DNA of 64,000 bases from Ruegeria sp. EL01 (GTDB taxonomy: Bacteria > Pseudomonadota > Alphaproteobacteria > Rhodobacterales > Rhodobacteraceae), in assembly GCF_900313035.1 (NCBI RefSeq), contig NZ_OMPS01000046.1, positions 310,001 through 374,000 on the forward strand, written 5' to 3'. The number at the start of each line of letters is the position of its first letter. The stretch's first letter is position 1. Below the pieces are notes generated by a model that was given only the letters and a program-made list of their open reading frames with translations, ran no database searches and was not told where the DNA came from. Made by a program: the position numbers and the translations under genes. Below, in pieces: positions 1 to 64,000 of this stretch.

Positions 1-461
1 TGCCCGGTCAGGAACCGGATGGAAGAGTTTCGGCCACGGCGGGTCAGGCTTTGACCTATTCCCGCAACAGCTGCGGATGCGGCGGTGATGCCCGGAACGA
101 TACGCCACGAGATACCGGCGGCCTCGACCGCTTCGATTTCTTCGTCCAGACGACCGAATACGGTGGGGTCACCGGACTTCAGGCGCACGATACGCTTGCC
201 CCGCAAGGCATGCTCGACCAGGAGCTGATCAATGTCTTCTTGTTTCCACGACGGCCTAAACCCAGCTTTGCCAACATCGACCAGCACAGCACTTTGTCCT
301 GCCAGCGCAAGAACTTCATCACTGATCAACCGGTCGTGCAGGACAACATCTGCCTGATCAAACGCAGACAGAGCCTTGAGCGTCAGCAATTCTGGATCAC
401 CGGGGCCGGCGCCGACAAAGTCGACATGTCCTGTGTCTTTTGTCTCATGTGGATGCTGCAT
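1..461 (-). CDS. cobA: Uroporphyrinogen-III C-methyltransferase, N-terminal part (3' end outside window)
   Basis: SUMT methylates uroporphyrinogen III at C2 and C7 with SAM to give precorrin-2, feeding siroheme or cobalamin synthesis in the cytoplasm. The reverse strand from ATG 461 begins MQHPHETKDTGHVDFVGAG and shows the SAM-binding GAGPGDPELLTLKA motif near residues 17-30, then DVVLHDRLIS, LKSGDPTVFGR and PGITAASAA, all typical of SUMT. About 153 residues are visible and the frame runs off the left edge. It is divergent from an Lrp/AsnC regulator. In related bacteria this gene often heads a sulfite-reduction operon needing siroheme, but the downstream genes are not visible here. Whether it is a stand-alone CobA or a CysG-type fusion cannot be decided, although the start is too short to carry the CysG N-terminal domain. 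Confidence 0.92.
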   Translation of the reverse strand, partial: MQHPHETKDTGHVDFVGAGPGDPELLTLKALSAFDQADVVLHDRLISDEVLALAGQSAVLVDVGKAGFRPSWKQEDIDQLLVEHALRGKRIVRLKSGDPTVFGRLDEEIEAVEAAGISWRIVPGITAASAAVAGIGQSLTRRGRNSSIRFLTG

Positions 462-541
462 CAGATCGTCTCAAGCTTGGTTTGACTTGCCTCTCAATAT
501 AGGAAATATTCCCACCAAAGCGCCATATGGCCACCTAAATA

Positions 542-555
542 AGAACAAATGTTCT
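542..555. promoter_or_regulatory. Palindrome in the cobA-Lrp intergenic region, candidate operator
   Basis: AGAACA-AA-TGTTCT is a perfect inverted repeat with 6-bp arms. It lies about 50 bp upstream of the Lrp-family start and about 80 bp upstream of the divergent cobA start. Lrp/AsnC proteins often bind such 13-15 bp imperfect palindromes and autoregulate. The assignment to this regulator is inference from position only. Confidence 0.4.
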
Positions 556-605
556 AACGGGGTGGTGTTTTGGAACGCTGGTTTCGAAACGGAAGGAAAT
601 TTGGA

Positions 606-1085
606 ATGCCGGTGCGCATAGACGACATGGATCGGAAAATTCTGGCCGAGCTGCAGCGCGATGCCAGTCAGTCACTGGATGAAATTGCGGCTCAGGTCGG
701 CAGTTCCAAGACGCCGGTGTGGAATCGCATTCGCAAAATGAAAGGGGCCGGGATCATCGGTCAGCAGACTGTTTTGCTGGATGCTGAAGCGCTGGGTTTT
801 GAGGCGACGTTTTTCGTATTGATCCGAACGTCCGAGCATGAAGCGGAATGGCAGCACAAATTCCTGAAAGCCTTGCGGGATCACCCGGAAGTGCAAGAAG
901 CGCACCGGCTGGCGGGGGACATCGATTACATCCTGAAGGTCAGGGTCAAAAACGCCCGTGCCTACGATCAGTTTTACCAATCCCTGATCTCAGAGGTACG
1001 GGTCCATAACGTAACGGCCTTGCTGTCGATGGAGGAGATCAAGTCGACAACAATGCTGCCACTGAATGCGTTGGTTGAGGCCTGA
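606..1085 (+). CDS. Lrp/AsnC family transcriptional regulator
   Basis: This is a 159-aa feast/famine type regulator. It has an N-terminal winged HTH (MDRKILAELQRDA, then DEIAAQVGSSKTPVWNRIRKM) and a C-terminal AsnC/RAM ligand-binding domain (EVQEAHRLAGDIDYILKVRV). ATG 606 was chosen because the purine-rich GGAAGGAAAT lies 6-15 bases upstream and because the frame before it looks like leader. The length matches the usual 150-165 aa. It is divergent from cobA, and a palindrome lies between the two genes. Control of a siroheme/sulfur operon on the other strand is plausible but inferred; the ligand is unknown. Confidence 0.9.
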   Translation: MPVRIDDMDRKILAELQRDASQSLDEIAAQVGSSKTPVWNRIRKMKGAGIIGQQTVLLDAEALGFEATFFVLIRTSEHEAEWQHKFLKALRDHPEVQEAHRLAGDIDYILKVRVKNARAYDQFYQSLISEVRVHNVTALLSMEEIKSTTMLPLNALVEA

Positions 1086-1090
1086 TTGCC

Positions 1091-2290
1091 TCAGGCGCAC
1101 ACCAACAGGCGTTCCAAGCCATGAAAGTGATAGCTGTTTGAATAAACAGGTTGTTCCGACAACCGCAGGTTTGGGCATCTTTGGAACAGAACCGGCAGAG
1201 CAATCCGCATTTCCAGCCTAGCAAGGGGTGCGCCGACGCAGAAATGCAGTCCTCCGCCGAAGCTAGTGTTGGTTTGAATCGCGCGCGTCGGATCGAACCT
1301 GTTTGGATCTGGCCAGATTGCAGGGTCACGATTCGCCGCGCCGAGCAGAAGGGCCACCTGATCCCCCCGCTTGAAGGCGTGTCCAAATAGCTCGACATCC
1401 TCATAGGCGTAGCGCGTGAACATGTGCAAAGGCGGATCATACCGCAAGACTTCCTCGACGGTTTTGTCGATGGCATCTGCGGCGAACGCTTGCGGGCTGG
1501 TTCCAGTCTGCAACAACGTTTTCACACCGTTGCCAAGGGAATGGACCGTGGCTTCGTGGCCCGCGTTCAGGATAAGTATGCAGGTTGCCACCAACTCGTC
1601 GCGGGAAAGCTTCTCGCCTTCTTCTTCGGCAGTGATCAGGCGGGTGATCAGGTCATCGCGTGGATCATTGCGACGCCTTCCGATGTAATCGTCGAGAAAA
1701 TTGGTGAAGTCCTGCGCAGATTGCGCGGCCATGTCTTCGGTCTCACGGGTGCGGCTGGCCTGATACATAGCAACCATGTCATGCGACCAGCGAAGCAGGT
1801 TGGGGGCCATATCCTCTGGGACGCCTAGCAGACGGCAGATCGTTATGACTGGAACTTGCGTGCAATAAAATTCCAACAGATCGAAGGGTTCATCAGGGAA
1901 GGCGTTAACAAGGGTGTTGCATAGGTCTTCGATGGATGGCGTAAGCGCCGCGATGGCGCGCGACGTGAACGCCCGCATGACCAAAGCGCGCAGGCGCGTA
2001 TGTCGGGGCGGTTCGGCTTCCAGCAGAGAATGCGCTTCGACCGCAAGCCAAGGGGCGAGGTGGTCTGGACCAGCTCGCGCCAATTCGGGCGGAACTTCGC
2101 GACCAAACCGTCGATCGCGAAACAATGTCTGAACGGCGTTGCGAGAAACCGCGGCGACCATGTTGTAGTCGTTCCAGTACACCAAACCGCCATATTCACG
2201 AGCAGTGTCGTAGAACAGGTATGGGTCTTGTACGAAACCGGCGTCAGTCGGGGATTGGTGCAATGTCTTCATGCGGCGCAGACTTGCCAT
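1091..2290 (-). CDS. Cytochrome P450
   Basis: A 399-aa soluble bacterial class I P450, a heme monooxygenase normally served by a ferredoxin and its reductase. Visible hallmarks are the I-helix AGHEATV near residue 243, the K-helix ExxR (EEVLRYDPP), and the heme-ligand loop FGGGLHFCVGAPLARLE near the C-terminus with the Cys thiolate. ATG 2290 is preferred over an in-frame TTG at 2308; ATG 2272 is also possible. No ferredoxin gene adjoins it, so its substrate and partners cannot be told. The 5' end faces dctB with only about 29 bp between start codons, so the two promoters must overlap the opposite genes or their leaders. Confidence 0.93.
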   Translation of the reverse strand: MASLRRMKTLHQSPTDAGFVQDPYLFYDTAREYGGLVYWNDYNMVAAVSRNAVQTLFRDRRFGREVPPELARAGPDHLAPWLAVEAHSLLEAEPPRHTRLRALVMRAFTSRAIAALTPSIEDLCNTLVNAFPDEPFDLLEFYCTQVPVITICRLLGVPEDMAPNLLRWSHDMVAMYQASRTRETEDMAAQSAQDFTNFLDDYIGRRRNDPRDDLITRLITAEEEGEKLSRDELVATCILILNAGHEATVHSLGNGVKTLLQTGTSPQAFAADAIDKTVEEVLRYDPPLHMFTRYAYEDVELFGHAFKRGDQVALLLGAANRDPAIWPDPNRFDPTRAIQTNTSFGGGLHFCVGAPLARLEMRIALPVLFQRCPNLRLSEQPVYSNSYHFHGLERLLVCA

Positions 2291-2319
2291 GCGCTGCTCT
2301 GAATGCAAGACCCTATGTC

Positions 2320-4053
2320 ATGCAAAGGATTTGGGTCATTATCGGTTTCCTGTTTGCCGTCGGGCTGTTGTCAGCGGCAGTTTGGTCCCATGGCTACCGG
2401 CAGGCGGTGTCGCAACTAAGTGAAAAGGCCGAGGCGGACCTTGAGCTGGCCGCGGACCGGCTGAGCACTCAGATGCAGGTGTACCAGGAACTTGCGGTGC
2501 TGATGGCCAATCATCCCACCCTGCGCGGGATAGAAACCCCCGAACAACGTCAAGACGCCGAAAAGATGCTGTTGGATGTGGCTGACAAAACAGCGGCTGT
2601 GAACATGATGTATCTAGACTTGAACGGCCAGATCTTAGCCTCGGCCCAACCGGTGGCACAGCGCAGCATGGTCGGGCATCCGGCGTTCGAACGTGCCTTG
2701 CAGGGCGCAATGGGTAGCGCGCGTGGTGTCCAACCCCTCAGCGGTGCGCGCATTTATACCTATGCGGCCCCAACCTTTGGTCCCGAAGGGCAAGTGGAAG
2801 GGGCGTTGATGGTTGTCGCTGATGTGCAAGATGTGGAACAAACCTGGCGCGGCAGTACCGAAGCGGTCTTTTTTGTCGATACGGACGGAGTGGTCTTTAT
2901 CTCGAACCGATCTGACCTTCTGTTCTGGCATCGTGCCGACGGGCAACCGGGACTGACGCCACCTGACGGTGAGACAGTTGAATTCGCCTCATCCTGGGTC
3001 GATGAATATGAGCTGTGGACACTAAACTGGGGTCGCTATCTCCCGCGCCACGCGCTGCATCATACGCTTGACCTACCGGTGATCGGTATGACGGCTGAGG
3101 TTCTGGTGGATGTCGCCCCGGCCCGACGCCTGGCGGGGTTGCAGGCTGCGACAGTTGCCGCGATTTGCCTGGCCTTTGGTGCTCTGCTTTTTCTGGCGAC
3201 CGAGCGACGGCGCACTTTGGCTGAGGCGAACACCGTTCTCGAAAGCCGTGTCGCAAAGCGAACCCGTGATTTGACGGTTGCCAACACCGCCCTTCGACGA
3301 GAGGTGGCGGAACGGCAAGAGGCCGAAGCGGCGCTGAAACAAGCGCAAGCTGATCTTGTTCAGGCCGGTAAACTCAGCGCTCTGGGGCAAATGTCGGCTG
3401 GTATAAGCCATGAGCTGAACCAGCCCCTAATGGCAATCAGGCAGTTTGCCGACAATGGCACGGCTTTCATGTCGCGTGGTCAGGGCGAGAAAGCCCACGA
3501 GAATTTGGGGCGCATTTCAGAAATGGCATCTCGGATGGCGCGGATTATCAAGAATCTGCGCGCATTTGCCCGAAACGAAAGTGAACCGGCAGGACGGGTT
3601 GATCTGATACATATCCTCAATACCGCCGTTGAACTGACCGAAGCGCGCCTGCGCGCGGAAGGCGCGTCATTGGATTGGGACCCGCCCACCAACCCGGTCT
3701 ATGTTTGGGGGGGCGAAGTGCGTCTGGTTCAGGTGTTCGTCAACCTGATCAACAACGCGTTGGATGCCATGGAGGATCGCCCGCGCAGGCAGGTCACGAT
3801 CGCTTTGTCCGGGCAAACGAGGTTGAGGGTCTCGGTGCGCGACACTGGCCCGGGGATCGCGGACCCGGATCGTGTGTTCGAGCCGTTTTATACAACCAAA
3901 AGCGTTGGATCTTCGGATGGGATGGGGCTGGGCCTGTCAATCTCTTACGGTCTGGTCCAAAGTTTTGGGGGCGATATTCGCGGTTCGAATACAGCGGACG
4001 GGGCCGAGTTCACGGTGGAACTGGACCCTTTTGAGAAGGAAGATGCTGCATAA
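2320..4053 (+). CDS. dctB: C4-dicarboxylate sensor histidine kinase DctB
   Basis: This 577-aa inner-membrane sensor kinase phosphorylates DctD in response to C4-dicarboxylates. It has an N-terminal TM segment (residues about 3-22), a periplasmic cache-type sensor of about 230 residues, and a second TM (LAGLQAATVAAICLAFGALL). A coiled linker follows, then HisKA with the phospho-His in GISHELNQPLMAIRQF (about H364), an N-box NLINNALDAM and G-boxes DTGPGIADP and GMGLGLSISYGLV. ATG 2320 fits the signal-anchor; the long frame upstream of it overlaps the divergent P450 and is unlikely to be translated. The Shine-Dalgarno is weak. Its stop overlaps the dctD start by one base (TAATG), implying translational coupling. 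Confidence 0.93.
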   Translation: MQRIWVIIGFLFAVGLLSAAVWSHGYRQAVSQLSEKAEADLELAADRLSTQMQVYQELAVLMANHPTLRGIETPEQRQDAEKMLLDVADKTAAVNMMYLDLNGQILASAQPVAQRSMVGHPAFERALQGAMGSARGVQPLSGARIYTYAAPTFGPEGQVEGALMVVADVQDVEQTWRGSTEAVFFVDTDGVVFISNRSDLLFWHRADGQPGLTPPDGETVEFASSWVDEYELWTLNWGRYLPRHALHHTLDLPVIGMTAEVLVDVAPARRLAGLQAATVAAICLAFGALLFLATERRRTLAEANTVLESRVAKRTRDLTVANTALRREVAERQEAEAALKQAQADLVQAGKLSALGQMSAGISHELNQPLMAIRQFADNGTAFMSRGQGEKAHENLGRISEMASRMARIIKNLRAFARNESEPAGRVDLIHILNTAVELTEARLRAEGASLDWDPPTNPVYVWGGEVRLVQVFVNLINNALDAMEDRPRRQVTIALSGQTRLRVSVRDTGPGIADPDRVFEPFYTTKSVGSSDGMGLGLSISYGLVQSFGGDIRGSNTADGAEFTVELDPFEKEDAA

Positions 4054-5279
4054 TGCGGAAGGTCTTGTTGGTTGATGATGATGCTGCCGTACGTGAGGCT
4101 TTGTCACAGACGCTAGAGCTGGCGGATTACGCTCCTGTCACCGCCGGGTCTTTCGTTGCCGCCAAAGATCACATTCGTGCCGATTTTCCCGGAGTAATCG
4201 TCTCGGACCTTCGTATGCCCGGGCGGGATGGGTTCCATCTTTTGTCATATGCCCGTGACATCGATCCGGACCTTCCGGTTATCCTGTTGACCGGAGAAGG
4301 CGATGTTCCCGTGGCCGTTCAGGCCATGGGTCAGGGGGCGTTTGATTTTCTGGAAAAACCCTGTGCCGCATCTGACTTGTTGGCGGTATTGGATCGGGCA
4401 TTCACCGCCCGCAGACAGATTATTGAGCAACGCATGATGAAATCCGAACTCGAGCGCGGCGACCCCGCGGCGCGATTGTTGTTTGGCCTGTCCGATCAGG
4501 CGGAGGCGTTACGGGATCGGGTGCGCAATGTTGCCGGGACCGGGGCCGAGGTTCTGGTCAATGGTCCGCCCGGAAGCGGGATTTCAAAAGTGGCCGAAGT
4601 GGTTCACCTGATGTCAACTGTCGGTCAGGGGCCTTTCGTCAAACGCCCGGCCTCGGGCCTCAGCCCGGATGATTTGGCCCGTGCTTGTGAGGACGCAAGT
4701 GGTGGGTCCCTGTTTCTGGACGAAGTTTCGGCAATGTCGCAGGCCACGCAATACGCCGCGCTCGAACTGGTAGAGCGGGGCACTGATGCACGGATCATCG
4801 CCGGGACCACGGCTGATCTTTTGGCGCGAGTGTCCGAAGGACAATTCAACCCAGACCTTTTCTACCGTTTGGATGTAATGCGCATCTTGATCCCATCACT
4901 GTCCGAACGGCCCGAGGATATTCCGGTGATCTTCCGTCACTATGTGTCACAGGCCGCCGAGCAGGCTGGGATTGCCGAGCCTGAAATAACGTCCGAGCAT
5001 CTGGCCGCTTTAATGGCCAGTGATTGGCCGGGCAATGCGCGATCGTTGATGTCAGCGGCGATGCGGTTTGTCTTAGGTATGCCAGAAGAGGTTGCAAAGG
5101 CGGCGAACCTTGGATTGAGCGAGCAAATGGCGCAGGTCGAGAGGTCATTGCTCATTGCGGCACTGGGCAGACACAACGGTAAAGCATCAGACGCGGCGAA
5201 GGCGCTAAAACTGCCCCGCAAGACGTTTTATGACAAGCTGACCCGCTATCAGATTCGACCAGAAGACTATCGCAGGTAA
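4053..5279 (+). CDS. dctD: DctD-type response regulator with a degenerate AAA+ domain
   Basis: This 408-aa cytoplasmic regulator pairs with DctB. The receiver domain is intact (D8/D9, phospho-Asp D52 in VSDLRMPG, T80, K102). The central AAA+ domain is degenerate. Walker A reads GPPGSGIS at 171-178, with Ile where the lysine should be. About 20 residues are missing between Walker A and Walker B, including the whole GAFTGA loop that contacts sigma-54. Walker B (SLFLDEV) and the arginine-finger region DLFYRLDVM remain. The C-terminal Fis-type HTH (HNGKASDAAKALKLPRKTFYDKL) is intact. Typical DctD is 440-460 aa. It may therefore activate or repress without sigma-54; R. capsulatus NtrC is a known sigma-70-dependent precedent. 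Family assignment is firm; the mechanism is inference. Confidence 0.9.
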   Translation: MRKVLLVDDDAAVREALSQTLELADYAPVTAGSFVAAKDHIRADFPGVIVSDLRMPGRDGFHLLSYARDIDPDLPVILLTGEGDVPVAVQAMGQGAFDFLEKPCAASDLLAVLDRAFTARRQIIEQRMMKSELERGDPAARLLFGLSDQAEALRDRVRNVAGTGAEVLVNGPPGSGISKVAEVVHLMSTVGQGPFVKRPASGLSPDDLARACEDASGGSLFLDEVSAMSQATQYAALELVERGTDARIIAGTTADLLARVSEGQFNPDLFYRLDVMRILIPSLSERPEDIPVIFRHYVSQAAEQAGIAEPEITSEHLAALMASDWPGNARSLMSAAMRFVLGMPEEVAKAANLGLSEQMAQVERSLLIAALGRHNGKASDAAKALKLPRKTFYDKLTRYQIRPEDYRR

Positions 5280-5335
5280 CGGAGGCTCACGCCCACTTTG
5301 ACTGTACTTTGAAGCAGCAAAAGAGGTTGGGCCAG

Positions 5336-5357
5336 GCAGCCCGCTGGAGCGGGCTGC
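5336..5357 (+). terminator. GC-rich hairpin downstream of dctD
   Basis: GCAGCCCGC-tgga-GCGGGCTGC is a perfect 9-bp stem with a 4-nt loop, 57 bp after the dctD stop. There is no T-tract, so it is either a Rho-assisted terminator or an mRNA-stabilising hairpin. Confidence 0.5.
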
Positions 5358-5407
5358 GGTCGGCGTGGGATTTCTACGCTACGATTCGTGTGATTGATTC
5401 GTGAGTA

Positions 5408-5455
5408 GTGCGGAAATCCGCACAAACAGACGTTGAGGTGTGCGGTTTTCCGCAC
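5408..5455. promoter_or_regulatory. Tandem palindromic operators upstream of dctP (putative DctD sites)
   Basis: Two inverted repeats, GTGCGGAAATCCGCAC (5408-5423) and GTGCGGTTTTCCGCAC (5440-5455), share the pattern GTGCGG-N4-CCGCAC. Their centres are 32 bp apart, about three helical turns, so bound dimers would sit on one face. They lie about 190-235 bp before the dctP start in a 365-bp intergenic region. Position and symmetry match the paired DctD sites known upstream of rhizobial dctA. No convincing -24/-12 element is visible downstream; the best candidate, at 5591-5605, keeps only GG and GC at the right 10-bp spacing. The rest of 5280-5644 shows no gene. Confidence 0.75.
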
Positions 5456-5644
5456 TCTGTTAGCGCTCAACGAATCTTTCCTGTAATGGTTAATCATTAA
5501 GGCACTGATTAATAGATATAAAAATAGATTTCAGACCCGATTGATCAACCCGTTGTGTGGTCAGGCTTGATTCGCTTCACTTCCGCCGTCTGGTGCTGTT
5601 TCAGCGCCAATGGGAAGGTTCAAAGAAGTCTGGGAGGAAAACAG

Positions 5645-6646
5645 ATGAAAATTCTGACAACAGCCGCAACCGCGCTGGCGCTGACGGTGACAGCAACCGC
5701 TGGCATGGCAGCCTGCGACGAAGGCGAGATCGTCGTGAAGTTCGCTCACGTAACAAACACCAACAAACACCCTAAGGGTATCGCCGCATCCATGCTGGAA
5801 CAGCGCGTCAACGACGAGATGAACGGCGTGATGTGTGTGGAGGTCTATCCTAACTCTACGCTGTACAACGACGACAAGGTGCTCGAGGCGATGCTGCAAG
5901 GCGACGTACAGCTGGCCGCCCCTTCGCTGTCGAAGTTCGAAAAGTTCACCAAGCAGTTCCGCCTTTTCGACCTACCGTTTATGTTCAAGAACATCGAAGC
6001 TGTGGACGCGTTCCAGGCCTCAGATGACGGCCAAGCCCTGAAAGACAGCATGCAGCGCCGCGGCCTTCAGGGGCTGGCATTCTGGCACAATGGCATGAAG
6101 CAGATGTCTGCGAACAAAGCGCTGATGGACCCGTCTGATGCAGAAGGCCTGAAGTTCCGTGTTCAATCTTCGGACGTTCTTGTCGCGCAAATGGAAGCCA
6201 TCGGGGGAAGCCCGCAGAAAATGGCTTTCTCGGAAGTTTATGGTGCGCTGCAGCAGGGCGTGGTCGACGGGCAGGAAAACACCTGGTCGAACATCTACGG
6301 CAAAAAGTTCTTTGAGGTGCAGGACGGCATCACGGAAACCAACCACGGTATCATCGACTATCTGGTTGTGACCTCGGTTGACTGGCTGGACAGCCTTGAT
6401 CCCGAAGTGCGTGATCAGTTCCTGACGATCCTTAGCGAAGTCACTGAAACCCGCAATAAAGAGGCATTCTCGGTGAACGAAGCAGCCAAAGCGTCGATCA
6501 CCGATGCGGGTGGTATCATCCGTGATCTGAACCCGGAACAGCGTCAGGCATGGGTTGATGCCATGAAGCCTGTTTGGGACCAGTTCGCTGGTGACGTCGG
6601 TCAGGACAAAATCGACGCGGCGCAGGCGATCAACGCCGGGTTCTGA
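5645..6646 (+). CDS. dctP: TRAP transporter C4-dicarboxylate-binding periplasmic protein DctP
   Basis: The 333-aa solute-binding subunit of a TRAP transporter delivers dicarboxylates to DctQM. A Sec signal peptide occupies about residues 1-23 (MKILTTAATALALTVTATAG, cleaved after AMA-type residues). The mature part shows the DctP fold signatures: IVVKFAHVTN, a KFRVQSSDVLVAQMEAIG stretch holding the conserved substrate-carboxylate Arg, and VDGQENTWSNI. ATG 645 bases into this 5-kb block (position 5645) has GGGAGG 8-13 bases upstream. It heads dctPQM and is preceded by twin operators. Substrates such as succinate, malate or fumarate are inferred from DctBD linkage. Confidence 0.94.
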   Translation: MKILTTAATALALTVTATAGMAACDEGEIVVKFAHVTNTNKHPKGIAASMLEQRVNDEMNGVMCVEVYPNSTLYNDDKVLEAMLQGDVQLAAPSLSKFEKFTKQFRLFDLPFMFKNIEAVDAFQASDDGQALKDSMQRRGLQGLAFWHNGMKQMSANKALMDPSDAEGLKFRVQSSDVLVAQMEAIGGSPQKMAFSEVYGALQQGVVDGQENTWSNIYGKKFFEVQDGITETNHGIIDYLVVTSVDWLDSLDPEVRDQFLTILSEVTETRNKEAFSVNEAAKASITDAGGIIRDLNPEQRQAWVDAMKPVWDQFAGDVGQDKIDAAQAINAGF

Positions 6647-6699
6647 TCCAAGAACAGACCGCGCGTCCGGGGACTGGGGAGTTATGGACGCACAGGTCG

Positions 6700-6728
6700 G
6701 GCGGGCCGGAATAGGCCCGCCATTTTTT
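6700..6728 (+). terminator. Hairpin with T-tract between dctP and dctQ (partial terminator)
   Basis: GCGGGCC-ggaata-GGCCCGC followed by CATTTTTT, 54 bp after the dctP stop and before dctQ. Such attenuating hairpins are common after TRAP binding-protein genes and would give much more dctP than dctQM transcript. Confidence 0.8.
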
Positions 6729-6761
6729 AACTCTCATTAATGAAAATGTGGGGACAGAGAG

Positions 6762-7439
6762 ATGTCTGGTGCGAATTCCGGCCAAGGCGGGCTGGTCGAC
6801 CATATCGAAGAAACCTTGATTGCGTTGTTGCTGGGCCTGATGACGGCCATAACCTTTGCCAACGTGATTGCGCGGTTTGTTTTCAATTCCAATATCCTTT
6901 GGGCGCTCGAACTAACTGTTTTTGCCTTCGGGTGGCTGGTTCTTTTGGGTGCGTCATATGCGGTGAAAAAACACGCCCATCTGGGTGTGGATGCGATCCT
7001 GAACATGCTGGCACCTGCACCAAGGCGGATCCTTGCATTGGTATCCGTCGGCTGCTGTTTGGCGTTTTCACTGTTGATGCTGAAGGGCGCCTATGACTAT
7101 TGGGCTGTCTTTGCGGATCTTCCGCCCACCTCGGGGCGATGGTTCCCGACCGGGTTCAATTTCGATGCCCGTAGTCAGAGCTTTTACGAAGTTGATGACA
7201 TCCCCATGATCGCCCCGCTGCGTTTTCTGGAAGAGATGATCAACTACGGCGAATACTACGAAAAGCTGCCAAAAGTTGTGCCTTACTTCATTCTTCCTCT
7301 GTCGATGCTTTTGCTGTTCATCCGCTTTGTCCAAGTTGCAATGCAGATCTGGCGCGGCGAAACCGACCGCCTGGTTGCCAGCCACGAGGTTGAGGACGAG
7401 ATCGAAGAAGTTCGCGCCCAGCAGGGAGAACACGACTGA
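6762..7439 (+). CDS. dctQ: TRAP transporter small permease DctQ
   Basis: This 225-aa membrane protein is the small subunit that pairs with DctM. Four hydrophobic helices are visible: residues about 19-40 (ALLLGLMTAITFANVIARF), 46-66, 88-108, and near 170-190 (YFILPLSMLLLFIRFVQVAM). The N-terminal motif TFANVIARFVF is characteristic of the DctQ family. The loop between helices 3 and 4 is longer than in short DctQ proteins, which accounts for the 225 residues. Its stop overlaps the dctM start (TGATG), indicating coupled translation. Confidence 0.93.
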   Translation: MSGANSGQGGLVDHIEETLIALLLGLMTAITFANVIARFVFNSNILWALELTVFAFGWLVLLGASYAVKKHAHLGVDAILNMLAPAPRRILALVSVGCCLAFSLLMLKGAYDYWAVFADLPPTSGRWFPTGFNFDARSQSFYEVDDIPMIAPLRFLEEMINYGEYYEKLPKVVPYFILPLSMLLLFIRFVQVAMQIWRGETDRLVASHEVEDEIEEVRAQQGEHD

Positions 7440-8815
7440 TGGATGTTGTTCTTCTTTTCTCGATGGTCATCGGCCTGCTGCTGATCGGTGTTCCGATTGC
7501 GGTGGCGTTGGGCCTTAGTTCGACCTTGTTCCTGCTGATCTATTCTGACAGTTCGCTGGCTTCGGTCGCAGGGACGCTTTTTGAGGCGTTCGAGGGCCAT
7601 TTTACCTTGCTGGCGATCCCGTTTTTCATTCTGGCATCGTCCTTCATGACAACGGGCGGTGTAGCGCGGCGGATTATTCGCTTTTCAATTGCTTGCGTCG
7701 GACATTTGCCCGGAGGGTTGGCAATCGCGGGTGTGTTTGCCTGTATGCTGTTTGCGGCTTTGTCTGGGTCTTCTCCGGCCACGGTTGTGGCCATTGGGTC
7801 CATCGTTATCGCAGGTATGCGGCAGGTAGGATATTCGAAGGAATTCGCAGCTGGTGTGATCTGTAACGCAGGTACATTGGGCATCCTTATCCCACCTTCA
7901 ATTGTGATGGTCGTCTATGCGGCGGCTGTCGAAGTCTCGGTCGGCCGCATGTTCCTGGCTGGCGTGATACCGGGCCTGTTGGCCGGATTGATGCTGATGA
8001 TCACAATCTACGTCATGGCCAAGGTCAAAAACCTGCCCAAGGGAGATTGGAAAGGGTGGGGGGAGGTCTTCGTTTCAGCCCGTGAAGCCGGTTGGGGCCT
8101 GTTTCTGATTGTCATCATTCTGGGCGGGATCTATGGCGGGATATTCACGCCGACCGAAGCTGCAGCGGTCGCCGCTGTTTACGCCTTCTTCATTGCAAGC
8201 TTCGTCTACAAGGACATGGGCCCGCTCAGTACCGAAGACGGAACGCCGAACCGGTCCTTGCTGTCCAAGCCTTATGCGCTGGTCACTGCATTGTTCCATC
8301 CCGACACAAAGCACACCTTGTTTGAGGCGGGTAAGCTGACGGTGACCCTGCTGTTCGTCATCGCAAACGCTCTGATCCTCAAGCATGTTTTGACGGACGA
8401 GCAGGTGCCGCAGCATATCGCCAGCGCTATGCTTTCTGCCGGTCTTGGGCCTGTCACTTTCCTGATCGTTGTCAATGTGATCCTGTTGATCGGGGGTCAA
8501 TTCATGGAACCTTCAGGCCTGTTGGTGATTGTTGCACCGCTGGTCTTCCCGATCGCCATCGAACTGGGGATCGATCCGATCCATCTGGGTATCATCATGG
8601 TGGTAAACATGGAGATCGGGATGATCACACCACCAGTCGGGTTGAACCTTTTTGTCACCTCCGGCGTCGCTGGAATGCCGATGATGAGTGTTGTGAAGGC
8701 AGCGTTGCCATTTCTGGCCGTGTTGTTCGTTTTCCTGATCATGGTGACATACATACCGTGGATTTCGACTTTCCTGCCCAACACCTTCATGGGACCGGAA
8801 ATCATCACGAATTAG
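7439..8815 (+). CDS. dctM: TRAP transporter large permease DctM
   Basis: The 458-aa large TRAP permease is the Na+-coupled transport subunit with about 12 membrane helices. Family signatures include GSSPATVVAIGSIVIAGM, GTLGILIPPSIVMVVYA and a C-terminal MITPPVGLNLFV. A hydrophilic segment of about 40 residues (STEDGTPNRSLLSKPYALV) in the middle is an insertion relative to the shortest DctM proteins (about 425 aa). It is the last gene of dctPQM and is followed by a strong hairpin. Confidence 0.95.
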   Translation: MDVVLLFSMVIGLLLIGVPIAVALGLSSTLFLLIYSDSSLASVAGTLFEAFEGHFTLLAIPFFILASSFMTTGGVARRIIRFSIACVGHLPGGLAIAGVFACMLFAALSGSSPATVVAIGSIVIAGMRQVGYSKEFAAGVICNAGTLGILIPPSIVMVVYAAAVEVSVGRMFLAGVIPGLLAGLMLMITIYVMAKVKNLPKGDWKGWGEVFVSAREAGWGLFLIVIILGGIYGGIFTPTEAAAVAAVYAFFIASFVYKDMGPLSTEDGTPNRSLLSKPYALVTALFHPDTKHTLFEAGKLTVTLLFVIANALILKHVLTDEQVPQHIASAMLSAGLGPVTFLIVVNVILLIGGQFMEPSGLLVIVAPLVFPIAIELGIDPIHLGIIMVVNMEIGMITPPVGLNLFVTSGVAGMPMMSVVKAALPFLAVLFVFLIMVTYIPWISTFLPNTFMGPEIITN

Positions 8816-8831
8816 CCGGTACAGATTCGAC

Positions 8832-8870
8832 AATAGACCGGGCGGCTGAAGCTGCCCGGTCTATTTGTGT
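8832..8870 (+). terminator. Rho-independent terminator after dctM
   Basis: AATAGACCGGGC pairs perfectly with GCCCGGTCTATT across a 10-nt loop, followed by TTGTGTCTT. The 12-bp stem lies 16 bp after the dctM stop and separates the dct operon from the guanidine riboswitch. Confidence 0.85.
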
Positions 8871-8904
8871 CTTGATCCTGTATTTTCAGGTCTTATCTAA
8901 CAGT

Positions 8905-8955
8905 CAGAGGACGACCTCCCCTCACCGGGAAATCAGTCGGGACGACCCGACCTGA
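8905..8955 (+). promoter_or_regulatory. Guanidine-II (mini-ykkC) riboswitch
   Basis: Two hairpins with the diagnostic ACGR terminal loop lie in the leader of the SMR exporter. P1 is GAGG-ACGA-CCTC (8907-8918). P2 is GTCGGG-ACGA-CCCGAC (8936-8951), extendable by TCAG/CTGA with one bulge. The 17-nt linker is within the usual range. The Shine-Dalgarno AAAGG (8958-8962) follows directly, so guanidinium-stabilised P1/P2 would leave it free. In mini-ykkC RNAs, ligand binding to the two loops turns on the downstream gene. The downstream gene is the expected exporter. Confidence 0.93.
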
Positions 8956-8969
8956 TCAAAGGTGTTCTT

Positions 8970-9281
8970 ATGTCTTGGATTTTTCTTTTGTTCGCTGGCC
9001 TGTTGGAAATCGTTTGGGCTGTTGCCATGAAGCAATCTGCCGGGTTCACGCGCTTTTGGCCCACGGCGATCATGGGCGTGTCGATGATCGGATCCTTTGG
9101 TCTGTTGGCACTGGCGATGCGCACTCTGCCGCTCGGGACAGCCTATGTCATCTGGACCGGCATCGGCGCTGTTGGTGCGTTTATGGTTGGCATCATGTTT
9201 TTGGGTGAAGCCATCACCCCATTTAGGATTCTTGCGGCCGTTCTGATTGTGTCAGGTCTTGTCGTTATGAAGATGTCTTAG
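8970..9281 (+). CDS. gdx: SMR-family guanidinium exporter (Gdx/SugE type)
   Basis: This 103-aa inner-membrane protein has four TM helices. The helix-1 motif WIFLLFAGLLEIVWAVAMKQS carries the essential membrane glutamate; SugE/Gdx proteins share this GLLEVxWAxxLK pattern. The second signature is LPLGTAYVIWTGIGAVGAF in helix 3. SugE/Gdx proteins exchange guanidinium for protons, and the guanidine-II riboswitch 15 bp upstream supports that role over a QAC efflux role. SD AAAGG lies 8 bases before ATG 8970. A deaminase gene follows after 77 bp on the same strand. Confidence 0.93.
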   Translation: MSWIFLLFAGLLEIVWAVAMKQSAGFTRFWPTAIMGVSMIGSFGLLALAMRTLPLGTAYVIWTGIGAVGAFMVGIMFLGEAITPFRILAAVLIVSGLVVMKMS

Positions 9282-9358
9282 CTGGATTATCCTGCCGTTG
9301 ACGCATTCCGATGCCTTCGGCAGGATGGCGAGCAAGGACCGCACAAGGAACCCCCAGC

Positions 9359-9805
9359 ATGTTTACCGAAACCGACGCACGTTTGCTGCGCATCGCCTAT
9401 GACGAAGCCAAGGCGGGGTTTGATGAAGGTGGTTGCCCGATCGGATCTGTACTGGCCCGAGATGGGCAGGTTGTCTCACAAGGGCGCAACCAGCGTGTCC
9501 AGCGCGGCGACCCGATTGCGCACGGCGAAATGGATGCGTTGCGCAAAGCTGGACGGCAACGAACCTATCGCGACACGGTGCTCTATACGTCTTTGTCACC
9601 TTGCATGATGTGCGCTGGAACCATTGTTCAGTTTGGCATTCCGCGCGTTGTCATCGGCGATACGCAGAATTTTGGGGGTAATGAAGACTTCCTGCGTGAA
9701 CGAGGTGTCGAGGTCATCCTGGCGGAGGACCCCCAATGCATTGCACTGATGAAGCGCTTCATCGAAGAAAAGCCAGAGCTATGGGCTGAAGACATCGCAG
9801 AATAG
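9359..9805 (+). CDS. Cytosine deaminase (fungal FCY1-like, CDA fold)
   Basis: This 148-aa zinc-dependent deaminase shows HGEMDAL (zinc His, catalytic Glu) and SPCMMC (two zinc Cys). It also has GRNQRVQ and the C-terminal WAEDIAE, which match positions of yeast cytosine deaminase, including the substrate-binding Asn and Asp. It lacks the tRNA-binding signatures of TadA. ATG 9359 (MFTETDARLL) matches the usual family start; the longer frame upstream is leader. It lies on the same strand 77 bp after the riboswitch-controlled exporter and may be co-transcribed with it. Cytosine to uracil is the likely reaction; a related small amidine-like substrate is possible but unproven. Confidence 0.85.
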   Translation: MFTETDARLLRIAYDEAKAGFDEGGCPIGSVLARDGQVVSQGRNQRVQRGDPIAHGEMDALRKAGRQRTYRDTVLYTSLSPCMMCAGTIVQFGIPRVVIGDTQNFGGNEDFLRERGVEVILAEDPQCIALMKRFIEEKPELWAEDIAE

Positions 9806-9829
9806 ACCACGGACCCGTTTGGGCCGCGC

Positions 9830-10579
9830 TCAGATACTTTCCAGCGCCTGAATAATGCCCGAAAAGTCTTCGGCCTTTAAGCTTGCGCCACCAACCAATG
9901 CACCGTCGACATTTGAGACGCCGAAGATTTCAGTGGCATTGCCTGGCTTGACGGACCCACCGTACAACAGACGCACGGATCGACCGACGCCTTCGCCAAA
10001 TCGGCGTTCCAACCGGGCGCGGATGAAATCGTGAACCTCACCAATCTCTTCCAGTGTCGGAACCTTACCGGTGCCGATGGCCCAGATCGGTTCATAGGCA
10101 ACCACCAGATTCTCGCCGGTCGACTGATCCGGGATAGACCCGGACAATTGGCCGCCAATGATGTCCAGCGTATTGGCCACGTCGCGTTGTTCAAGGCTTT
10201 CACCAACACAGATGATCGCCTGCAACCCTGCATCCATAACTGTCCGCGCTTTTGCGCGCACGTCTTCGTTCCGTTCCCCGTGATCCACGCGCCGTTCAGA
10301 ATGTCCTAGGATCACGGCGCTTGCACCTGCGTCCTTTAGCATTTCAGCACTGATATCACCGGTATGAGCACCCGAGGCGTCCGCATGACAATCCTGACCG
10401 CCAACCGAAACACTGGTGTTCTCAACCGCACTGGCGGCGCGATGGAGCAGGGGCGCAGGTGGGCAAATCAGAATATCAAGGGAAGGAGAGGGATGTTTGG
10501 CCGCCAGCAGGTCAAGCTCACTCAGCGCAGCGCCGGTTCCGTTCATTTTCCAGTTTCCAGCCGCCAGCTTACGCCGCAT
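9830..10579 (-). CDS. tpiA: Triosephosphate isomerase
   Basis: A 249-aa TIM-barrel enzyme interconverting dihydroxyacetone phosphate and glyceraldehyde 3-phosphate. Visible residues are the N/K pair GNWKMNG, the catalytic His in ILGHSERR, Glu in [13 protein letters not shown], and the phosphate loop YGGSVKPGN. The start is ATG 10579 with GAGAGGA seven bases upstream; an in-frame TTG two codons earlier is not needed. It converges with the deaminase gene. The length is standard. Confidence 0.97.
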
Positions 10580-10730
10580 ATCCAATCCTCTCGTAACACT
10601 ATGTCATTTGATAGATCGGATAGCACCGTCTGGACAGCCTGACAATTCCGGTTGCAGATAGCAGGCGCAGCGTTTGAAGACGGCGCCTGAAGGACAGCCC
10701 AAACGAAATTCAACTCTGTTGCAGGAGAGT

Positions 10731-11096
10731 TCAGCGCTGTGACGCAAGGCTTTCATCGAATTTAATCGATTCACCGCAGCCGCAGGCATCGACGACATTC
10801 GGGTTTTTGAACTTGAAACCCGCTTCCAGCAAGGAGACCTCATAGTCGATTTCAGTGCCAAACAGGAACATCTGCGCCATTGGGGCGATCATCACACGCG
10901 CGCCGTCTTGTTCGACAACCTCGTCATGTGGGTCAGGCTGATCGACATATTCCATGGTGTATTCCATGCCAGCGCATCCGCCTTTTTTGACACCAATGCG
11001 CAACCCGGCATGACCGCCGGATGACATCAGGCGGGTGATCTGCTCTGCAGCTTTGGGCGTTATGGTCACGGCTTGCTTGCCGGGAATGCCAAACAT
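10731..11096 (-). CDS. A-type iron-sulfur carrier protein (IscA/SufA/ErpA family)
   Basis: This 121-aa HesB-domain protein carries nascent Fe-S clusters to apo-targets. It has the three conserved cysteines: GGCAGM (near residue 41) and the C-terminal ACGCGES pair. The start MFGIPGKQAVTITPKAAEQI has GGAG upstream. SufA, IscA and ErpA cannot be told apart from sequence alone. A sufT gene follows about 0.8 kb away, which is consistent with SUF-type assembly in this organism. Confidence 0.9.
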   Translation of the reverse strand: MFGIPGKQAVTITPKAAEQITRLMSSGGHAGLRIGVKKGGCAGMEYTMEYVDQPDPHDEVVEQDGARVMIAPMAQMFLFGTEIDYEVSLLEAGFKFKNPNVVDACGCGESIKFDESLASQR

Positions 11097-11314
11097 CTGA
11101 GTCTCCGTCGTCGCGCGTTACCTTCAATTTAGGGCCGACTGAGGTGAGGCTCAAGTATGTGTGTGGAAAAGAACAGATTTTCCCATCGATTATGGCTTTT
11201 TGGGTGTTTCGGAATCCACAGCTTGTTTGGTTGTGGTGATCGCCTTAGCTTGCCAATGTGCGACCCACTTTGATTGAATGCTGCAATGCAACCCGATGAG
11301 AAAGGTGACGTGGA

Positions 11315-11656
11315 ATGAATGTGCTAAACATCAAGGTTAAGGTATTGGCGAAGCTGATGCCTGTGTTCTGTGTTGCAGGTGTTATGGCTATTGGCCCAGC
11401 GTTTGCCGCGTCGGACACTGAAAGACATCCGGTCAATTGCGCAACAGCCGAGGGCGATCTGCGCGCCATCGATGCGGAAAAAAAGCATGCCGAAGACAAG
11501 CAACTTGAAAGTGTGGCTGCCATTACGCCTGCTGGTGCATTGCTTGGGTTGGTGACGGGAACCGAGAATAAGAGGCTCAGGATGTTGTCAGGGGACTACA
11601 TTAAGCAGCTTGATGCCAGATCGGCCGAAATCAAAGCGACCTGTGGTCTGAAATAG
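11315..11656 (+). CDS. Small secreted hypothetical protein
   Basis: A 113-aa protein with a clear Sec signal peptide (basic start, hydrophobic core about residues 9-29, AFA-A cleavage near 32). The mature part has two cysteines (NCATAEGDLRAIDAEK and the C-terminal TCGLK) that could form a disulfide, and a hydrophobic glycine-rich stretch (ITPAGALLGLVTG) between predicted helices. I do not recognise a named family; the layout recalls small periplasmic proteins with helical hairpins. It is monocistronic with its own terminator. Confidence 0.75.
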   Translation: MNVLNIKVKVLAKLMPVFCVAGVMAIGPAFAASDTERHPVNCATAEGDLRAIDAEKKHAEDKQLESVAAITPAGALLGLVTGTENKRLRMLSGDYIKQLDARSAEIKATCGLK

Positions 11657-11687
11657 ATCTGGCCGTAGGAAACGTTACCATGAAAAA

Positions 11688-11713
11688 GGACCGTTCTCGG
11701 GCAAGAACGGTCC
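11688..11713 (+). terminator. Hairpin terminator after the small secreted protein
   Basis: GGACCGTTCT-cgggca-AGAACGGTCC is a perfect 10-bp stem 32 bp after the stop. The A-run on its left and the short GTATTT on its right mean it could work in either direction. The rest of 11714-11902 holds no gene. Confidence 0.8.
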
Positions 11714-11902
11714 GTATTTGGGCCTAGGTCTTTTGGGGGCGGCAATCAATCAGTCGGCCCGCGCATCTAACGCGCCAAGTGATCGAGATGACGATAATGC
11801 CCCCCATGTGTCCCACAATTGTATGACAATGATTTTACGGTTCAGTAACAGAGAAGAAACCGTTTTGTGACAACGACTGGAGTGCGATCACGCGAAGCGG
11901 GC

Positions 11903-12265
11903 TTACATAAAGCCGAGTTCCAGACGAGCTTCGTCCGACATCATTTCCATGCCCCAGGGCGGTTCCCAGGTCAGTTCGACGTCAACTTCTTTTACACCAG
12001 CGACGGGTTCAATGGCTTCCATGATCCATCCGGGCATCTCACCGGCAACGGGGCAGCCGGGGGCGGTGAGCGTCATGATCACCTTCACGGCGTTGTCGCT
12101 GGCGATATCGATCGTATAGATCAGCCCAAGGTCGTAGATGTTGACGGGAATTTCAGGATCAAAAACCGTCCGGCACGCTTCAACCACGAGCTCGTACAAG
12201 GGGTGTTCTATTGTCGACGGCGCAATCAGCGGTGTGCCTTCAAACTGTTCGCTCGGGTGGGTCAT
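11903..12265 (-). CDS. sufT: SUF-associated Fe-S assembly protein SufT (DUF59/MIP18)
   Basis: A 120-aa protein of the MIP18 family. The hallmark DPEIPVNIYDLGLIY is present, followed by MTLTAPGCPVAGEMPGWI with the conserved Cys and then VELTWEPPWGMEMMSDEAR. SufT aids maturation of Fe-S proteins, especially under iron limitation. ATG 12265 has GAGG upstream. The N-terminal stretch of about 25 residues before the domain is typical of alphaproteobacterial members. It is not adjacent to a suf operon here. Confidence 0.92.
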   Translation of the reverse strand: MTHPSEQFEGTPLIAPSTIEHPLYELVVEACRTVFDPEIPVNIYDLGLIYTIDIASDNAVKVIMTLTAPGCPVAGEMPGWIMEAIEPVAGVKEVDVELTWEPPWGMEMMSDEARLELGFM

Positions 12266-12359
12266 TGGTGCCTCGGGTCAGTTGCCTGAGTGATTATATA
12301 GGGAATGCCTGCTACAGCGTCCAGTGGGGCAATAGCGCCCAGTTGAGCGCCAAAGCTGT

Positions 12360-12641
12360 TTAGTCATTGATATCGTGTTCAAAGGTCTTCACCTGACCAT
12401 GCGGCCGGGCGAACATCCGACGCAGGATAAGCCAGGCCACCAAAGACAGAACCGCGAATATCAGCAACAGAAAGGACAATGACGGTACAAACCCCGGAAT
12501 GACCAATAGAAGGCCCGTGATCGCTGCGCCGATTGCAAAGCCCAGAAATATGAAACCGGGCAGGGCAACTTCAAGGATCGCCAGCGCAAGTGCGGCGGCC
12601 AGCCAAATCCACCACGTCAGCCAAAAGGGATCCGCCATCAT
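12360..12641 (-). CDS. NfeD-like membrane protein
   Basis: This 93-aa short NfeD-family protein (NfeD1b-like, membrane part only) has two or three TM helices (IWLAAALALAILEVALPGFIFLGFAIGAAITG). It ends in a short cytoplasmic tail and has no OB-fold domain of the usual size. Its start overlaps the SPFH gene stop by 4 bp (ATGA), so the two are coupled. NfeD proteins partner with SPFH/stomatin proteins in membrane microdomains. Confidence 0.85.
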   Translation of the reverse strand: MMADPFWLTWWIWLAAALALAILEVALPGFIFLGFAIGAAITGLLLVIPGFVPSLSFLLLIFAVLSLVAWLILRRMFARPHGQVKTFEHDIND

Positions 12642-13528
12642 TTTCCTCCCTTGAGCATCTTGAACGCATCCCCAAAGGCTTCAATTGCGTTTGCAGGAAC
12701 GATGATCGTCTGTTTTCCAGAACCGTTGCCCAGCGCGTTCAGGGATTCAACTTGCTTCAGTGCGACCTGATACTGCGCCGCTTCGATGCCATTGTCCTGA
12801 ATGGCTTTGGCAACAACACCTGTGGCGTAGGCCTCGGCGTCAGCTTGGATACGGCGGGCCTTGGCAGTTTGCTCGGCCGCGTATAATTCGGCGTCGGCTT
12901 GCAACTCGACCGATCGTTTTAGACCTTCCGCTTCGGTCACCTGCGCCCGGCGTGCACGTTCGGCGTTCAGCTGCTGTAACATTGCGTCCCGTGTCGCCTG
13001 ATCCAGATTCACGTCCAGAATCTCTGCGCGGGTGACTTCAATGCCCCAATCATCGACAGCGGTTTCAACGCTCTCCTGAATACGATTAATCAGTTGCGAT
13101 CGGTTCGATTGGACCTCGTCCAGATCCATCTTACCAATTTCCGCCCGGACGATGCCGGCAACGGTTGTGGCAATGGCGCCGTCCACGTCCCGAATACGGT
13201 AGACTGTCTTTTCCGGCTCCAAAATACGGTAGAAGACCGAGGTGTCGATTTGAACCAGAACATTGTCCTTGGTGATCGCGTCCTGAGTGGCGTTCGGAAG
13301 CTGGCGTTCCAGGATCGAAATTTTATGACGCGCAACATCCAGAAATGGAACGATAAAGTTGATGCCGGGGCCGAGGACCGAGTGCAGGCGCCCGAACCGT
13401 TCGACCACATACTTTTCGGATTGCGGGACGATCTTGATGCCCTTGAGAATAACGACAACCACCAAAACGGCGGCCAAAACGTAGATGATGTTTGACGAAA
13501 GCAACCCAATAATCTGGTCTTCGGTCAT
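12638..13528 (-). CDS. SPFH/band 7 (stomatin-like, QmcA type) membrane protein
   Basis: A 296-aa protein with one N-terminal membrane anchor (residues about 10-28, IIYVLAAVLVVVVILKGIKI). The band-7 domain follows (PQSEKYVVERFGRLHSVLGPG, DIPFLD-like segment, VQIDTSVFYRI), then a long helical region rich in Ala/Glu and a glycine-containing C-terminus (LNALGNGSGKQTIIVPANAIEAFGDAF shortened here). It probably oligomerises at the inner membrane and works with protease or NfeD partners; QmcA binds FtsH in E. coli. It forms a two-gene operon with the NfeD-like gene. Confidence 0.92.
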   Translation of the reverse strand: MTEDQIIGLLSSNIIYVLAAVLVVVVILKGIKIVPQSEKYVVERFGRLHSVLGPGINFIVPFLDVARHKISILERQLPNATQDAITKDNVLVQIDTSVFYRILEPEKTVYRIRDVDGAIATTVAGIVRAEIGKMDLDEVQSNRSQLINRIQESVETAVDDWGIEVTRAEILDVNLDQATRDAMLQQLNAERARRAQVTEAEGLKRSVELQADAELYAAEQTAKARRIQADAEAYATGVVAKAIQDNGIEAAQYQVALKQVESLNALGNGSGKQTIIVPANAIEAFGDAFKMLKGGK

Positions 13529-13703
13529 ATCTGTCCTCTTTTATTGTGTACGATGGTATACATTTATGAGTTGAGTCGTGTGATTTCAACTCTGGTATGG
13601 ATGGAAACAAGGCGAATGCAAACGTTCAAATAGAGTAAGTTGAGGCCGTGTTTATGTATTGTGACCGCTTTGCATCCTTATCAGACTACGATATCGGGGC
13701 GCT

Positions 13704-14615
13704 ATGAAACTGATAATCGACACCGACCCGGGCATCGATGATGCAATGGCCATCGCATATGCCGCTGCGGCCCCTGAAATCGAACTGGTTGGCCTGACCA
13801 CCGTCTTTGGCAACACGCATGTGCACCAATCAAGTCGCAACGCGCGGTATCTGCTGGACAAATTGGGGCTGGATATTCCCGTAGCTCAAGGCGCGCCCTT
13901 CGCGCGTGGAGCAGACGGCCATGCGCCGTCCGAGCATGTCCATGGCCCAGAAGGTTTTGGCGACCTGACAGAAATCCCTGAAATCGGTGACAATCACACT
14001 TTGCCTGCTGCTGAATATCTTGCTGAAATGGCCCGCGCCCACAAAGGTGAACTGGTGGTCTGTGCAGTCGGACCTTTGACCAACATTGCGGATGCAATCC
14101 GCCTTGATCCCGAGTTTTCGTCGAATCTGAAGCGGCTGGTGATTATGGGCGGAGCGGTGTTCTGCCCGGGGAATGTTACTCAGCACGCTGAGGCGAACAT
14201 CTATCACGACGCGCTGGCCGCCAACGAAGTCTTCGCGACCCCGCCGGAAACTGTTCTGGTCGGGTTGGATGTGACCCTGAAAACCCTCTATGAGCCCGCC
14301 GATTTCGAAGTGTTAGCCAATCGATCCCCGGATATGGGGGCGTTCCTGCGCGATATTTCCCGGTTCTATCTGAAGTTCTACAAGGAAATTGGTGGGCTTG
14401 AAGGGTGCGGATTGCATGATTCAACAGCTGTGATCGCCTGCACCCATGATCCGATGTTCGACATGGTTTCAACTGGCCTTCAGGTCATTACGCAAGGGCC
14501 TGAATTAGGGGCGACGCGGCCGAATCTGTCCCGCCCGTCAATCTCGGTTTGCCGCAATGTGGACGGGGCAGGGGTGGTGCGTTTGTTTACGGACCGCGTC
14601 GCCTCATTGCCCTGA
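13704..14615 (+). CDS. Inosine-uridine-type nucleoside N-ribohydrolase
   Basis: A 303-aa calcium-dependent nucleoside hydrolase releasing base and ribose. The signature DTDPGIDDAMAI near the N-terminus holds the Ca2+/catalytic aspartates. KRLVIMGGAV and the C-terminal LHDSTAVIACTHDPMF (Ca2+ Asp) are also present, and NIYHDALAANEVF matches the family. Base specificity cannot be read from the sequence. It probably acts in purine/pyrimidine salvage, and tgt starts 64 bp downstream. Confidence 0.93.
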   Translation: MKLIIDTDPGIDDAMAIAYAAAAPEIELVGLTTVFGNTHVHQSSRNARYLLDKLGLDIPVAQGAPFARGADGHAPSEHVHGPEGFGDLTEIPEIGDNHTLPAAEYLAEMARAHKGELVVCAVGPLTNIADAIRLDPEFSSNLKRLVIMGGAVFCPGNVTQHAEANIYHDALAANEVFATPPETVLVGLDVTLKTLYEPADFEVLANRSPDMGAFLRDISRFYLKFYKEIGGLEGCGLHDSTAVIACTHDPMFDMVSTGLQVITQGPELGATRPNLSRPSISVCRNVDGAGVVRLFTDRVASLP

Positions 14616-14678
14616 CGGGTTGCATTGGGTGGGTGGATCGGGCAGATGCTGCCCGGTTCCGCGATCCGAGATGATAAC

Positions 14679-15809
14679 ATGACCCTGCGATTTTCATTTG
14701 AACTGAAAGCCACTGATGGCAAAGCCCGCAACGGCGTCATCAAGACTCCGCGCGGCGACGTGCGTACGCCCGCTTTTATGCCGGTCGGAACAGCGGCTAC
14801 GGTTAAGGCGATGATGCCCGAAAGCGTGCGCGCCACGGGCGCGGATATTCTGCTGGGCAACACATATCACCTGATGCTGCGTCCCACTGCAGAACGGATC
14901 GACCGTCTGGGCGGGTTACATAAGTTCATGAACTGGGATCGACCGATCCTGACGGACTCGGGCGGGTTTCAGGTCATGTCGCTGGCGGGGCTGCGTAAAC
15001 TGACCGAGAAGGGTGTGACCTTCAAATCTCATATTGACGGCTCCAAACACGAATTGTCCCCGGAACGATCTATGGAGATCCAACGGCTGCTTGGATCCGA
15101 TATCGTCATGTGTTTCGACGAATGTCCCGCATTGCCAGCTGATCGCGACCGTATTGCCGAATCTATGCGCCTGTCGATGCGGTGGGCAGACAGATCTCGT
15201 GAAGCGTTTGGAGACCGTCCGGGGCACGCGCTGTTTGGTATCATGCAGGGCGGGTTAGAGCGTGATTTGCGCGAAGAAAGCGCCGAAGCTTTGAAGGGCA
15301 TTGGATTTGAAGGCTACGCAATAGGAGGTCTGGCCGTCGGCGAGGGGCAGGAGGCGATGTTCTCTTGCCTCGATTATGCCCCTGATTTCCTGCCTGATGA
15401 TAAGCCGCGGTATTTGATGGGGGTCGGGAAGCCTGATGATATCGTTGGGGCGGTTGCACGCGGCATCGACATGATGGATTGTGTACTGCCTTCTCGATCT
15501 GGTCGCACAGGCCAGGTGTTCACGCGGTTTGGCGTTGTGAACATCAAAAACGCAAGGCACGCCGATGATCCGCGCCCCTTGGACGAGGCATGTTCCTGTC
15601 CTGCGTGCTCAAACTACTCGCGTGCCTATCTGCACCATGTCTTCCGCGCGAATGAGATGATTTCGGGCATGCTTCTGACATGGCACAACCTGCATTACTT
15701 TCAGGAAATCATGCAGGGTATGCGCGATGCGATTTCTGCGGGAACATTTGAGACGTGGCAGCAACAGTTCCATGCGCAGCGCGCGCAAGGAGATATCAGG
15801 CCACTTTAA
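14679..15809 (+). CDS. tgt: Queuine tRNA-ribosyltransferase (TGT)
   Basis: A 376-aa enzyme exchanging guanine-34 for preQ1 in GUN-anticodon tRNAs. Visible features are [12 protein letters not shown] (active-site Asp), [22 protein letters not shown], the nucleophile region [18 protein letters not shown], and the zinc site [19 protein letters not shown] 14679 ([11 protein letters not shown]) matches the family start; the in-frame ATG 54 bases earlier would add an unrelated leader. The tRNA-Asp genes in this window are among its natural targets. Confidence 0.96.
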
Positions 15810-15900
15810 TCTCTCTTTCCGGTGACAATTCGCCTCAAAAACAGTACACTGTTTCAAGATTTAGGCCGTGCTATTTTGCGAATTGACCTCGGAGGCTGTG

Positions 15901-16308
15901 ATGTTCCGCCCACTGATCGGCGCGATGATTGTATGTGCCACGCCCGCTTTTTCCGATGTCTGGACGTTTGAAACCCCGTCAGAAAACATACAATGCTCGG
16001 TCGGTGAAAGTGCAGGCGTTTCGGACATTCAATGCACGATCATTGAACGCAAAGGCCCGCCGGCCTTGCCGCGACCGGCCAATTGCCAGGCCGATTGGGG
16101 CCACGAGTTCTTGATGAACAACACCGGTACTGTTCAGATGATTTGCGCGCCCCTTAGCCGTCATCGCGACGGGTATCACCGGGCCGAATACGGCGTAACG
16201 GGTCAGTTTGGTGGTTTTGTGTGCAATTCATCGAAAAAGGGGCTTGAGTGCAAAAATCAGGACGATCACGGATTCTTTTTGTCCCGGGCGGTTCAACGCG
16301 TCTTTTGA
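15901..16308 (+). CDS. Secreted hypothetical protein (DUF6636-like)
   Basis: A 135-aa protein with a short signal peptide (MFRPLIGAMIVCATPAFSD). The cysteine-rich mature domain shows FETPSENIQCSVGE, CTIIERKGPPALPRP, C-x-W (CQADWG), GEYGVTGQFGGFVCNSSKKGLECKN-like spacing (split here), and about six cysteines likely paired. The pattern 'F.TPS.NI.C' is seen in many small periplasmic or secreted proteins of unknown function. ATG 15901 has CGGAGG upstream. It is not obviously in an operon. Confidence 0.75.
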   Translation: MFRPLIGAMIVCATPAFSDVWTFETPSENIQCSVGESAGVSDIQCTIIERKGPPALPRPANCQADWGHEFLMNNTGTVQMICAPLSRHRDGYHRAEYGVTGQFGGFVCNSSKKGLECKNQDDHGFFLSRAVQRVF

Positions 16309-16425
16309 TGCCACGCTGACAAATCTAAGTCGCGTGTTTCGACAATTTTCGGTGGATATGTCACGCGGACATCTTGCAGTCGGTAACACCTCGGTTCATT
16401 CTGATTTTTGATACATGGCGGTAAG

Positions 16426-16453
16426 GTTGAAAAAGGGCGATGAGGCCCCACCT
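16426..16453 (+). promoter_or_regulatory. Heat-shock (RpoH/sigma-32) promoter of lon
   Basis: GTTGAAA (16426-16432), a 13-bp spacer and CCCCACCT (16446-16453) closely match the RpoH consensus CTTGAAA-N11-16-CCCCATNT. It lies about 80 bp before the lon start, a gene well known to be heat-inducible. The remaining sequence 16309-16425 shows no gene. Confidence 0.8.
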
Positions 16454-16532
16454 TTATTGTCCAAGACAGGAGACTGCCGAGTGTTGCCTCGATGAGGGAC
16501 CAGAGCCGTCTTGCCAACGATAAGGATAGAGC

Positions 16533-18941
16533 ATGCAAGAGCCTCTGAATTCCTCATACCCCGTCCTGCCACTGCGCGACATCGTGGTGTTTCCACATAT
16601 GATTGTGCCGCTTTTCGTGGGCCGCGATAAATCGGTCCGCGCGCTGGAAGAGGTGATGCAGGATGACAAGCAAATTCTGTTGTCCAGCCAAATTGATCCC
16701 GGCGTCGATGACCCGGATGTCGACGGTATCTACCGTTCAGGCGTTTTGGCCAACGTTCTGCAATTACTGAAGCTGCCGGACGGCACTGTTAAGGTGCTGG
16801 TTGAAGGCCAGGCACGCGTGCAGATCACGGAATTTCTGGAGAACGACAATTTCTTTGAAGCCCGCGCCGAGTATCTGACCGAGATGCCGGGTGACGTGAC
16901 CACGACTCAGGCGCTGCTGCGTACTGTCGCGGATGAGTTTGAACGTTACGCAAAAGTGCGCAAGAACATCCCCGAAGAAGCTCTGACCGCTGTGGGTGAA
17001 ACCACCGAGCCCGCCAAACTGGCGGACCTTGTGTCCGGTCATCTGGGTATCGAGGTCGAGCAAAAGCAGGAACTGCTGGAAACCCTCAGCGTCAGCGAAC
17101 GGCTTGAGAAAGTCTATGGCCTGATGCAGGGCGAAATGTCGGTTCTGCAGGTCGAGAAAAAGATCAAAACCCGCGTCAAATCCCAGATGGAGAAGACGCA
17201 GCGCGAATACTATCTGAATGAGCAGATGAAGGCCATTCAGAAGGAACTTGGCGATGGCGAAGACGGCTCGAATGAAGTCGCCGAGCTGGAAGAGAAAATC
17301 GCCGAGACCAAGCTGTCGAAAGAGGCGCGCGAAAAGGCCGAGGGCGAACTGAAGAAGCTGCGCAACATGAGCCCGATGTCGGCTGAAGCCACAGTTGTGC
17401 GCAACTATCTGGACTGGATTTTGGCTCTGCCGTGGGGCACCAAATCTCGTGTCAAAAAAGATCTGAGTCGCGCGCAAAAAGTTCTGGATGACGACCACTA
17501 TGGCCTTGAGAAGGTCAAAGAGCGGATCGTTGAATATCTGGCAGTTCAGCAGCGTTCGAAAAAGCTGAAAGGCCCGATCATGTGCCTTGTCGGCCCTCCG
17601 GGCGTGGGTAAGACCAGCTTGGGTAAGTCCGTTGCCAAGGCCACGGGGCGCGAGTTCATTCGCATCTCGTTGGGTGGGGTACGAGACGAATCCGAGATTC
17701 GCGGTCACCGCCGGACATATATCGGCTCGATGCCTGGCAAGATCATTCAGGCGCTGAAGAAAGCAAAAACCACGAACCCGCTGATCTTGTTGGATGAAAT
17801 CGACAAGATGGGGCAGGATTTCCGGGGTGACCCGGCATCTGCCATGCTTGAGGTGTTGGATCCTGAACAGAACAACACGTTCATGGACCACTACTTGGAA
17901 GTGGAATATGACCTGTCGAACGTGATGTTCCTGACGACGTCCAACAGCTACAACATGCCGGGGCCGTTGCTTGACCGGATGGAGATCATTCCGCTGGCCG
18001 GTTACACCGAGGATGAAAAGCGTGAGATTGCCAAGCAGCACTTGATTGACAAGCAGATCAAAAACCATGGTTTGAAAGCCAAGGAGTTTGAACTCACAGA
18101 TGAGGCGCTACAGGCGATCATTCGCACCTACACCCGCGAAGCTGGCGTGCGGAATCTGGAACGCGAAATTGCCAAAGTAGCGCGTAAATCGCTGACCAAG
18201 ATCATTAAGAAAGAGGCGGAAACCGTTGAGGTTACGCCGGAAAATCTTGATGAGTTCCTGGGCGTGCCAAAGTTCCGCTATGGTCTGGCCGAACAGGATG
18301 ATCAGGTCGGTGTTGTCACCGGTCTGGCTTGGACATCGGTCGGTGGTGATCTGCTGCATATCGAGGCGCTGAAACTGCCGGGCAAGGGGCGGATGAAAAC
18401 CACAGGTAAGCTGGGCGATGTGATGAAGGAATCCATCGACGCAGCCTCGTCCTACGTGCGGTCCATCTCGCCTCAGATCGGGGTGAAGCCACCCAAATTC
18501 GACAAGTTGGACATCCACGTCCATGTGCCGGACGGTGCTACACCAAAAGATGGCCCAAGTGCGGGTCTGGCAATGGTGACATCGATCGTGTCGGTGCTGA
18601 CCGGTATTCCGGTGCGCAAGGACATTGCCATGACCGGCGAGGTCTCGCTGCGTGGCAACGCCATGCCAATTGGCGGCTTGAAGGAAAAGCTGTTGGCGGC
18701 GCTACGTGGGGGTATCAAAACCGTTCTGATCCCCGAGGAAAACGCGAAGGATCTGGTCGAGATTCCGGACAACGTGAAAGAGGGTCTGGACATCATCCCG
18801 GTGACGCATGTCTCAGAGGTTCTGAAACAAGCTTTGGTGCGTGCGCCTGAGCCTATCGAATGGGACGAAGCCGCCGAGGAAGCAGCCGCGGCGGCAGCCA
18901 AAGCCGCAGAAAGCACAAGCCCGTCTGCTACGGCCCACTAA
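16533..18941 (+). CDS. lon: ATP-dependent protease La (LonA)
   Basis: This 802-aa cytosolic AAA+ serine protease degrades misfolded and regulatory proteins. It has an N-terminal LON substrate-binding domain (YPVLPLRDIVVFPHMIVPLF) and a coiled linker. The AAA+ module follows with Walker A GPPGVGKTSLGKS (about 354) and Walker B ILLDEIDKM. The protease domain has the Ser in KDGPSAGLAM (S676) and Lys in GGLKEKLLAALRGG (K719). The C-terminal Ala/Glu-rich tail is ordinary for alphaproteobacteria. It is under a heat-shock promoter and has its own terminator. Confidence 0.98.
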   Translation: MQEPLNSSYPVLPLRDIVVFPHMIVPLFVGRDKSVRALEEVMQDDKQILLSSQIDPGVDDPDVDGIYRSGVLANVLQLLKLPDGTVKVLVEGQARVQITEFLENDNFFEARAEYLTEMPGDVTTTQALLRTVADEFERYAKVRKNIPEEALTAVGETTEPAKLADLVSGHLGIEVEQKQELLETLSVSERLEKVYGLMQGEMSVLQVEKKIKTRVKSQMEKTQREYYLNEQMKAIQKELGDGEDGSNEVAELEEKIAETKLSKEAREKAEGELKKLRNMSPMSAEATVVRNYLDWILALPWGTKSRVKKDLSRAQKVLDDDHYGLEKVKERIVEYLAVQQRSKKLKGPIMCLVGPPGVGKTSLGKSVAKATGREFIRISLGGVRDESEIRGHRRTYIGSMPGKIIQALKKAKTTNPLILLDEIDKMGQDFRGDPASAMLEVLDPEQNNTFMDHYLEVEYDLSNVMFLTTSNSYNMPGPLLDRMEIIPLAGYTEDEKREIAKQHLIDKQIKNHGLKAKEFELTDEALQAIIRTYTREAGVRNLEREIAKVARKSLTKIIKKEAETVEVTPENLDEFLGVPKFRYGLAEQDDQVGVVTGLAWTSVGGDLLHIEALKLPGKGRMKTTGKLGDVMKESIDAASSYVRSISPQIGVKPPKFDKLDIHVHVPDGATPKDGPSAGLAMVTSIVSVLTGIPVRKDIAMTGEVSLRGNAMPIGGLKEKLLAALRGGIKTVLIPEENAKDLVEIPDNVKEGLDIIPVTHVSEVLKQALVRAPEPIEWDEAAEEAAAAAAKAAESTSPSATAH

Positions 18942-18956
18942 ATTAATCTGTAACCA

Positions 18957-18991
18957 ATAAAAGGGCGCATCTTATGGGTGCGCCTTTTTTC
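18957..18991 (+). terminator. Rho-independent terminator after lon
   Basis: AAAGGGCGCA pairs (one bulged G) with TGCGCCTTTTTT across a short CTTATGGG loop. It lies about 16 bp after the lon stop and before the island boundary. Confidence 0.85.
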
Positions 18992-19073
18992 GTTTCTCAC
19001 AATGCAGCTAGCCGGCTGTTACCTAACGGCCCGAGGAAAGAGAGACAAAGTCAACGATTTACCGGGGAGGGCG

Positions 19074-19096
19074 TGGTGGGTGATAAGAGATTTGAA
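19074..19096. repeat. att site, left (tRNA-Val 3'-end duplicate)
   Basis: This 23-bp stretch beginning TGGTGGGTGATAAG and ending TTTGAA is identical to 22614-22636. It reproduces the CCA, acceptor and T-arm of tRNA-Val (minus strand) without the rest of the gene, which marks the integration scar. Confidence 0.88.
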
Positions 19097-19168
19097 AATG
19101 TGACTTGGATAAATCGAGCCATATTACCTTGATTATATGGGTTGTCGCTTGTTTTGAGTGCCAAAAGC

Positions 19169-19201
19169 GTCCTACATGGGATGGCCTAGTGTCCTACATG
19201 G
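19169..19201 (+). repeat. Paired putative integrase arm-type sites, left end
   Basis: GTCCTACATGG occurs at 19169-19179 and 19191-19201, exactly 22 bp apart. The near-identical pair at 22525-22557 has the same spacing and orientation. The left pair lies directly before the preferred integrase start at 19213, so integrase binding could also repress its own gene. Confidence 0.65.
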
Positions 19202-19212
19202 AGCTTTTCCGG

Positions 19213-20757
19213 ATGCCCACAAAGAACGACATTCCTTACCTCAAAGTCGCGGCTAAGACTGGCCTTTGCAAGTACATCCGCCGCGTCCCGGAAAGCATGC
19301 AACAGGCGGTGGGGAAGAAGGTATGGGAAAAACGGCTTGGTTCTGATTTCGACGAGGCCGTTCGTAGGTGCCACAAACTTACCGACGAGCACGATGCACT
19401 GATTGAATCCCTGTCTGACCCCGATGCCCGCGCTGCACGTGTCAGGCAGAATGAGAACAAGAGCGCAGCCAAGGTGCTGGACTTAACTCTGGACCACTCG
19501 TCGAATCCAGCCTCCGATTTCAGCAATCCCGAAGTGATTTCTAAAGAGCGCTGGCGCGACACTGAATCCGTGATGCAGAAAGCGGTGAAAGAAAGCGCCC
19601 AGCGTGAGCGGGAAATCCTAGCGGTCTTCATGGCGTACGCCTTCGGTGATCACAGTTACATCGAGGCCCAACCTGTTGACGACGCATTCGGCATGACTTT
19701 GGTGCGGCACTTGCGCCCTCAGCGCCCGAATGACGGAACGAGCGCAATTATGTTTGATGCGCTAAAAGGCATGGTCGCAACCCGCCTGCGCCAGCTTCAA
19801 AGGGTGGTTACCAGCAATTCAGAGAACACGCTTTTGAAGCTTTTAGACCGCTACAAAGGTCTGGAATCCTTGTCCGACAACACCGCCCGCGCATACCGGA
19901 ATGGTATTCAGAGATTCATTGATCGTGAAGGCGACTTAGACGCCCGCGAAGTTACCTCAAGGATGCTCAAGGACCACCGGGACCACCTTGTTGCTTTTGG
20001 CCTTGAACCGACCTCAATACGGACCCTCTTCGCCGGGATTGGTTCGGTCCTGTCCTTTGCGCTCGACGAGGAAGTGATAGAGGTCAATCCTGCACTGGGC
20101 CTTAAGTTCCCTCGCGACACGAAGTCAATTGAGGATCGAAAGCAAATTCCCTTCAAGCCGGATGAAGTGGTGAAAATATGGGATGCAGCGCAGGCGCGTT
20201 TCGCCCCAGATGGCAAAACCAGACTGAGCAAAGAACGCCGACGCGCGTACCTTATGTGTATCAAGACGCTAATCTTGACTGGCATGAGGCCGCATGAGTT
20301 TTTTCGTCTTCGGGATGATGATGTTTGTGATGTTTCCCAGATCGACGCCTATCAGGATGAATGGCGGGGCATCGGAATAAACATATGTTTCAGCAAGAGC
20401 GGCAATCGTCTTATGCCGCTGCCAGAGGGGCTTGCAGACCTTCCGGCGTTTATCAATGGTGGTGGGCTGGCCTGTGTCCGTGACGCTGATGGCAAGCTGA
20501 TCAAGGATGTGGTGAAGAACTTCTCCGAAAAGCAGTTTGACCCGATCTTGATGGAATTGAAACTTAAACGCCCGCGCGTGTCTCTGTATTCGACGCGCGG
20601 CACGTTCAATATGGCTATGAAGCGTCAGGGCGTTTCAAAAGAGATACGGCAACAGATCATCGGACATAAGCCAGATGGAAAGATGATGCGCCACTACACG
20701 GACCCGGAGACCATGGACGCAATGGCTGACGCCATGAACAAAGTGTCGTTCTGGTAA
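19213..20757 (+). CDS. Tyrosine recombinase / phage-type integrase
   Basis: A 514-aa site-specific recombinase. The N-terminus (DIPYLKVAAKTGLCKYIRRVP) resembles the DUF6538 arm-binding region. A core-binding domain follows, with the catalytic domain at the C-terminus. Catalytic elements are Arg in LTGMRPHEFFRL (about 359), Lys in FSKSGNRLMPLP, Arg in YSTRGTF (about 462), His in IGHKPD and the nucleophile Tyr in MMRHYTDPE (about 494). The His of the usual HxxR box is Tyr here (Y-S-T-R). ATG 19213 was chosen because GGAG lies 10 bases upstream and the arm repeats would otherwise be coding; 19105 and 19198 are alternatives. It should catalyse integration into tRNA-Val. Confidence 0.9.
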   Translation: MPTKNDIPYLKVAAKTGLCKYIRRVPESMQQAVGKKVWEKRLGSDFDEAVRRCHKLTDEHDALIESLSDPDARAARVRQNENKSAAKVLDLTLDHSSNPASDFSNPEVISKERWRDTESVMQKAVKESAQREREILAVFMAYAFGDHSYIEAQPVDDAFGMTLVRHLRPQRPNDGTSAIMFDALKGMVATRLRQLQRVVTSNSENTLLKLLDRYKGLESLSDNTARAYRNGIQRFIDREGDLDAREVTSRMLKDHRDHLVAFGLEPTSIRTLFAGIGSVLSFALDEEVIEVNPALGLKFPRDTKSIEDRKQIPFKPDEVVKIWDAAQARFAPDGKTRLSKERRRAYLMCIKTLILTGMRPHEFFRLRDDDVCDVSQIDAYQDEWRGIGINICFSKSGNRLMPLPEGLADLPAFINGGGLACVRDADGKLIKDVVKNFSEKQFDPILMELKLKRPRVSLYSTRGTFNMAMKRQGVSKEIRQQIIGHKPDGKMMRHYTDPETMDAMADAMNKVSFW

Positions 20758-20952
20758 AGTGTAAATGACTGCTCTGAGCCCTTAGTTCCGGATGCTGCGC
20801 GAAATATGAGTGGCGGCTTCCAGCTTACTCCCCTCACCTGACCCATTTCTTGCTATTTCGAATTTGCGCTTTCATCAGGCGCAAGAAACGGGTCGCTCCA
20901 TCCTCTCCAGATACATTAAGTGCTCAGCATGCTACTAATGAAAGGCATCAGC

Positions 20953-21708
20953 ATGGAACTCAAAGACAAAACGATAATCATCACTGGAGCGAGCAGTGGA
21001 ATTGGAGCAGCAGCAGCACTGTTGTTTGCCCAAGAAGGAGCCAATGTAGTGCTTGGAGCGCGGCGCGAAGTTGAATTGAATACGTTGGTTGGGCAAATCA
21101 CTCAAAGCAATGGGAAAGCAGCCTGCCTTGCTGGAGACGTACAGGATGAAAACTATGCATTGGCTCTCGTCGAATTGGCAGAGCAACGTTTCGGTGGTCT
21201 TGATGGAGCCTTCAACAATGCAGGTATGATGGGTGAAATGGGCCCAATTCCTGCAATGGAAGCAACGAATTGGCAGTCTGTAATTGCAACCAATCTCTCT
21301 AGTGCATTTTTCGCGGCCAAAGCTCAACTTCCGGCGATGGAAAAACGGGGCAGCGGATCGATGGTGTTTACCGGAACGTTTGTCGGGTTTAGCAATGGAG
21401 GAATGCCGGGCATGGGAGCCTATGCCGCGTCCAAGGCAGGGTTAATCGGTTTGGTACAGTCTTTGGCATCCGACCACGCTTCCCAAGGCATTCGTATCAA
21501 CACGATTCTCCCGGGTGGGACAAAAACTGGTATGGCGGGTGACGATCCGGCAACGCATGAATTCATTGCTGGTTTACATCCCATCAAACGGATGGCGGAA
21601 CCGAAAGAGATTGCTCAGGCAGCTCTGTTTTTGCTGTCTGATCGATCAAGCTTCGTCACGGGCGCTCCGTTGGCAGTTGATGGCGGCATGGCGACGCGGT
21701 TACTTTAA
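20953..21708 (+). CDS. SDR-family oxidoreductase
   Basis: A 251-aa classical short-chain dehydrogenase. The Rossmann motif TGASSGIGAAAALLF, NNAG (FNNAGMMG), and the active site YAASK are present. The position of the usual catalytic Ser reads FTGTFVGF, so a Thr may replace it. The C-terminus ends in TGAPLAVDGGMATRLL. ATG 20953 has AAAGG upstream; ATG 20938 is possible. The substrate is unknown. It is the main cargo of the tRNA-Val island, and its sequence appears more AT-rich than the flanking chromosome. The 195-bp gap before it holds no gene. Confidence 0.9.
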   Translation: MELKDKTIIITGASSGIGAAAALLFAQEGANVVLGARREVELNTLVGQITQSNGKAACLAGDVQDENYALALVELAEQRFGGLDGAFNNAGMMGEMGPIPAMEATNWQSVIATNLSSAFFAAKAQLPAMEKRGSGSMVFTGTFVGFSNGGMPGMGAYAASKAGLIGLVQSLASDHASQGIRINTILPGGTKTGMAGDDPATHEFIAGLHPIKRMAEPKEIAQAALFLLSDRSSFVTGAPLAVDGGMATRLL

Positions 21709-21912
21709 TAGTTCTGCCGTTGGCCAATGATTGGCCAACGGCAACTTTGTCCGCATAGCCGACCTTCCTCAATTTCATATATTGCTAACGCTCTGACATA
21801 CCAGAGTGAATGCGGACTGCGCCAACTTGCTTCCTGCCGATATTGAGCTTCTGGTTTCGCCGATCTACTAGAAAGAGCATTGAGAATTCGAAATACTCCA
21901 TGGGGTTTAGGC

Positions 21913-22176
21913 ATGATTTTTACGAAACTTGGTCGAATTCTGGCCGTTCTTGCTATCGCGTTTGGTGTCTTGCGTATTGTGATGGCTATTACCGTTCTGT
22001 TTTCAGAAGACCCCGGTAGTACCGCGCGCTATCTCGGTTCCAAGACCACCGGGCAGGCAATCGACCAAGGCCTCTACACTATTGTCTTTGGTATATTGGT
22101 TGGTGTGTTGACTGACGTTACAACAATAGATAGCAGCCATAGAAAGGCATTCTTTCATACGAGTTCTCAGCTTTGA
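21913..22176 (+). CDS. Small membrane protein, unknown function
   Basis: An 87-aa protein with two hydrophobic helices: residues about 5-27 (LGRILAVLAIAFGVLRIVMAI) and 55-68 (GLYTIVFGILVGVL). A soluble loop between them holds TTGQAIDQGLY. The C-terminal tail after LTDVTTID is hydrophilic and may result from a frameshift or an altered end. It is island cargo downstream of the SDR gene. I do not recognise a characterised family. Confidence 0.5.
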   Translation: MIFTKLGRILAVLAIAFGVLRIVMAITVLFSEDPGSTARYLGSKTTGQAIDQGLYTIVFGILVGVLTDVTTIDSSHRKAFFHTSSQL

Positions 22177-22613
22177 ATGCACCGACGCAGTCGCCAAATA
22201 GCCTTCGCCGAAGACGAATACAGTCAGCCGCTGACGCAGACGCAGCATCGCAGCGGGCAATTCAGTCTAATCGCTCACAAAGGAACCAGTATGATCTTTG
22301 AACCGATAAAACATGCCACCGCATCTGTTCCGGTTACATGAGTCGAGATTTTACGAGCCGAAGCGTCAGCGCGGGCTCGATGGTAAGGGCTTTCCGATAC
22401 AGCGGGAACCTGAACCAGAAGATGGAGACGAGCAGTGCGAATCCGAGAACTGCTAACGCGGACTATCACCCCCGTTTTCTATCCATCAAACGGCTGAATT
22501 TACCACACCATTTGTAACAGGAATGTCCCACAAGAACCGCCTTAGTGTCCCACATGGATGTTCGGCGCTTTAAAGATATAGTTAAAAAACAATAATCTAC
22601 AAGGCTTGTTGAT
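22177..22613. other. Island right end, no gene recognised
   Basis: The 437 bp between the small membrane protein and attR contains no convincing coding sequence on either strand. Open frames here are short and lack ribosome sites. It includes two putative arm repeats at 22525-22557, and the final 50 bp is AT-rich. It may hold the non-coding attachment region of the element. Confidence 0.6.
22525..22557 (+). repeat. Paired putative integrase arm-type sites, right end
   Basis: GTCCCACAAG (22525-22534) and GTCCCACATGG (22547-22557) are 22 bp apart. They differ by one or two bases from the pair at the left end, with the same orientation and spacing. They end 57 bp from the att core. Confidence 0.65.
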
Positions 22614-22636
22614 TGGTGGGTGATAAGAGATTTGAA
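22614..22636. repeat. att site, right (within tRNA-Val 3' end)
   Basis: This 23-bp segment is identical to 19074-19096 and corresponds to the CCA end, acceptor 3' strand and T-arm of tRNA-Val. Confidence 0.88.
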
Positions 22637-22688
22637 CTCCTGACATCTTCGATGTGAACGAAGCGCTCTACCACTGAGCTAATCACCC
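22614..22688 (-). tRNA. tRNA-Val (anticodon CAC)
   Basis: The minus strand folds into a full 75-nt cloverleaf with encoded CCA: acceptor GGGTGAT/ATCACCC, D-arm GCTC-AGTGGTA-GAGC, anticodon stem CTTCG/CGAAG with loop TTCACAT (CAC), and T-loop TTCAAAT. The gene serves as integration site of the adjacent island; the integration restored its 3' end. Confidence 0.95.
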
Positions 22689-22901
22689 TCGCGGCGCGCT
22701 TCTACAGCGGCTTCGGAAGTTGCGCAAGACCGCGAGGCATCGAAGTGTGCCACCAAGGCCGAATAGTTCGACCTGTTCTTGTTGCTCCTACCAGCAGCCC
22801 GGGAAAAAATCGGCTGAGCGCAAAAAACTTCAAAACGCCGCTTGACGATACCGGGACGGACCCATAATACACCCCAACGTTCAGCAATGAACGGGCAGCG
22901 G

Positions 22902-22978
22902 GCGGTTGTAGCTCAGATGGTTAGAGTACCGGCCTGTCACGCCGGGGGTCGCGGGTTCGAGCCCCGTCAACCGCGCCA
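22902..22978 (+). tRNA. tRNA-Asp (anticodon GTC), copy 1
   Basis: A 77-nt cloverleaf with acceptor GCGGTTG/CAACCGC, anticodon stem CCGGC/GCCGG with loop CTGTCAC (GTC), T-arm GCGGG-TTCGAGC-CCCGT and encoded GCCA end. It is identical to the second copy 120 bp downstream. Confidence 0.97.
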
Positions 22979-23021
22979 CTGCTGTCAGCCTGGATCCGGG
23001 TCAAGGGATCACCTAAAATGC

Positions 23022-23098
23022 GCGGTTGTAGCTCAGATGGTTAGAGTACCGGCCTGTCACGCCGGGGGTCGCGGGTTCGAGCCCCGTCAACCGCGCCA
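23022..23098 (+). tRNA. tRNA-Asp (anticodon GTC), copy 2
   Basis: Base-for-base identical to the copy at 22902-22978. Identity stops almost exactly at the mature gene ends, so gene conversion or selection rather than a recent large duplication maintains it. Confidence 0.97.
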
Positions 23099-23286
23099 CT
23101 TTCTTCAAAATGTTGACACTCGAACGACGCCTGCAATTGGGCGGCTCTCTTTGACGTTTGTGGATTGCCTTGGAAACAGGAACCAGTTCGGCGAAAACTC
23201 GTTCGTTCATACTTTGTTCTAATTTTTCTATTGGAGACTCAGCGCCACTCGCCTATCTCTAAGAAACTTGTTTGTTGGGGGCCGAA

Positions 23287-26145
23287 ATGGCTGAGTTGAA
23301 GAATATCGAGGTGCGCGGCGCGCGCGAGCATAACCTCAAAGGTATCGACGTGGATATTCCGCGCGATCAGTTGGTTGTGATCACCGGGTTATCCGGTTCG
23401 GGTAAGTCGTCACTGGCATTTGATACCATCTATGCCGAGGGTCAACGCCGCTATGTCGAAAGCCTGTCAGCCTATGCGCGGCAGTTTCTGGACATGATGG
23501 AAAAGCCCGATGTGGATCACATCAGCGGCCTATCCCCGGCAATCTCCATCGAACAGAAAACCACGTCGAAGAACCCGCGTTCGACCGTCGGCACAGTCAC
23601 TGAGATCTACGATTACATGCGCCTGCTGTTTGCCCGCGCTGGCACGCCATACAGCCCCGCAACCGGCCTGCCGATTGAGGCGCAGCAGGTGCAAGACATG
23701 GTTGACCGGATCATGACGATGGAGGAGGGGACGCGGGGCTATCTGCTTGCTCCGATCGTGCGGGACCGTAAGGGCGAGTACAAAAAAGAATTCCTCGAAC
23801 TCCGCAAACAGGGGTTCCAACGCGTCAAAGTAGATGGCGAGTTCTACGAGCTGGACGAACCGCCCACACTGGACAAGAAGTTTCGGCATGACATTGATGT
23901 TGTTGTGGATCGTCTGGTCGTGCGCGAGGGTATGGAAACGCGGCTGGCCGACAGTCTGCGCACCGCTTTGGATCTGGCCGACGGTATCGCCGTTCTGGAA
24001 ACTGCGCCCAAGGAAGGCGATCCGGAACGCATCACCTTCAGCGAGAATTTTGCGTGCCCTGTCAGTGGCTTCACCATCCCCGAGATCGAACCGCGCCTGT
24101 TTTCATTCAACGCGCCTTTTGGGGCCTGTCCGGATTGCGACGGGTTGGGGGTAGAGCTGTTCTTTGACGAGCGCCTCGTCGTGCCGGATCAGACGCTAAA
24201 GCTGTATGACGGAGCATTGGCGCCGTGGCGTAAGGGCAAATCGCCCTACTTCCTGCAGACAATCGAAGCCATCGCCCGGCACTATGAATTTGACAAGAAC
24301 ACACCCTGGAAAGAGTTGCCTGAAAAGGTTCAGCAAGTATTTTTGCGCGGTTCAGGCGATGAAGAAATCCAGTTCCGCTATGACGAAGGCGGACGGGTCT
24401 ATCAGGTCACGCGTAGTTTCGAGGGTGTAATTCCAAATATGCAGCGGCGCTATCGCGAGACCGACAGCGCCTGGATCCGGGAAGAGTTCGAACGGTATCA
24501 GAACAATCGTCCCTGTGGCGCGTGCAATGGTTTCCGCCTGCGAGCTGAGGCCTTGGCCGTCAAGATGTCGGGCCACCATGTGGGTCAGGTGGTTCAGATG
24601 TCGATCAGAGAGGCTTTGGCCTGGGTCGAGGACGCACCAAACCATTTGAATACGCAGAAGAACGAAATCGCACGTGCTATTCTCAAGGAAATCCGTGAAC
24701 GGCTGGGATTCTTGAATAACGTTGGGTTAGAGTATCTTACCCTGTCACGTTCAAGTGGAACTTTGTCTGGGGGCGAGAGTCAACGAATCCGATTGGCATC
24801 CCAAATTGGGTCTGGGCTGACGGGCGTGTTGTATGTACTCGACGAGCCCTCAATTGGTTTGCACCAGCGCGACAATGACCGGCTGTTGGGGACGCTCAAG
24901 AACCTGCGGGATCAGGGCAACACGGTCATCGTCGTCGAACATGATGAAGAGGCGATCCGCGAGGCTGATTACGTCTTTGACATTGGTCCGGGTGCTGGTG
25001 TGCACGGCGGTCAGGTGGTCAGCCAAGGAACACCTGCCGAGATTGCGGCGGATGCGGCTTCGGTGACTGGTCAATACTTGGCCGGAACCCGCGAAATCGC
25101 GGTGCCATCCACACGTCGCAAAGGCAATAAGAAAAAAGTCTCGGTGGTCAAAGCCACTGGCAACAATCTGAAAAGCGTCACTGCTGCATTCCCATTGGCG
25201 AAATTTGTGTGTGTAACCGGTGTCTCGGGTGGCGGTAAGTCGACTTTGACCATTGAAACGCTGTTCAAGACCGCCTCAATGCGCCTGAACGGCGCGCGCC
25301 AAACGCCCGCACCATGCGAAACGATCAAAGGGCTCGAGCATCTGGACAAGGTCATCGACATTGACCAGCGACCCATCGGGCGAACTCCGCGTTCAAATCC
25401 AGCAACTTACACAGGAGCCTTCACCCCGATTCGAGACTGGTTTACAGGTCTGCCCGAGGCCAAGGCGCGCGGTTACAAGCCCGGTCGGTTCAGCTTTAAC
25501 GTCAAAGGCGGACGGTGCGAGGCGTGTCAGGGTGATGGTGTCATCAAGATAGAGATGCACTTTCTGCCCGATGTTTATGTGACCTGCGAGACCTGCAAAG
25601 GCGCCCGATACAACCGCGAGACGCTGGAGATCAAGTTCAAGGGAAAATCCATCGCCGATGTTCTGGATATGACCGTTGAAGATGCGCAGGACTTCTTCAA
25701 AGCTGTTCCGTCAATCCGTGACAAGATGGATGCGCTGGCCCGCGTGGGTCTCGGTTACATCAAAGTTGGCCAGCAAGCCACGACGCTGTCCGGCGGCGAA
25801 GCGCAGCGGGTGAAGCTGTCGAAAGAGCTCAGCAAGCGGTCGACCGGGCGGACATTATATATTCTGGACGAGCCGACGACGGGTCTTCACTTCGAAGATG
25901 TGCGTAAGCTGTTGGAAGTGCTTCACGAATTGGTTGATCAGGGCAATACCGTAGTTGTGATCGAGCACAATCTGGATGTCATCAAAACCGCGGATTGGAT
26001 CATCGACATTGGCCCTGAAGGCGGCGACGGAGGTGGCGAGATCGTCGCCGAAGGCACGCCCGAGAAGGTCGCGGATAACGAGCGGAGCCATACGGGGCGA
26101 TATCTCAAACCCATGCTTGACGCGAAACGCGTCGCGGCAGAGTAG
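23287..26145 (+). CDS. uvrA: Excinuclease ABC subunit A
   Basis: A 952-aa damage-recognition ATPase of nucleotide excision repair. It has two ABC modules: Walker [14 protein letters not shown] (about 31) and [13 protein letters not shown] (about 640), and two signature motifs [16 protein letters not shown] and [15 protein letters not shown]. Zinc-finger cysteines are visible in [17 protein letters not shown], and CEACQGDG with [10 protein letters not shown]. The second Walker A has Gly where many have Ser (GVSGSGKS), which still conforms to the P-loop. ATG 23287 ([12 protein letters not shown]) matches the family start; an in-frame start 15 bases earlier is less likely. It is full length. Confidence 0.97.
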
Positions 26146-26160
26146 CGGGTTGATCGCGCC

Positions 26161-26490
26161 TTAATAGAGGATATCGGCAATAGCCCCAATCAGGTTCAGA
26201 ACTTTTCGCGTGTCCGGGTCTATTCGATAGACATAGTCTCCGGCATGCACATAGTTGCCGCCTCGTGCAAGGCCATAACGGCCTGGATCGTCAATCCAAA
26301 CGTAATCTTGGTCAATCCGGTCGCCGGCCCGATACAGTTTGTTGACCTGGCCGGGCGGGACGCAGGGCACGGCCTTTTTGGCCAACCCGGGTGGGCAATG
26401 ACCAGCTTTGCCTTTTCCGTTGCCCGCTATCACTGCGGCTGGGCTGAGCGCCAGCAATAGAATTGCGCCAACAAAACCAAGCTTTTTCAT
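26161..26490 (-). CDS. RcnB-like secreted protein
   Basis: A 109-aa protein with a signal peptide (MKKLGFVGAILLLALSPAAV, cleavage near IAG). A basic proline/cysteine segment (CPPGLAKKAVPCVPPGQ) follows, then the RcnB-type ending YVWIDDPGRYGL...YVRAGDYVYRIDPDT-like pattern (here NYVHAGDYVYRID). RcnB in E. coli is a periplasmic modulator of Ni/Co efflux, but most members are uncharacterised and no metal efflux gene is adjacent. It converges on uvrA with a 15-bp gap. Confidence 0.8.
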   Translation of the reverse strand: MKKLGFVGAILLLALSPAAVIAGNGKGKAGHCPPGLAKKAVPCVPPGQVNKLYRAGDRIDQDYVWIDDPGRYGLARGGNYVHAGDYVYRIDPDTRKVLNLIGAIADILY

Positions 26491-26598
26491 CGTGAATCCT
26501 TACATGCGCCACGCAAGGACCGTATCCTGTACTGTCTTGGTGAAGAAGGCGGGACCGGCCTTTAACCTTCGGACTGGCGGGTTCCCGCTTTCGAGGTC

Positions 26599-27471
26599 TT
26601 AACTGCGCCCGCGTTTTTCGAAACGCGGCAACATGGCCGAGAAATCCTGCCCCAAGCCATCCTCAGTTTCGACGAACTGTTCGTAAAGCGCCGTTGCCGC
26701 ATGTCCCATAGGCGTGTCGGCATCCGCGCTGTCGGCAGCTTGTTGGCTGAGCCGCAGGTCCTTCAGCATCAATTCAGCAGCAAATCCGGGCTGATACCCG
26801 TTGTCTGCCGGGCTGCTCGGGCCAACACCGGGGGCGGGGCAATACGCGTTCATTGTCCAGCTGTAGCCTGATGACGTGCTGACCACATCGAACATCTTCT
26901 GACGATCCAAACCCAGCTTGTCGGCCAGCGCGAAGGCTTCACAAGTTGCGATCATGGTGACGCCGAGGATCATGTTGTTGCAGATCTTGGCAGCTTGCCC
27001 AGCGCCAGCCTCACCGCAATGCACGGCCTTCTGGCCCATGATGTCGAACAGGGGATCAGCCTTGGCAAACGCTAGCCCCGAGCCACCCGCCATGAAAGTC
27101 AGGGTGCCTGCAGACGCGCCACCAATGCCGCCCGACACCGGAGCGTCCACCGACAGCAACCCGACAGAGGTCGCCTGATCGGCTACGGCGCGCGCGCTGT
27201 CCACATCTACTGTCGAGCAATCGATAAACACCGCGCCGTTCTGCATGTGCGGAATGATTTGATCAGCAACGGCCTGCAGAATGGCGCCATTGGGCAACAT
27301 GGTGATCACAGCCTCTGCGTTTGCGGCAGCTTCGGCGCCTGTTTGTACTTGTGTTACACCCTCAACAACCACACCGGCTGTATCAAAGCCACGAACCTGA
27401 TGGCCTGCCTTGACGAGGTTGGCCGCCATGGGCGCGCCCATGTTTCCCAAGCCAATGAATCCGATTTGCAT
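26599..27471 (-). CDS. mmsB: 3-hydroxyisobutyrate dehydrogenase
   Basis: A 290-aa NAD-dependent enzyme oxidising 3-hydroxyisobutyrate to methylmalonate semialdehyde in valine degradation. The Rossmann motif GFIGLGNMGAPMAANLVKAG, substrate motif DAPVSGGIGGASAGTLTFM and the catalytic Lys region GAGQAAKICNNMILG are visible. It is the third gene of the operon acyl-CoA dehydrogenase / HIBYL-CoA hydrolase / mmsB, starting 3 bp after the preceding stop. Confidence 0.95.
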   Translation of the reverse strand: MQIGFIGLGNMGAPMAANLVKAGHQVRGFDTAGVVVEGVTQVQTGAEAAANAEAVITMLPNGAILQAVADQIIPHMQNGAVFIDCSTVDVDSARAVADQATSVGLLSVDAPVSGGIGGASAGTLTFMAGGSGLAFAKADPLFDIMGQKAVHCGEAGAGQAAKICNNMILGVTMIATCEAFALADKLGLDRQKMFDVVSTSSGYSWTMNAYCPAPGVGPSSPADNGYQPGFAAELMLKDLRLSQQAADSADADTPMGHAATALYEQFVETEDGLGQDFSAMLPRFEKRGRS

Positions 27472-27474
27472 GCC

Positions 27475-28515
27475 TTACTCCTCCTCGAATGTCAGCGCTT
27501 CTGCACCCAGGGGCTGCAGCATTTTTGAAACGGCCACCGCAGGCACGTTCATATCGGCGAACTGCCAGTTCGGATTGCGGTCTTTGTCGATGATTTGGGC
27601 GCGGATGCCCTCAAGAAAGTCGCCATGTTCCATTGACCGATAGGTAAACCGGTATTCCATATCCAATGCGCGGCGCATGATCAGGGCGGGGCCGCGCAAA
27701 CGGTGCAACATTTCAACCGTACATGCCATCGATAACGGGGCATTACGCTGCAGCGCCTTAAGCGTGTTTGACGCGAAATCCTGATCGCTGCCCCGAAGAT
27801 TGATCAAAATGTCGCCAAGCGTTTCACCGCCAAAGAACTGGTCGATATCACTTTGCATGCTGGAGAGTTCACCTCCTGGCGGTGTCTCTGCATGGTTCAG
27901 CAGCAGGTCCGCGTTGCCAGAGGCTTCAAGCATCTCAATCAGGTCAGACCACTGCGCAAGTGGGATGAAGTGATCGGCAAACCCGGCGAGGATGGCATCC
28001 GCAGGCCCCATGCGATGACCGGTCATGCCCAGAAACTCACCCAGTCTTCCGGGCGCCAGCGCCAACATCAGCGTGCCGCCTACATCCGGTACCAGACCAA
28101 TCGAGCATTCGGGCATCGAGATTTTGGAGCTTTCACCGACAATGCGGTGGCTACCATGACAACCGACACCGACGCCGCCACCCATGGTGAAGCCTTGCAA
28201 GAAACTGATCACCGGTTTGGGATACTCAAAGATCAATGCGTTCAGGCGATATTCGTCGCGCCAGAACGTCTGGCCAAAACCGAAATTTCCCTTGGTGCCG
28301 GTTTCGTAAAGGTCGGCGATATCCCCGCCGGCGCAAAACGCTTTGTCGCCCTCGGCGTCCAATATGATCAGGTCCACCGCGTCGTCTTCACGCCAATTGC
28401 GCAGGGCCGCATCGATTGCCATGCACATCTCATAGGTCAGTGCGTTCAGGGCCTTTTGGCGCGTCAGGGTGATGCGCCCGGCGCGGCCGGTCGTGCGGAT
28501 ATCGATGTCAGACAT
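27475..28515 (-). CDS. 3-hydroxyisobutyryl-CoA hydrolase (crotonase family)
   Basis: A 346-aa crotonase-fold thioesterase hydrolysing 3-hydroxyisobutyryl-CoA. Motifs: TRQKALNALTYEMC, FCAGGDIADLYETG, GGGVGVGCHGSHRIVGE (oxyanion hole), and SMPECSIGLVPDVGGT with the catalytic Glu and Asp. The length and C-terminal extension (GPALIMRRALDMEYRFTYR) separate it from short enoyl-CoA hydratases. ATG 28515 has GAGGA upstream and lies 7 bp after the previous gene, supporting an operon. Confidence 0.9.
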   Translation of the reverse strand: MSDIDIRTTGRAGRITLTRQKALNALTYEMCMAIDAALRNWREDDAVDLIILDAEGDKAFCAGGDIADLYETGTKGNFGFGQTFWRDEYRLNALIFEYPKPVISFLQGFTMGGGVGVGCHGSHRIVGESSKISMPECSIGLVPDVGGTLMLALAPGRLGEFLGMTGHRMGPADAILAGFADHFIPLAQWSDLIEMLEASGNADLLLNHAETPPGGELSSMQSDIDQFFGGETLGDILINLRGSDQDFASNTLKALQRNAPLSMACTVEMLHRLRGPALIMRRALDMEYRFTYRSMEHGDFLEGIRAQIIDKDRNPNWQFADMNVPAVAVSKMLQPLGAEALTFEEE

Positions 28516-28522
28516 TGGATCC

Positions 28523-29665
28523 TCAGCTCTCGACAAGCATCTGTCGCGCGACGATCACGCGCATAATCTCATTGGTGCCTTCCAATATCTGGTGCACCCG
28601 CAGATCGCGCACAAGCTTTTCGATCCCATAATCCGCCAGATAGCCATAGCCACCATGCAATTGAAGGCATTGATCAACCACATTTGATCCGGTCTCGGTC
28701 ACGAATTTCTTGGCCATGGCGCAGAACTTGGTGGCATCCGGCGCGCCCTGATCCAGTTTCCAGGCAGCTTGTCGTAGGAAAGTGCGGGCGGCCTGAAGCT
28801 CGATCTCCATGTCCGCCAGGCGGAACTGCAGGGCTTGAAACTGATCGATGGATTTGCCGAAGGCCTTGCGCTCGGACATGTATTGCACGGTCATATCCAG
28901 ACCTGCCTGCGCGGCACCCAGCGAACAGGACGCGATGTTCAGCCGCCCGCCATCCAGGCCCATCATGGCGTATTTGAAACCGTCGCCCTCAGTTCCGACC
29001 AGATTGCCGGATGGAATCTTGCAATCGTCGAATTGCACCTGCGCAGTGGGTTGGCTTAACCACCCCATCTTCTTCTCTAGGGCGCCAAAGCTGAGGCCGG
29101 GCGTACCATCTTCGACATAGACCGTGGAAATGCCTTTGGGCCCGTCTTGACCGGTGCGGACCATGCAGACATAGGCGTCAGAATACCCACCACCCGAAAT
29201 GAACGCTTTGGTCCCGTTCAGCGTGTAACCTTCATTCGTGCGTTCCGCGCGGGTTTTCAGCGCTGCGGCGTCCGAGCCCGATCCAGGTTCGGTCAGGCAA
29301 TAGCTTAGCACCGTGTTCATCGTCAGCACGTCTGGCATGATGCGGGATTTCAGGTCATCATCCGCAAAGCTGTCCAACATCTTGGCGCACATGTTGTGGA
29401 TCGACAGGAACGCCGCAACCGAGGGGCAGGCCATCGACAAGGCCTCGAACACCAGCGTTGCATCCAATCGAGTCAGACCGGACCCGCCGCCGTCTTCCGA
29501 GACATACAACGCGCCAAATCCAAGCTCTCCGATCTTGGGCCACAGATCCTTGGGGATCGTGCCATCTGTTTCCCACTGGCGGGCAAATGGGCCGATGTTT
29601 TCCTGTCCAAAGGCGTAAGCCATATCAAAGATGGCTGTTTGTTCCTCGCTCAGCGCGAAATCCAT
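28523..29665 (-). CDS. Acyl-CoA dehydrogenase (probable isobutyryl-CoA dehydrogenase)
   Basis: A 380-aa FAD flavoenzyme. Signatures: YCLTEPGSGSDAAALKTRAE, GTKAFISGGGYSDAYVCMVRTG, ERKAFGKSIDQFQALQFRLADM, and the catalytic Glu near QILEGTNEIMRVIVAR. Its operon with HIBYL-CoA hydrolase and mmsB suggests isobutyryl-CoA as substrate, making methacrylyl-CoA. ATG 29665 has GGAGGGAG immediately upstream; the longer frame lacks family similarity. Electrons would go to ETF. Confidence 0.92.
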   Translation of the reverse strand: MDFALSEEQTAIFDMAYAFGQENIGPFARQWETDGTIPKDLWPKIGELGFGALYVSEDGGGSGLTRLDATLVFEALSMACPSVAAFLSIHNMCAKMLDSFADDDLKSRIMPDVLTMNTVLSYCLTEPGSGSDAAALKTRAERTNEGYTLNGTKAFISGGGYSDAYVCMVRTGQDGPKGISTVYVEDGTPGLSFGALEKKMGWLSQPTAQVQFDDCKIPSGNLVGTEGDGFKYAMMGLDGGRLNIASCSLGAAQAGLDMTVQYMSERKAFGKSIDQFQALQFRLADMEIELQAARTFLRQAAWKLDQGAPDATKFCAMAKKFVTETGSNVVDQCLQLHGGYGYLADYGIEKLVRDLRVHQILEGTNEIMRVIVARQMLVES

Positions 29666-29790
29666 AGCGCTCCCTCCCGTCGGCATAGAATTGAACGGTT
29701 GTTTATTTCCCAATCGTTACAGAAATTTTGCAGGCTCAGCAATCGTTCGACTTGAATTCAATCGGCGTCTTTGCGCGGATCTACCAACCG

Positions 29791-30906
29791 TCACAGATCG
29801 GCGTGAAATTCTTCGATCAGATGCCGAACAACTGCTTTGCCCGGGTCTTCGTCCTTGGCCGCAGCCTCGGCATGAACTCGACGCTGGCGGGTGGCGGATG
29901 TGCCATTTTCAGCGATCTGCCGCAAACGAGCGAGTTCTTTCATGGAGCCCAGGGCCTCGGAATCCTCGGCCAGCAGGCCCATCAAATCTCCGATCAGTTC
30001 GGCCATCGGCTTGATCGAACGATCACCAAAATCAATCAGCCCTTCACCTACGCCATAGCGCTGCGCGCGCCAGCGGTTTTCACCGACCAGAAATCGATCA
30101 TACTGGCGCCAACGCAGGTTGCGATCCTTCAAGCGGCAGAGCATCCGCGTCAGTGCCTGCGCCAAGGCCGCCAACGACAGCGTGTGTTCCAAACGCGGTT
30201 GCACATCCATGATGCGCGTTTCCAGTGTCGGGAAGCTGTGTGAAGGGCGCAGGTCCCACCAGATTTTCGATGTATCTTCGATAACGCCAAGCTCGACCAG
30301 TATCCCTGTCGTTCGCTCGTATTCTGCCCAGCTGTCAAAGTCCGGTGGCAGGCCGGTGCGCGGCAGATTGTCGAACACGGTCAGACGATAAGACGACAAC
30401 CCGGTGTCCTCGCCATTCCAGAAAGGGGAAGATGTGGACAGGGCCAGAAGATGTGGCAGAAAGTAAGACAGCTGGGGCATCAGGTCTGCCCGCAGCGCCT
30501 TGTCCTCGACGCCCACGTGGACATGCATGCCGCAGATCAGCATCCGCCGGGCCACCCCGCCCAGCGCGTGTTGCAGTGCATCATAACGTTCTTTGCGAGT
30601 GTGGTGCTGATCCTTCCAGTTCGCAAAAGGGTGGCAGGATACGGCGATGGGGCTCAGGTTGTACGCGGCAGCATGTTTCGAGACGCAGGATCGCAACCGC
30701 TTCAGATCCTCGCGCGCGCTGCTGATCGTCGTGTGGGGGCGGGTGCCGACTTCGATCTGACATTGCAGGAATTCGGGGCTGACCTGTCCTTCGAAATCGG
30801 ACTGGCAGGCGTCCATCAGGGCTTCGGGCGCTTGGGTCAGTTGCAGGCTGTCGCGATCAACCAGCAGGTATTCTTCTTCGATGCCCAGCGTGAAATCCTG
30901 CTGCAT
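29791..30906 (-). CDS. Carboxylate-amine ligase, YbdK/GCS2 family
   Basis: A 371-aa glutamate-cysteine-ligase-like protein. The N-terminus has [16 protein letters not shown] (metal/ATP Glu cluster), CQIEVGTRP (conserved Glu), [12 protein letters not shown] and [18 protein letters not shown]. YbdK homologues have weak gamma-glutamylcysteine synthetase activity; the true product is unknown. ATG 30906 has AGAGGAGG upstream. It is divergent from a methyltransferase gene, with 143 bp between starts. Confidence 0.9.
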
Positions 30907-31049
30907 CCGCGGACCTCCTCTTCCCGTGTCTGACCAGTGAATACGGAAATCAACGTTTTGCCAAGGGTTTGAGGTTCTGCTTCTTGCAGAGGCCAGGCAA
31001 GCAACGGTATGGAGCGACAGTCGCAAAACACCAAATCGGAGCCCGCCGC

Positions 31050-31901
31050 GTGAAACCCAGAAAATTTCCACGGATCAACGCCGCCCTTGATCGGTTTGGT
31101 GTAAAACTGGTCGACAAGGTCACCGAACGCGACGAACGCACCCGGCTAGAAGCCTTTGAGCGGGCGGGGGGATTGACCAGACCTGCTTACGCTCTGTCTC
31201 CGGGCATGGATGAGTTTGATATCGGACAGCTGACCGAGGAGTATCGTAAGCATGCAGAATCTCTGGTCGCGCTGAAGGACCCCGCGCGCAACCAGACCGG
31301 ATATCGCATTGGCAACGGGTATTATGACAGCCCCGATGCGGATGCGCTGTATCTGATGGTCCGCAGATATCAGCCTAAACGCGTGATCGAAGTCGGGTGT
31401 GGAAACTCCACACGTGTCACCCGTCAGGCCATAATCGATGGTGGTCTGCAAACCCAGATCACAGCGATTGACCCCTATCCGCGCGCCGACATCGCCCATG
31501 TCGTCGATCAGTTTGAACAGAAACGGCTGGAAGAGGTCGACCCTGCACTGTTCGATCAGCTTGAGGCGGGGGACATTCTGTTCATCGATTCCAGTCACGT
31601 TGTGCGGATGAGCAATGATGTCGCCCATCTGTTTTGCCGGATCATCCCTGCGCTAAAGCCGGGTGTCGTGATCCATGTGCACGATGTTTTCTTACCCTAC
31701 GAATATCCCAAGCGGTTTTTCTATGACTGTCCCGGGTGGGGAGAGCAGTACATGTTACATGCTCTGCTGCAATCTGGTGGGTATTCAATGCTTTGGCCCG
31801 GATTTTTCCTGCAACAGGCCCGTCCGGATGCCGTCCAAGCCTTGCCGTTTCTGAAGGACGGACGCGCTCAAAGCATCTGGATTCAGGTCAAAGAAGCTTG
31901 A
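31050..31901 (+). CDS. Class I SAM-dependent methyltransferase
   Basis: A 283-aa protein with the SAM-binding motif [17 protein letters not shown] near residue 116, then ITAIDPYPR and a [17 protein letters not shown] acidic segment. [18 protein letters not shown] stretch, similar to macrolide/cephalosporin-hydroxylase-like and MddA/SAM sequences, also appears. GTG 31050 is preferred because TCGGAG lies 9-14 bases upstream. The acceptor substrate is unknown. It shares a divergent promoter region with the YbdK-like ligase. Confidence 0.8.
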
Positions 31902-31971
31902 TCTAAAGTGATCCGGGCCTGAACAACGCCCGTAACCCTTTTCATAACAAGCTGGAGAGGAGAAGACAGCC

Positions 31972-32448
31972 ATGTTCCGTCGCACATTTATCGGGGCCGC
32001 CGCCGCACTCGCATTTGCAATGCCACTGAAGGCCCAGGCCGCAGACATTGTCGACACCGCCGTTTCTGCTGGGTCATTCAACACACTGGTTGCCGCGGTT
32101 CAGGCCGCAGGTCTGGTCGATACGCTCAAAGGAAGCGGGCCGTTCACTGTATTCGCCCCAACAGACGAAGCATTTGCTGCGCTTCCGGAGGGTACCGTGG
32201 AAACCCTGCTGCTGCCTGAGAACAAGGATCAGCTTGTTGAAATCCTGACCTATCACGTCGTACCGGCCAAAGTGATGTCCGGTGACATCGCTGGCAAACG
32301 TGCGAAGGTCCTTACTGTTCAGGGGGACCGGTTGAGCGTCAACGCCAGAAACGGTGTGAAGGTCAACGGTGCCGAAGTTATCCAGGCTGATATCGAAACC
32401 AGCAACGGCGTGATCCACGTCATCGATGCGGTTATCATTCCCGACTAA
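31972..32448 (+). CDS. Secreted fasciclin (FAS1)-domain protein
   Basis: A 158-aa protein with a signal peptide ([23 protein letters not shown]) and one FAS1 domain. FAS1 boxes are visible: H1 [20 protein letters not shown] and H2 [27 protein letters not shown], with the [13 protein letters not shown] segment between. Such single-domain proteins are periplasmic or cell-surface and adhesive; the role here is unknown. GGAGAGG lies upstream. It ends before a shared bidirectional terminator. Confidence 0.93.
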
Positions 32449-32467
32449 GACTGACGGCTTTGCCAAC

Positions 32468-32501
32468 AAAAAGCCCCGGTCCATTTGGCCGGGGCTTTTT
32501 T
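32468..32501. terminator. Bidirectional terminator between the fasciclin and L,D-transpeptidase genes
   Basis: AGCCCCGG-tccatttgg-CCGGGGCT with AAAAA on the left and TTTTTT on the right. It lies between two convergent genes and can serve both. Confidence 0.9.
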
Positions 32502-32503
32502 GA

Positions 32504-33103
32504 TTATACCAGTCGGACCTGCGTGCCGATTTGCACCAGCGGATACAATTCCTCGACATGCTGATTATAAAGGCCAATGCAGCCGGACGAGCTTTGGCGT
32601 CCAATCTTGCGGGTGTCATGGGTGCCGTGCACCAGATAAGCTGGCCAATCCAGATACATTGCTCGAGTGCCTAGTGGGTTGCCAGGATCGCCGCCTTCCA
32701 TACGCACGGGCAGCTCTGGATCACGTTCCCGCATCGATGCGGTCGGGGTCCAGCTGGGGAACTCTGTTTTGCGCACCACTTTGGTATAGCCGCGCTTGGT
32801 CAGTTCTTCGCTCATCGGGACCGAGCTGGGGTATAGCTTGTACGAGCCATCGGCTGCCCAGTAATGCACCGCTCGGCTGGTGATGTCTGCCAGCAGGCAG
32901 CCCACGCCAAGCTGATCGAAATGATCTTGCCAGTTTTGCTGAGAAAATGACGACACGTTGCGACGCACCGGAAGTTGGGTGCTGATGGCCTCTTCCGTTT
33001 GCGGGAATGCATCGATACTTTGCGCCCGCGCCAGAGACGGAATGGCCAGAGCCGAAGCAACGCCCAGCAGGGCCTTGCGGCGAGTAATACGAGAATTGGA
33101 CAC
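32504..33103 (-). CDS. L,D-transpeptidase (ErfK/YbiS/YkuD family), Tat-exported
   Basis: A 199-aa periplasmic enzyme. A twin-arginine signal (SRITRRKALLGVASALAIP) precedes the YkuD domain. The catalytic motif HGTHDTRKIGRQSSSGCIGLYN holds the His and Cys nucleophile and is listed here as HGTHD...SSGCIGLYN. Family members make 3-3 peptidoglycan cross-links or attach proteins to the wall. It is monocistronic. The 290 bp upstream (33104-33393) has no gene except the mmsA terminator. Confidence 0.92.
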   Translation of the reverse strand: MSNSRITRRKALLGVASALAIPSLARAQSIDAFPQTEEAISTQLPVRRNVSSFSQQNWQDHFDQLGVGCLLADITSRAVHYWAADGSYKLYPSSVPMSEELTKRGYTKVVRKTEFPSWTPTASMRERDPELPVRMEGGDPGNPLGTRAMYLDWPAYLVHGTHDTRKIGRQSSSGCIGLYNQHVEELYPLVQIGTQVRLV

Positions 33104-33347
33104 GTGAGCCTCCTCAAAGACTGCTCGGGTTTTGGGGCAATTTATGGTGTGTTGTGGGGAAGAGCCAGACGTTCAACCTGAAATTTTCGTGAACTTAACA
33201 TGAAATGAACGGAAATCCGCCTGTCCCGACGGTGTTTTCCCTGTGTGCGGACACGAAGTTACGACCTACCGGACACTGCTCTGACACCCATACAGACCTT
33301 TGAGTTTGTCGAGTTTCTGCAGCACTCTTACCTAATCGCTGAACTAG

Positions 33348-33372
33348 AAAGGCCACCCAATGGGCGGCCTTT
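33348..33372 (-). terminator. Terminator hairpin after mmsA
   Basis: AAAGGCC-A-CCC-aat-GGG-C-GGCCTTT, a stem with one mismatch, ends 21 bp from the mmsA stop on the minus strand. The transcript would end in a short U-rich tail (UUUC). Confidence 0.7.
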
Positions 33373-33393
33373 GGCAGTGATAGGGCTGGAGAC

Positions 33394-34893
33394 TTAGTCC
33401 ATGGCCTTGAAGTTGAACTCGCCACCTTCTTTGATACCCGACGGCCAGCGCGCGGTGACGGTTTTGGTGCGGGTATAGAACTTGAAGCTGTCAGCACCAT
33501 GCTGGTTCAGGTCGCCGAACATGGATTTCTTCCAGCCGCCAAAGGTGTGGTAGGCCAGTGGCACTGGGATCGGCACGTTGATGCCAACCATGCCGATATT
33601 CACGCGGCTGGCAAAGTCACGTGCCGTATCACCATCGCGGGTAAAGATCGCGGTGCCGTTGCCATATTCATGGTCCATGGCCAGCTTCAGCGCTTCTTCG
33701 TAAGATCCTGCACGTACGGTCGACAGGACGGGGCCAAAGATTTCCTGACGATAGATGTCCATGGCGGGTGTCACGTGATCAAACAAATGTGGGCCAACAA
33801 AGAAGCCGTCTTCATAGCCTTGCAGATTGAAATCTCGGTTATCGACAACCAGTTTCGCGCCCTGTTCCACACCGGAGTTGATCAGGCCTAGGATGCGTTC
33901 TTTTGCAGCGCCGGTCACAACCGGGCCCATATCCACGTCATCGCCAGACGTGTAGGGGCCGACTTTCAGCTTTTCGATGCGAGGCACCAGTTTTTCGATC
34001 AGGGCGTCGGCGGTTTCGTCACCCACTGGCACGGCAACCGAGACGGCCATGCAGCGTTCGCCTGCCGCACCAAACCCGGCACCGACCAGCGCGTCAGCGG
34101 CCTGATCCATATCGGCATCCGGCATCACGATCATGTGGTTCTTGGCGCCACCAAAGCACTGGGCGCGCTTGCCGTTCGCGGTTGCGCGGGAATAGATGTA
34201 CTGTGCAATCGGGGTTGAGCCGACGAAGGACACACCCTGAATGATCTCGCTGTCCAGTAGCGTATCGACGGCTTCTTTGTCGCCATTGACGACCTGGAAC
34301 ACGCCCTTGGGCAGGCCCGCCTCGACAAACAGCTCTGCCAGCATCAGCGGCACGGAGGGGTCACGTTCTGAAGGCTTCAGAACCACAGCGTTGCCGCAGG
34401 CAAGGGCAGGGCCGACGTGCCATAGCGGCATCATGGCCGGGAAGTTGAACGGCATGATCGATGCCACAACGCCCAATGGCTGGCGCATCGAGTACATGTC
34501 GATGCCCGGTCCGGCACTGTCGGTATATTCGCCCTTCAGCATCTGAGGCGCGCCAATGCAGTATTCGATCACTTCCAGGCCGCGCTGCAGATCGCCTTTG
34601 GCATCCGGGATGGTCTTGCCATGCTCACGGCTCAGCGCTTCGGCCAACTTGTCCATATCGCGGTTCATCAGGCCAACCATTGCCATCATCACGCGGGCGC
34701 GTTTTTGCGGGTTGGTCGCGCCCCATGCGGGTTGTGCGATGGCTGCCTGTTCAACGGCGGCCGTTGTTTCTGCGGCGCTGGCCATAGGGCACTTGTACTG
34801 AACTTCGCCCGTTGCCGGGTTGAAGATGTCGTCAAAACGGCCAGATGCGCCGGCTACGTATTCACCGTTGATGAAGTGGGTCAGGTCTTGCAT
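33394..34893 (-). CDS. mmsA: Methylmalonate-semialdehyde dehydrogenase (acylating)
   Basis: A 499-aa CoA-dependent aldehyde dehydrogenase converting methylmalonate semialdehyde to propionyl-CoA. Visible: FPAMMPLWHVGPALACGNAVVLKPSE region, GVSFVGSTPIAQYIY, the catalytic Cys in FGAAGERCMAVSVAV and EIFGPVLS. These distinguish MmsA from ordinary ALDHs. ATG 34893 has GGAGGAG upstream. It completes the valine pathway begun by mmsB 6 kb away and is divergent from a LysR regulator. Confidence 0.96.
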   Translation of the reverse strand: MQDLTHFINGEYVAGASGRFDDIFNPATGEVQYKCPMASAAETTAAVEQAAIAQPAWGATNPQKRARVMMAMVGLMNRDMDKLAEALSREHGKTIPDAKGDLQRGLEVIEYCIGAPQMLKGEYTDSAGPGIDMYSMRQPLGVVASIMPFNFPAMMPLWHVGPALACGNAVVLKPSERDPSVPLMLAELFVEAGLPKGVFQVVNGDKEAVDTLLDSEIIQGVSFVGSTPIAQYIYSRATANGKRAQCFGGAKNHMIVMPDADMDQAADALVGAGFGAAGERCMAVSVAVPVGDETADALIEKLVPRIEKLKVGPYTSGDDVDMGPVVTGAAKERILGLINSGVEQGAKLVVDNRDFNLQGYEDGFFVGPHLFDHVTPAMDIYRQEIFGPVLSTVRAGSYEEALKLAMDHEYGNGTAIFTRDGDTARDFASRVNIGMVGINVPIPVPLAYHTFGGWKKSMFGDLNQHGADSFKFYTRTKTVTARWPSGIKEGGEFNFKAMD

Positions 34894-34972
34894 CGAATAC
34901 TCCTCCGATAAAGTTGGGCGCAGAATAGGCTTGCAGAAATCCCGGGAACAGAGGCAATGTCTCAAAAGAGCA

Positions 34973-34986
34973 TTGCAAAAATGCAA
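34973..34986. promoter_or_regulatory. Palindrome between mmsA and LysR gene, candidate operator
   Basis: TTGCA-AAAA-TGCAA lies 12 bp before the LysR-family start and 80 bp from the mmsA start, with a related half site TTGCAGAAAT at 34931. It is a reasonable binding site for the divergent regulator; the assignment is inference. Confidence 0.45.
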
Positions 34987-34997
34987 AGGGGGCTGTG

Positions 34998-35900
34998 ATG
35001 AACCCAAATTGGGATGACATGCGGATTTTTCTGGCGGTAGCACGCGAGGAAAGCCTGTCGTCAGCCGGACGGGTCCTCAAGATTGATCCGGCAACGGTGG
35101 GGCGGCGCATTGCCCGGCTGGAAACGACGCTGGATGCGTTGCTGTTCACCAAATCCCAACAAGGCTATGTGCTGACGGCTGCCGGAGAGCGACTGTTGGA
35201 ACATGGCCTGCAGGCAGAAGAGGCGATGCGCGCTGCGGCTGGCGCCATGACTGGCTCGACAAAGTCGTTAAGCGGTCAGATCAGGATTGGGGCCCCTGAT
35301 GGCAGCGCCAATTATCTGTTGCCACAGGTCTGCGCCAAGATCAGTGACGCGAACCCCGATCTGGATATTCAGATTCTGGCCTTGCCCCGCATCATCAACC
35401 TGTCGCGGCGCGAGGCGGATATGGCCATCACCGTCAGCGCACCAACAGCCGGTAAGCTGTTGGTCAAAAAGATCAGTGATTACAAACTGCATATGGTTGC
35501 CACGCAGGACTATCTGGATCGCAAGGGGCCCATTCGGTCGGTGGCAGATCTAAGTCGCCACCGGCTGATCGGTTATATTCCGGACATGATCTTCGACCGA
35601 GAGTTGGACTATCTGAACGACATTGGCGTTGATCGTGTCGCACTTGCATCGAACTCTGTCTCGGTTCAGCTGCGGCAGGTGTCGTCGGGGACAGGCGTAG
35701 GTGTGGCACATGACTTCACGCTGCCCTTTCATCCGAATCTGCAGAAAATCCTGACGGATCAAGTGAGTTTGACCAGAAGTTTCTATCTGGTCAGACATCA
35801 GGGGGATCAACGCAATGAGCGGTTGAACCGCTTTGCCGAGGCTCTGACACGCGGCATCCGCGACGAGGTGGCGCGGCTGGAAGCTGCAGCAGAAACTTGA
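34998..35900 (+). CDS. LysR family regulator (probable mmsA regulator)
   Basis: A 300-aa LTTR. The N-terminal HTH reads DMRIFLAVAREESLSSAGRVL and TVGRRIARLE; the effector domain follows (GQIRIGAPDGSANYLLPQV, YKLHMVATQDYL). ATG 34998 is preceded by GGGGGCTG and an in-frame GTG one codon earlier. It is divergent from mmsA, as LTTRs often are from their target, so control by a valine-pathway intermediate is likely but inferred. Confidence 0.93.
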   Translation: MNPNWDDMRIFLAVAREESLSSAGRVLKIDPATVGRRIARLETTLDALLFTKSQQGYVLTAAGERLLEHGLQAEEAMRAAAGAMTGSTKSLSGQIRIGAPDGSANYLLPQVCAKISDANPDLDIQILALPRIINLSRREADMAITVSAPTAGKLLVKKISDYKLHMVATQDYLDRKGPIRSVADLSRHRLIGYIPDMIFDRELDYLNDIGVDRVALASNSVSVQLRQVSSGTGVGVAHDFTLPFHPNLQKILTDQVSLTRSFYLVRHQGDQRNERLNRFAEALTRGIRDEVARLEAAAET

Positions 35901-35960
35901 CAGGTCGAGACAATCGCGCAACGCTTTGGAAAACAGTACGTTATTTCGGAGGTTTTCCCT

Positions 35961-36398
35961 ATGCTTGTTCAGGCCATTCTCAAGTCCAAGGCAGCGGGTG
36001 GGGTCGTAACGGTTGGGTCCACTGCCACGGTTTCCGAAGCGGCGAAGATATTGGCAGAGAAACGGATCGGCACCGTGGTGATTTCAGACGATGACGGGCA
36101 AACCGCCTCTGGGATATTGTCCGAACGAGATATCGTTCGCGAGTTGGCCAAAAATGGCAGCGGCTGCCTGACGCAGCCGGTAAGCTCCTACATGACGCAA
36201 AAACTGATAACGGCGACCCGCCAGACGACGGTTCAGGACATCATGTCCCGCATGACAGAAGGTCGTTTTCGCCATATGCCAATCGTAGAAGAAGGCAAGT
36301 TGGTCGGGATCGTGACACTGGGCGATGTGGTCAAGGCACAACTGACAGAGCTTGCTATGGAAAAAGATGCCCTTGAGGGCATGATCATGGGGCACTGA
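35961..36398 (+). CDS. CBS-domain pair protein
   Basis: A 145-aa protein made almost wholly of two CBS motifs (residues about 14-66 and 78-135; VTVGSTATVSEAAKILAEKRIGTVVI and TVQDIMSRMTEGRFRHMPIVEEGKLVGIVTLGDVV, quoted in part). Such proteins bind adenine nucleotides and act as energy sensors or regulators. CGGAGG lies upstream. coaD follows after 85 bp on the same strand, possibly in one transcript. Confidence 0.92.
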   Translation: MLVQAILKSKAAGGVVTVGSTATVSEAAKILAEKRIGTVVISDDDGQTASGILSERDIVRELAKNGSGCLTQPVSSYMTQKLITATRQTTVQDIMSRMTEGRFRHMPIVEEGKLVGIVTLGDVVKAQLTELAMEKDALEGMIMGH

Positions 36399-36483
36399 CG
36401 ACGCGGGTTTTTGACGAGGCCCCTTGCAGCCGCAGCAGAGTTATGTTTGCTTGCGCAGAAATTTTGTTGCGCAGGAGGGCGCG

Positions 36484-36975
36484 ATGCGGGTTGGATTGTA
36501 TCCTGGAACTTTTGATCCGATCACCCTGGGTCATATCGACATCATCCGCCGCGCCTCGGCCTTGGTGGACAAGCTGGTTATCGGCGTTGCCATTAACCGG
36601 GACAAGGGTCCTCTGTTTGCCTTGGAAGAACGTGTGGACATGATCGAGGCAGAATGCGCACATCTGTCCGAACAGACTCAAACAGAAATTGTCGCCCACC
36701 CATTCGAAAATCTGCTGATCAACTGCGCCCGAGACGTCGGTGCGCAGATCATCGTGCGTGGCCTGCGGGCTGTGGCAGATTTCGAATACGAATTTCAAAT
36801 GGTTGGCATGAATCGCGCCTTGGACGACTCGATCGAGACGGTGTTCCTGATGGCCGAAGCGCGGCATCAGGCCATCGCATCAAAGCTGGTCAAGGAAATC
36901 GCCCGGTTGGACGGGGACGTGTCGAAATTCGTCACGCCCCGCGTCAATACGGCGCTGCGCGAAAGGTTAGGTTAG
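36484..36975 (+). CDS. coaD: Phosphopantetheine adenylyltransferase
   Basis: A 163-aa enzyme of the fourth step of CoA synthesis. The nucleotidyltransferase motif YPGTFDPITLGHIDIIRRA (T/HxGH) and the RGLRAVADFEYEFQM and VSKFVTPRV segments are standard. ATG 36484 has CAGGAGGG upstream. It overlaps the convergent gap gene by 9 bp. Confidence 0.96.
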   Translation: MRVGLYPGTFDPITLGHIDIIRRASALVDKLVIGVAINRDKGPLFALEERVDMIEAECAHLSEQTQTEIVAHPFENLLINCARDVGAQIIVRGLRAVADFEYEFQMVGMNRALDDSIETVFLMAEARHQAIASKLVKEIARLDGDVSKFVTPRVNTALRERLG

Positions 36976-37971
36976 GGCACCCATCGCGGCGGCTGTGTCC
37001 AGCATCCGGTTCGAAAAGCCCCATTCATTGTCGTACCATGCCAGAACGCGCACAAGCGTGCCATCAGTGACTTTGGTTTCGGCCAGCGACACGGTCGAAC
37101 TGTGCGCGTCGTGGTTGAAATCCATGGATACCAATGGACGTTTCTCGGCTGCCAGAACGCTAGGGATCTTTGCAGCGGCTTCGACAAACAGCGCATTAAC
37201 TTCGTCTTCAGTGGTGGGACGCGAGACCTCGGCCACCAGATCAACGACTGAAACGTTTGGGGTTGGAACACGAATGGCCTGACCGGTCAGTTTGCCGGCC
37301 AAGTGCGGCAGAACCAATCCGACGGCCGAGGCCGCACCGGTGGTGGTCGGGATCATTGACAGAGCCGCCGCGCGCGACAAATAGGGATCTTTGCCTGCGG
37401 TGTCGTGAACCGGCTGGCTTGCCGTATAGGCGTGAACGGTCGTCATATTGCCGTGCAGGATGCCCAAACCGGCGTCCAATGCTGCTGCAACAGGCGACAG
37501 GCAGTTTGTTGTGCAAGATGCGTTCGACACAACCGCGTCTGCTGCCGTCAGCTCGTGATCGTTAACGCCGAAGACCACAGTTTTAACACCACCATCGCCA
37601 CGCGCTGGGGCAGAGATCAGAACTTTCTTTGATCCATTTTTGAAGTGACGCTCGGCCGCTTCGCGCGTGCGAAAAACGCCGGTGCATTCCAGAACCACAT
37701 CCACATCGGACCAGTTCAGTGCCTCGGGGTCACGCTCGCTGGTCAGGCGGATCGGACCAGCGCCCACGTCCAGACCAGACTCGGTCAGCGTAACAGACTT
37801 ATTGTAACGCCCGTGCACACTGTCGAATTCAAACAGATGCGCATTCATCTCGGGTTTCGCCAGATCGTTGATGGCAACGATCTCCACGTCGATACGACCC
37901 GATTCCATGACCGCGCGCAAAACACCGCGCCCGATCCGTCCAAAGCCGTTGATTGCCAGTTTGAGTGTCAT
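36967..37971 (-). CDS. gap: Glyceraldehyde-3-phosphate dehydrogenase, NAD-type paralogue
   Basis: A 334-aa tetrameric GAPDH. It has the Rossmann motif INGFGRIGRGVLRA, the catalytic SNASCTTNCLSPV, and VSVVDLVAEV. After the second strand, AINDL keeps the Asp that binds the adenine ribose of NAD+, pointing to NAD use. A 12-bp palindrome GTTAGCGCTAAC lies 45 bp upstream. A second gap paralogue lies 0.3 kb upstream on the same strand. Confidence 0.95.
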   Translation of the reverse strand: MTLKLAINGFGRIGRGVLRAVMESGRIDVEIVAINDLAKPEMNAHLFEFDSVHGRYNKSVTLTESGLDVGAGPIRLTSERDPEALNWSDVDVVLECTGVFRTREAAERHFKNGSKKVLISAPARGDGGVKTVVFGVNDHELTAADAVVSNASCTTNCLSPVAAALDAGLGILHGNMTTVHAYTASQPVHDTAGKDPYLSRAAALSMIPTTTGAASAVGLVLPHLAGKLTGQAIRVPTPNVSVVDLVAEVSRPTTEDEVNALFVEAAAKIPSVLAAEKRPLVSMDFNHDAHSSTVSLAETKVTDGTLVRVLAWYDNEWGFSNRMLDTAAAMGALT

Positions 37972-38015
37972 GGTGCGCTCCGTCTGAATAGCCTGTCGGC
38001 ATCGGTTAAAATTCA

Positions 38016-38027
38016 GTTAGCGCTAAC
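38016..38027. promoter_or_regulatory. LacI-type palindromic operator upstream of gap
   Basis: GTTAGCGCTAAC is a perfect 12-bp palindrome with a central CG, the type bound by LacI/GntR-family regulators. Two imperfect copies lie upstream of the second gap gene at 39369-39399. Confidence 0.6.
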
Positions 38028-38064
38028 AAGATCAGATGAACGGAAAAGTCAAGGGGAACCTCTG

Positions 38065-38208
38065 TCATCGCCAGAAAGCCAGCCAGTCCAGAAAGGTGTA
38101 AAGTTTTTTGCTGAGAAACAACAAATGCTCGGGTCCGAACACAGCGTAATCAAGCATCATACCACCAATAAGCAGTATTCCGAGCCAGATGGCGATTTGA
38201 TTGGTCAT
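38065..38208 (-). CDS. Conserved-looking 47-aa small membrane protein between the two gap genes
   Basis: The reverse strand encodes MTNQIAIWLGILLIGGMML, then DYAVFGPEHLLFLSKKLYTF and LDWLAFWR, 47 aa. It has an N-terminal TM helix (about 5-20), an aromatic C-terminal amphipathic part, and GAGGA 8 bases before ATG 38208. I do not recognise a named family. A terminator hairpin separates it from gap2 upstream, and the operator of gap1 follows. Possible role: a small inner-membrane protein co-regulated with glycolysis; this is inference. Confidence 0.72.
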   Translation of the reverse strand: MTNQIAIWLGILLIGGMMLDYAVFGPEHLLFLSKKLYTFLDWLAFWR

Positions 38209-38220
38209 CCTGTCCTCGAA

Positions 38221-38253
38221 CGAAAACGCCCGCCCAGATAACCTGAGCGGGCG
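38221..38253 (-). terminator. Terminator hairpin after gap2
   Basis: On the minus strand, CGCCCGC-tcaggttatctgg-GCGGGCG followed by TTTTCG; it ends 59 bp past the gap2 stop. Confidence 0.75.
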
Positions 38254-38279
38254 AAGCTGTTCAAGCGATCAAGGGAAAG

Positions 38280-39281
38280 TCAGTTAAGACGACCCATCGC
38301 AACGGCCACATCGGCCATACGGACCGAGAAGCCCCATTCGTTGTCGTACCACGCCAGAACGCGGACCATACGGCCATCGACAACGCGGGTCTGGTCAGGG
38401 GCGAAGATCGAGCTTTCTTCGGTGTGGTTGAAATCGGTCGACACCAGCGGCGCGGGCTCATAGCCCAGAACGCGTTGCATTGGGCCTTGGGCGGCTTCCT
38501 GCGCGATCGCGTTCACCTCTTCGACTGTCACGTCGCGCGCGGCGCGGAAGCTCAGATCAACAGCGGACACATTCGGAGTTGGTACACGGATTGCAGATCC
38601 GTCCAGACGACCCTTGAGGTTCGGCAACACTTCTCCCAGCGCAGCAGCAGCGCCTGTAGTTGTGGGGATCATCGACATTGCGGCCGCGCGGGCGCGGTAC
38701 AGGTCGCTGTGGCGACGGTCCAATGTCGGCTGGTCACCGGTATAAGCGTGGATCGTGGTCATGATGCCGTGTTCGATTCCGATGCCTTCGTCCAGAACCT
38801 TGGCAAGCGGCGCAAGGCAGTTCGTGGTGCAAGAGCCGTTGGACACCATGTTGTCATTGGCGGTCAAGCTGTTGTGGTTGACGCCAAAGACGATGGTCTT
38901 GTCAACGTTGATGCCCGGTGCCGACAGTAGAACTTTTCGTGCGCCACGCTCCATATGGGTTTTGGCTTTGCGCCCATCGTTGAACTTGCCGGTGCATTCC
39001 AGAACGACATCGCAACCGTCCCAGTCCAACTCATTCATATCATAGGTCGAAAACATCTCCATCGGGCCGCGGCCCAGGTCCATGGTGTTGCCGTTAATGG
39101 ATACGTCGCGTGGAAAACGCCCATGGATACTGTCGTATTTCAGCAAGTGCGCCGAGGTTTCCAAAGGTCCGGTCGCGTTCACCTTGATCACTTCAATGTC
39201 GTTCCGCGCCGATGCGGCGATGTGCGACAGGGTACAGCGGCCAATGCGGCCAAAACCATTGATACCGACCTTGATGGTCAT
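38280..39281 (-). CDS. gap2: Glyceraldehyde-3-phosphate dehydrogenase, GapB-like paralogue
   Basis: A 333-aa GAPDH with INGFGRIGRCTLSH, NGSCTTNCLAPL (catalytic Cys) and NVSAVDLSFRA. At the cofactor loop it reads KVNATGPLE, lacking the Asp of the NAD-type paralogue. B. subtilis GapB, which uses NADP, likewise has Ala at this place. NADP preference and gluconeogenic use are therefore suggested but not proven. It is on the same strand as, and 0.3 kb upstream of, the NAD-type gap gene. Confidence 0.93.
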   Translation of the reverse strand: MTIKVGINGFGRIGRCTLSHIAASARNDIEVIKVNATGPLETSAHLLKYDSIHGRFPRDVSINGNTMDLGRGPMEMFSTYDMNELDWDGCDVVLECTGKFNDGRKAKTHMERGARKVLLSAPGINVDKTIVFGVNHNSLTANDNMVSNGSCTTNCLAPLAKVLDEGIGIEHGIMTTIHAYTGDQPTLDRRHSDLYRARAAAMSMIPTTTGAAAALGEVLPNLKGRLDGSAIRVPTPNVSAVDLSFRAARDVTVEEVNAIAQEAAQGPMQRVLGYEPAPLVSTDFNHTEESSIFAPDQTRVVDGRMVRVLAWYDNEWGFSVRMADVAVAMGRLN

Positions 39282-39368
39282 CTGACGTCTCCAAATGCGC
39301 TTGCTTTGGACGCCATATAACGGCGAATGGTGAATCTCAAAAGGGCAAAAATGGCATATTTTTAAGGT

Positions 39369-39399
39369 GTTAGCGCAAACCTATCCCGGTTGCGCTAAC
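39369..39399. promoter_or_regulatory. Inverted repeat with two LacI-operator-like half copies upstream of gap2 and DUF808 gene
   Basis: GTTAGCGCAA and TTGCGCTAAC are 10-bp arms separated by 11 bp. Each arm resembles the GTTAGCGCTAAC palindrome at 38016. It is located between divergent gap2 and the DUF808 gene, 88 bp from the gap2 start. Confidence 0.6.
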
Positions 39400-39462
39400 G
39401 CTTGCGCTAGCCGTGGGATCAGGTAGGTTCCAGATGCGACAGGTGACAGGAAAGGACGCGCG

Positions 39463-40425
39463 ATGAGTGGTCTGTTGGCCCTTTTGGACGATGTGGCAGG
39501 AATCGCCAAGGTTGCGGCGTCTTCCGTGGATGACGTAGTTGCGGCGGCTGGCAAAGCCGGGGCCAAGACGGCTGGTGTCATAATCGATGATGCCGCAGTT
39601 ACACCCAAGTACGTTCAAGGTTTTGCGCCAGCACGCGAATTGCCGATCATCTGGCGCATCGCACGCGGGTCCGTTTTTAACAAGATCGTTCTGCTGTTGC
39701 CGGTTGCATTGTTGTTGGCCAATTTCGCGCCCTGGCTCATAACACCTTTGCTGATGATCGGGGGATCATACCTTTGTTTTGAAGGGGCCGAGAAGATATT
39801 CCATGTTTTGTTCCCACATGGCAGTCATGTGATTGAAGAAGACTTGAAGAACCCGGACCCGGGTCACCTGGAAGAACAGAAGGTCAAAGGCGCGATCAAG
39901 ACCGATTTCATACTGTCAGCGGAAATCATGACCATTGCACTGGCGGCTATTGAGGCGCCGAATTTGTGGATGCAGGCCGCGACGTTGGCGGTAGTTGGCC
40001 TTGGCGTGACTCTGGCCGTTTATGGTTCGGTCGCCTTGATTGTGAAAATGGATGATGTCGGGCTTTATCTGGCCAACAACGCGCCAACCCCAATTGGACG
40101 CGGGTTGGGACGCGGGTTGGTCAAGGGCATGCCGGGCGTGATGAAATTACTTTCGATTGTCGGCACGGCGGCGATGTTGTGGGTGGGTGGCTCGATCATC
40201 ATTCACGGGCTCGAGGTTCTGGGCTTTGGCTGGCTGGGCCACCACATCCATGATTTGGCCTATGCTGCCGGCCATGCCGTTTCTGCTCAGTGGGAAGGGT
40301 TTGTCGAATGGACTGCCAAGGCCACGATGGATGGCATTTTTGGCCTGGCGTGGGGTATGGTTTTGATCCCTGTTGCGACGAAGGTGATCGCACCGATGAT
40401 CTCCCGCAAAACCAAGTCGCACTAA
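39463..40425 (+). CDS. DUF808 (YedI-like) membrane protein
   Basis: A 320-aa polytopic inner-membrane protein. It opens with SGLLALLDDVAGIAKVAASS, followed by DDAAVTPKYVQGFAPARELPI, both diagnostic of the DUF808/YedI family. Several TM helices follow (VLLLPVALLLANFAPWLITPLLMI, and near 145-180 and 225-250). Function is unknown. AAAGGACG lies upstream. It shares its control region with the divergent gap2 gene. Confidence 0.93.
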   Translation: MSGLLALLDDVAGIAKVAASSVDDVVAAAGKAGAKTAGVIIDDAAVTPKYVQGFAPARELPIIWRIARGSVFNKIVLLLPVALLLANFAPWLITPLLMIGGSYLCFEGAEKIFHVLFPHGSHVIEEDLKNPDPGHLEEQKVKGAIKTDFILSAEIMTIALAAIEAPNLWMQAATLAVVGLGVTLAVYGSVALIVKMDDVGLYLANNAPTPIGRGLGRGLVKGMPGVMKLLSIVGTAAMLWVGGSIIIHGLEVLGFGWLGHHIHDLAYAAGHAVSAQWEGFVEWTAKATMDGIFGLAWGMVLIPVATKVIAPMISRKTKSH

Positions 40426-40445
40426 CAAAGCGGAACTAGCCTGAC

Positions 40446-40859
40446 ATGTCTGACCGCCCAATAATCAGGATCATCTCTGGGCCGAGCCCAACGCAGAAAG
40501 CTTTGCAAAATGCAGCCAGTGATGGTTTGGCGAAGGTTGTTTCAAGCACTAGCGCTGCTGCAGACTTGATGCCATTCGATGCCAAAGCTCTCTTTGGCGT
40601 TTTGCATTTTCGTCTGCATTCGGTCGAGCAAGCCAAGAAACGCCAAGTGTGGTTTGGCGGACGACTGTTCAACAAGTTCAGCGGCCAATCAGCAGACTAT
40701 ATACCGTTATCTGGCGTGCATCTGAGGCAAGTGTTTTCGGCGGCAGGGATCGATGCACCCAAGTTCATTGTGGCGCGCGGCCAGTATGAGCTGCGGGTTG
40801 ATTACGCCCAGCGCGCCTATGATACGCTGAAGGGGCAGGTGGGCGCGGTGGCAGAATAG
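40446..40859 (+). CDS. Hypothetical protein
   Basis: A 137-aa soluble protein beginning MSDRPIIRIISGPSPTQKAL. It lacks a signal peptide, TM segment or recognisable domain. The middle holds a VWFGGRLFNKFSGQSADYIP loop with a hydrophobic core, and the C-terminus is amphipathic (YAQRAYDTLKGQVG). It is 20 bp downstream of the DUF808 gene, likely in one transcript, although a strong Shine-Dalgarno is not seen. I do not recognise a family. Confidence 0.65.
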   Translation: MSDRPIIRIISGPSPTQKALQNAASDGLAKVVSSTSAAADLMPFDAKALFGVLHFRLHSVEQAKKRQVWFGGRLFNKFSGQSADYIPLSGVHLRQVFSAAGIDAPKFIVARGQYELRVDYAQRAYDTLKGQVGAVAE

Positions 40860-40860
40860 A

Positions 40861-40881
40861 AAAGGGCGGCAAGTGCCGCCC
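40861..40881 (-). terminator. Terminator hairpin after tkt
   Basis: GGGCGGC-aagt-GCCGCCC, preceded on the plus strand by GAAAA, so the minus-strand transcript ends in U-rich sequence. It lies 28 bp from the tkt stop. Confidence 0.75.
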
Positions 40882-40908
40882 CTGAGATTCGTTGCGATTG
40901 CGAAGCGT

Positions 40909-42930
40909 TTAGCCCAACAGGTCTTTGACCTTGGCAACCGTTGCCTCTGCGGTAATGCCGAAATGCTTATACAGCTCGCCAGCCGGGGCGGATGCGCCAA
41001 AGCTCGACATGCCGATGAAGTCAGACTTGGCCTCGCGACCCCGCTCACCCAATAGCCAGCGGTCCCAGCCACCGGCGCGTACGGCGGCCTCAATGCCAAC
41101 ACGGACGGCACCGCCCGGCAGAACGCGTTTGCGGTAGGCTTCATCCTGCTGGGCGAACAATTCCATACACGGCATCGAGACAACTCGGGTTCCGATACCA
41201 TCCGCCTCGAGCATCGCCTTGGCTTCCATAGCCAACGAAACTTCGGAACCGGTCGCGATCAGAATGGCCTGACGTTTGCTTTCAGCTTCAGCCAAAACAT
41301 AGGCACCCTGCGCGGTCAGGTTCTTCGATTTGTGTTCGGTGCGAACCGTAGGCACACCCTGACGTGTAAGCGACAGAACCGAGGGGCTGTCCTTGAACGT
41401 CAGCGCCAATTCCCAAGCCTCGGCCGTCTCAATCGTATCGGCGGGACGGAACACATAGGTGTTCGGCGTCGCGCGCGAAATCGCAAGATGTTCAACCGGC
41501 TGGTGGGTCGGACCGTCTTCGCCCAGACCAATTGAATCGTGTGTCATCACGAAAACCGTGGGAATCTTCATCAACGCGGCCAAGCGCATGGATGGCCGCG
41601 CATAGTCGGTAAACGCCATGAATGTACCGCCATAGGGGCGGAGACCACCATGCAGCGCCATGCCATTCATGGCCGCGGCCATACCGTGTTCGCGAATCCC
41701 GTAGTGGATATAGCGACCTTTGCGATTTTCCGGCAGGAACACGCCCATATCGGCCGATTTGGTGTTGTTCGATCCGGTCAGGTCCGCCGAACCACCAACC
41801 GTTTCGGTCATGATCGGATTGACGATGTTCAGCACCTTTTCCGAGGACGCGCGGGTGGCCAATTTCGGCTGATCTTCCGACATCTGCTTTTTGAACGAAC
41901 GGATGGCGCCGGTCAATTTTTTGGGCGCGTCAAACGCATAAGCGCGGTTGAATTCACCCTGTTTGCGCTCAGACAGTTCTGAGAAGCGCCCTTCCCAGGC
42001 GGCCCGTTCATCTGCACCACGGGCTCCGATGGCTTCCCATGCGGCTTTTACGTTGGCGGGAACCTCAAACGCGTCATGAGGCCAATCATAGGCCTGTTTC
42101 GCGGCTTTCAACTGGTCCTGATCGGTCAAGGCACCATGCCCTTTGGACGTGTCCTGAGCGGCGTGCCCTAATGCAATGTGGCTTTCGCAGGCGATCATGG
42201 TCGGCTTGTTCGACTTTTTCGCCTTCACAATGGCTGCGTCGATGGCTTCGGGATCATGCCCGTCAATCTCGATGACCTGCCAGCCCGATGCGGCAAAGCG
42301 GCGAACCTGATCGGTGCGATCCGCCATGTCGACAGTGCCGTCGATCGTGATGTTGTTGTTGTCCCAGAAGACAATCAGTTTGCTCAGCTCGTGGCGACCG
42401 GCAAGGGTGATCGCTTCCTGGCTGACACCCTCCATCAGGCAACCGTCGCCTGCGATCACATAGGTATAGTGATCGACAACTTTCTTGCCGTAATGCGCGC
42501 GCTGGATCTCTTCCGCCATGGCAAAGCCGACCGCGTTCGAGATGCCCTGACCCAGCGGACCGGTGGTGGTCTCGACACCGTTGATCAGGAAGTTTTCCGG
42601 GTGACCGGCAGTTTTGGCACCCATCTGGCGGAAATTCTTGATTTCTTCCAGTGTCACATCCGCATTGCCGGTGAGATACAGCAATGAATAGACCAGCATG
42701 GAACCATGGCCTGCGGAAAGAATAAACCGGTCGCGGTCGGGCCAGTGTGGGGCTGAAGCGTCGAATTTCAGATGCTTTTCGAACAATACTGTCGCGACAT
42801 CAGCCATGCCCATGGGCATACCGGAATGGCCGGAGTTGGCGGCGGCGACGGCATCTAGGGTCAATGTGCGGATGGCCGCAGCTTTGTCCCAGTGTTCGGG
42901 GTTGGCATTGCGCAGCGCAGTCAGGTCCAC
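40909..42930 (-). CDS. tkt: Transketolase
   Basis: A 673-aa ThDP-dependent enzyme transferring two-carbon units between sugar phosphates. The ThDP motif [22 protein letters not shown] with NN ([10 protein letters not shown]), [12 protein letters not shown]-like and [20 protein letters not shown] motifs are present, as is the C-terminal domain ([19 protein letters not shown]). The start is GTG 42930 ([14 protein letters not shown]), with AAGGAACAAC upstream. It lies near the two gap genes, forming a central carbon block. Confidence 0.96.
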
Positions 42931-43166
42931 GGGCGTTGTTCCTTCGGATTACAAGCAGATTGCGGGCTCAATACCATCCACCCCTCAAAGTGCAAGCGGA
43001 ACCGGGTATTACAGGGTTGACCTGCTTGAAGAGTGCTGCCCAAGTGATTGAAACCAAACAGTGGGTATTTTCTGTCGCATTCCGTTAGACTACGCACAGG
43101 CGGGGCCGGGTTTTGATTCGGATCATCTCGCAATAGAATGAACCTTGATAAAGAGGTGACAGGGGC

Positions 43167-44024
43167 ATGAGCCAGATAGAGGAATTACAGCACCGCATCA
43201 TCGCTGCGATGGCGCGCATCGGCAGTGGCGTTGAGGCTTTGCAAGACGAAGCTCCGGGCGACGGTGCGCAGGACGAAGCGTTGCAGGCGTCATTGGAAGA
43301 AGAACGTGTTGCCAATGCTCAGCTTCAAGAGCGGTTGAAACTGCTGAAAGACCAGCATGAACAGGAAGCGGACGAGCTGCGTAACGAGCTGGAGCAGCTG
43401 CGGTTAACATCCGGTGAGGGCAGCGAAAGTGCCGCGCTGCGGGAAGAACTGGCGCAAGCAACCGCAAAGCTTGTATCGGTCGAGGCTGCAAGGGCAGAAT
43501 TGGCAGATGCCAAAGCTGCGCTGGAAAACAGCGAAGAGCTGGACACGCTGAAAGCCGAGAACGAGAAGTTGCGCTCGGAACTGGATACCCGTGAGGATCC
43601 CGCGCCGCTGCGTGCCGAATTGGAACAACTTCAGGCGTTGATGTCGCAGGCGAAACAGATCGAAGCGGAAAACACCCGGTTGCGGTCAGAACTGGCCGAC
43701 ACGGAACGGGTCGGGGATCTAAGCGCAGAGTTAGAGATGTTGCGCGCGGAACGCACCAGCCACGGTGCCGCAATGTCGCGGCTGGATGATGATCTTCAGC
43801 GGATGCGCAAGGCCAATGAACAGTTGCGTAGCTCGATTGACGAATTAAGGGCTGCAGCAGCAGACGGCGTGCCAGATGCCGAATTGCTGAACCGGGCCAC
43901 CGTCGCCGAGCTTGAGGCAACGCGGGCCGCGCAGGCGACAGATGCAGCCGAGGCACATGCCGTACTGGCGCGCCTGGAACCCTTGCTGTCGCAGGCGAAA
44001 CTGGCAGAAGGTGAGGTGGAGTGA
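43167..44024 (+). CDS. Long coiled-coil protein upstream of zapA
   Basis: A 285-aa acidic protein, almost wholly alpha-helical coiled coil with repeated Leu/Glu/Ala heptads (LRSELDTREDPAPLRAEL; LRSELADTERVGDLSAEL). No signal, TM or enzymatic motif is seen. Its stop overlaps the zapA start (TGATG), so translation is coupled. The context suggests a cell-division structural partner, comparable to ZapB in layout but longer; this is inference. AGAGG lies upstream. Confidence 0.8.
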   Translation: MSQIEELQHRIIAAMARIGSGVEALQDEAPGDGAQDEALQASLEEERVANAQLQERLKLLKDQHEQEADELRNELEQLRLTSGEGSESAALREELAQATAKLVSVEAARAELADAKAALENSEELDTLKAENEKLRSELDTREDPAPLRAELEQLQALMSQAKQIEAENTRLRSELADTERVGDLSAELEMLRAERTSHGAAMSRLDDDLQRMRKANEQLRSSIDELRAAAADGVPDAELLNRATVAELEATRAAQATDAAEAHAVLARLEPLLSQAKLAEGEVE

Positions 44025-44419
44025 TGCCTGAATTGACCATTCATATCGGTGGGCGCGGCTTTGAAGTGTCCTGTCAGGAAGGCGAAGAGAGTTTTCTGCA
44101 GTCTGCTGCCAAGATGCTGGATGACGAGGCACAGGTCCTGTCGGATCAGATCGGGCGGATGCCGGAATCGCGGATGTTGCTGATGGCGGGCCTGATGCTG
44201 GCGGATAAGACGTCGGCCACAGAAGAAAAAGTACAGGTGCTGGAGGCCAAGTTGGCCGAAGTAGAAGCAAAACTGAACGATTTGCGTACAGCACCCCCGC
44301 CAGAACCCGAGCGCATCGAGGTTGCCGTGGTTCCTCCGTCCGTTACGGACACGTTGGCCGAACTGGCCGCGCGCGCCGAGGCGCTGGCATCGGTCGTTGA
44401 GGAGAAAAAGGCACGATGA
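44024..44419 (+). CDS. zapA: Cell division protein ZapA
   Basis: A 131-aa FtsZ-ring stabiliser. The N-terminal ZapA domain (MPELTIHIGGRGFEVSCQEGEESFLQSAAKML, quoted in part) and the coiled coil (VQVLEAKLAEVEAKLNDL) are typical; a Pro-rich linker and extra C-terminal helix make it longer than the E. coli protein of 109 aa. It overlaps the coiled-coil gene upstream and a MliC-like gene downstream (ATGA-type overlap), so three genes are coupled. Confidence 0.88.
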   Translation: MPELTIHIGGRGFEVSCQEGEESFLQSAAKMLDDEAQVLSDQIGRMPESRMLLMAGLMLADKTSATEEKVQVLEAKLAEVEAKLNDLRTAPPPEPERIEVAVVPPSVTDTLAELAARAEALASVVEEKKAR

Positions 44420-44766
44420 TCAATCTGCGCAACATCGCCGGCGGGGCAGTGATGGCAATGTCGGCCTCGGCGGCAGTGGCCGAAATCGACATTTTGTCAG
44501 TAACCTTCACCTGCGAAAACGGGGTGCCGTTACCGGTGACGTATTTCAATGCCTCTGACGGACCCGGCGCGGCGGCAACTCTGGTAGATAACAAACTGGT
44601 GCCAATGCGCCAGGTCGCAAGCGGATCCGGCATTCGGTATGAATCCACCGACGGCGAGGGCATCTACATCCTACGTTCCAAGGGGTGGAATGCGTCGATC
44701 AGCTATCAGGCGGCAGGTGATGCCGCCAGCGAGCAGGTCATTTACCAGGATTGCTCCAGCCGCTAA
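44416..44766 (+). CDS. MliC-family secreted protein (lysozyme inhibitor-like)
   Basis: A 116-aa protein with a signal peptide (MINLRNIAGGAVMAMSASAAVA). The MliC/PliC core follows: VTFTCENGVPLPVTYFNA, SGSGIRYESTDGEGIYILRSKG and an ending CSSR with two cysteines. MliC proteins inhibit C-type lysozyme through a conserved Ser-Gly/Tyr loop, and SGIRY matches that area. It is the third gene of the coiled-coil/zapA/MliC unit. Biological role is inferred. Confidence 0.82.
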   Translation: MINLRNIAGGAVMAMSASAAVAEIDILSVTFTCENGVPLPVTYFNASDGPGAAATLVDNKLVPMRQVASGSGIRYESTDGEGIYILRSKGWNASISYQAAGDAASEQVIYQDCSSR

Positions 44767-44772
44767 GCCGGA

Positions 44773-45135
44773 TCAGGCGTTTGCTTCGCGGATTTTGTCG
44801 GCCGCTTCTTTGTTGTACTCGACGCTGTTCTCTTCAAACAGCGTGTCCAACTCACCCGACAAGGTCATTTCGGTGATGATGTCGCAACCACCGACAAACT
44901 CGCCTTTGACGTAAAGCTGAGGAACGGTCGGCCAGTCGGAATAATCCTTGATACCCTGGCGAACGTTTTCGTCTGCAAGTACGTTCACATCGGTGTATTC
45001 GACACCCATGTAGTTCAAAACGCCAGCCACGCGCGAAGAGAATCCGCATTGCGGCATCTCTTTGGTGCCTTTCATGTAAAGCACCACGGTATTGGCTTTG
45101 ACGGTTTCGTCGATCTGGGATTTTACGTCGGTCAT
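44773..45135 (-). CDS. grxD: Monothiol glutaredoxin (Grx4 type)
   Basis: A 120-aa CGFS-type glutaredoxin. The active motif KGTKEMPQCGFSSRVAG, the WPTVPQLYVKGEFVGGCDII GSH-binding stretch and an N-terminal helix are present. CGFS glutaredoxins work with BolA in Fe-S trafficking. Upstream in the same direction are a 57-aa protein and bolA. AAAGGA lies just before ATG 45135. Confidence 0.95.
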   Translation of the reverse strand: MTDVKSQIDETVKANTVVLYMKGTKEMPQCGFSSRVAGVLNYMGVEYTDVNVLADENVRQGIKDYSDWPTVPQLYVKGEFVGGCDIITEMTLSGELDTLFEENSVEYNKEAADKIREANA

Positions 45136-45147
45136 GTCGTAGTTCCT

Positions 45148-45321
45148 TTACATGTCACGCTTGTGGCTATCGTTTATTCCTTGCCGCCAAGCGTTATCGT
45201 TGTTCGTTTTCTTAACGAGATTCAGGTCAGTCGCTTCCATTCCCAATGGAGGTTTTTCATCGGGGTTTGGGGGCGTCCAGCCACCCATTGATTTTAAGAC
45301 TTCGCAAATAAACTTGATCAT
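45148..45321 (-). CDS. 57-aa small protein between bolA and grxD
   Basis: The reverse strand reads MIKFICEVLKSMGGWTPPNP, DEKPPLGMEATDLNLVKKTN and NDNAWRQGINDSHKRDM, 57 aa. Its ATG (45321) overlaps the bolA stop as ATGA, and its TAA abuts the grxD Shine-Dalgarno (TAAAGGA), which is the arrangement of a translated coupled gene. It has one Cys and a WTPPNPDEKPP loop. It has no named family that I recognise. Its role may lie in Fe-S/redox work with BolA and Grx4. Confidence 0.65.
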   Translation of the reverse strand: MIKFICEVLKSMGGWTPPNPDEKPPLGMEATDLNLVKKTNNDNAWRQGINDSHKRDM

Positions 45322-45554
45322 TCCGGCACTTTAGTGGTCAGCGCCAGCGCATGCAGGTCTCCGTCCGGGCCATCCATCTTGCCCTTAAGTGCTGCATAAA
45401 CTGCACGCTGCTGCTGAACCCGGTTCTTGCCGCGAAAGCTCTCGTCCACGACCATCGCGGACATATGAACGCCGTCCTGACCGCCCACCTGTATATCCGC
45501 ATCGGGAAAGGCATCGCGCAGCAGGGTTTCGATTTCGTGGGCGCTCATCGGCAT
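45318..45554 (-). CDS. bolA: BolA-family protein
   Basis: A 78-aa BolA protein, a Grx4 partner in Fe-S and iron regulation. The class II BolA motif (QVGGQDGVHMSAMVVDESFRGKNRVQQQRAVYAAL, quoted in part) carries the conserved His. ATG 45554 (MPMSAHEIETLLRDAF) has CAGGAG upstream; the earlier in-frame ATG lacks support. It is the first gene of bolA/57-aa protein/grxD. Confidence 0.92.
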   Translation of the reverse strand: MPMSAHEIETLLRDAFPDADIQVGGQDGVHMSAMVVDESFRGKNRVQQQRAVYAALKGKMDGPDGDLHALALTTKVPE

Positions 45555-45699
45555 GTAGGTCACTCCTGAAGGTCTTTGCCAAGATGTAGAGCGATGAGCC
45601 GGGCCGCGCAAGATGTGCCAGCTCGCCGCATAAGGTTATTCCTGCGCTTACACCGCAGCGCGGAATTGCCAATCGGGCAGCCTGCAGAGGTTCAGAGGG

Positions 45700-47859
45700 T
45701 CAGGCGACCGCCGCTGCAAAGCTTGTGCGGAAGGTTTCGGTCATTTCGGCCAATGGGGCTTCGGACCCGCCAATCTTGACGGCATCCCCAGTGAAACGAC
45801 CGACCGAGATCAGCGGAACGCCAGCTTGACCTGCCGCAATCATCAGCGCCTCGGCCTGATCGAAGTTGCAGGCGACCAGATAACGGGCCTGATCTTCGCC
45901 AAACAGGAATTCAGTCGAAGCGTCGTCGAGTTGGATGCCAACTTCCGCCGCTTCAGCCAGTTCGAAGGCCGCAAGAGCCAAGCCGCCGTCTCCCAGATCG
46001 GTGCAGGCTTTGATCATCTCGCGATTGGCGCGGATGAAATCGCCATTGCGCTGTTCGGCATCCAGATCCACATGCGGGGCGTCGCCGTCTTCGCGGTTGA
46101 AGACCTCGGCCAGCAGCGCCGATTGGCCCAGATGGCCGGTCGTTTCTCCGATGACAAGCGCCACATGCCCTTCACGAACTTCGTTTCCGATGATCTCATC
46201 CGTATGGTTCAGCAGGCCAACAGCGCCGATGGTTGGGGTGGGTAAGATCCCCTGACCGTCAGTTTCATTATACAGTGACACGTTGCCCGACACGATCGGC
46301 ATATCCAGTGCCGCCACCGCCGCACCGATGCCCTTGATCGCGCCGACGAACTGACCCATGATTTCGGGTTTTTCGGGATTCCCGAAGTTCAGGTTGTCGG
46401 TTGTTGCCAAAGGCTTGGCACCAACGGCCGTCAGATTGCGATAGGCCTCGGCCACCGCCTGTTTGCCGCCTTCTTCCGGATTTGCCCGCACGTAGCGAGG
46501 CGTCACGTCCGATGTAAAAGCCAGCACTTTGTCGGTGCCATGAACACGCACCATCCCGGCACCCAGCCCAGGCGTGCGAGTGCTGTCGGCCATGACCATT
46601 GTATCGTATTGTTCATAGACCCACTGCTTGCCTGCGTAATTGGGCGAGGCCAGCAGGGCGCGCAGACCGTCGATTGGATCGATCTGAGGTACCTCGGTCA
46701 ATTCTTCCGCGGCCGGGGTCGGTTCCCAAGGGCGGTCATATTCCGGCGCGGTCGAGGACAGTTTTGACAGAACCAGATCGGCCTTCACCTCGCCATTGTG
46801 GACGATCAAAAAGCGGTCTTCGGCAATGGTTTCGCCGACGATAGCAAAGTCGAGATCCCATTTCTCGAACACGGCGCGTGCTTCGGCCTCAAGCTCGGGT
46901 TTGAGGACCATCAGCATCCGTTCTTGGGATTCCGACAACATCATCTCATAAGCGGTCATGTCTTCTTCGCGCTGGGGCACATTTTCCAGATCCAGGCGCA
47001 CACCCAGACCACCTTTGTCGCCCATTTCCACGGCGGAACAGGTCAGGCCAGCCGCCCCCATATCTTGAATCGAGATCACCGCACCGGTTTGCATCAACTC
47101 CAGCGTTGCCTCCATCAGGCGCTTTTCGGTGAACGGGTCACCAACCTGAACGGTCGGGCGTTTTTCCTCGATCGTGTCGTCGAATTCGGCGCTGGCCATG
47201 GTCGCACCACCGACGCCATCACGGCCGGTTTTGGCGCCAAGATAAACGACGGGCATTCCGACACCTGAGGCGGCAGAGTAAAAGATCTTGTCGCTGTCAG
47301 CGAGGCCAGCTGCGAAAGCGTTTACAAGGCAATTGCCATTGTAGGCTGGGTGGAACCGAACTTCGCCGCCAACGCATGGCACGCCAAAACAATTGCCATA
47401 GCCGCCGATGCCTTCAACAACCCCGTTCACCAGTTGGCGCGTCTTGTGGTGACCAGGTTCGCCGAATGACAACGCGTTCATTGAGGCGATCGGGCGCGCT
47501 CCCATGGTGAAGACGTCCCGCAAGATGCCGCCAACGCCGGTTGCCGCGCCTTGGTAGGGTTCGATGTAAGACGGGTGGTTGTGGCTTTCCATTTTGAAAA
47601 CCACGGCTTGCCCGTCTCCAATATCCACAACGCCTGCGTTTTCGCCGGGGCCGCAGATGACTTGCGGCCCGGATGTTGGCAGGGTGCGCAGCCATTTCTT
47701 GGAGGATTTGTAAGAGCAGTGCTCATTCCACATGGCCGAGAAAACGCCCAGCTCGGTAAAGCTCGGCTCGCGCCCGATGATCTCGAGGATCATGTCGTAT
47801 TCGTCGGATTTCAACCCGTGGGCGGCAATCAGATCCGGTGTGATGGCTGGCTCTTGCAT
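45700..47859 (-). CDS. purL: Phosphoribosylformylglycinamidine synthase subunit PurL
   Basis: A 719-aa short-form PurL (FGAM synthetase II), the ATP-dependent subunit of the fourth purine step; it needs PurS and PurQ encoded elsewhere. Motifs: [43 protein letters not shown] and [16 protein letters not shown]-rich coding and length match alphaproteobacterial PurL. It is downstream of bolA-grxD on the same strand with 145 bp between. Confidence 0.97.
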
Positions 47860-47988
47860 CCTGTATCAGTCCCCGAGATGGCAATTGTTGGCGCCTTTTA
47901 GGGGAACGGGCCGCCGGGGGAAAGGGCAAAGGCGTTTTGTCCGGTTTGTGCATGTTTTTCACGGGTCATGTTCCGTGTTGTACAAAAG

Positions 47989-48016
47989 CAAAGAGGCGCT
48001 AAATAGCGCCTCTTTG
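47989..48016 (-). terminator. Terminator after the mscS gene
   Basis: CAAAGAGGCGCT-aaat-AGCGCCTCTTTG is a perfect 12-bp stem. On the minus strand it is followed by CTTTTG. It ends 41 bp beyond the mscS-family stop. Confidence 0.85.
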
Positions 48017-48056
48017 TTGGCATCCGAACTGCCATGCCAGAGTGTCTTGGAGTGTC

Positions 48057-50321
48057 CTACTTCTGCTGGTCCTGTTGAACCTTTTGGGCCACTGCGTCTC
48101 CTGCGGCGGCACCCACAGCTGCCTTCTGTTCTTCGCTGAGGTTTTCAGCCTCTTCCAATCCGGGAATTGCAACGCGAACCTCGCGGCGGGCAAAATCGAT
48201 GCCGTTGGCATTGAATTCGGCCTTTACGCGGTTGAAGATTTCTTTGCGCAGCGTGAACTGTTTACCGGGTTTGGCCATGAACTTGCCACGGATGATCATA
48301 CCCACATCATCAAAGTCGAAAACGCCTTGCGATTTGAAGGGCTGTAGGAACCCATCTTTGTGGGTTTCGTCCGCTATCATCTCGGCACCGATCTTTTTGA
48401 AGATCTTCTTGACTTTGTTCGGGTCGGTGTCAAACGGAACGGTGAACTTGAGCTTCATGATCACCCAATCGCGGCTGAAGTTGGTCAGCTTCTGAATTTC
48501 TCCATACGGGATGGTGTGAACCGGTCCACGATGGTGGCGGAGTTGCATCGAACGGATGGAGATTTTCTCGACCGTGCCCATGGTGCCACCGACATCGACA
48601 TACTCACCAACGCGGAAAGCATCGTCGATCAGGAAGAAGACACCGCCGACAATGTCGGCCACCAGTTTCTGAGCACCAAAGCCGATCGCCAGACCCAGAA
48701 CACCGGCACCAGCCAGCAGCGGGGTGATATTGATACCCAACGCACCCAGCGCCAACAGGCCAAAAATGACAACAATCGTTGCTTGAGCGGTAATTCGGAG
48801 CAGCGGCAGAACCGTGGCCAGACGCGATCCACCAGCCCCTCCGCCTTCACCGCCGGCTTCCTCATCCAGCGCTTCAGCCGCGGTTTGTTCTTTGGCCAGG
48901 CGGCGGTTGATCCACAGTGATACGACCTCGTTCATGATGTAGCCGACAGCGATGATGAGCAGGAATTCGATCACTGCGCCGCCAACCTCGGCACCAATGC
49001 CCGCTGATGCAACGTCGCGCAGGTCAAGTTCCCAAGTGCGCGAAATCATAAAGACAACGAACAACCCGGCCAGAACGCGACCAATCCGAATGTAACTGCG
49101 TTTGGTCGACCGATAGGCTTGTTCAGCCAGCGACCCTTCGCCGGACATCGGAGGCTGAAGGTGACGCACGAGACCACGAATGAGCGTATCCAGCGCAGGC
49201 GCTATCAACAGCCAGAACATGGTTGTGAAGTGTGGTCCCTTGGAAAGCAGAGCGAGGGTCGAAGGATCGCGCTGTGCAATAAGAAACTCGACAAGCAACC
49301 AGACCGCCGCTGAAACACCGATCGCGAAGTAGGGGTAATAATGCGCTACCTCTTCATCGAATTTGGTGTGATCAGGATCAGTGCCCAGCATCATCTGAGA
49401 CAAGCCCTCTCGGGCCGTCCATGCGATTACGCCGATATAGATGTGTATCGCGGCATTAAGCCAGAAACCAATCCGGGTCTCAGCAGGCGTGACGCCATTA
49501 AGCGCATTGAACCGGACGATAAACAGAGTGAATCCGACCAGAAGAAGCAGGCCAATCAAATTTCGGTGCAGATATTTTGCCCAGTGGTCGTCTATGTTGA
49601 CCAACCGATAATGTGGTTTGCTGGGAGCAAGTATGAAACGTGAGGCTGCAGCGCCCAAGCGTGGAACCCAGATCAGGTAAAACACAAATGGCGCGGCATA
49701 TGTAATCTGTTCTGGTGTGAGCAAACCGCGTCCAAGTGCGCGTATCACGACATAAAACACAATGAGCCCGGCGATCTCGCGGCAGAAACGGCGAAACAGA
49801 TATCGGACTGCGCCCCAAAGGTCGGCTTCCTCTTCTCCACCGGACTGTTCGTGCCATTTGCGGGTGAGCAGTCCAAACAGTTTTTCGGCTGCGTATCCGG
49901 CCACCAGAACCGTCAAGATCAACCCAAGCAGCTTGAACACGCCGTTTGATCCGAAGGTTGTTGAAAAACTGTCGAACGCTTTGACCTGCGCGCTGACGAT
50001 ATTTGGTAAAGTCGTCAGAACCTGGGTCCATGATGTGACCATCTCGGCCCAAATTTCGCTGATCTCGGTGAGTGGATCTTCGACATCTTCCTTGGCTGCT
50101 GCTTGTTTCTTCGCGACAGCATCAAGGCGTTCCAGCAGAATTGCGCGAACCTGATCGTCCGACATCCGCGCGACCAGACCATCGACTTGTTCAGGCGTCA
50201 GGTCTTCGGGAATGCTAACACTGGAGGTTGAACCCGTCGTGCCGGTCACTTGCGCGTGCAGCGGACCTGAGAGCAGTAACACTGATAGCAACGCCATCAG
50301 TATGCGAATTGGGTGGAACAT
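48057..50321 (-). CDS. Large mechanosensitive channel, MscS family
   Basis: A 754-aa membrane protein with a signal peptide and a periplasmic N-terminal region (LTPEQVDGLVARMSDDQVRAILLERLDAV), several TM helices, and the MscS core. The pore helix region LALGALGINITPLLAGAGVLGLAIGFGAQKLVADIVGGVF is characteristic, followed by the beta domain (VGEYVDVGGTMGTVEKISIRSMQLRHHRGPVHTIPYGEI, quoted in part). It resembles MscK/YbdG-type long channels protecting against hypoosmotic shock. GAGGACA lies upstream. Confidence 0.92.
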   Translation of the reverse strand: MFHPIRILMALLSVLLLSGPLHAQVTGTTGSTSSVSIPEDLTPEQVDGLVARMSDDQVRAILLERLDAVAKKQAAAKEDVEDPLTEISEIWAEMVTSWTQVLTTLPNIVSAQVKAFDSFSTTFGSNGVFKLLGLILTVLVAGYAAEKLFGLLTRKWHEQSGGEEEADLWGAVRYLFRRFCREIAGLIVFYVVIRALGRGLLTPEQITYAAPFVFYLIWVPRLGAAASRFILAPSKPHYRLVNIDDHWAKYLHRNLIGLLLLVGFTLFIVRFNALNGVTPAETRIGFWLNAAIHIYIGVIAWTAREGLSQMMLGTDPDHTKFDEEVAHYYPYFAIGVSAAVWLLVEFLIAQRDPSTLALLSKGPHFTTMFWLLIAPALDTLIRGLVRHLQPPMSGEGSLAEQAYRSTKRSYIRIGRVLAGLFVVFMISRTWELDLRDVASAGIGAEVGGAVIEFLLIIAVGYIMNEVVSLWINRRLAKEQTAAEALDEEAGGEGGGAGGSRLATVLPLLRITAQATIVVIFGLLALGALGINITPLLAGAGVLGLAIGFGAQKLVADIVGGVFFLIDDAFRVGEYVDVGGTMGTVEKISIRSMQLRHHRGPVHTIPYGEIQKLTNFSRDWVIMKLKFTVPFDTDPNKVKKIFKKIGAEMIADETHKDGFLQPFKSQGVFDFDDVGMIIRGKFMAKPGKQFTLRKEIFNRVKAEFNANGIDFARREVRVAIPGLEEAENLSEEQKAAVGAAAGDAVAQKVQQDQQK

Positions 50322-50428
50322 CGGTTTTGTCCTCGATCACAAAAATTTGTTTTTTTCACGATCATAGGGCTGCGCTTACGTTTTTCCCAGAAGATTCAGC
50401 GGCCTATTGGTGTGCAAAAGGCAATAAA

Positions 50429-50459
50429 CCAAAAAAAAGGCCGAGCACGAAGCTCGGCC
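50429..50459 (-). terminator. Intrinsic terminator of candidate sRNA/LysR transcript
   Basis: On the minus strand, GGCCGAGC-ttcgt-GCTCGGCC is followed by eight or more T residues. The stem is perfect with a 5-nt loop. It ends about 140 bp beyond the LysR stop. Confidence 0.85.
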
Positions 50460-50514
50460 GTAGTCCAACAGGGAGGTATGAAGATGATGAGCGTTACAGC
50501 ATCACCGCCTTCGA
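50431..50514 (-). ncRNA. Candidate trans-acting sRNA (about 84 nt) with CCUCCC motif
   Basis: The minus-strand sequence from about 50514 would start CTCGAAGGCGGTGATGC, contain CATCATCTTCATACCTCCCT, and end in the GGCCGAGC hairpin and U-tract. A sigma-32-like promoter (CTTGAAC-N13-CCCCTAAAT, 50549-50521) precedes it at a proper distance. The CCUCCC anti-Shine-Dalgarno motif, heat-shock-type promoter and terminator recall the RpoHI/RpoHII-dependent, Hfq-linked CcsR/cuckoo sRNAs of Rhodobacter. The exact 5' end is estimated. No good reading frame lies in the transcript. Confidence 0.5.
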
Positions 50515-50520
50515 GTGCTC

Positions 50521-50549
50521 ATTTAGGGGTCAGTTTGTTAACGTTCAAG
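50521..50549 (-). promoter_or_regulatory. RpoH-like promoter upstream of candidate sRNA
   Basis: Minus-strand CTTGAAC (50549-50543), a 13-bp spacer, then CCCCTAAAT (50529-50521). The same architecture, with the same 13-bp spacer, is seen before lon at 16426-16453. Confidence 0.55.
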
Positions 50550-50598
50550 GTATTTTAACCTTACTTTAGGGCATGTCCGATATGCGGTCGCTGCATAC

Positions 50599-51507
50599 CT
50601 ATAGTTTTCCCATTTGCTTCAGTTGCTTGCGTTGCGCGATGATCTCGTCCTGAACGAAATCTCGGAACGCAGCAACCCGCTGTGATTGGCGCAATTCCTC
50701 GGGGTAAGCGAGGTATACCGGCACATCCGCAGTTTCGATATCCGACAGGACAGGAACAAGATGGGGGAAGTCCTGAGTTACATAATCCGGCAGAACGCCG
50801 ATGCCCAGATTGTGCAGCACCCCTTGCAGGACACCGAAGTAATTATTGACTGTCAGCAATGACCTGGGGTTGTACGTCATCAGATGCCCCACCATCGATG
50901 CGCTTGCCCCGACCTGCGGCGCGGCGGGTGTTTGACAGATCAAACGGTGGTTTTTGATGTCTTCCAGATGTTCCAGCATACCCCCGTGGGTTTCGATGTA
51001 CTCTTGCGTGGCATACAGCATCATCTGCACAGTCATCAGGCGCTTGCGGACAAGATCGGCCTGGCTGGGTTCTTTCATGCGGATGGCAACGTCCGCCTCG
51101 CGCATGGGCAGGTCCAGCACACGCTCTTCCAGCATCAGGTCAATGTTGAGGTCGGGGTATTGTTCATACAGTTTCGGCAGACGAGGGGCCAGCCACAGGG
51201 TCCCAAAACCGAAGGTCGTTGTGACGCGCAGAACGCCAAAGACTTCTTCTTCGCTGTCGCGAATACGGGCGGCGGCGGCATCCAGACGTTTGGACATGGC
51301 AGAGGTGGCATCGAACAACAGCTCGCCCTGTTCAGTCAGGATCAGGCCGCGCGCGTGCCGGTGAAACAGTGTCGCGTCGAGTGATTCTTCCAGCGCGCGG
51401 ATTTGACGACTGACGGCGGATTGCGACAGGTTCAGCTTGTCGCCCGCATGAGTCAGGCTGCCTGCGTCTGCAACCGCGTGAAATATTCTAAGCTTGTCCC
51501 AATCCAT
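50599..51507 (-). CDS. LysR family transcriptional regulator, divergent from ior
   Basis: A 302-aa LTTR. The HTH reads DWDKLRIFHAVADAGSLTHAGDKLNLSQSAVSRQIRALE (quoted in part), and the effector domain EVFGVLRVTTTFGFGTLWLAPRL follows. It starts at ATG 51507 and faces the ior gene with 169 bp between, including a T-N11-A dyad. Probably it controls aromatic amino acid or arylpyruvate oxidation; the effector is not known. Confidence 0.93.
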   Translation of the reverse strand: MDWDKLRIFHAVADAGSLTHAGDKLNLSQSAVSRQIRALEESLDATLFHRHARGLILTEQGELLFDATSAMSKRLDAAAARIRDSEEEVFGVLRVTTTFGFGTLWLAPRLPKLYEQYPDLNIDLMLEERVLDLPMREADVAIRMKEPSQADLVRKRLMTVQMMLYATQEYIETHGGMLEHLEDIKNHRLICQTPAAPQVGASASMVGHLMTYNPRSLLTVNNYFGVLQGVLHNLGIGVLPDYVTQDFPHLVPVLSDIETADVPVYLAYPEELRQSQRVAAFRDFVQDEIIAQRKQLKQMGKL

Positions 51508-51609
51508 CGCCGCAACTTTCGTTATCCTCGGGAAGGCCTATATGAAATAGGTAACAAGTTCCACATTCAAACAGTGAAATCGTTACGTTTCAGGGGATAA
51601 CCCCTATAC

Positions 51610-51628
51610 AGGTCAGAATATATGACCT
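51610..51628. promoter_or_regulatory. LysR-type dyad between LysR gene and ior
   Basis: AGGTCA-gaatata-TGACCT has 6-bp arms and a 7-bp spacer and contains a T-N11-A core. It lies 48 bp before the ior start and 102 bp from the LysR start. This is the expected placement of an LTTR operator. Confidence 0.6.
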
Positions 51629-51676
51629 AAAATGCCCGAAGATGAAGCACACTGATCTGACGAGGGGAGACGTTTG

Positions 51677-54600
51677 ATGAGTCAGCCACAAATTTCGCTA
51701 ACCGACCGGTTCGATCTTGCTAAAAACCCTGTTCTTCTGAACGGCACTCAGGCGCTGGTGCGTTTGATGCTGATGCAGAAGGAACGTGACCGGCAGGCGG
51801 GGCTAAACACGGCAGGGCTGGTGACGGGGTATCGCGGATCGCCTTTGGGTGCGGTGGATCTACAGATGACCCGCGCGCAGAAGCAACTGGCACAAAGCGA
51901 CGTTACCTTTCAGTACGGTTTGAATGAAGACTTGGCCGCGACTGCCTTGTGGGGCAGTCAGCAGGCCGGTTTGCGGGGCGATGGTCGCTTCGACGGTGTC
52001 TTTGGCCTGTGGTACGGCAAAGGCCCCGGCGTTGACCGGTCCGGCGATGTGATGCGTCACGCCAATATGGCGGGCACGGCGCAGCATGGTGGTGTGCTGA
52101 TGGCGATGGGCGATGACCATACCGGCGAAAGCTCGACCGTGTTGCATCAGTCCGAATGGTCGCTGGTAGATATGTATATGCCGGTGGTCAGCCCTGCTGG
52201 TGTGCAGGAGATTCTGGACTACGGTATCTATGGCTTCGCGCTTAGCCGATTTGCCGGGGTTTGGGTGGGTCTGAAGACGATGAAAGACACGATCGAGGTG
52301 ACCTCGGTCGTGGATGGCAGCCCGGATCGGATGCAAGTTGCCGTTCCCGACTTCGACATGCCCGAAGGTGGGCTGAACATTCGCTTGGGCGACACGCCGC
52401 ATCTGCAAGAGGCGCGGATCATAGATTACAAACGGTTCGCGGCCGAGACGTTTTCCCGCGCCAACAAGCTGGACAAATGGGTCTGGGGCAAACCGGGTGC
52501 CAAGATCGGTCTGGTTGCGGCGGGTAAAAACTGGCTGGACCTGACCCATGCTCTGTCTCTGCTGAACATTGATGAGGCCGAGGCCGAGCGACTGGGGATC
52601 ACCACCTACAAGATTGGCCAGACATTCCCGTTGGATATGACGGGGTTCCACGATTGGGCCGAAGGGCTGGACCTGATTGTTATCGTTGAGGAAAAGCGCA
52701 AGCTGATCGAGGTTCAGGTCAAGGAAGCCATCTTTGACGACCGGCGCGGTCGCCGGGTCTATGGCTGGTACAAAGGCGGTGCCGGGACATTGCATCGCGA
52801 AGAGCTGTTCCCAACACGCGGCGCGCTAGACCCGATCATGATCGCCGAGAAACTGGGCGATATCCTGATCGAAGAGGGGCGCGATACAGACGGCGTGCGG
52901 GCCGGGCTGTCCAAACTGTCCGAGGCGCGCAGGGCGGATAATGCCCAAGAAATCGCGACCCGGCTGCCCTATTTCTGTTCGGGGTGCCCACATAACAGCT
53001 CGACCAAGGTGCCGGAAGGCAGCCGGGCTTATGCGGGGATCGGCTGTCACTATATGGTGCAGTGGATGGATCGCGAGACAACCGGCTTCACGCAGATGGG
53101 CGGTGAAGGGGCCAACTGGATCGGGGAAGAGCCGTTTTCCACCACCAAGCACGTTTTTCAGAATCTGGGCGACGGAACCTATAACCATTCCGGTGTGCAG
53201 GCCATTCGGGCGGCATTGTCGGCAGGCACCAATATCACCTTCAAGATCCTGTTCAACGACGCGGTCGCAATGACCGGGGGGCAGGATAATGAAGGTGACC
53301 TGACCGCTGAACGCATCGTGGCTGAGGTCAAGGCGATGGGCGTCAAGGATGTCGCTTTGGTCTATGACGAAAAGGAAGACGTGAATTTCACCGCGCTGCC
53401 TGCGAGCGTCGAAACCTTTGAGCGCGCCGAATTGATGCAAGTGCAGGAACGGTTCCGCGAGATCGAGGGCACCTCGGTCATTGTTTATGTTCAGACCTGT
53501 GCGGCTGAAAAGCGCCGCCGCCGCAAGCGGGGGACGTTCCCGGATCCGGACAAGCGGGTCTTCATCAACACTGATATTTGCGAGGGCTGCGGCGATTGTG
53601 GCGTGCAGTCAAACTGTGTCTCGATCGTTCCCAAGGAGACGGAACTGGGCCGCAAACGGGCGATTGACCAATCCAGTTGCAATAAGGATTTTTCCTGTGT
53701 GAACGGGTTCTGTCCGTCTTTTGTTACTTTGGAAGGCGCGAAGATCCGTAAAGAGGCCACCACCGAAATCGACCTGCCGGATCTGCCGATGCCAGTGCTG
53801 CCCGAGATCAAAGGCACGCATAACGTGGTGATCACCGGGGTCGGCGGCACAGGTGTCGTGACACTTGGTGCCGTCTTGGCGCAGGCCGCACAGATCGATG
53901 GCAAGGGCGCAGGCATGATGGAGATGGCCGGGTTGGCCCAGAAGGGTGGCGCCGTGCATATCCATTGCCGCATTGCCAACCGCCCGGAAGACATCAGTGC
54001 CATTCGGGTTGCAACTGGCGAAGCGCATGCGTTGATCGGGGGCGATCTGGTGGTTTCGGCCGGGGCAAAGACTCTGGGTCTGACGCGAACGGGTCAAACA
54101 GGCGCAGTTGTGAACAACCACGAGACGGTCACGGGCGATTTCACCCGGGATACCGAATTCCGCATCCCCAGTGATCAGCTTGAACTGGCTTTGCAGGCGC
54201 GGTTGAAAGATGGGGTTTCGACATTCGATGCAACCGATCTAGCCCGCGCATTGATGGGGGATTCAATCTATTCGAACATGATGGTGTTTGGCGCTGCCTG
54301 GCAGCGTGGCATCCTGCCGGTCAGCCACGAAGCTATCTTACAGGCGCTGGAGTTGAACGGCACCGCGGTTGAGCGCAACAAACGCGCCTTTGATCTTGGG
54401 CGGTGGGCGGTTCTGCACCCGGATGAGGTTCAGTCCATTCTGTCGCCATCCGTGACCGAATTGCCTAAAACGTTGGACCAGATCATCGAATTCCGGGAAC
54501 AGCACCTAAGCGCGTATCAAAGCGCCCGACTGGCGAAGAGATATCGCAAACTGGTGAACTCGGTCACGGATGAGAGGGTGCGCGAAGCCGTGGCCAAAGG

Positions 54601-55096
54601 GTATCATAAGCTGCTGTCCTACAAGGACGAATACGAGGTTGCCCGACTGTTGCTTACAAGCCGTGACAAAGCCGCGTCCGAGTTTGACGGCGATTTCAAG
54701 ATGACCTTCCATCTGGCCCCACCGATCTTTGGTGGCAACAGCGGCAATGGCCGTCCGCGCAAACGGGCATTTGGGGAATGGATGCTTGGCCCATTGAAGC
54801 TTTTGGCAAAGATGAAGTCTTTGCGTGGCACGCCGCTGGATGTCTTTGGATATTCAGCAGAGCGGAAGATGGAACGCGCTTTGATCCGGCAATATGAAAA
54901 GGACATGACAGAGGTTCTGGCGTTGCTGTCGCAGGACACGCTTGATGCTGTCGTGGCTCTGGCTCGGCTGCCGTTGGATATTCGTGGTTTTGGCCCGGTT
55001 CTGATGGAAAATGAAGAAAAAGCGGCCAAACGCCGCGAAGAATTACTGGCGACCATCCGCAGTGGTGGCCCGGAAGTGCGCGCGGCGGCCGAGTAG
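51677..55096 (+). CDS. Indolepyruvate:ferredoxin oxidoreductase (IorA-IorB fusion)
   Basis: A 1139-aa ThDP/Fe-S enzyme decarboxylating indolepyruvate and related arylpyruvates to acyl-CoA. N-terminal pyruvate oxidoreductase-like domain (GLVTGYRGSPLGAVDL), ThDP domain (FCSGCPHNSSTKVPEGSRAYAGIGCHYMVQ), ferredoxin-type Fe-S motif CEGCGDCGVQSNC, and the C-terminal gamma domain (GVGGTGVVTLGAVLAQAAQIDGKGAGMMEMAGLAQKGG, quoted in part). Fused IOR of about 1150 aa is usual in proteobacteria. ATG 51677 follows GGGGAG; an in-frame TTG precedes it. Confidence 0.93.
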   Translation: MSQPQISLTDRFDLAKNPVLLNGTQALVRLMLMQKERDRQAGLNTAGLVTGYRGSPLGAVDLQMTRAQKQLAQSDVTFQYGLNEDLAATALWGSQQAGLRGDGRFDGVFGLWYGKGPGVDRSGDVMRHANMAGTAQHGGVLMAMGDDHTGESSTVLHQSEWSLVDMYMPVVSPAGVQEILDYGIYGFALSRFAGVWVGLKTMKDTIEVTSVVDGSPDRMQVAVPDFDMPEGGLNIRLGDTPHLQEARIIDYKRFAAETFSRANKLDKWVWGKPGAKIGLVAAGKNWLDLTHALSLLNIDEAEAERLGITTYKIGQTFPLDMTGFHDWAEGLDLIVIVEEKRKLIEVQVKEAIFDDRRGRRVYGWYKGGAGTLHREELFPTRGALDPIMIAEKLGDILIEEGRDTDGVRAGLSKLSEARRADNAQEIATRLPYFCSGCPHNSSTKVPEGSRAYAGIGCHYMVQWMDRETTGFTQMGGEGANWIGEEPFSTTKHVFQNLGDGTYNHSGVQAIRAALSAGTNITFKILFNDAVAMTGGQDNEGDLTAERIVAEVKAMGVKDVALVYDEKEDVNFTALPASVETFERAELMQVQERFREIEGTSVIVYVQTCAAEKRRRRKRGTFPDPDKRVFINTDICEGCGDCGVQSNCVSIVPKETELGRKRAIDQSSCNKDFSCVNGFCPSFVTLEGAKIRKEATTEIDLPDLPMPVLPEIKGTHNVVITGVGGTGVVTLGAVLAQAAQIDGKGAGMMEMAGLAQKGGAVHIHCRIANRPEDISAIRVATGEAHALIGGDLVVSAGAKTLGLTRTGQTGAVVNNHETVTGDFTRDTEFRIPSDQLELALQARLKDGVSTFDATDLARALMGDSIYSNMMVFGAAWQRGILPVSHEAILQALELNGTAVERNKRAFDLGRWAVLHPDEVQSILSPSVTELPKTLDQIIEFREQHLSAYQSARLAKRYRKLVNSVTDERVREAVAKGYHKLLSYKDEYEVARLLLTSRDKAASEFDGDFKMTFHLAPPIFGGNSGNGRPRKRAFGEWMLGPLKLLAKMKSLRGTPLDVFGYSAERKMERALIRQYEKDMTEVLALLSQDTLDAVVALARLPLDIRGFGPVLMENEEKAAKRREELLATIRSGGPEVRAAAE

Positions 55097-55130
55097 CGCG
55101 TCACAAACCTGTCACGTTACCTAGGCAAAA

Positions 55131-55161
55131 TTGCTGCCTGCACTTATACTGCAGGCAGCAA
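55131..55161. promoter_or_regulatory. 12-bp perfect inverted repeat before the acyltransferase gene
   Basis: TTGCTGCCTGCA-cttatac-TGCAGGCAGCAA lies between ior and the acyltransferase gene, ending 13 bp before ATG 55175. There is no T-tract behind the hairpin. It could be an operator, or an RNA hairpin affecting translation or termination. Confidence 0.55.
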
Positions 55162-55174
55162 ACCGGAGACCCGT

Positions 55175-56053
55175 ATGCCCTCGCGCCGCCACATCGTTCG
55201 TGACATTTCTTATTCTTATTCGGCCGCGACCAAAGGCGGGCGGATGGTCATCAAACTGATGGAGAACACGACCGGTCGGCTGCGCCTGATCAAGCGCGCG
55301 GACGGATATGAGAGAGAGGTCGCCAAGGGCCGTGATTTTTGGGCCGTTATGGTCGAGCGCTATGGCTTGACACTGGACGTGGTCGGCGGGTCCTTGTCCA
55401 ATATCCCCAAGGACGGGCCGCTGATCCTGATTGCCAACCACCCTTATGGCATTCTGGATGGTTTGATGATGGGGCATATCCTGTCCCAGACACGGGGTGA
55501 TTTCCGAATTCTGGCCAATCGGGTGTTTCGCAAAGCCGAGGATTTGAACCGTATTATCCTGCCAATCTCGTTCGACGAGTCGAAAGAAGCGATGAAGTTG
55601 AACCTGGAGACGCGAAAGACGGCGTTGAACTATCTGGGTGAGGGCGGCGCAATGGGGGTTTTTCCCGGTGGCACTGTCAGCACCGCCGTCAAGCCTTTCT
55701 CGCAGCCAATGGATCCAGGCTGGCGCGGGTTTACGGCGCGGATGGTGGCCAAATCTGATGCAGCTGTTGTGCCTGTGTTTTTTGACGGGCACACGTCGCG
55801 CCTGTTCCAGATTGCCAGTCATTTGCACAACACGCTGCGGATGGGCCTGCTGATCAAAGAGTTCAAAAAACGCGTTGATACGCCCGTCAAAGTGGTCATC
55901 GGTGAACCCATACAGCGCGATGTTCTGAACCCTATGGGCAAGGATACGCGCAAGATGATGGATTTCCTGCGCAAAGCCACGTATGAGCTGTCTCCGAAGC
56001 CGTTAAAGTCCTATGACTACGGCTATGAATTCGAGGAACGGCATCGCGCCTAA
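55175..56053 (+). CDS. Lysophospholipid acyltransferase-family protein
   Basis: A 292-aa membrane-associated acyltransferase. The LPLAT active-site block reads [18 protein letters not shown], with His and Asp spaced H-x5-D as in the 'NHPxGxLDG' subgroup, followed by FPGGTVSTA and a [16 protein letters not shown] segment. The N-terminal region has no signal peptide. It may act in glycerophospholipid or ornithine-lipid synthesis; the acceptor is unproven. The 12-bp inverted repeat precedes it, and murI follows after 8 bp. Confidence 0.85.
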
Positions 56054-56061
56054 AGGGGCAA

Positions 56062-56871
56062 ATGGCAGTAGGCATCTTTGATTCTGGATTGGGCGGTTTG
56101 ACCGTCCTGAACGCCGCGCAGAAACATCTGCCGGACGTGGATTTTCTGTATTATGCGGACAATGCGCATGCACCCTACGGTGTGCGCAACGCGGACGATA
56201 TTTATCAGCTGACCCGCAAAGCCGTTCAGGACTTGTGGGCGCGGGGCTGCAATCTGGTGATTCTGGCCTGCAACACCGCCAGTGCTGCGGCATTGCGCCG
56301 GATGCAGGAGGAAGGCGTGCCCGAGGGCAAGCGCGTTCTGGGCGTCTTTGTGCCTCTGATCGAGGCCCTGACCGAGCGGCAATGGGGCGACAACAGCCCG
56401 CCGCGCGAGGTCGCGGTCAAAAACGTGGCTCTGTTCGCGACGCCTGCCACCGTTTCCAGCCGTGCTTTTCAGCGTGAATTGGCGTTTCGGGCCATAGGTG
56501 TGGACGTCGAGGCACAGGCCTGTGGAGGCGTTGTGGACGCGATCGAAGAGGGCGACATGATCCTGGCCGAAGCGCTAGTACGGAGCCATGTGGATGCGCT
56601 GAAGCGGAAAATGCCCGAGCCTCAGGCCGCCATTTTGGGCTGTACCCATTACCCTTTGATGGCAGACGCGTTCCAGAAGGCACTTGGCCAAGATGTTCAG
56701 GTGTTCAGCCAGGGCGATCTGGTGGCCGAAAGCCTCGGTGACTACTTGCAACGGCACCCCAACATGCTGGGCAATGGCGCGGGTGGTTTTGTAACCACTG
56801 GCAAGCCGGGCTTTGTCAGTGACCGGGCAACCCAGTTTCTCCGACGACAAATCGCATTCGAGGCGGCCTGA
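56062..56871 (+). CDS. murI: Glutamate racemase
   Basis: A 269-aa cofactor-independent racemase giving D-glutamate for peptidoglycan. Both catalytic cysteines are visible: [15 protein letters not shown] and [10 protein letters not shown]. The N-terminal [15 protein letters not shown] is the classical start. It lies 8 bp after the acyltransferase gene, so the two may be co-transcribed. Confidence 0.95.
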
Positions 56872-56965
56872 CTTAGGTCAAGGACTGCGCCCGAAACTTT
56901 CCTTAACTCGAAGACCGTCGCATCGGCGGTCGTGATATGTGACACACTGAAGTAAGAGGTCTGAC

Positions 56966-57994
56966 ATGACCCATAAAATCGCAATTCTGGGCGCATCTGG
57001 TTACACCGGGGCAGAACTGGTGCGGCTGATCGCCGAGCACCCGAACATGGAAATCGTCGCGCTGGCCGCCGAACGTAAGGCGGGCCTAACGATGGCGCAG
57101 GTTTTCCCGCATCTGCGCCACATGGACCTGCCGGACCTATGCAAGATTTCCGAGATTGATTTTGCCCAGATCGACCTGTGCTTTTGCGCATTGCCGCATA
57201 AAACCAGCCAAGAGGTGATCAGGGATCTGCCCAAGACCCTGAAAATCGTTGATTTGTCGGCTGATTTCCGGCTGCAAGACGCTGGTGAGTACGAAAAATG
57301 GTATGGCAATCCACACACCGCACTGGAGCAGCAGGAAGAGGCTGTTTATGGTCTGACCGAGTTTTATCGGGATGAAATCCGCACCGCGCGCCTGGTGGCT
57401 GGCACGGGTTGCAACGCGGCAACCGGGCAATTTGTGTTGCGGCCGCTGATTACGGCGGGTGTCATCGATCTGGACGACATCATTCTGGATTTGAAATGTG
57501 CCGTGTCCGGGGCAGGGCGGTCGTTGAAAGAGAACCTCTTGCACGCCGAGATGAGCGAAGGCTCGAACGCTTATGCAGTGGGGGGCACCCACCGTCATCT
57601 GGGCGAATTCGATCAGGAGTTTTCGAAACTGGCGGGGCGGTCTGTTCATATACAGTTCACACCGCATCTGATCCCGGCCAACCGGGGGATTCTGGCCACA
57701 ACTTACGTCAAAGGTGATCCGCACAGTGTCTATGAGACACTGGCCAAGGCGTATCAGGATGAACCTTTCATCCAGATGTTGCCGATGGGCGAGACACCGT
57801 CGACCCATCATGTGCGTGGCTCGAATTTTTGCCATATCGGCGTTGTGGCCGATCGTATCGAACGCCGCGCCATCGTGGTCGCGGCGCTGGATAACCTGAC
57901 AAAAGGTAGCAGTGGACAAGCCTTGCAGAACGCAAACCTAATGTTAGGTGAGGATGAAACCCGGGGGCTGATGATGGCCCCTTTGTTCCCGTGA
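56966..57994 (+). CDS. argC: N-acetyl-gamma-glutamyl-phosphate reductase
   Basis: A 342-aa NADPH-dependent enzyme, third step of arginine synthesis. Rossmann [18 protein letters not shown], the catalytic Cys in [15 protein letters not shown], and [13 protein letters not shown]. The length is of the usual type 1 form. AGAGG lies upstream. ccmE starts 7 bp later, in the same transcript. Confidence 0.97.
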
Positions 57995-58001
57995 GGACGG
58001 T

Positions 58002-58448
58002 ATGAAAACGCTCAAGAAACGTCGTCGAATTCAAGTCATTTTGCTGGCCGTTGTTGCCTTGGCTGTGTCGACGGCGTTGATTGGCTATGCGATGCGGGAT
58101 GGGATCAACTTTTTTCGCTCGCCCAGCCAGGTGATCGCGGAACCGCCGACACCAAACGAGGTGTTTCGCATCGGCGGGCTGGTCGAAGACGGATCGATCG
58201 TGCGCGGTCAGGGTGAAACGGTTCGATTTGTCGTGACCGATGGTGGCGAAAGCGTTCCCGTGGCCTTTACCGGGGTTCTGCCGGACCTGTTTACTGAAAA
58301 CCAGGGCATGGTTGGTACTGGAAGTTACGTAAATGGCGTCTTTGAAGCGACTGAAATACTTGCCAAACATGATGAAACATACATGCCGAAAGAGGTGATG
58401 GATGCCCTCAAGGAACAGGGCGTTTATAAAGAACCCGGCGAAAGCTGA
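58002..58448 (+). CDS. ccmE: Cytochrome c maturation heme chaperone CcmE
   Basis: A 148-aa periplasmic heme chaperone anchored by an N-terminal TM (residues about 10-28). The OB-fold core FRIGGLVEDGSIVRG and the heme-binding His/Tyr motif VLAKHDETYMPKEV are intact. It is the first ccm gene of this cluster and lies immediately after argC; ccmF follows after the endolysin/holin pair. Confidence 0.96.
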   Translation: MKTLKKRRRIQVILLAVVALAVSTALIGYAMRDGINFFRSPSQVIAEPPTPNEVFRIGGLVEDGSIVRGQGETVRFVVTDGGESVPVAFTGVLPDLFTENQGMVGTGSYVNGVFEATEILAKHDETYMPKEVMDALKEQGVYKEPGES

Positions 58449-58566
58449 GTTTCAACACAATTAGCCTAGGGGCGTTGCGTGTTTTGGACAGGCAGCGCCC
58501 TTTGTTTTGTGCAGGTCTTAACTGTTGTTCGGGATTGTCTGACGCACCAGGAATTGGGGGTGTGGC

Positions 58567-59178
58567 ATGCAGACGGTTCGGCAAATCGCCAAAGAGATTG
58601 TGGCACGGGAAGGCGGGTTTGTAGACGATCCGGATGACCCCGGTGGTGCGACCAATTTTGGCGTCACGATTCATACGATGCGCAGGTTGGGGCTGGATCT
58701 GACGGGGGACGGGGTTGTGAACTCGGCGGATGTCAGATCGCTGAACCATCGGCAAGCTATTGATATATTTGTCAAACATTATTTCAAAAAGCCGCGCATC
58801 TCACAATTGCCCGAGGTGCTGCAGCCTTCGGTGTTCGACATGTATGTGAATGCTGGCGCACAAGCGGTCAGGATCCTGCAAAACCTGCTGCGGGATATGC
58901 GGTTCGATATCTCGGTGGATGGTGTGATCGGGCCGCAAACCGTGCAGGCGTGTACTCGCGCAGCGCAGCCTGATCCATTCGCACTGCGCGATGCCTACGG
59001 TGTGGCACGCAGGAACTACTATTTTCGGCTGGCGGATCGACGGGCAGCGTCACGCAAATACGCACGTACACGGGCCGGTGGCAAAGGCGGCTGGATCAAA
59101 CGCGCCGAGGCGTTTTTGTCGCCGAGATATCATATGTCGGAAGTCGAGTTTCAAAGGAGGGTCGCGGGATGGGCTTGA
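58567..59178 (+). CDS. Endolysin: glycoside hydrolase family 108 protein
   Basis: A 203-aa muramidase. The N-terminus REGGFVDDPDDPGGATNFGVTIHTM has the catalytic Glu and the GGATxxG substrate motif of GH108. A C-terminal peptidoglycan-binding segment (FDISVDGVIGPQTVQACTRA) follows. There is no signal peptide, so it relies on a holin. It overlaps the downstream holin gene by 10 bp. The pair resembles R. capsulatus rcc00555/rcc00556, which lyse cells for gene transfer agent release. Confidence 0.88.
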   Translation: MQTVRQIAKEIVAREGGFVDDPDDPGGATNFGVTIHTMRRLGLDLTGDGVVNSADVRSLNHRQAIDIFVKHYFKKPRISQLPEVLQPSVFDMYVNAGAQAVRILQNLLRDMRFDISVDGVIGPQTVQACTRAAQPDPFALRDAYGVARRNYYFRLADRRAASRKYARTRAGGKGGWIKRAEAFLSPRYHMSEVEFQRRVAGWA

Positions 59179-59747
59179 TCTCGGGCGTGTTGGCTTTGTT
59201 GTTTGGCGGCGGGCGCAATGTTGTTCAAGAAACTGCTGAAATCTTTCGGGAAAACTCTGAGGCGGGCGCCGAGCGCACTCTGGCGGTTCAGACTCAGGCG
59301 ATGACACAGTTCGGGGCCGAGTTTCAGGTGCCGCGCAAGGGCGGGTTTGATCGCTTCATGGACGGGTTGAACCGCTTGCCCCGTCCGGCCCTGGCGTTGG
59401 GCACACTGGGCTTGTTTGTCGCCGCCATGGTCGATCCCTTGTGGTTTGCGGCCCGAATGCAGGGAATAGCTTTGGTGCCCGAGCCCCTGTGGTGGCTCTT
59501 GGGGGTGATCGTGTCCTTTTACTTTGGTGCCCGTCACCAAGCGAAAATACAGGATCTACAAAGGGATATCTCGACCACGATGCGTCGTGCTCCGACCGTG
59601 ATGGCCAATCTGGAAGCGTTGCAAAAGCTGCGATCGGACAGTCCGGGTGTCGCCGATCCGGGCCCTGATGCCGGGTTGTCGATGGCGATAAGTCAATCGG
59701 ACGCCAACCCCGCGTTGGAGGACTGGCAGCGCCTGCGCAAGGCATGA
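59169..59747 (+). CDS. Holin-family protein (3-TM)
   Basis: A 192-aa membrane protein with hydrophobic segments at residues about 1-14 (MGLISGVLALLFGG), 75-95 (PALALGTLGLFVAAMVDPLWF) and 104-120 (PEPLWWLLGVIVSFYFGARHQ). FDRFMDGLNRLPRPALALGT is typical of the holin-of-3TMs family found with GH108 endolysins. The gene overlaps the endolysin gene. It would form the membrane hole letting the endolysin reach the wall. Confidence 0.82.
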   Translation: MGLISGVLALLFGGGRNVVQETAEIFRENSEAGAERTLAVQTQAMTQFGAEFQVPRKGGFDRFMDGLNRLPRPALALGTLGLFVAAMVDPLWFAARMQGIALVPEPLWWLLGVIVSFYFGARHQAKIQDLQRDISTTMRRAPTVMANLEALQKLRSDSPGVADPGPDAGLSMAISQSDANPALEDWQRLRKA

Positions 59748-59821
59748 GCCGCGACACTATGTGCCTTTGAATAAGGCGAAAGTTATTGGTGCTTGGGTCC
59801 GCCCAAGAGTATATCTTTCGC

Positions 59822-61786
59822 ATGATTACAGAATTTGGTCACTTCGCCCTAATCCTCGCCTTTTTCGTAGCCATCGTGCAAAGCGTGGTGCCGCTGATTG
59901 GTGCCTCGAAGCGCTGGAACGGCTGGATGCTGTTTGCGGAACCGGCGGCGATCACGCAGTTCCTGCTGACGGCATTTTCCTTTGGCGCACTGGTCTGGGC
60001 GTTTACCACCTCTGATTTCTCACTGCGGATCGTGGTGGAAAACAGCCACTCGGCCAAACCGATGCTGTACAAGATCAGCGGAACATGGGGGAACCACGAA
60101 GGCTCGATGCTGTTGTGGGTGTTGATCGTGACCCTGTTCGGCGCCATGGCGGCGTTCTTTGGTGGCGGTTTGCCCCCGACGCTCAAGGCGCGAGTTCTGG
60201 CGGTGCAATCCTCGGTCGCGGTGGCGTTTTTTGCCTTCATCCTGTTCACCTCGAACCCGTTTGACCGGCTGGCCATTGCCCCATTTGACGGGCGCGATTT
60301 GAACCCATTGCTGCAGGACCCGGGTTTGGCCTTTCACCCGCCGTTTTTGTACCTGGGCTATGTGGGCCTGAGCATGGCGTTCAGCTTTGCCGTTGCGGCG
60401 CTGATCGAAGGCCGGGTCGACGCGGCTTGGGGCCGTTGGGTGCGACCTTGGACCCTTGCGGCATGGATATTCCTGACGATCGGCATCGCTCTGGGGTCGT
60501 GGTGGGCCTATTATGAGCTGGGTTGGGGCGGTTTTTGGTTCTGGGATCCGGTCGAGAATGCCTCGTTCATGCCGTGGTTGCTGGCAGCAGCTTTGCTGCA
60601 TTCTGCCATCGTGGTGGAAAAACGCGAGTCGCTGAAAAGCTGGACCATCTTGCTGGCCATAATCGCGTTCGGATTTTCGCTGATCGGGACATTCATCGTG
60701 CGTTCAGGCCTACTGACATCCGTGCATGCCTTCGCCACCGACCCTGAACGCGGTATCTTCATCCTGCTGATCCTGGTGGTGTTCATCGGCGGGGCGCTGA
60801 CGCTGTTTGCTGCGCGCGCCCAAGCGATGGAGGCCAAGGGCGTGTTTGGCATGGTCAGCCGCGAAAGTGCGCTGATTGTGAACAATGTGCTGCTTGCGGT
60901 CAGCTGTTTCGTGGTGTTCGTGGGCACGATGTGGCCAATGGTGGCCGAGATGGCGTTTGACCGGAAGCTTTCGGTCGGAGCGCCGTTTTTCAATGCAGCC
61001 TTCACCCCGTTCATGGTTTTGCTGGGCCTTGTTCTGCCAATTGGTGCGATGTTGCCCTGGAAACGAGGGCGTCTGGGTCGGGCCGCCTGGTCGTTGCGCT
61101 ATATGTTTGGGCTCGCTCTGGCGCTGGCGTTGCTGGTTTGGACGATGCAGACAGGACGCAGTGCTTTGGGGCCGGTTGGCGTGTTCCTGGGGTCCTGGAT
61201 CACCTTTGGTGCGATAGTCGATCTTTGGAGCCGCACAGGGCGTAATGGCAGCCTAAAACGGCTGATCCGGCTGCCGGGCGCTGATTGGGGCAAGGCTGTC
61301 GCGCATACAGGTCTGGGCGTCACGATATTTGCCATCGCAGGCCTGACCGCGTGGGAGGTTGAAGACATTCGTGTCGCGCAGCCCAATCAGCCTTTTGAAG
61401 TCGGGCAATTTACTTTGACATTGCAGGATGTCCGTCGCGTTCAGGGGCCGAACTACTTCTCGACAATAGCCGATGTGCTGATCGAAGAGAACGGACATCC
61501 GGTGACGACCTTGCAGCCCGAAAAACGGGACTATCCGGTTGCGCGTATGCCAACGACCGAGGCGGCCATCGACTACCGGTTCACGCGGGATTTGTACGTG
61601 GTGATTGGGGATCAGCAACAAGATGGCGGCTGGGTGATGCGCACCTACATCAAACCTTTTGCCAACTGGATCTGGGCGGGGTGCTTGATGATGGCACTGG
61701 GCGGCCTTCTCAGCCTGTGTGACCGTCGCTTTCGCGTTGCTGCCGGGGCACGCAATACGGCGACAGGTGGGGTACCCGCAGAATGA
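59822..61786 (+). CDS. ccmF: Heme lyase subunit CcmF
   Basis: A 654-aa polytopic inner-membrane protein that transfers heme to apocytochrome c with CcmH. The WWD domain (GLGWGGFWFWDPVENASFMPWL, quoted in part) and flanking histidines (AFHPPFLYLGYVG, GTWGNHEGSMLLWV) are conserved. About 15 TM helices. ATG 59822 (MITEFGHFALILAFF) fits the family start. It lies after the holin gene, and its stop overlaps the ccmH start. Confidence 0.96.
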   Translation: MITEFGHFALILAFFVAIVQSVVPLIGASKRWNGWMLFAEPAAITQFLLTAFSFGALVWAFTTSDFSLRIVVENSHSAKPMLYKISGTWGNHEGSMLLWVLIVTLFGAMAAFFGGGLPPTLKARVLAVQSSVAVAFFAFILFTSNPFDRLAIAPFDGRDLNPLLQDPGLAFHPPFLYLGYVGLSMAFSFAVAALIEGRVDAAWGRWVRPWTLAAWIFLTIGIALGSWWAYYELGWGGFWFWDPVENASFMPWLLAAALLHSAIVVEKRESLKSWTILLAIIAFGFSLIGTFIVRSGLLTSVHAFATDPERGIFILLILVVFIGGALTLFAARAQAMEAKGVFGMVSRESALIVNNVLLAVSCFVVFVGTMWPMVAEMAFDRKLSVGAPFFNAAFTPFMVLLGLVLPIGAMLPWKRGRLGRAAWSLRYMFGLALALALLVWTMQTGRSALGPVGVFLGSWITFGAIVDLWSRTGRNGSLKRLIRLPGADWGKAVAHTGLGVTIFAIAGLTAWEVEDIRVAQPNQPFEVGQFTLTLQDVRRVQGPNYFSTIADVLIEENGHPVTTLQPEKRDYPVARMPTTEAAIDYRFTRDLYVVIGDQQQDGGWVMRTYIKPFANWIWAGCLMMALGGLLSLCDRRFRVAAGARNTATGGVPAE

Positions 61787-62238
61787 AGCGTATTGTCCTG
61801 ATCTTTATGCTGATGGCCTCGCCGCTTTTTGCGGTGCAACCCGACGAAGTTCTGGAGGATCCGGTGTTGGAGCAGCGGGCCCGCAACCTGAGCACCGGAC
61901 TGCGGTGTTTGGTGTGCCGGAACGAAAGCATCGACGAAAGCAACGCAGATCTTGCCCGCGACCTGCGGCTTTTGGTGCGGGAACGTCTGGTGGCGGGTGA
62001 CTCGGATGACGAGGCTATTGCATTCATCGTGGATCGATACGGTGAATACGTACTGCTAAAACCGAAAACCTCGGGTTCGAACCTGTTTCTGTGGCTGTCT
62101 GGTCCGATCATGCTGCTCATTGCTGCTGGTGTGGGTTGGACGTTCCTGCGCAACCGATCCAAGGCTCATGAGCTTGGTGAAGTCGACACGCTGAGCGACG
62201 ACGAAAAAGAGCACCTGCGCCAAATTCTCGAAGACTGA
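61783..62238 (+). CDS. ccmH: Cytochrome c maturation thioredoxin-like protein CcmH
   Basis: A 151-aa CcmH/CycL protein with a signal peptide (MKRIVLIFMLMASPLFA) and the CxxC motif in LRCLVCRNESIDESNADLARDLR, followed by one TM near 105-124 (FLWLSGPIMLLIAAGVGWTF). It reduces the cysteine pair of apocytochrome c. Its start overlaps the ccmF stop by 4 bp. Confidence 0.95.
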   Translation: MKRIVLIFMLMASPLFAVQPDEVLEDPVLEQRARNLSTGLRCLVCRNESIDESNADLARDLRLLVRERLVAGDSDDEAIAFIVDRYGEYVLLKPKTSGSNLFLWLSGPIMLLIAAGVGWTFLRNRSKAHELGEVDTLSDDEKEHLRQILED

Positions 62239-62311
62239 CGCGTGGTTCCGCTTTTCCTTGGCGCGCGAATGCGTCAGGGTTCGGCAAAACACGGCGCGAG
62301 GGAGGCTTTCC

Positions 62312-63088
62312 ATGGAATACGAAACGATCCTATTGGACATCACGGACGGATTGGCAGTTCTGACATTGAACCGCCCCGACAAGATGAACGCGTTGACGAC
62401 TCAGATGCGGGCCGAGATTACCCATGCGATGAAACAGGCCGCCAACGACGCCCGTTGCGTTGTGTTGACAGGGGCAGGGCCTGCGTTTTGTTCCGGTCAG
62501 GATCTTGGAGATGCGTCAAGCACCGGCAAAATCGATCTGGAGCGGTCGTTGCGTGACGAGTACGAACCGATGCTAGAGGCCATTCACAACTGTCCGGTTC
62601 CAACAATTGCTGCCGTAAATGGCCCGGCTGCGGGGGCCGGGGCCAATCTAGCGCTGTGTGCCGATGTGGTGATTGCGACCGAAAGTGCCTATTTCCTTCA
62701 AGCCTTTGCGCGCATTGGGTTGCTGCCTGACGCGGGTGGCACCTGGTTCATGCCACGTCAGATGGGGCTGGCTAAGGCGATGGGGGCCGCACTTTTCGCA
62801 GATAAGATCAGCGCGCGTCAGGCAGATGACTGGGGCCTGATCTGGGAGGCGATCGCAGATGATGCGTTTGACGCCCATTGGCGCAAGCGGGCCGCGTATC
62901 TGGCCAGCGGTCCAACCGCAGGCTTTGGCGCCATCAAACAGGCGTTGCGCGGGACCTATGAACAGACGTTGCCGCAGCAATTGGCGACCGAAGCTCACTT
63001 GCAGGGGAATTGCGGCCGTACACGTGATTTCTCGGAAGGTGTTGTCGCCTTTTTGGAAAAACGCCCCGCAAAATTTGAAGGGCGCTGA
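62312..63088 (+). CDS. paaG: Enoyl-CoA hydratase/isomerase family protein, PaaG-like
   Basis: A 258-aa crotonase-fold protein. GAGPAFCSGQDLGD and NGPAAGAGANLALCADVVI with FARIGLLPDAGGTWFMPR closely follow the PaaG pattern of phenylacetate degradation (ring-1,2-epoxide isomerase), including the Asp replacing the usual second Glu. The other paa genes are not in the window, so assignment rests on sequence. ATG 62312 has GGAGG upstream. Confidence 0.78.
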   Translation: MEYETILLDITDGLAVLTLNRPDKMNALTTQMRAEITHAMKQAANDARCVVLTGAGPAFCSGQDLGDASSTGKIDLERSLRDEYEPMLEAIHNCPVPTIAAVNGPAAGAGANLALCADVVIATESAYFLQAFARIGLLPDAGGTWFMPRQMGLAKAMGAALFADKISARQADDWGLIWEAIADDAFDAHWRKRAAYLASGPTAGFGAIKQALRGTYEQTLPQQLATEAHLQGNCGRTRDFSEGVVAFLEKRPAKFEGR

Positions 63089-63094
63089 TACGTA

Positions 63095-64000
63095 TTAAGC
63101 GCGACGGCGGCGGCGCGTGCGCCGTTCTGGGGTGGCATCGTCACCGGTGCCGTCGGACGCCGACGAAAACGGCCCCAGCGCATCGGTGATCTGATCCAAC
63201 GTTGGACGATCTGCCCGCGGGACAGAATCAAGGGCTTCGCGCATCTTCTCAAGATGCGCAGGCATGGTTCCACAGCACCCGCCGATGATTTTCGCACCGG
63301 AATCTCGGGCCATCGCCGCGTACTGCCCCATCAGTTCAGGGGTACCATCATAGTGAATGTGGCCATCGACATATTTCGGAATGCCTGCATTGCCCTTTGA
63401 AATCAGTGGGCGCTCAGTGCCCTGAGCGGCAAAGCCCAGCACGGTACGCAAGATGTCCGACGCTCCGGTACCGCAATTGGCACCAAAGGCAATCGGCGGG
63501 TTGGGCAGCGTTTCTACCAACAACGCCAGATCAGCCGAGGTCACACCCATCATGGTGCGTCCGGCGGTATCAAAGCTCATCGTGCCGCACCATGGCATGT
63601 CGGCAAGGGCAAAAGCCTCGGCTGCAGCGCGGAATTCTTCGGGTGCGCTAATAGTCTCGACCCAAAGAACATCGACTCCGCCGTCTTTCAGCGCTTCGGC
63701 CTGTTCATGAAACATCTCGACCGCTTCGGCATGAGACAGGCTGCCAACGGGCTGCATGATCTCGCCGGTAGGACCGACAGATCCGGCAACCACAACCGGA
63801 CGCCCGGCCTTGTCCGCGATGTCACGACCAAGTTCGGCCCCTGCGCGATTCAGTTCAGCGACGCGGTTCTGAGCGTCATGCAGTTTCAATCGGGCTGAGG
63901 TGCCGCCAAACGTGTTGGTCAGAAACAGATCGCTGCCCGCGTCGACGGATCCTTTGTACAAGGACCGGATTTTGTCGGGGGCGTCCACGTTCCAAAGTTC
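63095..64000 (-). CDS. Homocysteine S-methyltransferase-family protein (betaine-homocysteine type), N-terminus outside window
   Basis: The reverse strand frame continues past the right edge; about 300 residues are visible. Motifs: FLTNTFGGTSARL, VVVAGSVGPTGEIM, FGANCGTGASD, and the zinc-binding GGCCGTMPAHL near the C-terminus. These are the barrel and three zinc cysteines of homocysteine methyltransferases (MetH N-terminal/BHMT family). The basic C-terminal tail RRTRRRRRA is unusual. The start is not in the window, and the methyl donor cannot be decided. Confidence 0.88.
   Translation of the reverse strand, partial: ELWNVDAPDKIRSLYKGSVDAGSDLFLTNTFGGTSARLKLHDAQNRVAELNRAGAELGRDIADKAGRPVVVAGSVGPTGEIMQPVGSLSHAEAVEMFHEQAEALKDGGVDVLWVETISAPEEFRAAAEAFALADMPWCGTMSFDTAGRTMMGVTSADLALLVETLPNPPIAFGANCGTGASDILRTVLGFAAQGTERPLISKGNAGIPKYVDGHIHYDGTPELMGQYAAMARDSGAKIIGGCCGTMPAHLEKMREALDSVPRADRPTLDQITDALGPFSSASDGTGDDATPERRTRRRRRA

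Follow-up and report, generated by a model that had tools for sequence, protein, structure and literature searches.

A small RNA gene downstream of lysR

On the minus strand of the window (the whole 64,000-nt stretch of Ruegeria sp. EL01 DNA analysed here), a gene for a small RNA (50431–50514), which on the evidence below is an orthologue of SorY, lies between the gene of a LysR-family regulator upstream (50599–51507; PF00126 and PF03466 above cut-off) and that of an MscS-family mechanosensitive channel downstream (48057–50321; PF00924, PF21082 and PF21088). The transcript is approximately 84 nt long, with a putative start at 50514, and ends in a U-tract. Two RpoH-like promoter elements can be read directly ahead of it on the same strand, a −35 element CTTGAAC (50543–50549) and a −10 element CCTAAAT (50521–50527). 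A preliminary description of this DNA had given the promoter as CTTGAAC-N13-CCCCTAAAT, which is what the minus strand reads: CTTGAAC from 50549 to 50543, 13 nt, and CCCCTAAAT ending at 50521. The transcribed region contains CAUACCUCCCUG, also as described, and closes with an intrinsic terminator hairpin (50439–50459), a perfect 8-bp stem with 7 G-C pairs and a loop of 5, followed on the minus strand by eight U, written as T in the DNA (50438–50431).

Folding of the estimated 84-nt transcript, 50514 to 50431, gave −32.4 kcal/mol (z = −4.84), and none of 200 shuffles folded as well. The CCUCCC stretch sits between two hairpins in the predicted fold; the minimum-energy structure adds a 2-bp pair within this stretch, and the centroid structure is without that pair. 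The first of the two, a 5′ hairpin (50480–50512, minus strand) supported by the fold and by covariation, is variable in sequence and conserved in pairing. It closes just 5′ of a near-invariant single-stranded core of 16 nt, ACCUCCCUGUUGGACU (50462–50477, minus strand), which contains the anti-Shine–Dalgarno CCUCCC and is proposed as the seed. Further upstream stands a LysR-type box, TGCAGCGACCGCA (50583–50595, minus strand), of the form TGC-N7-GCA with a T-N11-A motif, its centre at approximately −75 from the start. The 5′ hairpin, the full 16-nt core and the box were all absent from the preliminary description.

Generic scans of the region returned close to chance numbers, with one sigma-70 promoter versus 1.4 expected and three terminators versus 2.3 expected. 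The locus is more than chance because it is conserved across relatives, not because of these scans, and the observation as first described is correct and not a chance one.

Elsewhere in the window, a Guanidine-II riboswitch (8903–8950; 35.2 bits, Rfam) lies around 20 bases ahead of a 103-aa open reading frame (8970–9281) that, by eye, resembles a small multidrug-resistance-type transporter, and two neighbouring tRNA genes (22902–22975 and 23022–23095, both 67.9 bits) are apparently a tandem pair.

Conservation of the RNA and its promoter

A relative of the LysR protein at E ≤ 1e-60 is present in 145 of the 149 genomes of the family sample, and we inspected all 145 lysR loci downstream, the nearest 30 with flanks of 1.5 kb and the 115 others with flanks of approximately 3 kb or, where the contig was shorter, up to its end. 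Within 900 nt past the stop codon of lysR, 128 of 144 loci contain the exact core CCTCCCTG[TC]TGGA (L299 was left out, there being no lysR match in the fragment). A covariance model, R1, built from 16 sequences including the window, gives the window RNA, as one of its training sequences, 105.9 bits. The model matched 98 of 100 sources in a first set (the window and 99 loci; 98 distinct sources) and 38 of 45 further lysR loci, so that the covariance search in relatives suggested in the preliminary description found the RNA at 136 of 145 lysR loci, training sequences included. The nine loci without a match are L053, L242, L256, L280, L283, L291, L293, L297 and L299; by eye, L293 holds a diverged sorY copy, and L242 stops at a contig end. 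SorX loci match the model as well, at a lower 36.3–55.0 bits, and the covariance score alone does not separate SorY from SorX in diverged genomes. At one locus, two matches to the model follow lysR in tandem (L287:3062-2990 and 2889-2807; 65.5 and 52.0 bits), perhaps by local duplication.

Two lines of evidence support the predicted structure. First, in an alignment of the 98 first-set sequences fitted to the model, a procedure that favours structure, 94.9% of cells are paired, whereas shuffles reach 83.7% and slid controls no more than 49%; double changes occur at 19 of 21 pairs and, within helices 1–3, which make up the 5′ hairpin, at all 11 pairs (the terminator is helix 5 of this test). 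Second, when the 5′ parts of 129 of the 134 loci described below were folded without any alignment, 94 of the 129 sequences beat all 50 of their own dinucleotide shuffles.

For promoter, box and core-column counts, 134 of the 144 loci were used. These had been found by CCTCCCTG[TC]TGGA or else by [CT]CTCCCTG, and the CTCCCTG columns are thus conserved by selection of the loci; the core columns past them (TTGGACT) are conserved in 129–134 of 134. CTTG stands at −35 in 123 of the 134 lysR-linked loci, and 115 have a step of 21–22 nt to the −10 element, whose columns were likewise counted across the loci. With a threshold of 11 out of 15 on the combined promoter score, 116 of 134 loci pass, versus 12 of 564 control windows taken farther downstream. 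Both the promoter words and the LysR-type box had been picked from these same 134 loci, with identical words used in the controls, and for this reason the two counts were repeated on 105 fresh named loci.

These further loci come from outside the family sample, where the exact pattern CATACCTCCCTGTTGGACTNNGGCC occurs in at least 118 stretches of named genomes, the titles of nearly all the matches listed naming Rhodobacteraceae genera or alphaproteobacterial MAGs. Removing 5 with short flanks and 8 duplicates from the 118 listed leaves 105, all chosen by exact core. Among these listed matches, 90 of 105 reach the promoter score versus 50 of 1690 controls, and 103 of 105 have a LysR match within 1600 nt upstream (E ≤ 1e-10, a threshold that can admit paralogues). 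The exact core pattern also occurs on a contig whose title names an Alteromonadaceae MAG, at its end (L123:4840-4864); the contig is probably misplaced.

Conservation of the promoter, CCUCCC and terminator in relatives, the test named in the preliminary description, is therefore borne out. Of the synteny expected there, the lysR–sorY neighbourhood is conserved, but the lysR–mscS pairing is not: the lysR–sorY–mscS arrangement is real but local, mscS being found within the flanks of 14 loci out of 145, and purL within those of 98.

Orthology with SorY of Rhodobacter sphaeroides

The Rfam SorY model (RF02651) matches the window at 50431–50511 over its full length, with 57.5 bits and E 3.8e-11 under relaxed thresholds, and the locus is the best SorY match in its own genome. 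This score does not reach the gathering cut-off of 111 bits, which R. sphaeroides SorY itself, at 115 bits in genome G051, exceeds by only 4. The cut-off thus admits only near-identical sequences, and we accordingly call the window RNA a SorY orthologue and not a curated RF02651 member. In 14 control genomes searched with the Rfam SorX and SorY models, the sole match was in Caulobacter vibrioides, under both cut-offs.

Genome G051 is in all likelihood R. sphaeroides 2.4.1; the Rfam search places its SorX at 2,598,225–2,598,299, and the 75-nt SorX of R. sphaeroides is reported with its 5′ end at 2,598,224 (PMC6238624). The G051 relative of the window LysR (74% identity; C4:1631580-1632473) is followed directly by SorY (L185:1246-1328). 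The published transcription start of R. sphaeroides SorY, 1,632,642 (PMC6238624), is L185:1243, and the equivalent window base is 50514, in agreement with the start near 50514 estimated in the preliminary description; the covariance model's first position, set in every locus by a fixed step from the −10 element, is L185:1243 as well.

The window RNA resembles R. sphaeroides SorY in lying 3′ of the orthologous lysR, in its equivalent RpoH-like promoter and start, and in its 5′ hairpin, with two hairpins flanking the core CAUACCUCCCUGUUGGACU. The two RNAs have the stretch CUUCAUACCUCCCUGUUGGACU in identical form and the same terminator stem, GGCCGAGC/GCUCGGCC. They differ in the sequence of the 5′ hairpin and in their surroundings: by eye, R. 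sphaeroides has a terminator-like hairpin between lysR and sorY, whereas none was found there in the window, which instead has mscS downstream, in a genome with no clear takP orthologue. Because synteny is shared and the R. sphaeroides start falls on the base equivalent to 50514, we conclude that the window RNA is a SorY orthologue.

SorY, formerly RSs1543, is described in R. sphaeroides as RpoHI/RpoHII-dependent and as co-immunoprecipitated with Hfq (PMC5036791), and RpoH-type promoters of that species as having a conserved TTG at −35 (PMC3441632). Judged by its letters, the predicted sorY promoter fits this type. Orthology with SorY thus lends support to the original proposal of an independently transcribed, RpoH-type, stress-linked small RNA with an anti-Shine–Dalgarno core.

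Alternative explanations

The window RNA might mainly arise by processing from the 3′ UTR of lysR transcripts, a reading that the preliminary description had also considered, in the manner of SorX, which is reported to be an RNase E cleavage product of the ompR-1 3′ UTR (PMC6238624, PMC8625941). Transcripts of lysR could end at the sorY terminator: a terminator scan found no further minus-strand terminator between lysR and sorY in the window, and read-through from lysR is possible for this reason. As the main source of the RNA, however, processing is very unlikely, since most relatives have an RpoH-like promoter in the same fixed place, the published accounts give R. sphaeroides SorY its own promoter and transcription start and describe it as not processed (PMC6238624, PMC8307010), and at L208, where over 1 kb separates the two genes, sorY retains its promoter.

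A second copy of SorX (RSs2461, RF02784) rather than SorY is a very unlikely identity, even though SorX is the only small RNA family to pass its gathering score at this locus (47.7 versus 46.6 bits in a whole-window scan). For SorX, as for SorY, dependence on RpoHI/RpoHII and co-immunoprecipitation with Hfq are reported (PMC5036791), and the core ACCUCCCUGUUGGA, followed in SorX by a GGCC-type terminator as it is here, is common to both. Cross-matching is to be expected, however, R. sphaeroides SorY itself scoring 43.6 on the SorX model, and the genome already has a SorX of its own on a different contig (C25:46585-46655; 79.6 bits), with an apparent response-regulator C-terminus upstream by eye. 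Unlike SorX, which is cut from the ompR mRNA, the window RNA follows a gene of LysR type and not an ompR-type response regulator, and its synteny, promoter and 5′ hairpin fit SorY. We reject the SorX identity because this genome encodes SorX elsewhere and because the locus is syntenic with R. sphaeroides SorY. The genome also contains a weak SorX-like match (C49:487999-488059, equal to L004:1501-1561; 26.3 bits) that contains CUUCCUCCCUGUCGACU and a hairpin resembling a terminator; it may be another sibling RNA of SorX and SorY.

The preliminary description had also raised membership in the CcsR-type group (CcsR1–4; the SmelA075 and SmelA099 group), which also bears the name cuckoo. The CCUCCC anti-Shine–Dalgarno stretch and RpoH-type promoter of the window RNA are in keeping with this group, which is stress-linked and has an anti-Shine–Dalgarno motif of CCUCC type; CcsR is likewise reported as RpoHI/RpoHII-dependent (PMC5036791). 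Membership is nonetheless extremely unlikely, and is rejected on motif position: RNAs of the group are described as having two to four hairpins with CCUCCUCCC repeated in their loops (PMC3927594), whereas the window RNA has one CCUCCC, placed in an unpaired linker core, and lies downstream of lysR and not of ccaF1.

That the region is the lysR terminator only, with no functional RNA, has a negligible probability: although the window RNA is known from sequence alone in this species, a terminator needs neither the near-invariant core nor the covarying 5′ hairpin nor the conserved promoter, and in R. sphaeroides both Northern blots and RNA-seq have shown the orthologous SorY (PMC6238624, PMC7866481).

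The best explanation, and in our judgement a highly probable one, is that the locus is this species' SorY gene, with RpoH-type stress transcription and a core that pairs with target mRNAs. The first interpretation of the candidate is, overall, partly supported.

Proposed pairing of the core with target mRNAs

As a SorY orthologue, the gene would be transcribed by an RpoH-type sigma factor from its own promoter under heat or oxidative stress, as its promoter motif and the R. sphaeroides data suggest. The 5′ hairpin and the terminator hairpin are predicted, with support from covariation, to leave the 16-nt core single-stranded, and the core would then pair with target mRNAs together with Hfq, as proposed by extension from R. 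sphaeroides SorY. CCUCCC would cover the Shine–Dalgarno sequence GGGAGG, with the GGAC end as a second contact. SorY probably acts, as far as pairing potential indicates, by covering the ribosome-binding sites of transporter mRNAs; nutrient-uptake genes such as those of TRAP transporters would be lowered in translation or stability, and carbon flow into respiration would thereby be reduced during stress.

In G051, the DctP-family gene L396 gives a full-length match, of 365 residues, to PDB 2hzk, which we take to be TakP (the molecule name of the entry is SmoM). Its leader reads GUCCACAAGGGAGGAAUGCC-AUG and is predicted to pair with the SorY core through CCUCCC:GGGAGG and GGAC:GUCC at −24.2 kcal/mol, which makes the takP initiation region the best of the 9 G051 DctP genes, the next being at −21.3 (start codons were chosen by script). 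The mRNA of takP, which encodes a malate transporter (PMC8307010), is the reported SorY target in R. sphaeroides (PMC6238624). With a longer core the predicted energy against takP is −25.8 kcal/mol, a value that 2 of 1000 shuffled cores reach; CCUCCC can pair with any good Shine–Dalgarno sequence, which makes duplex energies weak evidence, and these predictions support, but do not prove, the core as the seed.

No clear takP orthologue is present in the window genome, where the best two proteins have 35% identity, and the targets here are for this reason probably other genes. The two TakP-like genes give −15.4 and −15.2 kcal/mol and are not among the strongest predicted pairings. Best of the genome's 19 DctP genes is L397, at −23.6 kcal/mol (script-chosen start codons, a few of them doubtful), as a predicted target a lead only. 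Allowing at most one mismatch, CAACAGGGAGG occurs at 77 places in this genome versus 48 for the reversed pattern, and at 51 places in G051 versus 22. Among the 60 of these 128 places that we inspected, 22 have an open reading frame of at least 60 codons close downstream, and no common function was seen. A search of the 149 genomes for the perfect 12-nt complement CCAACAGGGAGG shortly before ATG matched 88 genomes and gave no evident shared target, many matches being, to judge by their coordinates, the antisense of sorX or sorY.

A LysR-type box upstream of sorY

LysR-type sites follow a T-N11-A pattern. A conserved palindrome whose heart is TGC-N7-GCA follows the lysR stop ahead of the −35 box, and within 75 nt upstream of the −35 element this heart is present at 110 of 134 loci versus 21 of 705 control windows. 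It starts 46 nt before the −35 start in 66 loci and 45 nt before it in 29, with a second position at 21 nt in 25. Among the listed matches that make up the further named loci, it is found in 96 of 105 versus 47 of 1690 controls, again mostly at 46 nt (70) and 45 nt (16). Seven scored lysR loci without sorY (L053, L242, L256, L280, L283, L291 and L297) are without the palindrome too, their best scores of 9–11 being control-like. Where lysR and sorY lie more than 1 kb apart, at L208, sorY keeps a copy of the box that differs by one base.

The box is not exclusive to sorY, because of the 22 places at which a stricter pattern occurs in 10 genomes, 7 are at sorY (coordinates read by eye) and 15 lie elsewhere. 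Self-regulation of LysR through the same box was not seen, since only 2 of 30 loci have an exact TGC-N7-GCA in the 220 bases ahead of lysR. Because it is another palindrome that stands there, the link from LysR to SorY is drawn from gene neighbourhood and box position alone. A literature search, with the original SorY and SorX papers outside its scope, found SorY and LysR both named only in the reference list of one paper.

A different palindrome, AGGTCA-N6to8-TGACC, stands upstream of lysR in 28 of 30 near loci. The window has it as AGGTCA-N7-TGACC at 51610–51627, between lysR and a divergent indolepyruvate ferredoxin oxidoreductase gene, and it is perhaps the operator of some regulator.

From the position of the box, the neighbouring LysR may control SorY. 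The stronger form of this proposal, that SorY is a dedicated output of the adjacent LysR besides being a stress RNA driven by a sigma factor, is conceivable from the same arrangement, and we lean slightly against it.

Implications

The window gene is of the same kind as the known SorY; what is added is a wider picture of its conservation and a regulatory lead. A small RNA known from work in R. sphaeroides turns out to have a gene conserved in synteny across the family as sampled, with covariation in its structure and a seed that hardly varies, and predictions of its targets and regulators thereby become testable in many genomes. SorX and SorY have one common core sequence despite their different origins. 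Finally, the adjacent LysR is a concrete candidate for a second input into SorY: if it does control the RNA, a metabolite sensed by LysR would gate the stress induction of SorY, and nutrient uptake would be coupled to heat and oxidative stress.
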